Positions 1 to 39,237 of a stretch of 39,237 nt of DNA are shown here, in pieces. Source of the stretch: Irineochytrium annulatum (lineage: Eukaryota > Chytridiomycota > Chytridiomycetes > Chytridiales > Chytridiaceae); NCBI GenBank assembly GCA_027600665.1, contig JADGJL010000072.1:1-39237 (forward strand), written 5' to 3'. Position 1 is the first letter of the stretch. Each line of letters starts with the position of its first letter. The notes under the pieces were generated by a model. The model worked only from the letters and a program-made list of their open reading frames with translations. It did not search any database and was not told the origin of the DNA. The position numbers and the translations under genes were made by a program.

Positions 1-927
1 GAGGAAGGGGAGGAGGATTGCGGATGCGATCAACTTCTTCAAGGTTGGCGTGTGCACGGACAGGACGTTGTTGTGCGCTGTGAGGACGGCGCCGCTGACG
101 TCCACGGTAAAGGTGTTTGAGCCGGTGGGTCTGGGGAACAGCAAGCGGAGAGGGAAGCTGGGGAAGTTGTTCATGGGGAGCAGCGATTCGCTGCGGCTGT
201 TCAAGGTACTATGTCCTTTCCTTTGCGGTACTGTATATCGCTTACCGACCACCTTGCTGTGCAGGAGTTCTATGTGCCGGCAGAAGCGTCGTCGATCCAC
301 TTCTTGAAGACGAAATTTTGCGTCGGGTGCGCGAAGGGCTTCGAGATTGTCGATTTCGAGACGCTCGATACCCAAGGTAAGTCTCACGCCCCACCGGAAG
401 TTATTTAAACTTGACCTAGGTCTGCTCGACCCGTCCGATTCCTCGCTCGTCTTTGCGATGGGGAAGGAAAATCTCAAGCCGATATCGATTTTCAGGGTGA
501 TCGAAAACAATTATATCCTCTGCTACAACGGTAAGAGGTTCTTCCATTTGGGTTGTTTGACGGCGATACTGATGTGGATGTTATGGCAGACTTCGCTTTC
601 TACGTCGATAAGCTTGGAAGACGGGCGCGGGAGGACTTTGTCATAAACTGGGCTGGAACGCCGACAGCCTTTTGTAAGTGATTTTATCCTGAGCGCTGTT
701 GTTGAAACATGTCCCGTCTATTAGCCTTCGTCTCGCCGTACATTATCGCCTTCGAACCGACATTTGCGGAAGTTTGGAACGTCAACACGGGCATCCTTCA
801 GCAGGTTCTTCCGATAAACGGCCTAAGGCCTCTCGACGTAGTCGGCGATTGCATGTTGGGTGTTATGGAGGACGATAAGGACAACCAGATCGTCTTTAAG
901 CTTCAAAAGGCGGAGCGTGAAGAATAG
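1..927 (+). CDS. Rho1 guanine nucleotide exchange factor (Rom2-type), C-terminal CNH domain, 5'-truncated
   Basis: This is the 3' end of a gene that begins outside the window. Exons <1-205, 265-376, 420-530, 590-673 and 725-927 join in phase to 237 residues and a TAG stop; every intron is GT-AG and 43-59 nt long. The product reads as the citron-homology (CNH) beta-propeller found at the C terminus of fungal Rom1/Rom2 RhoGEFs. Family-like stretches are INFFKVGVC, TLLCAVRTAPLTSTVKVFEP, SIHFLKTKFCVGCAKGFEIV, DTQGLLDP, NYILCYN and YIIAFEPTFAEV. Known relatives activate Rho1 at the plasma membrane in cell-wall integrity signalling, with DEP, DH and PH domains before the CNH domain; those domains are not in view. 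The protein ends about 25 residues after the last conserved block, as is usual. Confidence in the family is high; the exact paralogue cannot be told. Confidence 0.9.
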
Positions 928-1837
928 CGTTAACGTTTGATGAACATTAGAATTTGCGCATTTTTTTTTTTGTTTCCTACACGTAATTTATGATCATTTG
1001 CTGCGAAATACATACCTACCACAGTCACACAGTCGAAGGATACGAACAACAGATGCACGCTACGTCAACGGATATCAGAGCATGCAGTTGACCTAAATCG
1101 TTACCAATAACGGATGGGTGAATTGCGTTGTCAATCCATCGCGTCGCCGCCCCCGCGCTGCTCCTCCGGTGGAAGTCATCTCTTATCCTGACCTTAGCTC
1201 CGTTGTCGACTCAGTGCCAGGATTGCTTGAATTCCAATTCCGCAAAGTTTATTGCTTAATACGTTTTCTCATCTTAATTTTTTTGATTGATTTGTTTTCT
1301 GCTAGAGCCGAATTCTGAGCAGTGTTCGCTCTATGATGGCTCCTCAGTTGCCGTTATTTGGCGCCGTCGGCGTCGTAGTCCACGCCATCGTCGGCTCATA
1401 CCTCCCGCTTCTTCTGGGCCATCACGGCACACTCGACGGCTCCATTCGTTGCGCCCGCACCATCCGCGAGCCGTGCTAGCCTGGTGGAAAACGACGGCAT
1501 CTGCGTCAACATGGAGGATTCGTGTTGGAGCTGTTATGGGCCGCTCATTGAAGGGTGTGCGGGCAAGGGGAAGAGAGAAATACCTTCTTGTGTATCAAGT
1601 TCTGTGATAAGGCAAGACAAGCTTTTTCGCCTGCTTAAAAGCAAAACCGTTGAAAGGCGCCAAAATACCCGCCACCTCGTAATGTATAGTGAGACGAGGT
1701 ACAACAAACAAAGCAGAGATGGATAGAAAACGATAGACCGCTCTATGTATTAATGCCGAAAAGGACCGAGAAATATGAAAATTGCTTGATGTATATCAAT
1801 GAACACCTCATTAGCACCCCCGACGCCACAGAGCGAA
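928..1837. other. Intergenic stretch between convergent genes, possible small ORFs
   Basis: This 910-base stretch lies between the RhoGEF stop and the stop of the class C GPCR. It starts with a T-rich 3' UTR-like run near 961. A pyrimidine-rich segment ending in an AG near 1304 resembles an intron end on the plus strand. It is followed by short overlapping open frames, one signal-peptide-like from 1333 and one cysteine-containing from about 1484 to 1726. They are in different frames and I could not join them into a convincing gene. Confidence 0.4.
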
Positions 1838-4800
1838 CTAGACCTGCTCTTGCTTGCGCAACGATTGGAACTCGGGCACGGTCGACGTCGCCTTAACTTG
1901 AGACGCCATCGCGTCCCACTTGTTCTCGACGATTTTCTTCAGGACGTTCCCAAACTCGGCAGCGGACGACGAGCTCGTGAATTGAATGACGGCGGACCTG
2001 CCGGTTTCGTGCGTGATCGTTATTGTGGCGTCGGTGGTGGAGGGTGTGGCGCTGGCGCTGCTGGCAACGGAGGCCTCGCCCTTCGTGTGGCTCATCGACG
2101 AGCGGGTCCTGTCGCCTGCGCCCTTACCGGCGTTCAGCGTGAACTTGATGAGCGGAATCGTGATGGAGGCCGGGAAGGCCTTGGCATTATTTGTCTATGC
2201 AAAGAGATAGATAAATATTTAAGAAGGCTACGAGTGGAAAAGATGGCCTGCCAATTTTACCTTGCCGGGGACCTTCGGCTCAACGCCTATCAGGGTGAGG
2301 ACGCGCTGGTCTGGGATCAACACCGCCGTTTTCTGCTCCCAGAAATCAACGCCGAACTTTTTAACTTTGATGGCGCAGTCTGCGACAAGCGAAATCTAAA
2401 ATCAGGAAAAAAGCAGTCAGGTTAGACACGTAGGCGAGAAGCCGGGATTAGCAAAGTTATACCGATCGGTCCTTCGTCCAACTCGTGACCACGGACTGGA
2501 AGTCGCCATCGCCCATCAAAGGAGCCGAGTCCGTTCCCGTAACGGACTGATTACGCTTAGCGCCTGTCTCGTCCTCGCCCGATTGGTACCGCTGGTACAT
2601 GGACATGAACTTGACGCCGAGAAGGAACGTCCAGGCAGCGCCGGCGATGATCAGCACAGCGATGGATTTGATGGCGTAAATAGTGCTCAGATCGTTGCCT
2701 ATATTGTTTTTCAAATATCAGCATAAAACGCCTCTCAAGAGCGGAAACCAAGCAGCTGAAAATGGCTCTTACTTGGCAGGTACAAAATTGAGATGAAAAT
2801 AACCACACAGCCGCAGACGCAGGTGACGAAGTAGCCAATGTATTTGCTCTGTGGGTAGTGAATTAAATCATTATTGGTCGTTGGATAAATCGATTTTTTA
2901 ATTCCTACCTCACTGAAGAGCGCATAGACGTTACGTGTCATGTACGAGAAGCCCGAAAGGACACCGAGGAGCGCGATGTTGTACGCGAACAGGACGGCAG
3001 TGAAGATGAGCTGGGTGGTCGTGCTCTTGGAGGAGCAGCCCTCGAACACGAGCCCAACGGAGTTACCGCGCTGAATGACGGTAGGGACTGGGGGGTCCAC
3101 GATGGTCCAGACGATGAGGACGGCAGAGTTGAGAGCGACGGCGACGGCGGTGTATCTGTAAATGAGAGAGAGTGCGTGAGTGTTAGCACTTTATTCGGGC
3201 GAGGGGTGTCCGGCGTGTAACTCGTACCCAAAGAGCTCGCCGTTCGTGATCTTCATCTTCATCGCCTTCGGGTTCGAAAAAATCCTCATGATACGGAAAG
3301 TCTGTGAGCGGAGGAAAGGTTACCACCACAGCGCGTGCATCCCCTGACGCCGAAATGATTACCTTCGAAATCAAGGACCCAATGACGATCGAGAACGAGA
3401 TCGGGAACATCCAGATCTCTGCAATGCACGTGGCGTTCGACGGACGCAGGGAGTAAGGCACGACCGAGAAGCAGCCCATGATGATGCCGATGGCGATCAT
3501 CGTCATGAAGATCGGGCTGGAAGCCTTCACGACCGGGTTGGCGTGGTAGACGTACAAGCCGATGAGCGAGAGCAGCGTCACGATGGCGAGCACGAGCGCA
3601 GCCACGATGACACCCTTAGGCGAGCCCGTGATGGCCGAGGCGGTCACGGAGTCCTGGAGGGCCGCGCGGGATTCGGGGCTGGAGCCGGCGGAGTAACTAA
3701 TGTAGGACGGGATGAAGGCCTGGCCGCCGCAGACGGTCGCGTTGGCGGTGAGAGCGTAGCTCAGGCCCGTACAGGGCTGGCAGGAGGACTGACCGCTCTG
3801 AGGCTGGTAGGAGCCGAAGTCGACGATGGTGGACGTGCCGATCGTGACGACGGGGAGGGTGCCGTTAACCGGCGTGTTGAACATGACCTGGCTGCAGGCG
3901 TCGCAAGTCGTCTGGCCCTTGATGGATTGCGCCGTGCCGGTCGGGCAAGGCGTGCACGACGTCGGCCACCCGTAAGAATTCGTGTATGTCCCAATTGGGC
4001 AGGCGTGACACTTCTTGGCCGCAGGGTCGTGGAACGTTCCCGGGGCGCACTTACGAATAAGGTTGATGGTTGCCGTCTTAGAGTTCAGTAGGTAGTCGGT
4101 AACGTGATAGGTGAAGGAATCGTACGGGTTACCACCGCCATCGGCGCTGCCAAAGATCTTGACTGAAGGCTCGAAGAGCTCGCGGCGGATGTAGGAGCCG
4201 GGGGTAATCGGGGTGACGTACTGCATGTTCGACCGTCCCTGACGGAGATCACCGTCCTGACGACGGAAAGTGTAGTTCTTATCGTACATCATCGTCGCGT
4301 CCACGCTGGGGAACATGCCGTTAAAACAAATATTCGAGGTGTAAGGGGTAAACAATAACTAACGTCACCGTGTCAACAACGAATCGAAGCCACATGGTGT
4401 CGTCGTCGGGGTCTTGACCGACGGGATCCCACAGCGTGTAGTTGCTACCGTCCTCGAAGGTAAGGTCCGTCACGTGACCGCCAATCGGAACGCTTGAGCT
4501 GACGAGCGGACATGGGCTGACGCCGTCGTAGTCAGAGCAAATCGCATCGAAGTGGTGTGGCCCCATGTCCTTGAACAGGTACGAACCGTCCGCCTGGACC
4601 GTATGCGAGTCAAAGTTGTGGTACATGTAAAGACCCTTCTCAGTGCCGTTGAGCTTTGTATACATGGTGGCCCTGACGTCCTCGATGGTCCTGTTTGTGT
4701 CCCAGAGCCTAAACTCGTCCATGGCAATGTTTCCCTTGACCAAGAACTTTATGTAGCCGTCGGGCGTGCTCGGGTCGCCGGTGAAGGAGGCAAAGGGGCC

Positions 4801-6997
4801 CGCGGAGCCGCCCGATGTGGTCACGAGCTGCCCGTTGACGTACTCTCGGTTCGTCCCGCTCGCGGTGCCGTCACTGATGAGGCAGACGTGGGTCCAGAGA
4901 CCGAAGTAGCTCTGGGCAGGTGCCATATTCCTGCCGGCGCCGGAGTATTGCCATCCCTGTTAAAAAATACTATTAATGGCAGCGCAGGTACACATAAAGC
5001 GCAGATTGGCGTACGTAGTCAAATACAAAGGCGGCGTTGTCCTCGGCCGAAAAACGACCGTTCGCCTGCGCGGCAAAGTCGGGAGCGTTGAAGCCACGGG
5101 AGTCTGAAGCAGGTACGATCCACCATTCCCACGTGAGCGGCCTCGGGTCGTAGCTGCCGTTCTTCCACATAAAGCTCGGGATTCTTATCGGGTCGACCAC
5201 GACGGTATCCGGCACGTTCCTAGGCACGATGGCGCCTCCCGTGTCGCCGACGAGCGGGCGTGCGTTCTTGGTAATTGTGATAACAACATTGACAGTAATT
5301 GACGAATTGCCGGCCGTGATTAAGACGTTAAAGGACTGGACTGGCCATGAGGGTGTGGCGACGTTCGCGATGTGGGTAGCATAGATGACACTGTTAGAGC
5401 CGAGGGACTGGCCGGCAGCCGTGATGGCGCTGCCCGACATGCTGGTCGAGAGCTTTAGGATCTTTGGGTCGGGCAGGGACTGGAGGGTGTAAGTGGCGGC
5501 GGGCGTGCCGGACAGGAGGACGGACGACGCGTCGACGGAGCTAATGGTGTTGATTGAGATCGGGAGGACGGACGGATAGTCGCCGCTCTCCTTCATTTGG
5601 ACAGGGTACGAACTTAGGCGTAGGTTGACGACGGGGACAGAGAGAGGGCGGACGATGGGCATGTTGACCTGCCGGTTTAGCACGCCGCCGAGATAACCTG
5701 TGAGCCTCTTGTGAACGGAAAGGTCGTGGATCTCGCCGTTGGTGATGTTGTTGAAGTCTAGGTAGAGGAAAAGGTTGGTGTCCTGCATCTCGGTTGGGGT
5801 CAGCGTCCTGTACATCCTGCTGATTATCTCTAATCGCGAGAGCGGCTTTGTCCAAATCTGCACTGGCGGTAAATAAACCAATTGCGTGTCGCTAAAGCAT
5901 AAAGCATACCCTGAACTCCGCCAAGTCGCCGCAGTACGGAAAGATCGGCTGCAGCGTGTTAACCTGGACGGTGTTGGAAGCCCACTGTGTTCAAGCGGTG
6001 TCAGTTCAGCAGTTCAAGCGGATGAAAAACCTACATCACGAATTCCCAGGGACCAGACTGGAGTCACAGTGAAATTTGAAGCGCAATAAAGCGACGAGAC
6101 TGCGGTTCCGTTAAGGTAGACGGTGTTGTTATAGTTCTGGCTAACTACCGCAAAATGCTGTAAACGGGATCAGCGATGGGTGGCGATAGTAGAATGACCG
6201 GGTTATGCTCACCGTCCAGACGTCGACCTCGAGGATCATACCATCCGTGCGGCCGTTGTAAGGGTACTCTTTGATAGGGTTGAAAGGGACGGTGCCTCCA
6301 CAGAACGTAAACCAATTCCTTGAGTACGGTCAAAACAATTGCGGAGCATGAATGGGTGGCATCTACGCACCAGTACCAAACGAAGGAGTTGTCAGGCAGA
6401 GACGGCACCCAGGTTTGGTGAAAGTTGTGCTCCTGCGACATGGAGAACAAGTGGGGGTATTCCTGTGACCACGACTCGCGCGGGGACGCCATGTACCAGT
6501 ACTCGAGGGTGAAATCCGTCGACAGCTGCTGGATCGTGGCGTCGTCCGCACATTCGCCCTTGATGTGTACATAGTCGCCGGTAATGTAGTCTGCGTTCGT
6601 GAGCGGGGAGTAGTCCCACTGCCTGAACACAAGGCGTTAGAAAGCGGACTGTCATATGTGAAGACGCCAGGGAATTCGAAAGGTGCGATCAGCGAATTGG
6701 CAACGGATGATCCCGGCGGTCGTATATCATACCCCCCCAACCTCTATCATCCCACCACGCGTCTCCCCCGTCCGTGCGCGCTGAACCACGTCTTCTCTGA
6801 GGTGGTGCTCACCGGCCGCGGAAGCGAAGTCCGTTTCCATATCCACCTAATTGTCAAATGTGTTAGCATAAACGTTGAAAGGCCGCACGCAGGATGGTGG
6901 TAACGCGCCGCTCACCAGCTTGAAGTGCAGCTGCCGTCGTGCCAGCACTCAGGACGGCCGCCAGGACCGTCCACGTCTCCATCCACGTCTGGCGCAT
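1838..6997 (-). CDS. Class C (GABA-B-like) GPCR with two LamG-like domains and cysteine-rich stalk
   Basis: Fifteen exons join in phase to 1391 residues: 6997-6916, 6846-6813, 6622-6371, 6318-6213, 6157-6035, 5984-5910, 5857-5015, 4956-4364, 4305-3363, 3301-3228, 3155-2909, 2848-2773, 2698-2463, 2395-2261 and 2194-1838. Domain order is signal peptide (1-27), LamG/ConA-like domain (about 35-245, ending GDLAEFRIWTKPLSRLEI), cadherin-like strands (about 275-400), second LamG (about 430-660, with YVNGQL and MDEFRLWD), a cadherin-like repeat (DSFTYHVTD), and a cysteine-rich stalk with a CAPGTF..CHACPIGTY..CTPCPTGT pattern (about 789-896). A 7TM_3 domain (about 934-1175) and a 200-residue cytoplasmic tail follow. 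GABA-B-like marks are SLISKTFRIMRIF after TM3, SKSTTTQ before TM5 and TRNVYALFSESKYIG before TM6. Cysteines in NATCIAE and FEGCSSK fit the conserved TM3-ECL2 disulfide. There is no Venus-flytrap domain. It is probably a plasma-membrane sensor of a carbohydrate or surface ligand; the ligand is unknown. Confidence 0.88.
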
Positions 6998-7906
6998 GAT
7001 GGGTGAATGTGGGTGGTGACTGAAAAAAAAGCGGTGGTGCCCGTGTCGGAGAGAGGGAAAGCGGCCTGTACAGCGACTTTTGGAGAAGGTCCACCGCCGG
7101 GGCAAGCGGCAACAATGACAGCGGTCCAGAGCGGTCTTTTTCTTCCATCCATTATTGAGAGATTTACGCGGCGCCCACGGCAGCTATAATATCGTGACGT
7201 CGGCCGGATTTTTCCTTATCCCGTGAAACCGTGGAGGCCACTGCTCTCGGACGGCGTCGCGATCCTTGCGCTCCTGTGGTCCGGCTACGTCGACCCGACA
7301 CCCGACGTGGGATGGGGCGGCGTCGCCGGGCGTGTTCAGCACCTTGCACGGTCGTAAGCCCTACTTGGAGGGGAATGTGGGCCATGCCAAGATCGATAAT
7401 GGGGTGAACTCCCCGTAAACACGATGCCACCCCTCCTGTTGAAAAAAAAAGCCGCTCTGTTTTCTTATTCAACGAATGTCCCTACTATCATTTCCTGAAT
7501 GCGAAGTACAACAGCACAATCTCCGAAGAGAAGGTAGCAATAGCTGGTGCTGCAACTTTACGAGCGAGGTGGACGACGGTCGCATCGATTGATGAAGGAG
7601 CTTTTTCGACTTCGGCGGAGTAAAAGTAAGCAAACGCCTTTCCAACATATAATTCGAACAGCTACAAGAAAGGAGCGGAAACTCTAAAAGAACACATAGT
7701 AAGTTGTCCTTAATAAGGTGTTGAGGCAGAGATTCTATAACTTCGAGGATGATTACTCCTCGGTGCTCAAATGAGAAGACAAATATATGCGTATCTGTTT
7801 TTGCTTGTCTCGCAATTTTGTTTCGGTTTCTCTTTTGTTCTTTTCTTTGTAGTCGAGAGGGAAAGCTTGGTTTGAAGATAACTAGATAAAAATGATAGAA
7901 CGAGAG
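6998..7906. other. Intergenic region upstream of the class C GPCR
   Basis: About 900 bases without a supportable gene. The first 200 bases should hold the promoter and 5' UTR of the receptor gene. From about 7440 the sequence is AT-richer and contains long pyrimidine runs (around 7797-7851). Open frames here are short and lack recognisable protein features. Confidence 0.4.
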
Positions 7907-8292
7907 TTAGTCATTATGCACCTCGATCAGTCGCTCGCTGATTTTTTCGAGTAAAGTTCTCCATATAGCTGCTTCAAGGCTGAACCAAGAATGGTTGGCA
8001 CTGTTGGCTCCAGAACTAAAATGCAGGAGACGTGTTTGCCCCTCTACCTTCCAGTCGATATTTGTCCATAGTTCGGGAATAGCACATCGTGTGTGCACAG
8101 TTGCCTCCGCATCACCAAAGCCCTCGTGGGAGGGAAGAGGCGGTTGAGGCCGACGCTGCTGGACCGAATATAGCAGGGTTCGTATGGAGCTGAGGTAAAT
8201 CTCACGCACTCCTCGCGGGCAGGGAAAAGTTTACCTCCCAAGCCCTTTATCGTTACCTCTTGTGGTACCATACCTTTCTGCGCCCGGTGCAT
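7907..8292 (-). CDS. Possible small two-exon protein of unknown function
   Basis: An ATG at 8292 opens an 87-nt exon (8292-8206). It joins in phase 0 through a 47-nt GTGAG...CAG intron to a 252-nt open exon (8158-7907) ending in TAA, giving 112 residues. The intron length matches others in the window, and the phase agreement is the main support. The protein starts MHRAQKGMVPQEV and ends with a helix-like stretch WRTLLEKISERLIEVHND. I recognise no family, signal peptide or membrane segment. It could be a chance open frame, or the 3' part of a longer gene whose upstream exons lie around 8300-8600. Confidence 0.33.
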
Positions 8293-8633
8293 CCTTATGC
8301 TAATTACCTACCCGACCGAGCCAAGGATCGAAGATTAAGATTGCCAAGCTGCGGCTGCCCGCACGTATGTAATGACTTTAATGGGAAGGATCTTCGATTT
8401 CTGGACAACTCCAGCAGAAGAACTAGCAATAAGCTATGGGACAGAGAGTAGCTTCATAGGTTTTGATTTAGATAACTTTTTCGTGTTCCTCTTGTGTGAT
8501 GATCCTGCAACTTCATGAAGGGAATGCTCACAGAAGGAAGATATTCATGGTAGCATGAAGTGGGAATATATTGAATAAAATAGAAAAGCACCGATTTTCC
8601 CTCCACGACCAACTCCTGATCCCTGCGGCTCCT
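8293..8633. other. Intergenic region, no gene seen
   Basis: About 340 bases between the possible small gene and the NDUFA12 stop codon. It presumably carries the NDUFA12 3' UTR (AATAAA-like sequence near 8574 lies on the opposite strand). I see no other structure. Confidence 0.4.
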
Positions 8634-9338
8634 TCACAAGCCCCGCTCCTTCACCTGCGGCTCCCACGCCTGCACCTTCGGCTTCACCGTGCTGTACGTC
8701 TTGAAAGCCGACGACGTCCCCGTGAGGAGCTCCTGGTATGGCGGCGTGTAGGCAGGGATAGGCACTGTCGTCTCGTTAGGAACGTCGTCCGTGATCCGGT
8801 GGAGCCATTGGTGCCACTCTGGCGGCACCTGCGTCGGGTCGTAGTTCCATCGCTTGTACATTACCCACCGGTCGCGGACTGAGAATAATTGGCTTCATCG
8901 TTAATGATACTGCGAGTCAACAAGCAAAATTCGACGATTCCGCACGCACCGACAATATCGTCCCTATTCTCGTAGTACTCGTTACCGAACTGGTCCTTGC
9001 CGACCAGCTTGCCGACTCGCGGCTGGTCCCTGCAAGCAATTCCGTCAATCAATCACCCCAAAAGCCAGACACGGCAAACGACAGCCCGCCACCGCCACCA
9101 TCCATCCGAAAGATCGCGGACCGAGACAGAGACGACCGTGAAGGAACTCACATGATGGCATACTGCTTGAAGGTATTCTTGAGGCCGTGCGCTCGGATCG
9201 CCTTGAGCTGGAATCGTTCAAACGTCAGCGCACTGATCGGGGGGAGACACCATCAAGATCCCATTCCCCGTCCACCCGGCCGAGAAGATCCCATCTCCTC
9301 ACCGTGTTTATAGCGATATTGCTCCAGGTGGTGGTCAT
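8634..9338 (-). CDS. NADH:ubiquinone oxidoreductase subunit NDUFA12 (B17.2 family)
   Basis: Four exons (9338-9303, 9207-9152, 9029-8950, 8878-8634) join in phase to 138 residues, close to the family's usual length of about 145. Family marks are the N-terminal AIRAHGLKNTFKQY, then VGKDQFGNEYYEN, RDRWVMYKRWNYD and the hallmark VPPEWHQWLHRITDD, with a proline-rich end. NDUFA12 is an accessory subunit of mitochondrial respiratory complex I, on the matrix side at the junction of the peripheral and membrane arms; a paralogue (NDUFAF2) acts in assembly. The full-length C terminus points to the structural subunit. The start is the first ATG and lies only 53 bases from the start of the divergent FHA-protein gene, so the two probably share a promoter. 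Confidence 0.93.
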
Positions 9339-9391
9339 GATGGGCCCCCAAGGAACCGAACGGGAATTTCGTTTTGACGGAAATTGAAGTG
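9339..9391. promoter_or_regulatory. 53-bp bidirectional promoter between NDUFA12 and the SNIP1-like gene
   Basis: The two start codons, ATG at 9338 on the minus strand and at 9392 on the plus strand, point away from each other and are separated by 53 bases. Both 5' UTRs and at least part of both core promoters must fit here or run into the neighbouring coding sequence. No TATA box is evident. Confidence 0.55.
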
Positions 9392-10594
9392 ATGGGAGAA
9401 GGCGACCGTCGCAAGCGCAGTCGAAGCCCCGGATCGGACAACGGCGGCAGGTCCGCGCCGCCGCGACGGAAGGAGGATCCGTCCGCCAGTCGCGAGGGTG
9501 CGGGGAGGGATCGGCCGCGGAGGGACTCACCGCCGGGGGCGTCGAAGTGGGATGACCGCCGGCGAGAGGACGAGGATGATTGGGGCGCGGCGCGGGGGGC
9601 GAGGGGACGGAAGGAGGAAGGTGGACGGCGGCCGGGGGATGAACGACGTGGGTTGCGGGAAGAAGTAGACCGGCGCGGCGGTCGAGGTGGTCGGGACGAC
9701 GATGACCGACGTGGCGACCGCGGGGATCGTGACGGCGGAGACCGAAGGGGATCCAGGGTTGATCGGGATGTCTCACCGCCGCCTCGGGATCGGCCGCGGG
9801 ATGTCGTCCGCATGCCGCCGCCGTCGGATTGGGGCCGGCCGCCAAAAGCATCTGGCGCGAACGCGGCGCCGCTGGGCGTGGAGGCTGGGGACGGCGAAAA
9901 TGACGCGAAGGACGCGCCGGAGAAGCAGAAGCCCAACTATGGGCTGTCAGGCGCGTTGGCGGCGGAGCAGTTGTTATTCAACGGGGTCGTATTGAAGTAC
10001 AGCGAGCCTCCGGAGGCGCGGAAACCGAGCAAGCACTTCCGATTCTATATATTTAAGGGGAAGGAGCAGATTGGTGCGCTCTGCTTGGTTTTCATCATTT
10101 GTGGCTCCCTCTGAATATTCCTCTCTTTTGCAGATATGTTACCCATATATCGTCAATCCGCTTTCTTGATCGGACGGGAGAGGAGAGTTGCCGATATTCC
10201 CATCGACCACCCTTCTTGCAGCAAACAACATTCCGTTATTCAGGTATCCAGCGTTGTCGATCAACGTGTAAGCATCTTTTGCTAATACTCCGTTTTCCGG
10301 CCCAAAAAAAATTTATACAGTTCCGGCAAGTCAGCACGGATACCGGGAAGGCTGTAAAGTAAGTGTGATTGCATCAATTTTGCCTATGCATTATCTACAA
10401 AGTCTAATAGGCGCTTATACATAAATCATAACAGGCCCTATGTCATCGACCTTGAGTCCGCGAACGGCACCTACATCAACGACGTCCGGATCGAACCCTC
10501 ACGATACTACGAATGCAAGGTGGGCGACACTATTAAGTTCGGCTTCAGCACGAGGGAGTACGTCCTCATGACGGAGGAGTCGGCGGAGTCTTGA
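9392..10594 (+). CDS. FHA-domain protein, SNIP1/Pml1 family
   Basis: Exons 9392-10073, 10134-10267, 10321-10358 and 10435-10594 join in phase to 337 residues. Residues 1-180 are disordered and rich in Arg, Asp, Gly and Ser with RS/RD dipeptides. A linker (KPNYGLSGALAAEQ) leads into a C-terminal FHA domain at about 225-335. It has the GRERRVADIPIDHPSCSKQH block, whose GR, S and H contact phosphothreonine in FHA domains, and the SANGTYIN loop with RIEPSRYYE. This order matches human SNIP1 and yeast Pml1, which act in the nucleus in the spliceosome-associated RES complex (pre-mRNA retention and splicing); SNIP1 also links to microRNA biogenesis and transcription. An alternative donor at 10244 would shorten the FHA loop by eight residues. 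Confidence 0.9.
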
Positions 10595-10770
10595 TCGAAA
10601 TATGAGGTACGATGGACAGGATGTCGCCACGCCTTGAGATCATCGAGGCTAGTATTCGTATTCCATGATCTCGCATAACAGCCTGGGGGACGAGTGTTTA
10701 CGCTAGGTCGTCGCACGCAAACATACAATGTCGCAATACAACATAACAATAATGATAGAAACCAGTTACC

Positions 10771-12450
10771 TTACCTTTCAATTGCCTCCCTGTCGGCCAC
10801 CTGAACGGCGCCCGCCTCCTTCGCCTTCTGAATCTTCTGCAGTTCCATCTCGATCTGCTTCAGCCTTGCCTTTTCATCGGCGTCCGTCACCAGCACCGGC
10901 CCACTGAACTCGATGCGCTGGCCCATGATGGTTTCGACATCTTTTCAAACCAGCATTAAATTATGTCAGGGGTTGGCGAAATAAACTCACCCCTCTCATC
11001 CATCCCATCCTCGGACGCTTCCTCCGCCGCCAACGCCGGCGTCGAAATCCCGGACCCGTTGGGCGTCCACGCGTTAGCCATCCCGCCCCAGAGGCCTCGG
11101 CTCCCCAACCCGGCCAGCTTCCGGTCAATGTCCGCCAACCTGCCCAGCTCCTCGTCGCAGCCAGCCAGTATGCTCGTGCCAGCGCTGATGGACCCGAATC
11201 GGGTGCCGAGGGTCGACCGGCCTGAGCTCGCGGGCGGCGCGCTCCCGCCGTTCTCGGAGGTGTCGCCGTATTCGCTGCCGGCCGCCGCGGGGACGAGCAT
11301 GGGGAGTGTGCCGGGTGGCAGGAGAGTGGTGAAGTCGTCGGGCTCGTTGGTGGAGTCGAGGTTGTCGTCGTCGCGGAGGAGATTCTCGACGCGCCGGCGC
11401 TCGTCCTCTGTCATGGCATCGAAGTAGCGGGCGTCCGGACCGAGCTTTTTTTTCTCTCATGTCAGAAAATCGGCGTCGCAAGGCAAGGTGTACTAACGGC
11501 GATATTCCGCTGTATGAAATTCCCCCTCTGATAGGCACCACCCGTCTGCCTGCTCTTCATGCTCTCGGCCGTCTCGGCCACCCCCATCACCCTTCGCGCC
11601 AGCGTCGAGTGCCCGTCGCTCGCCTTCCGGGGCAGATGGACCTTGTTGCGATTCCACGCAGGCTCGGTGATGAAGGTTCGTTCCTTGACGGCGCTGCCGA
11701 CGCTACGGAGCTCCACCTCGCTCCCGAACTCGCTGGCGCTGTCGTCGCCCGTGTCCGCCGTTGTGGCGGTGGCGGTGCGCTCGTGGCTCATGGCGGTGGG
11801 TTGGCGGGAGGATTGGAGGGATTGGACGATCTGAAGCCGCATAGAATATGAGATCATGCAGGCGCAGCATGCAAGCGCTAATAATCTCACGGCATTCTTT
11901 TCCTTGATAACAGCGTCTAGCTTTTGGATCGTGGCGAAACCCGCCATGATCTTCTGCCTCATCTCGTCCGTGAGCCCGTCCCTTGGCATCTCGGTCTCAG
12001 ACGAGGCCCTCGTGCCTCCTTCCAGCTCATTCGAGATCACGGTGGAGTTCCCCGTCGACACGGCGTCCCGCATCCGCCGGAGGTTCACGTCGAGCTCTTC
12101 CTGTTGTACGAAGATCAGATCCCAAATCGAGAATAAAATGTCCAAACCCGCGCATTCTCCCAGCGATCCTGCCGCTGAAGAATGTCCTTTACAAGCGACT
12201 CGATCCGCGAGTCTGACCATTCCTCGGCAGGCTCTGCGGACTGTGCGAGTTCTGGTTCTGCGAGCAATATCAGCCGCCGCCATACAAGTCGAAGGAGAAG
12301 GAACTCACGATCTGGCGGCAGTAACGTCAGACCGCCCTGCGCGGCCTCCTCCGAAAGCCGGACGGTCCGCTGGGGGACTGGGATGTTGTTCCCTCGCTCC
12401 ATCTCTCTTGTGGTCAAATTACCTTTCACTTGCTCAAGCCGTGTCCCCAT
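10771..12450 (-). CDS. FSIP1-like (fibrous sheath-interacting protein 1) coiled-coil protein
   Basis: Six exons (12450-12309, 12257-12148, 12100-11891, 11830-11498, 11444-10991, 10940-10771) join in phase to 472 residues. The protein is mostly polar, with helical segments at about 85-115 (EEWSDSRIESLVKDIL), 116-145, and 160-185 (MRQKIMAGFATIQKLDAVIKEK). The telling stretch spans the fourth splice junction: NFIQRNIALGPDARYFDAMTEDERRRVENLL. It resembles the part of FSIP1 in which a DF(V/I)xRN segment is followed by a MTEEEKxRLxxLL helix. A second helix pair, CDEELGRLADIDRKL, and the basic helix at the C terminus also fit. FSIP1 is known from sperm tails and ciliated organisms, so a role at the flagellum is inferred. 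The assignment rests on remembered motifs and is moderate. The gene is head to head with the exonuclease gene, 83 bases apart. Confidence 0.6.
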
Positions 12451-12533
12451 GCTCAGCCGTAAAGCTACTGTGGCCGATCAGCAGCCGACTTCCTAGACTT
12501 CCTGACTCTATTGTGGTCAATCTGGATCTCGCA
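12451..12533. promoter_or_regulatory. 83-bp bidirectional promoter between the FSIP1-like and ERI1-like genes
   Basis: The divergent start codons at 12450 (minus) and 12534 (plus) leave 83 bases for both promoters. The stretch includes ATTGTGG at 12509, close to an inverted CCAAT box but not exact. No TATA box is evident. Confidence 0.5.
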
Positions 12534-13571
12534 ATGTTCTCCTACCTCGCCGTCCTCGACTTCGAGGCCTCCTGCATCCGGACCGGGCCTGCGCGATCCT
12601 ATGAGCTCGTCGAGTTCCCGACGCTCCTCGTCAGCACCAAGAGCGGCTCCGTCGAGGCCGAGTTCCACGTCTTTGTCCAGCCTAAGCGGCACCTCCCGAT
12701 CTCGGACCACTACCTGCGCAAGAAGAACATCGACCGGACCATGCTGGAATCATCGCCAACTTTCCCGGACGCCCTGGAGTCCCACTCCCGGTTCCTGGAT
12801 GCGCACGGCTGCACGTCCGAGAACACGCTGTTCGTCCTCTGCGGCGACTGGGATCTTAAGCACCTCCTGCCCGTTGAGCTGGAGATGCACGGGCTCGCAA
12901 GGGACGCCGCGCCGCGGATGCTGAGCTGGTGCAATATTAAGGCGGCGTTCAAGGAGATGACCGGGAAGGACGCGAGGGGGATGGTGCGGATGCTGAACTT
13001 GATCGGGGAGACGCTGGACGGGACGCACCACTCCGGCATCGACGACTGCCGGAACATCGCGAAGGTCGCGAGGTGGATGTTGAGTAAAGGGTGGGAGCCG
13101 AGGGCTACGTGGGTTGATGACCCTGTGGCCGTGGAGAAGGCGAGAGCGGGGAGAGAGCGGATGATGAATGGGGAGGATGATAAGGACGACGAGGAATTAC
13201 CGGCACGGGCGGTGGAACAGGTCAGCGAGGAGCTGTCACAGGCGCGGGCGGAGGTGGAGCGCGCTAAAGCCGTTCTGCGAAAGCGGCTGGAGGAGCTGAG
13301 CGACACGCGACTTTTGAACGCGATCGCGTGCCCCGTCTGCGTTACAGCTAATCGGAAGGGCGTATTCAAAAGAGAGAAGGCGGCCACGGTTGCGGAAGTG
13401 GAATTAGCGTGGCCGCGTGCGATTTGCCAGAACAAGAAGTGCAAGCTCGGGCCACGCTCATTGCTGGATGTCCTGCGGCTGTCGGACTCGTTCAAGGCGG
13501 CTGCGGAGGATGTCGAGAGACTCGAAGCCGTTTTGGAAATGGCAATCCAGCGGTTGGATGCGATGACGTGA
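12534..13571 (+). CDS. ERI1-like DEDDh 3'-5' exonuclease with a C-terminal cysteine module
   Basis: A single 345-residue open frame, unusual here for having no intron. ExoI is LAVLDFEAS, with catalytic Asp9 and Glu11; ExoII is VLCGDWDLKHLL (Asp105/Asp107); ExoIII is HHSGIDDCRNIAKV (His165/166 and Asp170/171). This layout, with the ELVEFPTLLVS and AEFHVFVQPKRHLPISDHY blocks, matches the ERI1/3'hExo/ERI2 family. Members trim histone mRNA 3' ends, 5.8S rRNA and small RNAs, or act on other structured RNA. After about residue 195 there is an acidic coiled coil, then a segment with CPVC (about 267) and CQNKKC (about 300) that could bind zinc. The start is the ATG five codons before the first conserved block; an upstream extension would run into the divergent gene. 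Confidence 0.9.
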   Translation: MFSYLAVLDFEASCIRTGPARSYELVEFPTLLVSTKSGSVEAEFHVFVQPKRHLPISDHYLRKKNIDRTMLESSPTFPDALESHSRFLDAHGCTSENTLFVLCGDWDLKHLLPVELEMHGLARDAAPRMLSWCNIKAAFKEMTGKDARGMVRMLNLIGETLDGTHHSGIDDCRNIAKVARWMLSKGWEPRATWVDDPVAVEKARAGRERMMNGEDDKDDEELPARAVEQVSEELSQARAEVERAKAVLRKRLEELSDTRLLNAIACPVCVTANRKGVFKREKAATVAEVELAWPRAICQNKKCKLGPRSLLDVLRLSDSFKAAAEDVERLEAVLEMAIQRLDAMT

Positions 13572-13945
13572 GTACACTGGCGACACTGGCGACGAGGTGG
13601 ATATTTCATTGTCCTAGCAGGTAATACAGTCGTGAGCAATCGTGCTGTTGACCCTTCGCTGCTATTTCGATGGAAGACGACATCGATTCAGCCTTCGCTG
13701 GGGCGAGCGCAGGCTGTCGACAGCGCTGGCGGTCAGCCTGCTGAGTTGTGAAATAAAAGGAAGCGCTTCTGAATATGCAGGTTCACATTTTATTACAAAA
13801 AAAAGATGCGACAAAAGCAGCAGCATAAAAATGGCGGGGTAAATGCTGACGTCACCGGCATCATTGGTGTTCACGACTTTGCGCCCACACCACGAGAGCA
13901 AGGAGAGCAAGGACGGTCTGATACGTCACCACCCCCTCCGTCAAC

Positions 13946-16900
13946 ATGCCCGCTGTCGACGCCGTCGGCCCCGTCTCCGCGGCCCCCGGCCCGGTGGCCT
14001 CCCTGAAGCACCTCGATACGTCGATGGCTGTCGCCAGCAGCCTCCTCTCGCCGGCCATGGCTGTGAACGGCGGATCGGCGCCTGGCACTCCCACCACCGC
14101 CAACGACACGAAGCGCAAAGCCCGACTCCTTAATCAGGGCCTCTACTTCTTCCAGGACATCTTTTGGGGCGTCGACAGCACTCCCCCGACGGAAGGCGTG
14201 ACGGTGCTGCATGAGGTGTTCTCTCAGCATCTGTCGGAGGCCGAGGACCTGATCGCAATCGTGAGGACCAAGGTCGAGATCGAGGAGATGGCCGCCTCCA
14301 GGCTGGCCGACCTCGTCACCAACCCGCCCGTTCACGCGCCCGGTGGCAACCCGGCCCCGGCCACCACCTTCTTCCCGTCCTTCTCATCCGCCTCCTCGTC
14401 ATCGCCCGTCACGCCACCTTCAACGGGTCGTAAGAGGGCAGCTACCAGCTCGCTCCTGTCGTCGTCGTCGGGGTCTGCCAGCCCGCATCCGAACGGCACG
14501 ACGCTGGGAAACACGCTGTCAGCTTTCAGGGACTGGGTCTCGTCGTCGAGCACGTCGTCGCAGAAGGACTCTAACGGGTCGGCCGCCACCGCGTCAGCCA
14601 ACATGATCTCGATCGTCGACGCGACGACGGACCCGGCGTTCGGCTCCGTGCAGGAAGGCGAGAAGGGCGGGAAACCCGTAGATGCGGTGCCGACGATTGA
14701 GTTTGAGGCACCGGGGACTCCAATGGTGGAGGACAGGAAGCCGCAGTTCGACGAGAAGGCTGCGCCGGTCGTCGAGACGGTTAGCATTCTACGTGGTTGA
14801 GATAATGTGCTTTTCTTTCTGACGCGCCTTGTAATTAGAATGTGGACACCTCCTCGCTCGCCCCCGCGGTGCGGACACTTCGCGAACAGCTCATGGCCAT
14901 GGCCGCCATCCACCGCCGCCATGCCGACACCCTCACCCTAGCCGTCCTCTCCCCCCTCACGGCCTTCGTCGACCAGCAGCGGCGCGCTCTCAACAAGAAG
15001 AAGGCCGAGGTTGACTCCACCTTTAAGGAGCTCACGCGCGTCGCGTCCGAGATCGAGAGTAAGAAGAAGACGTACTTTGCGCGCGCGCGGCTGGCGGAGG
15101 ACGAGGAGCACAAGTACCAGCAGGACGGCGAGTCCCGGTCGCGACCGCCCGCGCTCCAGCCAATCCAGTTCGGGAGCCGGTCCGTGGGCCCGCAGGAGTT
15201 CCATGACATCATCATCGGCATGAAGCGCGACATGAGGACCAAGTCTATCCTGACGCCGCTCGGGCTCTTCGAGGGCTGCTTCATCGGCGAGGACGCGATC
15301 GCCTACCTCCAGCTTAAGTTCCCTAAGGTGCCCCGCGCGGACGTCCGCCAGCTGTGCCAGGAGCTCCTCGCGCGCCGTGCTGTTGCCCCGGTCGTCGGCG
15401 GCCGGGACGGCAAGTTCTCGACCGCCCTGCCGTACATGTTCGGCAGGCCCGTGCTGAAGACGGGGGAGCCCCCGCACGTGAAGGCGAGGAAGGACGCCGA
15501 GGTCGCCAGGCTCGAGTACAGGGCCGCCGTCGACAGCGCTGAGCACGTCCGCGGCGCGCTCGAGTTCCATATTACGGACTACCTCGTCGCGGCGCAGGAG
15601 GCCGAGATTTACAGGCTCAGCGTGGCGGGGGAGGCGCTGCTGGCGCTCGAGTCGGCGCAGGTCTTCGCGACGAACGAGGTCGGGTTCTCGTGGTCTACGA
15701 GGCGGGACGGCGCCGGCGGCCTGCTCTCTTCCGACCCATCCTTCGCCTTCCCTGTCATCAACCTCCTCGGCTGCCCGAGCGCCGCCGCCGGCGTCGACGG
15801 CATCGCGTCCCGCCACCGGACGGGCCACCTGCGCGTCAGCCCGTTCGTGTTCGAGTCGTACGAGGAGGGGCGGACGCCGCACCAGGTGTTCGGGATCGGG
15901 CTCGAGGAGATGGCGAAGTTCACCGAGGTGAGCGTGCCGGCTCTCGTGCTCAAGTGCGTCGCGAGCCTGGCCGACGGGCTGAGGAGCGGGAAGAGCTCGA
16001 TCGACACGTGGATCATGCCGAACCCGGATCTGCCGGCCGTGCAGTTCTTGAGGCATGAGATGAACAGGGTGGATGGGAGGGGTATCAAGAGCGCGTCGAT
16101 CAGGAGGTATCCGCCGGCCGTCATCGCTGGCGTTCTCAGGCTGTTCTTCGTCGAGGCGCCCGTAAGCCTGTGCAGCTTCGAGATCTACGAGCCGCTAAAG
16201 ATGCTGTATGCGAATGGTATGAGTTTTTATGTTCTTCCGCTTATTTCCCGATGTTGTCGCTAAAGCTTCTGCACATGACAGACCATGAGAACTTCGACAT
16301 AGATGTCCGCCTCAAATCGGTCGAGTCTCTCCTTCAAACTCTCTCCCCGCCTCACTTTGAAACTCTCCGCCTTTTCACCGCGTACCTTCACGAGTAAGTT
16401 GTTCTTCCTTCACTGACTCCAGCGATCGTTTTCTTGCTTGTATACTGATTTTTTGTGTGCAGGATGGTGAAAATGATTGACCCTACCGACGACCGCATCC
16501 CGCGGCTCTGCTGGTCCCTCGCACCGACGATCCTTCGGCCCGAGGTCGAGACTCCCGCGACGCTGGCTGACGAGCACCCATGGCGATTCACCCGCGACCT
16601 TATCCAGCACCAGCCGACACTCCTTGGCCCGCTGGATCTTGACGCCATTACCACGCTGCCGCAGTCGCCTGAGCCGGAGGAGGAGGAGGATGGTGAAGGA
16701 GTTGGGGAGGTTTTGGCCGCGAGGGGGAAGGTCGGGAGCCGGTGGAAGCGGAGGAGCAGGGCCGCGACCTTGACGGAGCTGAGGAACGAGGGGAGGGTTG
16801 AGCCGCCCGTCAATGTGAGCGGCGCGAGGGAGGTTCAAGAGCCGGCTGGTAGCGGGTTGGAGGAGGAGGATTTCGTGTCGACTTCGTCGAGCATCACGGG

Positions 16901-17741
16901 CGGGTCGACGCGGCCGTCGTCGCCGATGAGGGCGGCTGCCGCTGGCGCTGTAGGCGGGTGGGGACTATTTGGGTGGGCGAACGGCGCGAAGAAGGGTGAT
17001 GCCGCTGCCGCCAGCGCGCCGATCGCGGAGAAAGCGGCAGCCTTGGAGGCTGCCGCGGTCGCCGACGAGAAGAAGGCGGTGGAGGTGGCGGCGCCGCCTG
17101 CTATTGAGCAGCCCGCTGCGGCGGCCGTCGTTGCTCCGGCCGTGACAAAGCGTCTCGACGACGTCATGAATCGGAAGCACGTCCCGACACCGGCCGCGAC
17201 GCCGGAGCCGCCCGCTGATCCGACTCCGGCACCAGTTGCCGTGCCAGCTGAACCCGTCCTTGAGCCCGTCAAGCCCCCCGTCGTCGATACCTCGGCACCC
17301 ACTGGCGCTCCTGCCTTGGTTCCCGAGACGTCAACCCCGACCACCCCTACCACCCCGACGGCGACTGCGGGCTCTGCGGCTCAGGCGCGTCCCCCTCAAG
17401 TCCGCCCGAAGCGCTCTCAGTCGGCCATCACGTCCATCACCTCGATCGCGTCCTCGGTCATGTTCGGCCTCGCGGCCGCGGCCGTCACAACGGTCTCTGG
17501 CGCGCCATCAGCGTCGGCCGAGGCCGAGGAGCAGCACGACGCATCGATGGAGGCCGTGCAGGAGGAGCGGGAGCTCGAGGCTGAGGAGGCCGCGCTTTGG
17601 GCGCAGGCGGCTGCCGGCGATGAGGAGGTTGAGTTCTACGACGGGAACGAGGTTGAGGAAGAGGAGGTGGAGGAGGAGGCTGACGGGCTGAGGTATCCGG
17701 CGGACGGCGCGGACTTGGAGGAGTACATGCAGTTTGGTTAG
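13946..17741 (+). CDS. F-BAR/DEP/RhoGAP protein, Rgd2 family
   Basis: Exons 13946-14779, 14839-16216, 16282-16393 and 16463-17741 join in phase to 1200 residues. The F-BAR domain starts at about 50 (GLYFFQDIFWG) and is interrupted by low-complexity sequence. It resumes at about 280-370 and again at about 490-560. A DEP domain (about 400-480; ILTPLGLFEGCFIGEDAIAYL) is inserted in it, as in yeast Rgd2. The RhoGAP domain covers about 628-815: FGIGLEEMAKF, the arginine-finger region in PAVQFLRHEMN, VLRLFFVEAPVSL and RLCWSLAPTILRP. From about 830 to the end the protein is disordered, rich in Ala, Pro and Thr, with an acidic C terminus. Yeast Rgd2 stimulates GTP hydrolysis by Cdc42 and Rho5; the F-BAR domain binds curved membrane. 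The canonical GIxRxSG loop is absent, as I recall for this subfamily. It may act in polarity or cytokinesis. Confidence 0.88.
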
Positions 17742-18240
17742 ACTTGCCAAGTAGATCGATAACCCTTTCTTCTTTCGTTTCCATAAATTACTATCGAACC
17801 CATATCGTTCTTTAATTTTCCTTTGTTTCTGGATTCCCATGCTATTTGTCTGTTCTTTTGGCGCTTAGAGATAGACGTTTCTCTTGTTCTCATGCTTCGT
17901 CAAGACTCTTCCTATGCACCCACGTACAACATTGTCTCTTTGTCATTCTCCAACATTTTTCTCGAGAACTTGCTCCCTCTCGCACGTAGAACATAATCAG
18001 AATATATTACGCTGACTGAATTCGCGAGTTTCGTCACCCCGACTGTTGATCTCTGAGTCGACTTATGGGCTTGATTGTTTACTGTCTTCTCATCTTACTC
18101 TGTTGCTACGATTAGAATGAAATTACCCCCTTGGTAATATCAGCATCCAGTGGAAAACAAGATAAATACGGCGTGAAAATATCCCGTCGCACACGCCCGC
18201 GCCAACACCAACACCAATCGCTTCCCATCCGAACGACAAC
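17742..18240. other. Intergenic region, 3' UTR and promoter
   Basis: About 500 AT-richer bases between two co-oriented genes. The start is T-rich, as expected of a 3' UTR. A short A-rich stretch (ACAAGATAAATACGG near 18157) lies about 80 bases before the next start codon and might be the core promoter. No gene is seen. Confidence 0.45.
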
Positions 18241-20437
18241 ATGGCCGACACGACGACGGACGTTGAGGTGAGCTCGCGGCCGGCCTGATCGACGTGGCCT
18301 CCATCTGTTCTGATCCTGATCCCTCCAGATCACCACTACCACCATGGCCGAGGAGACCGCGATCGTGGAGACGGGCGACGAGGCAGTCGAGGTGAAGCAC
18401 ACCGTTGCGGTCGTGGAGACCGTCGTCGTTGCGGAGGAGCCGGTTGCTCCTGCCGTTGATCATGTAAGCACTTCATGCTGAATGAGATACACGTTCATTG
18501 CGTTCATTGCCTTGGATGTCTAATACCTCACCCCCTTTCTCTTGCATTCTAGGCGAAAGAGGAGGAGGAGCAGAACGCAAGGGACGAGGAGGCCGCCCGG
18601 GTTGCTGCTGAAGAGGCGGAGGCGACCAAGGAAGCCGAACGCAAAGCTGAAGAAGAAGCCGCGCACGCCGCCGCGCTTCAGAGGGCGCAGGAGGAGGAGG
18701 AACAGAAAGCGAAGGAGGAGGAGGCTGCTCGCGTTGCGGCGGAAGAAGCTGCTCGGCAAGAAGCGGAGCGCGTGGCCCAGGAAGAGGAGAATGCTCGGGT
18801 CGCCGCCGCGATGAAGAAGGCGCAAGAGGAGGAAGAGCAGAGGGTCAGGGAAGAGGAGGCGGCCCGCGCTGCTGCCGAGGAGTCAGCCAGGCGGGAGGCC
18901 GAGGAGAAGGCGCAGCAGGAGGCCGCTTTGGTTGCGGCCGCAATGCAAAAGGCTAAAGAGGAGGAGGAGGCGAAGGCCAGAGAGGAGGAGGAAGCCCGTG
19001 CTGCGGCTGCGGAGGCTGCCAGGCTCGAAGCCGAGCGCTTGGCACAGGAGGAGAATGCGCGGGTTGCTGCCGCGATCCAGAAGGCGCAGGAGGAGGAAGA
19101 GCAGAGAATAAGGGAGGAGGAGGCCGCTCGGGCCGCTGCGGAGGAGGCTGAGAGGCAGGAAAAGGAGCGCTTGGCCCAGGAGGAAAATGCCCGGGTCGCT
19201 GCTGCGATCCAGAAGGCCAGGGAGGATGAGGAGAGGAAGGCTAAGGAGGAGGAGGAGGCTAAGGAGGAGGCTCGCCGTGTGGCGGAGGAGGAGGCTCGGA
19301 AGGCGAAGGAGCAGGAGGCGGCGGTCGTCGCCGCCGCTATGCAGAAGGCGAAGGATGAGGAGGACCGGAAGAAGGCCGAGGAGGCCGCCCGTGTCGCAGA
19401 GGCTCAGAAGCGGGCTCAGGAGGAGGCCGACGCAGAGGCCGCGAAGAATAAGGCCGACAACGAGCGGATCGCCGCCATGATCGCCGCCGCCAAGTCAGCC
19501 GAGGACGTCCCCACCTCGACCATCTCCCTTGACGAGCTCCGGGACGAGATCCCGAAGTCCACGGCGTCGCTTTCTCGTTCTTCGATAGCCACCCCGCCCA
19601 TGTCGCCTGAGCCCGGGTCGCACACGCCCATCCGCGGCCGCGATGTCTACCGTAGTAGTTCGATTCGCTCCAGCGCCGAGCGCCTCATGTCACCGAGCCC
19701 GATCGCGGCCCCGGTCGCTCGCACCAGGGCCGACGGACCTCCCATTCCAATCTCGGCCGTCACGGGAGCCGTCAGGGCCAACAACCCCATCCTGGACGAG
19801 CTTCTCCACAGCATCTCGCTCCTGCAGCAGGACGACCCGAGCTTGACCGTCCTGGATCTCAAGGACTGCCAGGTCTTCACGATTGCGCACGGGTCCGCGC
19901 TCGCCGGCGCGCTGGCTCGCAACACTCACCTGAAGGAGCTTAACCTGTCGGGTACCAAGACGCAGACGATCACGGCCGTGGACATCGCGGAGGCGCTGAA
20001 GAACAACTCGTCGCTTGAGATTTTGAACTTGGAGAACAACCAGATTGCACCGCAAGGGGTATGTTCTATTGTGCTCCGCGCCTCTATACATTTACATAAT
20101 TGATTTTTTTATCTTCTTTTTTTTTTCTGCAGATCAAAGCGTTGGCTGAGTGCCTGGAGTCGAATTCGTCACTGCAGGAGCTTAAGTTGGCGAACCAGAA
20201 AGCTCCCGCAGGAACGGACGCCGAGCAGGCGTTTGCGAAGGCTCTTCAAAAGAACGAGAGGTAAGAGTGCGGATATGCGTCGCTTTCTTCGTCTGAGAAC
20301 CTTGCTAAACATTTTGTTTATGTAGCTTGAAAAAGCTGGGCATTTTGTTCAGAGATGTTGCTTCCCGCAACGCTGTTGACAGGGCCATCACCCGGAATCG
20401 TGAGATTGCAAGGAAGGCTCGTATGGCGGCGAAATAA
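18241..20437 (+). CDS. Tropomodulin-like LRR protein with a long repetitive helical N-terminal half
   Basis: Exons 18241-18267, 18329-18463, 18553-20058, 20133-20260 and 20326-20437 join in phase to 635 residues. Residues 1-54 are Thr/Val/Glu-rich. Residues about 56-360 are an uninterrupted Glu/Ala/Arg/Lys helix built from 44-residue repeats (see the repeat entry). After a Ser/Pro/Arg linker, residues about 464-620 match the C-terminal leucine-rich-repeat half of tropomodulin and leiomodin. Marks are DDPSLTVLDLKD, ALARNTHLKELNLSGT, NNSSLEILNLENNQI, ESNSSLQELKLANQ and KNESLKKLGILF, then a basic tail. In animals this domain caps actin pointed ends. The N-terminal tropomyosin-binding helices of animal tropomodulin are not evident and the long helix takes their place. 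An actin-associated role is inferred. Confidence 0.82.
18664..19458 (+). repeat. Tandem 132-bp coding repeat (44-residue helical unit), about six copies
   Basis: Units begin at 18664 (135 nt), 18799, 18931, 19063, 19195 and 19327; the middle ones are spaced by exactly 132 nt. Each encodes a unit opening with an AAA(M/I/L)xKA-type motif, then an EEEE run and an AARAAAEE-type segment, ending with AQEEN-like residues. The last copy decays into the linker. Forty-four residues is four hendecads (11-mers), which fits a hendecad coiled coil or a stable single helix. The DNA copies have diverged at many third positions, so the array is not freshly amplified. Confidence 0.9.
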
Positions 20438-20812
20438 GTAGTACACCTTTAGATGGACATCCATTTCCCTTTCCCCCTTAAATCTCACTTGTCAAACGCT
20501 ATCTCCTTTCGATCTTCTATTTTCCCTATCACTGTCCCGACGAACAGAAGCGTCGTTCCTTACCGGTCCGCGACCCCACGTGCTCTTTTTTGATCGACAC
20601 AATGATGTAGTCTTTCGACCCCATATGCCTTTTTTTTTTGTGACTTGTCTATCCAGTATCAAACCGCCTCGTGTGTTTAGGAGCAGGAGTATTTATGAAT
20701 CTATCCTTTTATGCAAGTAACGTCGATGAGTTTCTAGGCGTCAATAACGTCATATCTCTGTGCATCAGGGTTTACATTCCTGCGGCTTGCAAAGGTGGCG
20801 ACCACCGAAAAG
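20438..20812. other. Intergenic region, 3' UTR and chitosanase promoter
   Basis: About 375 bases between co-oriented genes. It has pyrimidine-rich runs near 20460-20530 and a T run near 20630. The last 100 bases should include the chitosanase promoter. No gene is seen. Confidence 0.45.
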
Positions 20813-22088
20813 ATGATGACAGCACGGACGATGGCTATGATGGCCGCCGGCCTCGCCGCCGCGGGCCTGGTGACGGCGATGCCCCAGGACCCGGCCTTCC
20901 TCCCGCCCACGAACCCCGACGCCTCCGGTTCCTCCTCAAACGACACCGGCCCTTCCTTCGTTCCCTTCACTCCCGTCTTCGAGCAATTCTACCCGTCCGG
21001 CCAGCAGCCCGTCTTCGTCCCCGACACGCCCCAGGCGCCGAACCCGGCCTTCGTCGGCGGCAGCGGCGGCCAGACGGATGCGGGGACGTATGCGTCGTCA
21101 GGGCCCTCCGCCACGTCATCGGGTGGTCTGGCTTCCACTGCCATCCCTCCCGCGGGCACAGGCGGCGCTGCTGGCAACAAGACGGGGACCGGATCGCCCA
21201 CGTCTCCGACGGCGACACCCGCTCCGGCGCCGTCGATGACGTACCCGGGCGGCCTGTCGCAATGCCAGTACATGCAGATCCTGAAGATGACGTCCGTGTT
21301 CGAGACGGGGAGCACGAAGTTCAACTGGGGAGCTTGCGGGAACAACAACGACGGGCATGGGTTGTCTGGTAAGGATTGTTTCTTCTTCTGTTACCTTGCA
21401 TCGTCCTCACCGATATTTCTCTGCAGTTGGCGTCGTCCAGTTCACGACATCCACCAGTGTTTACGACCTCGTCGTCGAGTACGACAGACTGTCCGGCGGC
21501 TCCTCTAAGCTCACCCAGTACCTCGGCGCTCTGAAGGCCTCCAAGTCTAAAGGCCCTCAAGGTAGCTCCGGCCAGGGCGTCATGGACGGCCTCTGGTCCT
21601 TCTGTAGCGACTTCGGCAAGCTCGGATCGGACCCAAACTTCCAGCAGGCCCAGCTGAACCTTCAAAACAAGCTCTACTTCCAACCGGCAGCCGATGCGGC
21701 GGCCAAGCACGGCATCACGGCGCCGCTGTTTTTGGGTCAAGCGTACGACACGGCCATCCAGCTGGGCGTTGGCGTGGTTGGGCAGTTGGCGCAGAACGCC
21801 GGCGGGAAGTCGGGCGATCAGGCGGCTTACATGAGCGCTTACCTCTGGGCGAGGAACGACATGCTTAACAACTGGGGTGGGGCGTACCCGGGCACGAAGT
21901 ACAGGACGAACGCGTGAGTTCGATAATTTGTTGCTTTCCTTTTATCTTTTGGATTGCGATTGGGGATGCTAACGGAACTCTTCGGCCGCAGATACCGGCA
22001 CTGCCTCGACAACGGGGGCCTGATGTTGGCAGGGACCGTGGAGATTTTGGACAATGGAGGCTACAAGACCATTTCCATTGGATGCTGA
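20813..22088 (+). CDS. Secreted GH46-family chitosanase
   Basis: Exons 20813-21368, 21427-21913 and 21992-22088 join in phase to 379 residues. Residues 1-22 form a signal peptide (hydrophobic AMMAAGLAAAGLVTA). A Ser/Pro/Gly/Thr-rich linker of about 120 residues follows, then the catalytic domain. The match to GH46 is clear in order and spacing: MTSVFETG with the presumed acid Glu164, NNNDGHGLSVGVVQFTT with the presumed base-side Asp180, then FQQAQLNLQNKLYFQPA and LGQAYDTAIQLG. GH46 enzymes hydrolyse chitosan, endo-acting with inversion, and are best known from bacteria. The gene has three in-phase introns-exon junctions and local base composition, so it is settled in this genome. Likely targets are the fungus's own deacetylated wall or the walls of other fungi. 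An AATAAA-like polyadenylation signal lies at 22300. Confidence 0.9.
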
Positions 22089-23225
22089 ATCGCGCTTTTA
22101 TGTTGCGCCTTTGTATTTATTCATTAGGACCCTCAGAGTCCAAGTTTTCATCTCCCCATTTATATTGGACACTTCATCATTCAATTACTATTTGCATCGA
22201 CGCTCTCACATTTTTTTTGTTGGCCATTTTTTCTTCTTTGATGTACTAACTATCTGTGCACGTGGCGTCTTCTGTAGTTTCTAAGCACTGTCAAGTATAA
22301 ATAAATGGTTTTATGAAATCCAATGCAGAAAATTAACTATTTTGTTTCATTATTGCAATATTTAATGACCGTCAAATTGAACCCACATATCCAGTTTACA
22401 GAGGCCAATATTAGCTTATCATATTAATCGCGACCGCACGTCACAACACCTACTTTACTTTCATAAATCGTGCTTATTCCTTCAGCAAGACGAACGTTTT
22501 TTGCCATGGCATACGCTCTTCCGCCAAGTCAACGGTGGTTCTGGCCACTGTCTATCCCCTACGGCAGGCGGCTCGCCTGGATCATTCATTCTCTGCGTGC
22601 ACCATCGACATGAGCCAGGTGGCTTCGCCAGCAGCGACAATAGTAGATGCAAGTTTGTCGAATGCGTGATGAGACCTCAACATCCTCCAACCTCCCCGGC
22701 AGGTGGCGGCGTATGCGCACGCGTCGTGAAGAGAGATACGCGTCAGTCTCTCAACCCCGTCCTCAGGTTGAATGTGATGCAAGCACAGCGATCGTTTTTC
22801 AGACGGTAGCAGTCGAGCGAAACGCGGTCGCGCGCCACTTCTCCACCGGACGCTAGCTCCGCAAGAGGATGCGCAGCAGCCAAATTGAAATCGGGCGCCG
22901 CGACACGATCTGTTGAAGAAGGGGTGGTGGGGAGCCTCAGGGATGCGCAGACAAGGTCCCGCCGGTGTATGAAGAACCCACCGACGAGGTGATTCATCAC
23001 GGCGAAGAAGTTCGGTGTGCGTTCAGCAGGGGGGAGACTTGCTCGCGAACATCATCGACGACCCCGATAACCCAGGTCCGAGATGCTGGACTCAACCAAC
23101 TCCTGGCCTTCTTTCCATTGCAACTCCATCGTAAAATCATCGTCCTGGCGCAGGTCTAGTTTCTTAAGCGGGCGCGGAAGCAACCAGGGACAAAGTTTAG
23201 CTCTGCGAGAGAAACGTTGGACCCA
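22089..23225. other. Long intergenic stretch, no confident gene
   Basis: About 1.1 kb. The first 350 bases are AT-rich (3' UTR and polyadenylation of the chitosanase gene, AATAAA at 22300). From about 22500 to 23200 base composition rises to that of coding DNA. A minus-strand frame from ATG 22997 to about 22743 has plausible codons but no recognisable domain, and I could not join it to a neighbouring exon. The end should contain the promoter of the DUF599 gene. Confidence 0.4.
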
Positions 23226-24464
23226 ATGTCGACGCCGTATGCGATCCTGAACATTGTGGCCGGCACGGCCTCCGTCGCCGCCATCGTAGCGTACAATGTC
23301 TGGTTTGCCAGGATGGTCGCGCGGGATCCCGAGAGCACCGTCGTGGGTCTGACGAATGTGTCGAGGTGAGGGGCGCCTGCGTTGGAGAGCCCGAAAGCAT
23401 TCGCGGACGCCTGATGGGAGTGGAATAAAAAAAGGAAAGCGTGGGTGCTTTACGTCTCGGAAAAGAAGTTGGACATTCTGGCAGGTGTGTGTGCCTAAAT
23501 GCTTTTTTTTTTTGTAAATGACGATCGGTTCCGACATCAACTAGTGCAAACGCTCAGGAGCTGGGCGACGGCGAGCTCTCTTCTGGGATCGACGTCCGTC
23601 ATCATCATCTTTTTCTTCGTGACCTTTTTTACAAACGCGACCAAAGGCCCGCCGTTGGACAACCCGACCGGCATCGCCCTGGAGGCCGGATTCCAGTTTG
23701 ATACCATCTTCTCCATCAAGGTTGGTGTCCTGCCGATTTCGCTACTGCATATGATGACACAGATGTGAAGGTGATCTTGATCTTGATCATCTACATGGCA
23801 GCCTTCTTCTGCCATGCGCAAGCTATACGTTTCTTTAACCACGTCGCATTGGTCATCAACAGTAAGCACCATTTCTGTATCCTCTGTTTTTGGTTTTCGT
23901 CTCAGCATTCACACACGCTTTCTTTTCTTGTAGTCAATCTCACAGAGGAGCAAATCACCCGCCTCAACTCTGACGGCAAGACCAGCTACCATCCCGTCCC
24001 GCATACCCGGGTGGCAGAGATTATGAATCGAGGAGCTTTGTTTCACCAACTCGGCCTCCGAGCGTTCTACATCAGGTGAGGAGGATTCCTACTACCTTTT
24101 TGTATTTCTCCTTAATTCACATCGTCGCTTCAACAGCTTCCCCCTTTTCGCCTATCTTTGGGGACCCTGGTACCTAATCCTCTCCACCGTTCTCCTCCTC
24201 TTCGTCCTCCGCCACGTCGACTTCAACACCACGCCCTGGAGACGGCCCAAGAGGGTCCCGGATGCGCGGCCGCCGTCACCATCCACGCCCGCAACCGCCG
24301 AGGCCGGAGCGGCCGTGGCACTGATTCCGGTTTCTTCCTCGTCGGCGGACGCCTCAGGTGGTGCCGCAGCCGGGTCTGGGATGGAATGGAGGACCGCGAC
24401 GGCGGAACGGGCGAGCCGCGGGGCCACCTGCGCCAGAGGTCGTAGCGGCGATGGCGAGCCATGA
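23226..24464 (+). CDS. DUF599 family membrane protein
   Basis: Exons 23226-23365, 23435-23484, 23545-23720, 23771-23861, 23934-24075 and 24137-24464 join in phase to 308 residues. Five introns of 50-70 nt are all GT-AG. Conserved DUF599 blocks are in order: an N-terminal membrane helix, ESTVVGLTNVSRKAWV, DILAVQTLRSW, SSLLGSTSVIIIFFF, IIYMAAFFCHAQAIRFFNH, MNRGALFHQLGLRAFYISFP and YLWGPWYLILSTVLLLF. About four membrane helices are followed by a Ser/Ala-rich cytoplasmic-type tail. The 50-nt second exon is short but is needed to restore the KAWV...VQTLR block. The family occurs in plants, fungi and proteobacteria; its function is not established to my knowledge. Confidence 0.85.
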
Positions 24465-25469
24465 TAAGCTTATAAGTGATCATTTGGATTACTAGCGGGT
24501 TAAGGGTGGCTCAGCAATTTCATGGTGTTTGAATTACGCATCAGCAAGATGTAAATAGTTTCTTTCGTCTTAGCGCTTATGATTTTACTATCAAAAGTCC
24601 CTTAACATGATGGAAGTGCATGAAGGGCTTCCGACTTCGCGACTGACGTGACCGAGACCTTTTGATGGCGCTGCCGCGGAGGGCATCTAGTCCCCTCTCT
24701 GTTCGACACCCAGGCTTGTTCACCATGCTCCTTAGCCCTGGAAAGACATTTTTGTCGCGTCCGGTGCAGCAACCTCCTAACGATCCCAGCCTCTTCTCCG
24801 AAAGCGCTCGGGTGCTGCGCAGGTAATCTCGACCCGGCCGCGACTCCCACGATGGGACCCGTGCCGTCGCCGCCTGGCGATGGCGGATCGTGAGCGACGA
24901 CATGATCGAGAAGGAGTTGCTTGTGCTGGTCTTACCCAGGAAGGGGGGCTGGGCTCGAGAATCAAGACCAGAGGAGGAGGTAGAGGAGGGATTGCGAGTC
25001 TGTGGGAAGTCGCATCTCTCAGTGTGCATTCCCTCTGCACTGCTCAGTTAGCTTTCTTTTTCAGCAAAACTACTGCACATGGTACTATTTCCACGGCGAT
25101 GTATTGTTCTCCCCATGATCAGGAAAGTGATCAAACACGCTCCAACGGCCGCCAATTAGGCGTTTCTTTTAAGCACCGTCCAATGAAGTCTAGTATTGAG
25201 TAAGAGATAATAAGCGTCAATCATATTAAAAGATGTCGCAAGCGGTAGGTTGGGTGCAAAACTGCTCTTCGGCAAATCGGCGGCATTGGTATTGGAAATC
25301 ATGCATTGTAAAAACACAGGAGACAGGAATAAATGTACAGAAATAATAAAGTCAGAAGCTGCAGTGCTCATCTATAGATCCCCCGCCCCCCTGTAGCCCT
25401 GCAATCAAGAGAAATATGAAATGAAGAAAAAAGCACGGGAGGAATAAAGGGCCAGCAACAAAAGCAAAT
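24465..25469. other. Intergenic stretch of 1 kb, no confident gene
   Basis: A 150-codon minus-strand frame from ATG 25029 to 24577 is open but basic and serine-rich, with no recognisable family. On the plus strand around 24880-25050 a frame reads ELLVLVLPRKGGWARES, superficially like a Nudix box but lacking its REUxEExGU core. From about 25050 to 25470 the DNA is AT-rich and probably non-coding. It is best treated as unassigned. Confidence 0.35.
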
Positions 25470-26177
25470 CTATACGTCCACGCCCCTGTATCGCCTCCAA
25501 TGCTCCCTGGCCCTTCTGTCGTCCTCTTCCTCCCTTTCCATAACCCTATTCCTAAGCCCGCTCTCCTTTCTCCCCAGCCACCCACCCACGGGCTCAAGCC
25601 CTTCCTTGACCTCCTCCAGCTCGACATCAACTCCTTCCACGGCCCACGGCGTCCTGATCCTCGGCGCCATCTGGCCCCTCTGCAGCCTTCCGTACCCCAA
25701 GCTCGCCACTCGTCTCTCATGCAGCTCCCTCATCAGCTCCCTGTCCACGACCCGCTTGACCTCCTCCACCTCGTCCTTCCTCATCGTCCTCACCCGCTCC
25801 CTCTCATGCGCCAGCCACTCCTCCCGCCGTCTCTCCATCTCCTCGGCGTACGTCTCCCCGGTCCCAAACCTGCCGTGCGCCGGCATCCCAGGGCCTTCGA
25901 TCGGTGGCGCCTGGTAACCCAACCCGCGGGCCGCGATGGCGTGCGCCAGCCGATCCTCGGCCTTGATCACGGCCACGGGGAGCAGCCCGGTCTCGCAGTA
26001 CTCGGCCCACTCGCGCGGGAAGGGCTGGCGGCCGTAGACGAGCTCCCAGGCCAGCGTGGTGGACATCCCGGGGGGCAGGGAGGTGGAGGCGTGCGGGATG
26101 TGGACGGAGGGGTGCGCCGTTGTGACGGAGGCCGGATCGTGGCGGCGCAGGCGTGGGCGGCGGCGGTGTTCGACCAT
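25470..26177 (-). CDS. Unknown basic/charged protein, 235 residues
   Basis: A single continuous frame from ATG 26177 to the stop at 25470. I do not recognise the family. Residues 1-35 are Arg/His/Ser/Pro-rich without acidic residues apart from Glu3 and Asp14, like a mitochondrial presequence. They are followed by a compact segment (LAWELVYGRQPFPREWAEYCETG). From about 115 there is a long charged helix rich in Glu, Arg and Lys. The charged C terminus would suit an RNA-binding or mitoribosome-associated protein, but this is only a guess. It starts 56 bases from the divergent gene at 26234. Its codon use resembles that of the neighbouring real genes and there is no competing frame of similar quality. 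Confidence 0.6.
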   Translation of the reverse strand: MVEHRRRPRLRRHDPASVTTAHPSVHIPHASTSLPPGMSTTLAWELVYGRQPFPREWAEYCETGLLPVAVIKAEDRLAHAIAARGLGYQAPPIEGPGMPAHGRFGTGETYAEEMERRREEWLAHERERVRTMRKDEVEEVKRVVDRELMRELHERRVASLGYGRLQRGQMAPRIRTPWAVEGVDVELEEVKEGLEPVGGWLGRKESGLRNRVMEREEEDDRRAREHWRRYRGVDV

Positions 26178-26233
26178 CGGGAGGCTAGCGAGGGGTGTGA
26201 GGGGCGATCTGTCGTGGAGGCTTGGGATGGAAA
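26178..26233. promoter_or_regulatory. 56-bp bidirectional promoter
   Basis: The start codons of the unknown gene (26177, minus) and the GT-A-like gene (26234, plus) are 56 bases apart. If the second in-frame ATG at 26240 is used, the gap is 62 bases. No TATA box is evident. Confidence 0.45.
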
Positions 26234-27255
26234 ATGGAGATGGCGGCGTCCTTGCTGGTTGCTATCCGCATCCACAGGTCGAATGCGGGGACTGAGGAGA
26301 CGAAGGAGACGCCGGATCTCGCCGCGCTTTCTTCGGCGGTCGATCGCGCGCTCCTGTCTGCGGGGAGGGTCGCGGTACTGGTAAGACTCCCCTGTCTGGC
26401 CCTATTCCGTTGCTGACGATTGTTGCCAGGCCCCGTCGTACGATGCGAAGCTCTGGGAGGCTCTGCGGGATTACAGGGATCAAGGTCCTGGATTTGATCT
26501 CATTGGCGTGTCCGACTGGGGTGTGAGTCCGACTGGCAGTCGCTTTCGCAAATTACTGACCCTTTGGACGCAGGAAACTTCATACCGGCCTTGAACACGG
26601 CCGTGATGCATGCTGCTCGCGAGGGTTGGAACTTCCTGTGTTTCCGGAGCGTGGAGGTTGACGCGCGACCCAACGAAATCCAGGCAATGTTGCGAATGCT
26701 AGAAGACGGTACTTTCTGTTTCGTGCTTCCTCGTCTAATAATTGTGTGGTAGACACTCTCGTTGTCGGCAAGCGCTTAAAGGGCCACGTGTTTGCCGAGG
26801 GGCAACCATCACTAACTGGCGCCACGACGCCGTGGAACACGCTGGCGATCTGGAGGGTGCAGAAATTGGCGCTGACGGGGTTCCTGCTCGTAGCCGAGGG
26901 GTTTGAGAAGATGGGGACTGTGGGTGGCGTGGAGGAAGTATCGGTTATCGCGATGCACCAGAGACTTCACCCAACGTCCTCAAAGGCGAAATTGGTGAGC
27001 TTTCTCGCGAAGGGAGGTGCGAAGGCCGACGCGGACTGGGACACGGAGTGGTATGAGCTTTGTTATGATCTTCCTGGCCGCAGCGGCTGACTCCCTTTGC
27101 CCCTTTGGCAAAATAGGAAGGACGAAGGCCGGCGAGAATGGCACGAGCGCAAGATGGCGAGCAAGGTATCGCGGCCGGCAAAGCACTTGGAGCTTTTGGG
27201 TCTCGTCGGGGATCTGAGCGGCGTCGTGGACCACATCGTCATGGAGTTGGGATGA
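26234..27255 (+). CDS. Uncharacterised protein, possible GT-A-fold glycosyltransferase-like
   Basis: Exons 26234-26380, 26430-26520, 26574-26708, 26753-27050 and 27117-27255 join in phase to 269 residues. The second in-frame ATG at 26240 could also be the start. Visible features are an N-terminal GRVAVLAPSYD, GFDLIGVSDWGNFIPALNTAVMHA, FLCFRSVEVDARPNEIQAML, TLVVGKRLKGHVF, LTGATTPWNTLAIWRVQKLALTGF and GGVEEVSVIAMHQ. The alternation of short strands with helices, and the SVEVD segment where a DxD would sit, recall GT-A nucleotide-sugar transferases. I cannot name a family and a donor or acceptor is not suggested. There is no signal peptide or membrane segment, so it is probably cytosolic. Splice phases agree throughout, so the gene itself is well supported. 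Confidence 0.7.
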
Positions 27256-27469
27256 GTGTTAGACATTTAAACAGCCAGCAGTCTGTAGGCATATCAGTGG
27301 ACGCATGTTACAGCAAAGTTATCGAAATGGCCACATCTATCTCGCCATCTTTTCCTGATCGCCTCGTCAGCCTAGCTCGGAATGGCACAATGATGGGCAA
27401 AGCTGTGTTGGAGAATTTTACAATGCACAGGCACATGTACTTGCTCTCGTAAACAACATAAACATCAGA

Positions 27470-28126
27470 CTAATGGAATTGTTTCATTTTATTCCAATCT
27501 TCTTCGATCATTGAGTACATATCGCAGTCTATGAGTTCCTCAACTCCGGGTTTGCTGTAGTAATTCCTCAAGGTACCCTCAAAATGGAAGCCAAGTTTTT
27601 CAAGGACGCGACCGGAGGCTATAAATGAAAGCAGATCAACTATACCGAAAGGCTCAGGATGTAAAAATGACTTCGTACTCTTGTTGAATGCGAATATCCC
27701 GGCCTCGACTCGGCGCACGCCCAAGGACTCAAACGCGATGCCGCAAACGGCGTTGACGGCCTTCGGCATGATCCCCTTTCCTCTCCACTCGGACGACAGG
27801 TAGTAGGCAATCTTCATGACGTGGTCGAACGACTTGGTCGTCGTCAGTGGGGCGAGGTTGATGTTGCCGATGAGGTTCGAGTCGGCGTCCCGGATGCACC
27901 AGTACCGCGATGGCCTACCCGTCGCGGCGGCCTCTCGGAGGTGCTGCTGGACGCGGCCGATGAACGAGTCGGCGTCGGATGCCGAGTAGGGGTTGGGCAT
28001 GAACATGTGTTTTTGGATGCCTTGATCCTGGAGGATCTCGACAAGGCGGGCGCTGTCGGTGGGCTGCAGGTGGGAGAGGCGGACCCCGAGGGCCTCATCG
28101 AGGACGATATCATCAGGCATTGTCAT
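27470..28126 (-). CDS. GNAT family N-acetyltransferase (RimJ/RimL type)
   Basis: Exons 28126-27679 and 27618-27470 give 198 residues, the usual size. The protein opens with LGVRLSHLQPTDSARLVEIL and has YWCIRDADSNLIGNINL (strands 2-4). AYYLSSEWRGKGIMPKAV carries the acetyl-CoA-binding Q/RxxGxG/A loop as WRGKG. VRRVEAGIFAFN follows, then, after splicing, NKTSGRVLEKLGFHFEGTLRNYY, the RimJ-type end. The 60-nt intron is a multiple of three with no stop, so the unspliced reading also stays open and inserts 20 residues in front of the SGRVLEKLGF helix. The spliced form restores the family consensus N-x-x-S-x-RVLEKLGF. Such enzymes acetylate protein N termini or small amines; the substrate is unknown. 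Confidence 0.88.
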   Translation of the reverse strand: MTMPDDIVLDEALGVRLSHLQPTDSARLVEILQDQGIQKHMFMPNPYSASDADSFIGRVQQHLREAAATGRPSRYWCIRDADSNLIGNINLAPLTTTKSFDHVMKIAYYLSSEWRGKGIMPKAVNAVCGIAFESLGVRRVEAGIFAFNKSTKSFLHPEPFGIVDLLSFIASGRVLEKLGFHFEGTLRNYYSKPGVEELIDCDMYSMIEEDWNKMKQFH

Positions 28127-29186
28127 GGCTGTGGATGGGGAGGGAGGACAGGAGAGTCTCAAAGAAAGGACTCGAATGACGTGGTCACAATCCCCCCAGC
28201 AAGACGTCTACTTTGTCTAGAGACATGCTTGAGCCAGATCACTTGGTCGCTCACTACTTCTTTGCCTCCTGCGACGACAGCGCGGTATGCAGAAATCGGG
28301 GATATTGCAAGGATGTGAGGGACAATGGAATAAGAAAAAGCAGGTTGGAAAATAGAAGATCAAGCAATCGCCAGTCTGCCTCCTCGTTCTAATACTACAG
28401 ATACGGAAGATCAAGTTAAGGTGCGCGCCATCGAAAAGTGTCCGCTGCCCCGAACGCCCGCTTTCAGCACGCCCGCTGTGAAATCGCGCGCGAGGAGGAG
28501 TGGCGCACCGCCAGGGAGGCGCGTCTCAGGATGCGAAGAGCCAGGGCCTTCGTCGTGAGCCGGCCTAGGGCTTCGGGTGCAAGTCAATAATTTATGGGGC
28601 CAGTCCGCTGACGGTGGGTGATGGAACTGCCGGAAAGGATTATTAGTGCAACAGGACGGCGTGTGAGCATGGAGACCTACTTGGCGCAATATCTTTGAAG
28701 CAATACAAAATACGCGTCGAGCGCGAATGGACATCGTTTGGGTACATAGGGAATGCGCCGTCATACCAAAACGATAACTCAAATTGAGGAACACAAAGCA
28801 TGGAAGGAATATATCGCGGGTGTATATATTGAAAGTATAAGTGAGTTTACAGGGGTAGCGATGAAAAAAAAAAACGAGAGCGGTATGCGAAGATACAAGA
28901 TATTGCAAAATATAAGGGCAGAAAGGAAGAAGGCCTGAAAAACGAGAGGAGTCGGGCGAGTGTTATGAAAAGAAAAGATCTAGTAGGAAAGTAAAAGCAT
29001 AGCAATACCGCGAGTTCCACTCCGTTGTCCCCAATCCAACAGATGTGGAAGATCAAGCAATAAACAGTCCCATCTCCCTTTTGCCAACACCCCCCATGCC
29101 GATATCCACTGTGTATATCACAGTCGGGGCTTGACCCGCTAGCCCGTCTCTGGGATGTCTAAAGCGAATGGTCGAGGCAGCGATCT
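28127..29186. other. Intergenic region with a diverged duplicated segment
   Basis: About 1 kb without a supportable gene. Two AG-rich segments, about 28277-28410 and 28885-29056, share short ordered matches and may be an old duplication (separate entry). Between them, 28420-28570 is GC-rich with open frames on both strands but no recognisable product. Confidence 0.4.
28277..29056. repeat. Diverged direct repeat pair (about 28277-28410 and 28885-29056)
   Basis: Both copies contain, in the same order, a GCGGTATGC motif, GATATTGCAA, an AG-rich purine stretch and a closing GGAAGATCAAG (28405 and 29046). A GAAGATCAAGCAAT also occurs inside the first copy near 28357. Spacing between the shared motifs differs, so the alignment has gaps. 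It could be a decayed duplication of a 3' UTR-like sequence; the evidence is modest. Confidence 0.3.
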
Positions 29187-29591
29187 TTACGTCGCCTTGA
29201 CGCGGCATCGGTACCTCAGCGGCAGCGGAATTATGTTCCCGTTGGCCGCCATCCCGTTCCCGGCCATCGTCGACACGGGCGGCGGGGCTTGGGGCATGAC
29301 GGGCATCGAGCTCGGGTTCGCCATCAGCGTCGGCATGGCCAGCGGCTTGCTCGTCATCATCATCGTGGCGGTCGCCGCCGCAGGCATGGCCGGCATGGTT
29401 GCGGCGGGAACGGGCGCGGGCAGAGGGAGCCCGGAGGAGAATGGGGACCCGTTGATGAATGCGTAGGAGGACTGCGGGAGGGCTGTGACGGTGGCGGGCG
29501 ACGTGAGGGCGAGGAGCGCGAGGGTTAGGACGACAGCGTGGAGCATGGCGAGCATGGCTGATCGATGCAGAAGTTGGAACGTTGCTTGCAT
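29187..29591 (-). CDS. Small secreted Met/Ala/Pro-rich protein
   Basis: From ATG 29591 the frame runs 134 residues to a stop at 29187; ATGs at 29720 and 29555 are in frame too. A clear signal peptide (AMLHAVVLTLALLALTSPATVTA) precedes LPQSSYAFING. The mature part is low-complexity: Met, Ala, Pro and Ser repeats such as MPAMPAAATATMMMTS and APPPVSTMAGNGMAANG, with no cysteine pair. It may be a surface or secreted filler protein. A possible intron from 29209 (GTACCG) to about 29162 would swap the last residues for a different C terminus. On the opposite strand a hydrophobic frame (29155-29466) is also open, but it is explained by the alanine-rich coding of this gene. Confidence 0.5.
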   Translation of the reverse strand: MQATFQLLHRSAMLAMLHAVVLTLALLALTSPATVTALPQSSYAFINGSPFSSGLPLPAPVPAATMPAMPAAATATMMMTSKPLAMPTLMANPSSMPVMPQAPPPVSTMAGNGMAANGNIIPLPLRYRCRVKAT

Positions 29592-29779
29592 GACGCTGAA
29601 GAGACGTTTTGGGCCGTGCGGCCGACACGGGGCAGGTTTCAGGTCGACAACCGCCGGCAGGCATAGTGGCTTAATGGACTTCGGAATCATTCTGGCATCC
29701 GCGGCACTGAGCGCAGACATGACAGCCGTTTTTAACGACTTGCAGATGTCCGAGGCTCGCGTCCTAGACTATCGCGTTC

Positions 29780-30421
29780 ATGTCGGCGCCAGTCGCGTGG
29801 GCCGACGACACTCTCACCTTCGCGGCCGTCGTGCGCGCCCAGCCCTCGCTCGGTTCTCTCTTCTCAGGGCAGTTCTCGAATCACCCGCAGGCGCGAGCCC
29901 GAACTTGCTTTCGCGACCGAGAACGCGTTGTGCGGAGGAGTTGACATCGGGTGGTCCTTAAGGGAGACAGTCCCCAGAACCGACTTAGAAACGCGCTCGA
30001 GGACCTCAGCGACGGATTCCTTGCGTGCATGGCACCGCCTGATTCAGCACCAGAGATTGATAGCTTAAAAGACCTGACTCCTCATCCTGACGACGGATCC
30101 CCGCGGAATGATTTCATGTCGAGAAATACGATTTGGGTAGCACGCGACCGGCTGCGAGATTCCAAGGCTCAAAATCATGACAAAATCAATCTGAAGTCCG
30201 TGAGCGCCGCTACGCTTCTGTTGCGGGTCGGCTGCAACCTCACCGTACATACTCCATCACCATGCGTCTTGGGGCACAATTGGTCGTTTTCGTCCGAAGC
30301 AGCAACATCTTCACCCAACCTCAGCCAGGTTGAAGTCACCAAGAGCCCTCCGCGACGCTTTTTCAGCAACACGCGATGCCTTCCCATCCTTGCACCTAAA
30401 GACCCTGGCGCGCGAGCTTGA
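29780..30421 (+). CDS. Weak candidate two-exon gene, unknown product
   Basis: ATG 29780 opens a 147-nt stretch ending at 29926. A GTTGTG...CCCAG intron (29927-29978) joins it in phase 0 to an open frame from 29979 to a TGA at 30421. The product would be about 196 residues, starting MSAPVAWADDTLTFAAVVR. The first exon has codon use like real genes here and the second has an even composition. There is no recognisable domain, and further introns are possible after about 30200. It may be a chance open frame. Confidence 0.28.
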
Positions 30422-30799
30422 TTATGGAGCGCCGAAGTCAATTGAGGGCGTCGTCATCAACCGGCCCGCCTCGAATCCGCGGACCCTCTGGCGGTCGGCG
30501 ACATAGTCTACAAACGGATGGAGTAATCTGTAAATGTCTGCGCCAGCTGTTGTGACGATTGTCCGCCGATGCAGCGTGATGTTCAGTCCGCGGAGCATGG
30601 GATTTACAGATGTGCGCTCCCCCGATTGAGTCCATTGTGCGCGCTCGATGCGTGGCGTGCTCGAACCTTCGTAGGAAAACAAGCGCCAGGACCCGGTCGA
30701 GTTCGTCGTCTGGCCCCACCCACCCTCGCTAGCCTCCCGCGCGCGCGTATTGCCTCCAACGCGGCGCTTATCTTCTCGAGAGGGGACGGACTGCCCGTC
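30422..30799. other. Upstream region of the cAMP-receptor-like GPCR
   Basis: This stretch should hold the GPCR promoter. On the minus strand, frames between 30422 and 30720 are open and protein-like in composition (for example GADIYRLLHPFVDYVADRQRV) but lack a start and a family. They could be a remnant or part of an unresolved minus-strand gene. No confident gene is called. Confidence 0.35.
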
Positions 30800-32149
30800 A
30801 TGATTACGAACCAGGAGGCGGACTGGCTGGGGATTGTTGCGAGAGTCTCGGGCTCGATAGGCATGCTGGGGGCCGTGTCAGTCCTTTGTGTGAGTTCGGG
30901 TTCGGCCTTGAACGACACGAAAAGCCCTCCCTCCTCGTGCAAATGTTAATAGTCAACAAAAGTTTATTCTTAGCGACAAGCGAGAGCTGTCCAAGGCGGT
31001 CAGCCGGCTGGTCTTCGCAATCGCCATCTCAGATGTCCTCGAAGGAAGTGAGTTTGTTGGGTACTTTACCCGCGCGGGACTGATACATTGATTTCTACCC
31101 TTACATAGTAAAAGCAATTATTGCACGGGCAGGTCCAACGGCAGGTGCTCAGTCCGTGATTTGCCAGGTGCAAGCTGTCATCGTCGAAACCACGGGCCTC
31201 ATGGACTGCTTCTACTGTGGGATCATGTCGTTTTTTATCTTGCGCTTGGTTTTCTCAAAGACGCGGCACATGGACGCGGTAAGTGTTACGCTCTACACAA
31301 CTTTTAATCTGAAGTTCTTGAAATACTTACCGTTGTTCTCACAACCAGATGTTTAAGACGGAGATTTTGGCCATATGCGTGGCAACGGTAATTGCGGTCC
31401 TCGCCGGGATCATTCCGGCGCTGGTCACTCCTAATATTTACGGAACCGGGTCGGTGTGGTGCTGGATCGCGACGAACTACGGCATGTGGCAAATCTTGCT
31501 GCTGTACGCGCCTGTATGGAGCATGTGGATCTTCAACTTCGTCGCCTACGCCGTCACGACCAAGAAGCTGACGGAGACGACCCGGGTCCTCAGGCCGAAC
31601 GCCAGCAACAATAACGCCTCTGCGTCAGCCCTGCCTTCCCCATCCTCGGTCGCCCACAGCCAGAACCAGACCAAGCTGCCTGTGGGCGGGGAGCAAGCGA
31701 CCAGTTATTTGAGACCGAACACCCTGGCGTCCTCGAACGTCGGCAGTCAAGACCAGCCGGGGTTGTCAGCGGATATCGAGCCAGCAATTAGCCTCTTGAA
31801 AGTGATATCCATAAAGGGCAGTCATAGCGACGATGGGTCGGCGGCAGCGGCTAAAGTGCTGATGCGGATGAAGTTCTACGTCCTCGCATTCCTAATCTCA
31901 TGGCTCCCGGGTATGTCACGTTTCAGTCCGCGATTTGATGCAATGTCAGTATACTGAAAAACCGATTTTGCCTAAGGCTCCATCAATAGGATGTACACCT
32001 TGGCCACGGGAGACCCTGATTTCTATCTCAACCTTGCGCATGTCACCGTGCACCCGCTGCGCGGGATGTACAACTGTGTTGCGTATATCATGAATTTGTA
32101 CTATCAGCGAGGATCCTGGGGAGAGGTGTGGAGACCGACGCGGGCATGA
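30800..32149 (+). CDS. cAMP-receptor-like (class E, Dicty_CAR/GPR157-like) 7TM receptor
   Basis: Exons 30800-30889, 30981-31047, 31109-31278, 31349-31910 and 31977-32149 join in phase to 353 residues. The N terminus is only eight residues before TM1 (WLGIVARVSGSIGMLGAVSVL). Then come RELSKAVSRLVFAIAISDVLEG (TM2) and AQSVICQVQAVIVETTGLMDCFYCGIMSFFILRLVF with the conserved TM3 Cys-x-x-Gln. TM4 is followed by TGSVWCWIATNYGMWQ, the WCWI extracellular loop typical of this class. TM5, a 90-residue Ser/Asn-rich third loop, MKFYVLAFLISWLPGSINRMY (TM6) and HPLRGMYNCVAYIMN (TM7) complete it. The first intron is the weak point: phase requires an AAG acceptor at 30980 rather than the TAG at 30973. Relatives are G-protein-coupled receptors; in Dictyostelium some bind cAMP. 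The ligand here is unknown. Confidence 0.83.
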
Positions 32150-32571
32150 TTTGTCGAGCCTTTTGTTCGAGTTGGGGAATACAGATAGATGTACATACCT
32201 TATTTGAATCAAAAGTATATTCCTCGGATGATTACAGCAGGGTGTTTTGAAAGGAAGGCAGAGCAGCCTTTCTTCTGAAAGGGGAGAAACTGGGTGATTC
32301 ACGAACCTGTTTTGAAAGATGAATTGGCAGGATAAAAGGAGTGCCCATGCGGGTAAGCCCGGGCTTGATTACGTAAAGATGACTCTGCCTGTGAGATTTC
32401 GGGAAATTGGCCCGATTACCAGACGCCCGCTCATTGGACGATAACGAGGACGCCCGCTCATTGGTCGCTTCGATCAGTTTTTTCGTTTCCATCAACCGGG
32501 CGCTCCCCCCCATCCCCCCAAGTTCTCAACTCGACCGAGTCATCCTCGTCATCCCGAACACCTACACGACC
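32150..32571. other. Promoter region of the GATA factor
   Basis: About 420 bases. The left part is the GPCR 3' UTR. A 16-bp direct repeat containing inverted CCAAT boxes lies at 32422-32464 (separate entry), and another ATTGG is at 32406. A pyrimidine-rich leader (32500-32550) precedes the GATA start codon. Confidence 0.5.
32422..32464 (+). promoter_or_regulatory. Direct repeat of a 16-bp element with an inverted CCAAT box
   Basis: GACGCCCGCTCATTGG occurs at 32422-32437 and again, identical, at 32449-32464, with start points 27 bases apart. ATTGG is the complement of CCAAT, the site of the HAP/NF-Y complex. The pair lies 108-150 bases before the GATA start codon, a normal promoter distance. 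It could be a regulatory duplication. Confidence 0.6.
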
Positions 32572-33696
32572 ATGTCCTTCGCCGACTTCGCGCTGTTCGC
32601 TGACCTCCCGCCGTCGCCGACATCCGACATGCCCCTTGACCTCGGCCTACCACAGGTGTCGACCCCCACCGCGGCTGAGCTCGGCCTCCTGCTCTTCCAG
32701 CTCGAATCCGCGGCCGCGGGGACAGGACCGAACGGCCTCGCCGGCCCGGACAACGACCTCGGATCCTTCTTCGACCTCGGCTCGGACCCGTTCGCGTCCT
32801 ACTCGACAACCGCCAGCATCGACACCGCCTCCTACCTCGACCACGCGACGCCCTCCGGCCCGTCTTCTCCCCCCGCATCCTCCTGCGCGTCCCCCTCCTC
32901 GCCCCGAGACGACGATCACGCATCTCACGATCACGCCCAGCCGCAAGAAAACGCCACCTGCGCCGTCCCCCCACCAGCCCCCCAACGAGCCACCGCGACT
33001 GCCGCCGCCAAGCGACCGCGCGACTCCACGCCCCGCCATTTGATCTGCCACAACTGCGGCGCGACCTCCACCCCTCTCTGGCGCCGGACGCCCGACCGCC
33101 GACACAGTCTCTGCAACGCATGCGGGCTCTACTACAAGCAGTACCAATGCCACCGCCCCGCCAACATCAGGCCCAAGGTCCTGACCGGGCTCACGGCGAG
33201 CGACGGGAGCGCGGCGACGACGCGCGGTGAGGGCGGCGTTGGCAAGGTCAGGAGGCCGCGCGTGCAGGCGAACTCGACGCTCGCGCGGCGGGCCGCGGCG
33301 CAGCAGGCCGAGATGATCCAGATGCAGCAGCAACAACAGCAGCAGATGCAGTACGCGCCACAAGCGATCGCCCCCGGGCAACAGATGCAGCACGTCCAGA
33401 CCTGCGCGCCGACCGCCATCGCGCCCTCACCGTCCTCGGCGGCGCCCTCCTCCCCGCCCCTCTCCCCTCCCCTCGCGCCGGGCGGCGTCAAGGTCGAGTC
33501 CGACGAGGGCCCCATCGCGATCGTCACGAACGCGTGCCAGTTCGACGCGGCCTTCAACCCCGTCAACATGGGCGAGGCGGAGGCGATGGAGTGGATGAGG
33601 GTGCTGGAGAGCAAGCTTGGCTCGCTGAGGGCCATTGTGAACGGTGCAGGGGGTGCGGGCGGTCGTGGTTGTGCAGGGGATCAAATGATGGCGTAG
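32572..33696 (+). CDS. GATA-type zinc-finger transcription factor
   Basis: An intronless frame of 374 residues. The start at 32572 ([16 protein letters not shown]) is chosen as the first ATG and gives an acidic/hydrophobic N terminus of activator type. A single GATA finger lies at about 157-200: [14 protein letters not shown] with Cys159 and Cys162, an 18-residue loop, then CNACGLYYK with Cys181 and Cys184, and the basic [13 protein letters not shown] tail. The 18-residue loop is the spacing seen in many fungal and plant GATA factors. The C-terminal half has a basic segment, a Gln-rich run (about 250-262), Pro/Ser-rich sequence and Gly repeats. It should bind WGATAR-type sites in the nucleus. 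One finger only; candidate roles include nitrogen, light or iron regulation, not decidable here. Confidence 0.92.
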
Positions 33697-34391
33697 TTTG
33701 CTTTGTGGAGGGGGGGAAGGGGTCCCGGTCTTTCTTCGCGTGGATGAAGGGATGAGTTGTCATTTAGTAAATATGTTTATTGATGAGGGTGGATTCGTTA
33801 GCGGTTACATTGTGCATCTTATTTTTTTGGTGTTAGTACTTCTCTCTCCGTCTCTTTCTCGAGTATCGGGTTCTTTGTTCCGCCCGCTCGTGGTGGTGAT
33901 CTCTTCTATCTCTCGCTCCCGGGCTTTTTTACTCGGCCCTTCCGCTTTCCGTCTAAACATTAGTTTTATCTATGTAAACTTGCCCCTGATCTTCGTCCCA
34001 CAATTTCACGCTTATTGCTATTGCAGTAAGCCGCTTTCTGGAAGTACTTTGATTCGGTTACATACGCAGCCATAAAAACATGAATACATAAAATGCTTTT
34101 CTTTCATTGAGTTATAAGACCTGAACCCAAATGATGGATTCATAATCGGACGATGGGAGCGACCGCCTTCACCTTCAGCATCGCGGCAACGAGTACTACA
34201 CTGAGCTTCTGCTTAGCAAGACTAAAAGATCTCGAGGTAACAGCAAATATTTTGGACACGACCCATCCTTTAAAAATCACAAAAAAATTACCACGACCAC
34301 AGAACGACTGCAAAGAATCCCACATCCAATCATGCGCTGTACTGCATAAGCTCATCATCGTCCGGGACTTTCGTGTTGGAGTGCGCGCCCC
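33697..34391. other. Intergenic region between convergent genes
   Basis: About 700 bases between the GATA and RecQ stop codons, with T-rich and pyrimidine-rich runs (33820-33960) typical of 3' UTRs. A short minus-strand frame (34140-34358) has no recognisable content; it lies beyond the RecQ stop. Confidence 0.45.
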
Positions 34392-36675
34392 TCACGGGCT
34401 TGTTTCGTCGGGTGGGATATAAAATTCTCCCCTCAAAACCTTAAAGTAACTGCATAGAAGGTTAATGGGAGAAAGGCGGACGGACAAATTATGACCGGAA
34501 AACAAAGAAAAGGAGAGGATAAGCAAGAAGTAAACAGCTGCGAAGAATAAAAAAAATAGTACTCACTTGCAATCTAAGTTGACGCCCGCTAGCATTCGGT
34601 CCTCCATCTCCATCCTGCTGCCCTCAGGGTCCCGACAAACATCACACCTCTCCCCTCTGGGACACATCTCGTCCCTCTTCTCCTCCGTCAGCGCGCCAAC
34701 GTTCTCCTGGAAATGCTTGACGATCGTGATGTGCCTGCACTGCGACAGCTCCTCGCAGTAGTCGACCATGGCCTTGAGGTTTGCAACCTGGGGCCGGTCC
34801 TTGAGGTAGGCTCGCCTCTCCGCGATGCTGCCGAAGCCCTGATTATTCTCGTACGCCTCCTGGCACATGTCCTTGGCGATCAGATAGGACAGATGATCGC
34901 GGTCGATGTGCGAGTAGTATAGGAGGCACTTGCTCGGGCGGCCGTCGCGGCCGGCACGGCCGGTCTGTGTAGGTATGGAGGAAAGGGGAGATGCATGCGT
35001 CAGACGACGACGAGAGTTTAAGCCCGAAAAAAAGAAGAAGAATCAACCCACGAACAAACCTGTTGGTAGTACGCCTCCAGAGACTGGGGCATATCGTAAT
35101 GAATTACAAACCGAACTGATTCACACAAAGAAGTCAGCGAGGGAAGGCGTTTGAAAACCATAAGCTCACCGTCGTTCTTATCGATGCCCATCCCGAACGC
35201 CACGGTCGCAACGACGATATCGATCGAACCGGGTTCAATCGCCTTCTTCGCCGCCTTGCTGTTGCCCTCCTCCTTTGCTGCCGTCGCCTTGCTCTCCTGC
35301 CCCGACTTGACAACCTCTGCCGGCTGGACGAAGGCCTTCACTCCTGACCAGCCCTCAAGGACGGCGTCCCGGGCCTCCTGCTCCATACCAGCGTGGTACG
35401 CCGTCGCCCGAAGGCCATGCATGGCCAACTCGGCCGCGAGTCCCTCGCAAGTACCCTTCGCCCTGCAGTAGCTGTACGCGGAAAGAATAACGGACGGGGG
35501 CGATCAGATTCTGCGTGTGCGAAAGGGTGCGTGGGGGCTTCCTTTCCCACCGACCCCCCCAAAGCAAAACAATCATCTCACACAATGCCGCTGGTTCTCG
35601 CCGGCCACTTCCGGATGAACGCGAGCATGTCGTCGAACGCGTAGTTCTTCGAGTCCTTCATCCGGACGATGTATTCGAGTTCGGGCCTGTTGTAGCCCCC
35701 CTCAAACACCTCGCACCTCTCATCCCTCGCAGCCCCCGCCGCGCCCCCGCGCATCCCGAGCTGCGTGATGATGTCCTCCTTCACCTGAGGCCTCGCCGTC
35801 GCGGTCAGCGCCATGATGGGGACGCCCTCCAGCTGGTCCCGCACCCAACGGAGCCTCCGATAATCCTTCCTGAACTCATGACCCCACTCGGAGATGCAGT
35901 GGGCCTCGTCGACGACGAACCGGGCCAGGAGCTTGCGCGAGTGCAGGCTGCGGAGGAGCGAGCGGAACCTGTCCGTCGCCATCATCTCCGGCGTCACGTA
36001 CAGGAGCCGGGTTTGCGGGGGAGTGGACGGTGACCGGCCGTCGCTGGGGGCGAGGTCGTTGAGGAGGGCTCGGCGCTCGCTGTCGGGCTGGGTGGAGTTC
36101 AGGGAGGCGGCGCGGATGTTCCAAGAGTTGAGGAGGTCGATTTGGTTTTTCTGATAAATACCGTGTCATCAGTAGCAGCGCCTCAAATGTCAATGGCTAA
36201 GGCGATGATAATGGGGACTCACAATCAAGGCTGAGGAATTAGCTTGATTAATTGATACACAGCTGTAACGACCAAGTCAGAAGTTACGCACCCAGGAGAG
36301 GTGAAACGACGATCGTGACCCCATTGTCGATGACGGCTGGTAGCTGGAAACTTCAACCGTCTTCAATGCCAAGAACAGTAGTGCAGCGTCGACAGTCGCT
36401 CACGTCAACGATTTCCCGCCGCCCCTGGAATCCATCATTCAGTATAAGGCCTGTATACTGTATGCAGCGGACGAAGAGTACTTACGTTGGCATCAGCACC
36501 ATGGTATCCTTTTCTGAACGTTTTGGGAGAAAGAAGTTGAACATAAGCCCGCTGAAGGGAGGCCCTAACTTTTCAGCGCCGATATCACGGCGGCCTCCTG
36601 GTTGCCGCGGAAGTTCGGTATGCGGAAGGTGTTTTTCAGCACGTGCAGCATCGTCGTGAGCGTCGACGTCCCCAT
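34392..36675 (-). CDS. RecQ family DNA helicase, ten exons including three microexons
   Basis: Exons 36675-36570, 36513-36486, 36424-36404, 36350-36292, 36230-36223, 36150-35582, 35471-35170, 35115-35060, 34964-34567 and 34449-34392 join in phase to 534 residues. All helicase motifs are present: motif 0 (FRIPNFRGNQEAAV), I (MPTGGGKS, Lys49), Ia (VVSPLLALI), II (DEAH, 155-158), III (ALTATA), IV (GIVYCRAKGTCEGLA), V (ATVAFGMGIDK) and VI (QQTGRAGRDGR). The RecQ zinc-binding region follows (DYCEELSQCRH, then CPRGERCDVC). An insertion of about 35 Lys/Glu/Ala-rich residues sits between motifs IV and V. The protein ends soon after the zinc region, so a winged-helix RQC domain and HRDC are not visible. 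It is an ATP-driven 3'-5' helicase in genome maintenance, nuclear, nearer RECQ1-size proteins than Sgs1/BLM. An in-frame TGA just before the first ATG supports the start unless an upstream exon exists. Confidence 0.88.
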
Positions 36676-37278
36676 CGCTCACAATGATGATTACGCCGGA
36701 GGTGAACAACGATGTCCGATCCACCTATGTTAGCATGGCCGCTGAGCTACACCTTGAATATGGGAGAACAGAGCTCTTGGGCAACACGTCCAGCCCCATG
36801 GCGTTCGTACTAGCGGGATACTCTCCCGCAGATGCAGAAGGCAAAATGATGGAACTCTCGGCCTCCAAACCTGCTCAGTATAAGTCGAGCTAAGACAAAA
36901 CACAACTCGCAACACAACTCGCATGACTTCCACGTTCCGGGATATTCGGCCTGATGGTGGCCATCGTCTGAGGTGTATTGTGGAGCATGGTGGTTGACAA
37001 GTAGAACACGACAGATGGGTTATTAATATTTATCTCAAGAAATGGCAGATGCGTGACTGTAATAATTAGGCAATGTCTGTGTTTTGCAAATACTGGTGAG
37101 GGATATGAGTGTCCCTGAAACGAAGCGGCGTCGAAGCTTTAACTTGAGCGGCAAGGGGATATCGGTATCAGCACGGATATGTAACCCAGAAAAAGTGACT
37201 ACCCCGTCAGCAGATAAGTGAGGGTGTACAGTACAGTAGGCCATATGTGATTGTCCAAAACAACTCAATGCAGCAAGA
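36676..37278. other. Intergenic region, RecQ promoter and MFS 3' UTR
   Basis: About 600 bases. The left part should hold the RecQ promoter and perhaps a non-coding or missed first exon; short minus-strand open frames at 36730-36933 have no recognisable content. The right part is AT-richer and fits the 3' UTR of the transporter gene. Confidence 0.4.
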
Positions 37279-38765
37279 TCATCTCTCCTCCAAAGGCTTA
37301 ACCTTCCCAAATGTCCACAACATCAGCAAGTCGTAAACGATTGTGACTCCTCCGCAGATGACAAATGCCCAGTCAAAGAGGCCACGCTCGGCCAAGAAGC
37401 CGGTCACAAGCGGGCCGAAAGCGGAGCCAACGGTCCGGACGATGTTCGTGACGCCAAAAACGGCCGTCCGCTCATGGGCGGGGACGATGGAGGCAATGTA
37501 TGCGGTGCGGGGTACGCCGTCCATCTGTTCTCGTCACATTAGTATCAAGAGAAAAGAGGCGGATATGCGAATACGAACCTGCGAGATCGAGAACCGCAGG
37601 AAGAGCAACCCCGTCGCCGAGAACAGGTCCGGCATGAACGGCACCATGATCATCAGCATGTTCGCCGGCAGATGCGAGAACACCATCGTGTTGATGAGCC
37701 CGAACCTCCCCGAGATCGATCCGGACACCAACGCCGAGATCCCCGCGAGCAGGTTAGCGACGAACAGGAGGGAGCCCAGGTACGCCTCGTCGACGCCAAA
37801 CTTGCCGTGGAACCAGTAGGCGAGCAGCGAGGCCGACAGCATCCCCGCGCCGAATCCGTCTAATGCGAGGAGACAGCAGAGGCGAAAGACGATCGCGCGG
37901 GACGCATCGCTCAGCTCCAGCGCGCCTGCCTTCTTCACCGTCCCGTCGTCGAGCAGCGGTGCAAGCTCCCCCGCGGCCGCCTCATCCACCTCGGCCACGC
38001 ACTGGGCCGCATGTGGCGCACCGTCCTCGTGCGCCTCCACGTCATTACCCAGGCACAGGAAGCACACGAGGAGGAGCGCCGCGATGGCGCCGTAGGATGC
38101 GACGACGAGGCGGTAGGCGTCGACGTGCGGGATGTGGCGGACGTCGACGAGGTACGCGAGGGCGCGGCCGGCAAGGAGGGACCCGACGGCGGTCGAGAGC
38201 GAGGCCGTGAGATTGTACCACGCGAATGCGGAGGCGCGGTGGGCGAAGGGGATGAACTGGGAGATGACGGATTGCTCGAGGGCCGGAAATGGGCCCACTA
38301 GTAAACGAACAACTGTTGTTAGATAGTGTATATAAAAAAGCCAAGCAGATTACAGAATTAAACGAACGAACCTTCATACCCCGACGGCGAGATCACACCC
38401 AGCACGCCCAACGCCGTCATGCACACCAGCCCCAACCATCCGCCGACGCCCCAGCCATCCCCCGCGCCCTCCGGCAAGCATGCGAACCCAAAACCGGCAA
38501 CCATCATGCCCGACGCCCCCATGACCAACATCCGCTTCCTCCCGACCCTGTCGGCCATCGCCGTGACGGCCAGGCTCGCGAGGGCTGTGCCGAGAAGCGT
38601 CACGGTCAGGAACAGGCCCAGCGCCGTGTCGGAGAGGCCCAGGCGCTTCACGTAGAGCACCAGGACGATTCCGATGGCGCCGTAGGAGAGGAGCCGGAGC
38701 GCCCGGGTGAGGAAAAGGAGGCGGCACGACGCCGGCAGCCGGAGAACGGGGGCGAGCCCGAGCAT
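37279..38765 (-). CDS. Major facilitator superfamily transporter
   Basis: Exons 38765-38372, 38297-37579 and 37524-37279 join in phase to 452 residues, a normal MFS length. About twelve membrane segments can be counted, six before and six after a central acidic loop (around 230-260). The loop between TM2 and TM3 has the MFS signature in the form ADRVGRKRMLVMG. The N terminus runs RALRLLSYGAIGIVLVLYVKRLGLSDT; the last exon has MDGVPRTAYIASIVPAHERTAVFG, reminiscent of drug:proton and related antiporters, where a Pro-Arg-x-Ala/Glu motif is common. The substrate is not predictable. It probably sits in the plasma or vacuolar membrane. Confidence 0.9.
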
Positions 38766-39237
38766 GGGTCTTGGGCGGCGGTGGAAGGGGATAGTCGGCG
38801 AGGTCGGGAATCAGAATGGAGTTGGTAGTGACGACAACCGACGGCGTTGGAGGACGAAGGTGCCGAGCCGAGGGCTGTAACGCCGTTTTCTGCGGCCGAC
38901 CAAGACCGACTTTGACGACACCGGCTTCATCTCCCAAGCCCTGTCACCCATGTGATGTGTCTGATGTAGTAATTGTGAAAAGATGTTAGACGTTATACGA
39001 GCCAGCCGATTGCGACAGAACAGGTGCGCACGAAATAACGCGCATGTTATAACTGCGTGACGGATGGGCACCCAGGCGCACGCGCAACGTGTGTTGGACA
39101 ACTGGATCGTCGCGGGTTGCAGAGTTCGCAGTGAGTATGGCTCGCTGGGGTTTTGGCAATTCGCTGCCACCTTTGAGATCGGAGGAAAAGCACATCCCTT
39201 CTGTATGTCACTAGGTTCTGACGCACCGAAATGAGCT
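38766..39237. other. Upstream region of the MFS gene, no gene seen
   Basis: About 470 bases that should include the MFS promoter. Two minus-strand frames are open (one from ATG 39195 for 69 codons) but have no recognisable family, and one overlaps the probable promoter. A gene entering from beyond 39237 is possible. Confidence 0.35.

Follow-up and report, generated by a model that had tools for sequence, protein, structure and literature searches.

Class C GPCRs of fungi and other non-animal organisms whose front ends are not flytraps, including some that carry an Ephrin_rec_like domain, have already been published. In the anaerobic gut fungi, the class C GPCRs have, according to the main text of Seppala et al. 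(2016, PMC5168858), long ectodomains with pectin-lyase folds, beta-helix repeats, EGF or type II solute-binding domains. The passages on non-animal receptors in a 2025 survey (eLife RP107467, PMC12716839) report Ephrin_rec_like for class C receptors in choanoflagellates and further lineages closely related to animals, and state a larger ectodomain diversity for filastereans and holomycotans among the non-animal Glutamate receptors. Krishnan et al. (2012, PMC3251606) describe, in the sections drawn on here, a class C receptor of Capsaspora with a Pentaxin domain, GCC2_GCC3 in the family, and ANF in most of its fungal members. The class C GPCRs of Rhizopus, which cluster with animal GABA receptors, are presented in the relevant section of PMC5705715 as candidate trisporic acid receptors. 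Since fungal class C front ends other than the flytrap are published, the receptor described here fits a known trend.

The window, i.e. the whole stretch of DNA analyzed, comprises 39,237 nucleotides of Irineochytrium annulatum (contig JADGJL010000072.1) and carries on its minus strand, from 6997 to 1838, a gene of 15 exons, which when spliced from the genomic sequence gives a CDS of 4,176 nt and a protein of 1,391 aa. Judged by its sequence, the gene is real and intact, and it is conserved across several chytrid fungi. We give a somewhat better than even chance to the reading that its product is a class C GPCR, so far chytrid-only, in which a pair of LamG/ConA-like modules recognizes something bound to a surface, the likeliest ligand being a glycan or a glycoprotein. 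The order of its parts is LamG, middle region, LamG, conserved region, ten-cysteine stalk, variable linker, 7TM and conserved tail, and their positions are as follows.

1838..6997, minus strand: whole gene, 15 exons, 1,391 aa, joins compared with relatives
6997-6916, 6846-6813, 6622-6371, 6318-6213, 6157-6035, minus strand: exons 1-5 of the gene model
5984-5910, 5857-5015, 4956-4364, 4305-3363, 3301-3228, minus strand: exons 6-10 of the gene model
3155-2909, 2848-2773, 2698-2463, 2395-2261, 2194-1838, minus strand: exons 11-15 of the gene model
6923..6997, minus strand: candidate signal peptide, residues 1-25, picked by eye and under the hydropathy threshold of 1.4
5825..6537, minus strand: LamG1, residues 68-235, across introns (Laminin_G_3, 38.3 bits)
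5237..5794, minus strand: middle region, residues 246-431, family-conserved, no credible Pfam match
4675..5155, minus strand: LamG2, residues 459-599, across one intron (Laminin_G_3, 30.9 bits; PDB profile matches)
4050..4509, minus strand: possible Ig/cadherin-like region, residues 655-788, well conserved (Big_9, E 0.16)
3729..4049, minus strand: cysteine-rich stalk, residues 789-895 (Ephrin_rec_like; ten invariant cysteines)
2607..3611, minus strand: seven-transmembrane domain, residues 935-1180, across introns (7tm_3; seven hydropathy peaks)
1904..2471, minus strand: cytosolic tail, residues 1226-1370, possibly PH-like (profile comparison; PH in 1/9 tails)

The family consists of 17 related database proteins, and all those with a named organism (16/16) come from chytrids. 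Laminin_G_3, Ephrin_rec_like and 7tm_3 were each found at E<=0.1 in 11/11 relatives scanned, the scan covering 11 of the 17, so that their combination is not a matter of chance and recurs in other chytrids. Seven named chytrid species have the family, although for two of these it is represented by a single protein or with fewer domains, and a paralogue lies on contig C743 of the I. annulatum assembly. NCBIfam gave no match on the four relatives scanned, and none of the 32 stretches matched in a scan of genome contigs with two peptide patterns was confirmed as a relative.

Laminin_G_3 matches the whole spliced protein with 53.5 bits in two stretches, and the two regions scanned singly both exceed the Pfam cut-off of 27.6, with 38.3 bits (68-235) and 30.9 bits (459-599), in agreement with the preliminary description, which had placed two LamG/ConA-like modules at residues 35-245 and 430-660. 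The family profile of LamG2 finds ConA-like chains in the PDB (pappalysin-1, pentraxin; E 0.00025 to 0.0068), and the PDB search with the ectodomain of the window protein alone gave only TNFRSF9, at E 0.036 or worse. LamG folds also bind proteins or lipids, or serve as spacers. The Venus-flytrap had been described as missing, and ANF_receptor is indeed not listed at E<=1 in the Pfam scan of the spliced protein. The cadherin-like strands proposed to lie between the LamG modules could not be confirmed: the sole Pfam match of residues 251-442 is an implausible TAT_ubiq (E 0.0079), and that of residues 654-789 is Big_9 at E 0.16, a domain found in 1/11 relatives scanned (E 0.034). Residues 661-785 are 52-60% identical to 14 relatives, and 72% and 92% to the two from I. 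annulatum. A weak hydropathy peak of the ectodomain lies at 402-420.

For the stalk, Ephrin_rec_like reaches 37 bits over three stretches in the whole protein (Pfam cut-off 23.1) and 49.3 bits when the stalk is scanned alone; in the family alignment seven columns are cysteine in 16/16 rows and three in 15/15 covering rows, and these ten invariant cysteines bear out the TNFR/Ephrin_rec_like character first assigned to it. NCD3G on the stalk alone scores 21.1 bits (E 0.00029), below its cut-off of 38.9, and was found in 1/11 whole proteins among the relatives (E 0.0081). GCC2_GCC3, named above, is presumably the old name of PF07699. The linker ahead of TM1, which may fold, varies in length from 39 to 86 residues in 15/15 rows, and this argues against a rigid, flytrap-style coupling. 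By eye, a short stretch adjoining TM1 recurs.

Class C membership of the 7TM is borne out by a 7tm_3 match of 139.4 bits at 935-1174 (Pfam cut-off 33.5) and, as placed by alignment to solved receptors, by a TM3 cysteine in 14/14 and an ECL2 cysteine in 12/12 covering rows; seven separate hydropathy peaks fall within 935-1180 at a threshold of 1.4. The closeness to the GABA-B branch that had been claimed for it could not be upheld, as the family profile scores 74.6 bits with GABA-B2 and 72.5 bits with mGlu2, the 7TM of one relative favors mGlu2 (65.4 vs 43.1 for GABA-B2), and the AU test on the 7TM tree, whose rows include L003 and leave out L004, rejects neither the grouping with GABA-B2 (p-AU 0.357) nor that with mGlu (p-AU 0.373).

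The conserved tail is possibly PH-like, the comparisons being suggestive only. PH is matched by Pfam in 1/9 family tails (E 0.00057), the tail of the window protein itself has no Pfam match to PH at E<=1, and P0008 as a whole protein gives 15.3 bits with PH, below the cut-off of 25.1. The tail profile scores 24.1 against a PH profile, with 30 shuffles at or below 13.4, a comparison probability of 13.7% over 31 columns and a global score of 10.7; the PH set holds 6 of 15 PH matches, nine having been taken and three with stops dropped. The tail of P0025 scores 12.5 against PH, inside the shuffle range, and a PDB sequence search with the tail returned no PH chain, its best match being PCNA (E 0.22).

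In the model that we favor, the LamG pair would bind an extended ligand, such as the own wall, a food particle, a host surface or another cell, and this binding would cluster or pull the stalks so that the packing of the 7TM dimer changes, with no flytrap closure being involved. The 7TM would then activate a heterotrimeric G protein, and the possibly PH-like tail might anchor the receptor, or else a partner, to the inner membrane. The preliminary description had put forward a possible surface or host-carbohydrate sensor of a zoospore. We are more doubtful of a narrower version, in which a lectin-type class C GPCR would read polysaccharide or glycoprotein surfaces with a LamG pair held on a cysteine-rich, flexible tether, clustering or tension would set off the signal, and a PH-like domain in the cytosol would couple activation to membrane lipids. 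If true, the class C scaffold would have arrived independently at adhesion-GPCR-like sensing, and chytrids would have retained it.

The variation within I. annulatum, a weak point in favor of the model that we prefer, suggests that LamG changes faster than the middle region and the 7TM, but not that it is clearly the fastest part, the contrast being largely due to conservation of the 7TM. Compared with P0001, a partial protein that could represent either another allele or a paralogue, LamG differs at 45/386 positions and the middle region at 7/195 (p 0.001); LamG is not different from the Ig-like region and stalk, which differ at 18/245 (p 0.1). Compared with the paralogue P0002, LamG is no faster than the tail (p 0.22), nor does it outpace the middle region (p 0.71).

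An alternative that strikes us as rather unlikely is a receptor for a diffusible ligand in the manner of mGlu and GABA-B, in which the ligand would dock into the 7TM or the middle region while LamG provides a scaffold. It would be in keeping with a well-conserved 7TM, which is 43-59% identical in relatives beyond I. annulatum, and with a middle region that is conserved and has no known domain, but it fits poorly with the lack of an ANF match and with the variable linker. Quite unlikely is an adhesion or mechanosensing protein, the 7TM of which would mainly anchor LamG with little G-protein signaling. While the long modular ectodomain with its lectin-like folds is reminiscent of adhesion GPCRs, and 12 N-glycosylation sequons precede residue 930, the 7TM retains the TM3-ECL2 cysteines, a conserved TM3/ICL2 stretch and a conserved ICL3 motif, G-alpha matches above cut-off are present on four contigs, and neither 7tm_2 nor GAIN/GPS is matched at E<=1 in the Pfam scan of the protein. 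Adhesion GPCRs use 7tm_2, usually with GAIN/GPS.

The exons were joined from sequence alone, and two genes, for a secreted LamG protein and for a GPCR, might have been joined by error; this is highly improbable, and the two-gene or artefact model was rejected on the strength of the single-protein relatives and the exon structure. Full-length relatives of several species are annotated in the database as a single protein from LamG to 7TM over the same joins, and exon 9 alone (residues 703-1017) spans the stalk into the 7TM in one open frame, as expected from the single working gene of 15 in-phase exons originally proposed. All introns (14/14, 50-190 nt) are GT..AG, the CDS has a single stop and no internal one, and in the alignment to the family 13/14 joins are gap-free in relatives. 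At 12/14 joins all covering relatives (9 to 16 rows) lack a gap within three residues, and at join 7 this holds for 15/17. Join 14 (residue 1273, inside the tail) is gap-free in 0/11 relatives because the stretch there varies in length; this last join is therefore the least certain, with relatives supporting it neither way, which leaves the two-gene error some room. Much of the exon 4 stretch is missing in P0001, P0005 and P0016. A decaying or non-functional copy, in favor of which nothing was found, is scarcely credible given the absence of internal stops, the 14 GT-AG introns and the 0/166 differences from P0001 at residues 906-1071.

To our knowledge, the recognition of food, partners and hosts by chytrid spores is poorly understood, and a conserved lectin-fronted class C family would provide named, testable candidates for it. 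The family also illustrates the range over which the class C transmembrane scaffold may be re-equipped outside animals, and it sharpens the question of how a class C receptor switches without a flytrap.

With mGlu and CaSR the present receptor shares 7tm_3 and a cysteine-rich stalk before TM1; it differs from them, as they carry ANF and NCD3G, in having no ANF match and a sub-threshold NCD3G, and likewise from the GABA-B receptors, which have an ANF domain. LamG-bearing adhesion GPCRs have a similarly modular ectodomain, whereas 7tm_2 and GAIN/GPS are unmatched here. The architecture had been taken as undescribed, and the literature searches agree with the LamG part of that claim, in that no paper came up when full texts were searched for Laminin_G_3 together with 7tm_3, and LamG on a class C receptor is named in none of the titles and abstracts listed otherwise, but the flytrap-free front end and the Ephrin_rec_like stalk are not new. 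The Rhizopus receptors also belong to an early-diverging fungus; "laminin" is absent from the text available for them (PMC5705715), and for the present 7TM the tree rejects a GABA-B grouping as little as one with mGlu. The gut-fungal receptors likewise have a long ectodomain, no ANF and a putative carbohydrate-binding front end, which differs from LamG, "laminin" and "concanavalin" being absent from the main text (PMC5168858). Ephrin_rec_like is shared with the receptors of the eLife RP107467 survey, which in the passages concerned names LamG for adhesion GPCRs only (PMC12716839). The Capsaspora protein resembles the present one as a class C receptor that bears a ConA-like (pentraxin) fold; the sections of Krishnan et al. 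(2012, PMC3251606) used here describe no LamG pair in this order. A second LamG-7tm_3 receptor is P0025 of Chytridiales sp. JEL 0842: its 7TM is only about 23-29% identical to the family and it has no Ephrin_rec_like match, but it likewise has two LamG stretches, a weak TNFR-like match and 7tm_3, and its ectodomain is about 23-25% identical to several family members over ~700-790 residues, and over 434 residues with the window protein.

The window gene was reconstructed in phase at 6997..1838 on the reverse strand from 15 exons, giving 4,176 nt with a sole stop at the end and a class C receptor of 1,391 residues, in agreement with the working gene proposed in the preliminary description. All 14 introns run GT..AG (50-190 nt). 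In the spliced protein, Pfam matches 7tm_3 (E 2.1e-40), Laminin_G_3 (E 3.8e-14, two stretches) and Ephrin_rec_like (E 2.8e-9, three stretches), with no ANF_receptor, the flytrap domain, at E ≤ 1. The two LamG modules claimed earlier are confirmed by HMM, as either region exceeds the Laminin_G_3 cut-off when scanned singly, and the stalk (residues 789-895), scanned likewise, scores 49.3 bits for Ephrin_rec_like. Against solved chains, the second-LamG profile best matches 4dqa (E 0.00025), followed by pappalysin-1 (E ~0.0005), an S-layer domain protein (E 0.0012) and pentraxin (E 0.0068). Seven hydropathy peaks lie within residues 935-1180; a weak extra peak at 402-420, within the ectodomain, is taken as a strand.

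A whole-length search with the protein returned 15 matches at E ≤ 1e-3, 13 of which are family members, and a profile search returned 19 proteins, adding four members (two marked partial, one short with LamG only). Because just the 8,000 candidates with the most shared words were scored in either search, the family numbers at least 17: Irineochytrium annulatum 2, Phlyctochytrium bullatum 3, P. planicorne 1, Dinochytrium kinnereticum 3, Chytridiales sp. JEL 0842 2, Blyttiomyces sp. JEL0837 4, Chytridium lagenaria 1 (LamG only) and a JGI source 1. All five of the taxa whose taxonomy was checked are Chytridiomycetes. 7tm_3, Laminin_G_3 and Ephrin_rec_like were all matched in 11/11 scanned members (E ≤ 0.1), the Ephrin_rec_like match of member P0011 being under its cut-off. 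Twelve of the 14 exon joins are gap-free in every relative covering them; join 7 is so in 15/17, and join 14, where the sequence varies in length, in 0/11. In the public gene models of two P. bullatum members, P0003 (annotated as dolichyl-phosphate beta-glucosyltransferase) and P0010, extra N-terminal domains attach a glycosyltransferase or an F-box protein to the receptor, and are probably annotation fusions.

Of the two I. annulatum members, P0002 (HK101_010102) is 60% identical to the window protein over 1,276 aligned residues. Its pieces match contig C743 of the window's genome: four of eight at 100%, three at 81-91%, apparently reading across introns, and one by chance. The assembly is thus I. 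annulatum, and C743 is the location of a paralogue. The other, P0001 (HK101_002811, on a 6,246-base contig), is 89% identical to the window protein, its best match in the window's genome being 94%, and may be an allele or a recent paralogue. Over residues 1-1071 the divergence from P0001 is uneven, with 0/166 differences at 906-1071 and 0/80 at 281-360, a pattern that gene conversion or constraint could explain.

Across the genome, 7tm_3 has 32 matches on 17 contigs. Eight of these also carry ANF_receptor, so that the window receptor coexists with ordinary flytrap class C receptors, and two also carry LamG, C743 and C788 (on the latter one exon, under cut-off). Two further loci, L027 (contig C274) and L028 (C997), pair ANF with Ephrin_rec_like, have additional hydrophobic frames that by eye are apparently multi-pass, and gave no match in the genome-wide 7tm_3 scan; they are possibly a different receptor type with the same stalk. 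Contigs C1, C2, C99, C126 and others hold 33 SBP_bac_1 matches in long stop-free frames, with LamG frames on C2, which suggests bacterial admixture in the assembly. Within the window, 10 chosen frames were scanned for neighbours, and no tRNA genes were found across it.

Other genes in the window
8637-8894, reverse: NDUFA12 (scan of chosen frames)
11835-13568, forward: exonuclease (scan of chosen frames)
21291-21914, forward: open frame with a glycosyl hydrolase family 46 match (58.8 bits)
27473-28207, reverse: GNAT (scan of chosen frames)
31322-31954, forward: second GPCR piece, unrelated to the receptor (Dicty_CAR 22.8 bits, cut-off 21)
32395-33693, forward: GATA zinc finger (scan of chosen frames)
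35581-36165, reverse: DEAD helicase (scan of chosen frames)
37537-38349, reverse: MFS (scan of chosen frames)

Glycosyl hydrolase family 46 includes chitosanases; the remaining entries, the GPCR piece apart, are unremarkable neighbours.

Rigid flytrap-style coupling is less likely in this family, because 39-86 residues separate the last stalk cysteine from TM1 (15/15 rows) and part of this linker, residues 906-930, shows 0-24% identity to relatives outside I. annulatum. Against P0001, LamG differs at 45/386 positions and the rest at 25/606 (p 1.1e-5 by Fisher's test, taking positions as independent). A reading of fast LamG change is tempered by a recount against the Ig-like region (655-788) plus stalk (p 0.1), and by P0002, against which LamG does not outpace the middle (246-431; p 0.71) or tail (1226-1370; p 0.22). 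The cytosolic tail is conserved and may be PH-like: Pfam finds PH in 1/9 tails (E 0.00057), and the tail profile scores 24.1 against the PH profile (maximum of 30 column shuffles 13.4), at a probability of just 13.7% over 31 columns. The PDB matches of the tail include no PH chain, and in the profile comparison the tail of P0025, a LamG receptor outside the family, adds no support for PH likeness. G-alpha matches above cut-off lie on four contigs; the receptor's ligand, clustering, G-protein coupling and any zoospore role we infer.

With only the 7TM part as query, 15 proteins were found at E ≤ 1e-6, 12 of them family members and three not. In the 7TM tree the family is a single clade (100/99), and constraining it with GABA-B2 (p-AU 0.357), mGlu (0.373) or P0025 (0.122) is not rejected in a tree of 16 rows, seven long-branched. 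P0025 (Chytridiales sp. JEL 0842) likewise combines a pair of LamG stretches with 7tm_3, and its ectodomain aligns with those of the family at ~23-25% identity, so the domain plan reaches outside the family.

No paper placing LamG on a class C receptor was found by full-text search (Laminin_G_3 with 7tm_3) or in the titles and abstract starts of further literature listings; a prior listing may exist in figures or supplements. Chytridiomycota and Blastocladiomycota are reported to be enriched in this receptor class (PMC12842992), with 78 members in Allomyces, 14 in Spizellomyces and 3 in Batrachochytrium, and most fungal ones carry ANF (PMC3251606). The class C receptors of Rhizopus reportedly group with GABA receptors (PMC5705715), and Ephrin_rec_like in non-animal class C receptors has been reported along with varied fungal front ends (PMC12716839). 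One Capsaspora receptor has a Pentaxin domain (PMC3251606), and those of gut fungi have, instead of ANF, other carbohydrate-related domains (PMC5168858).
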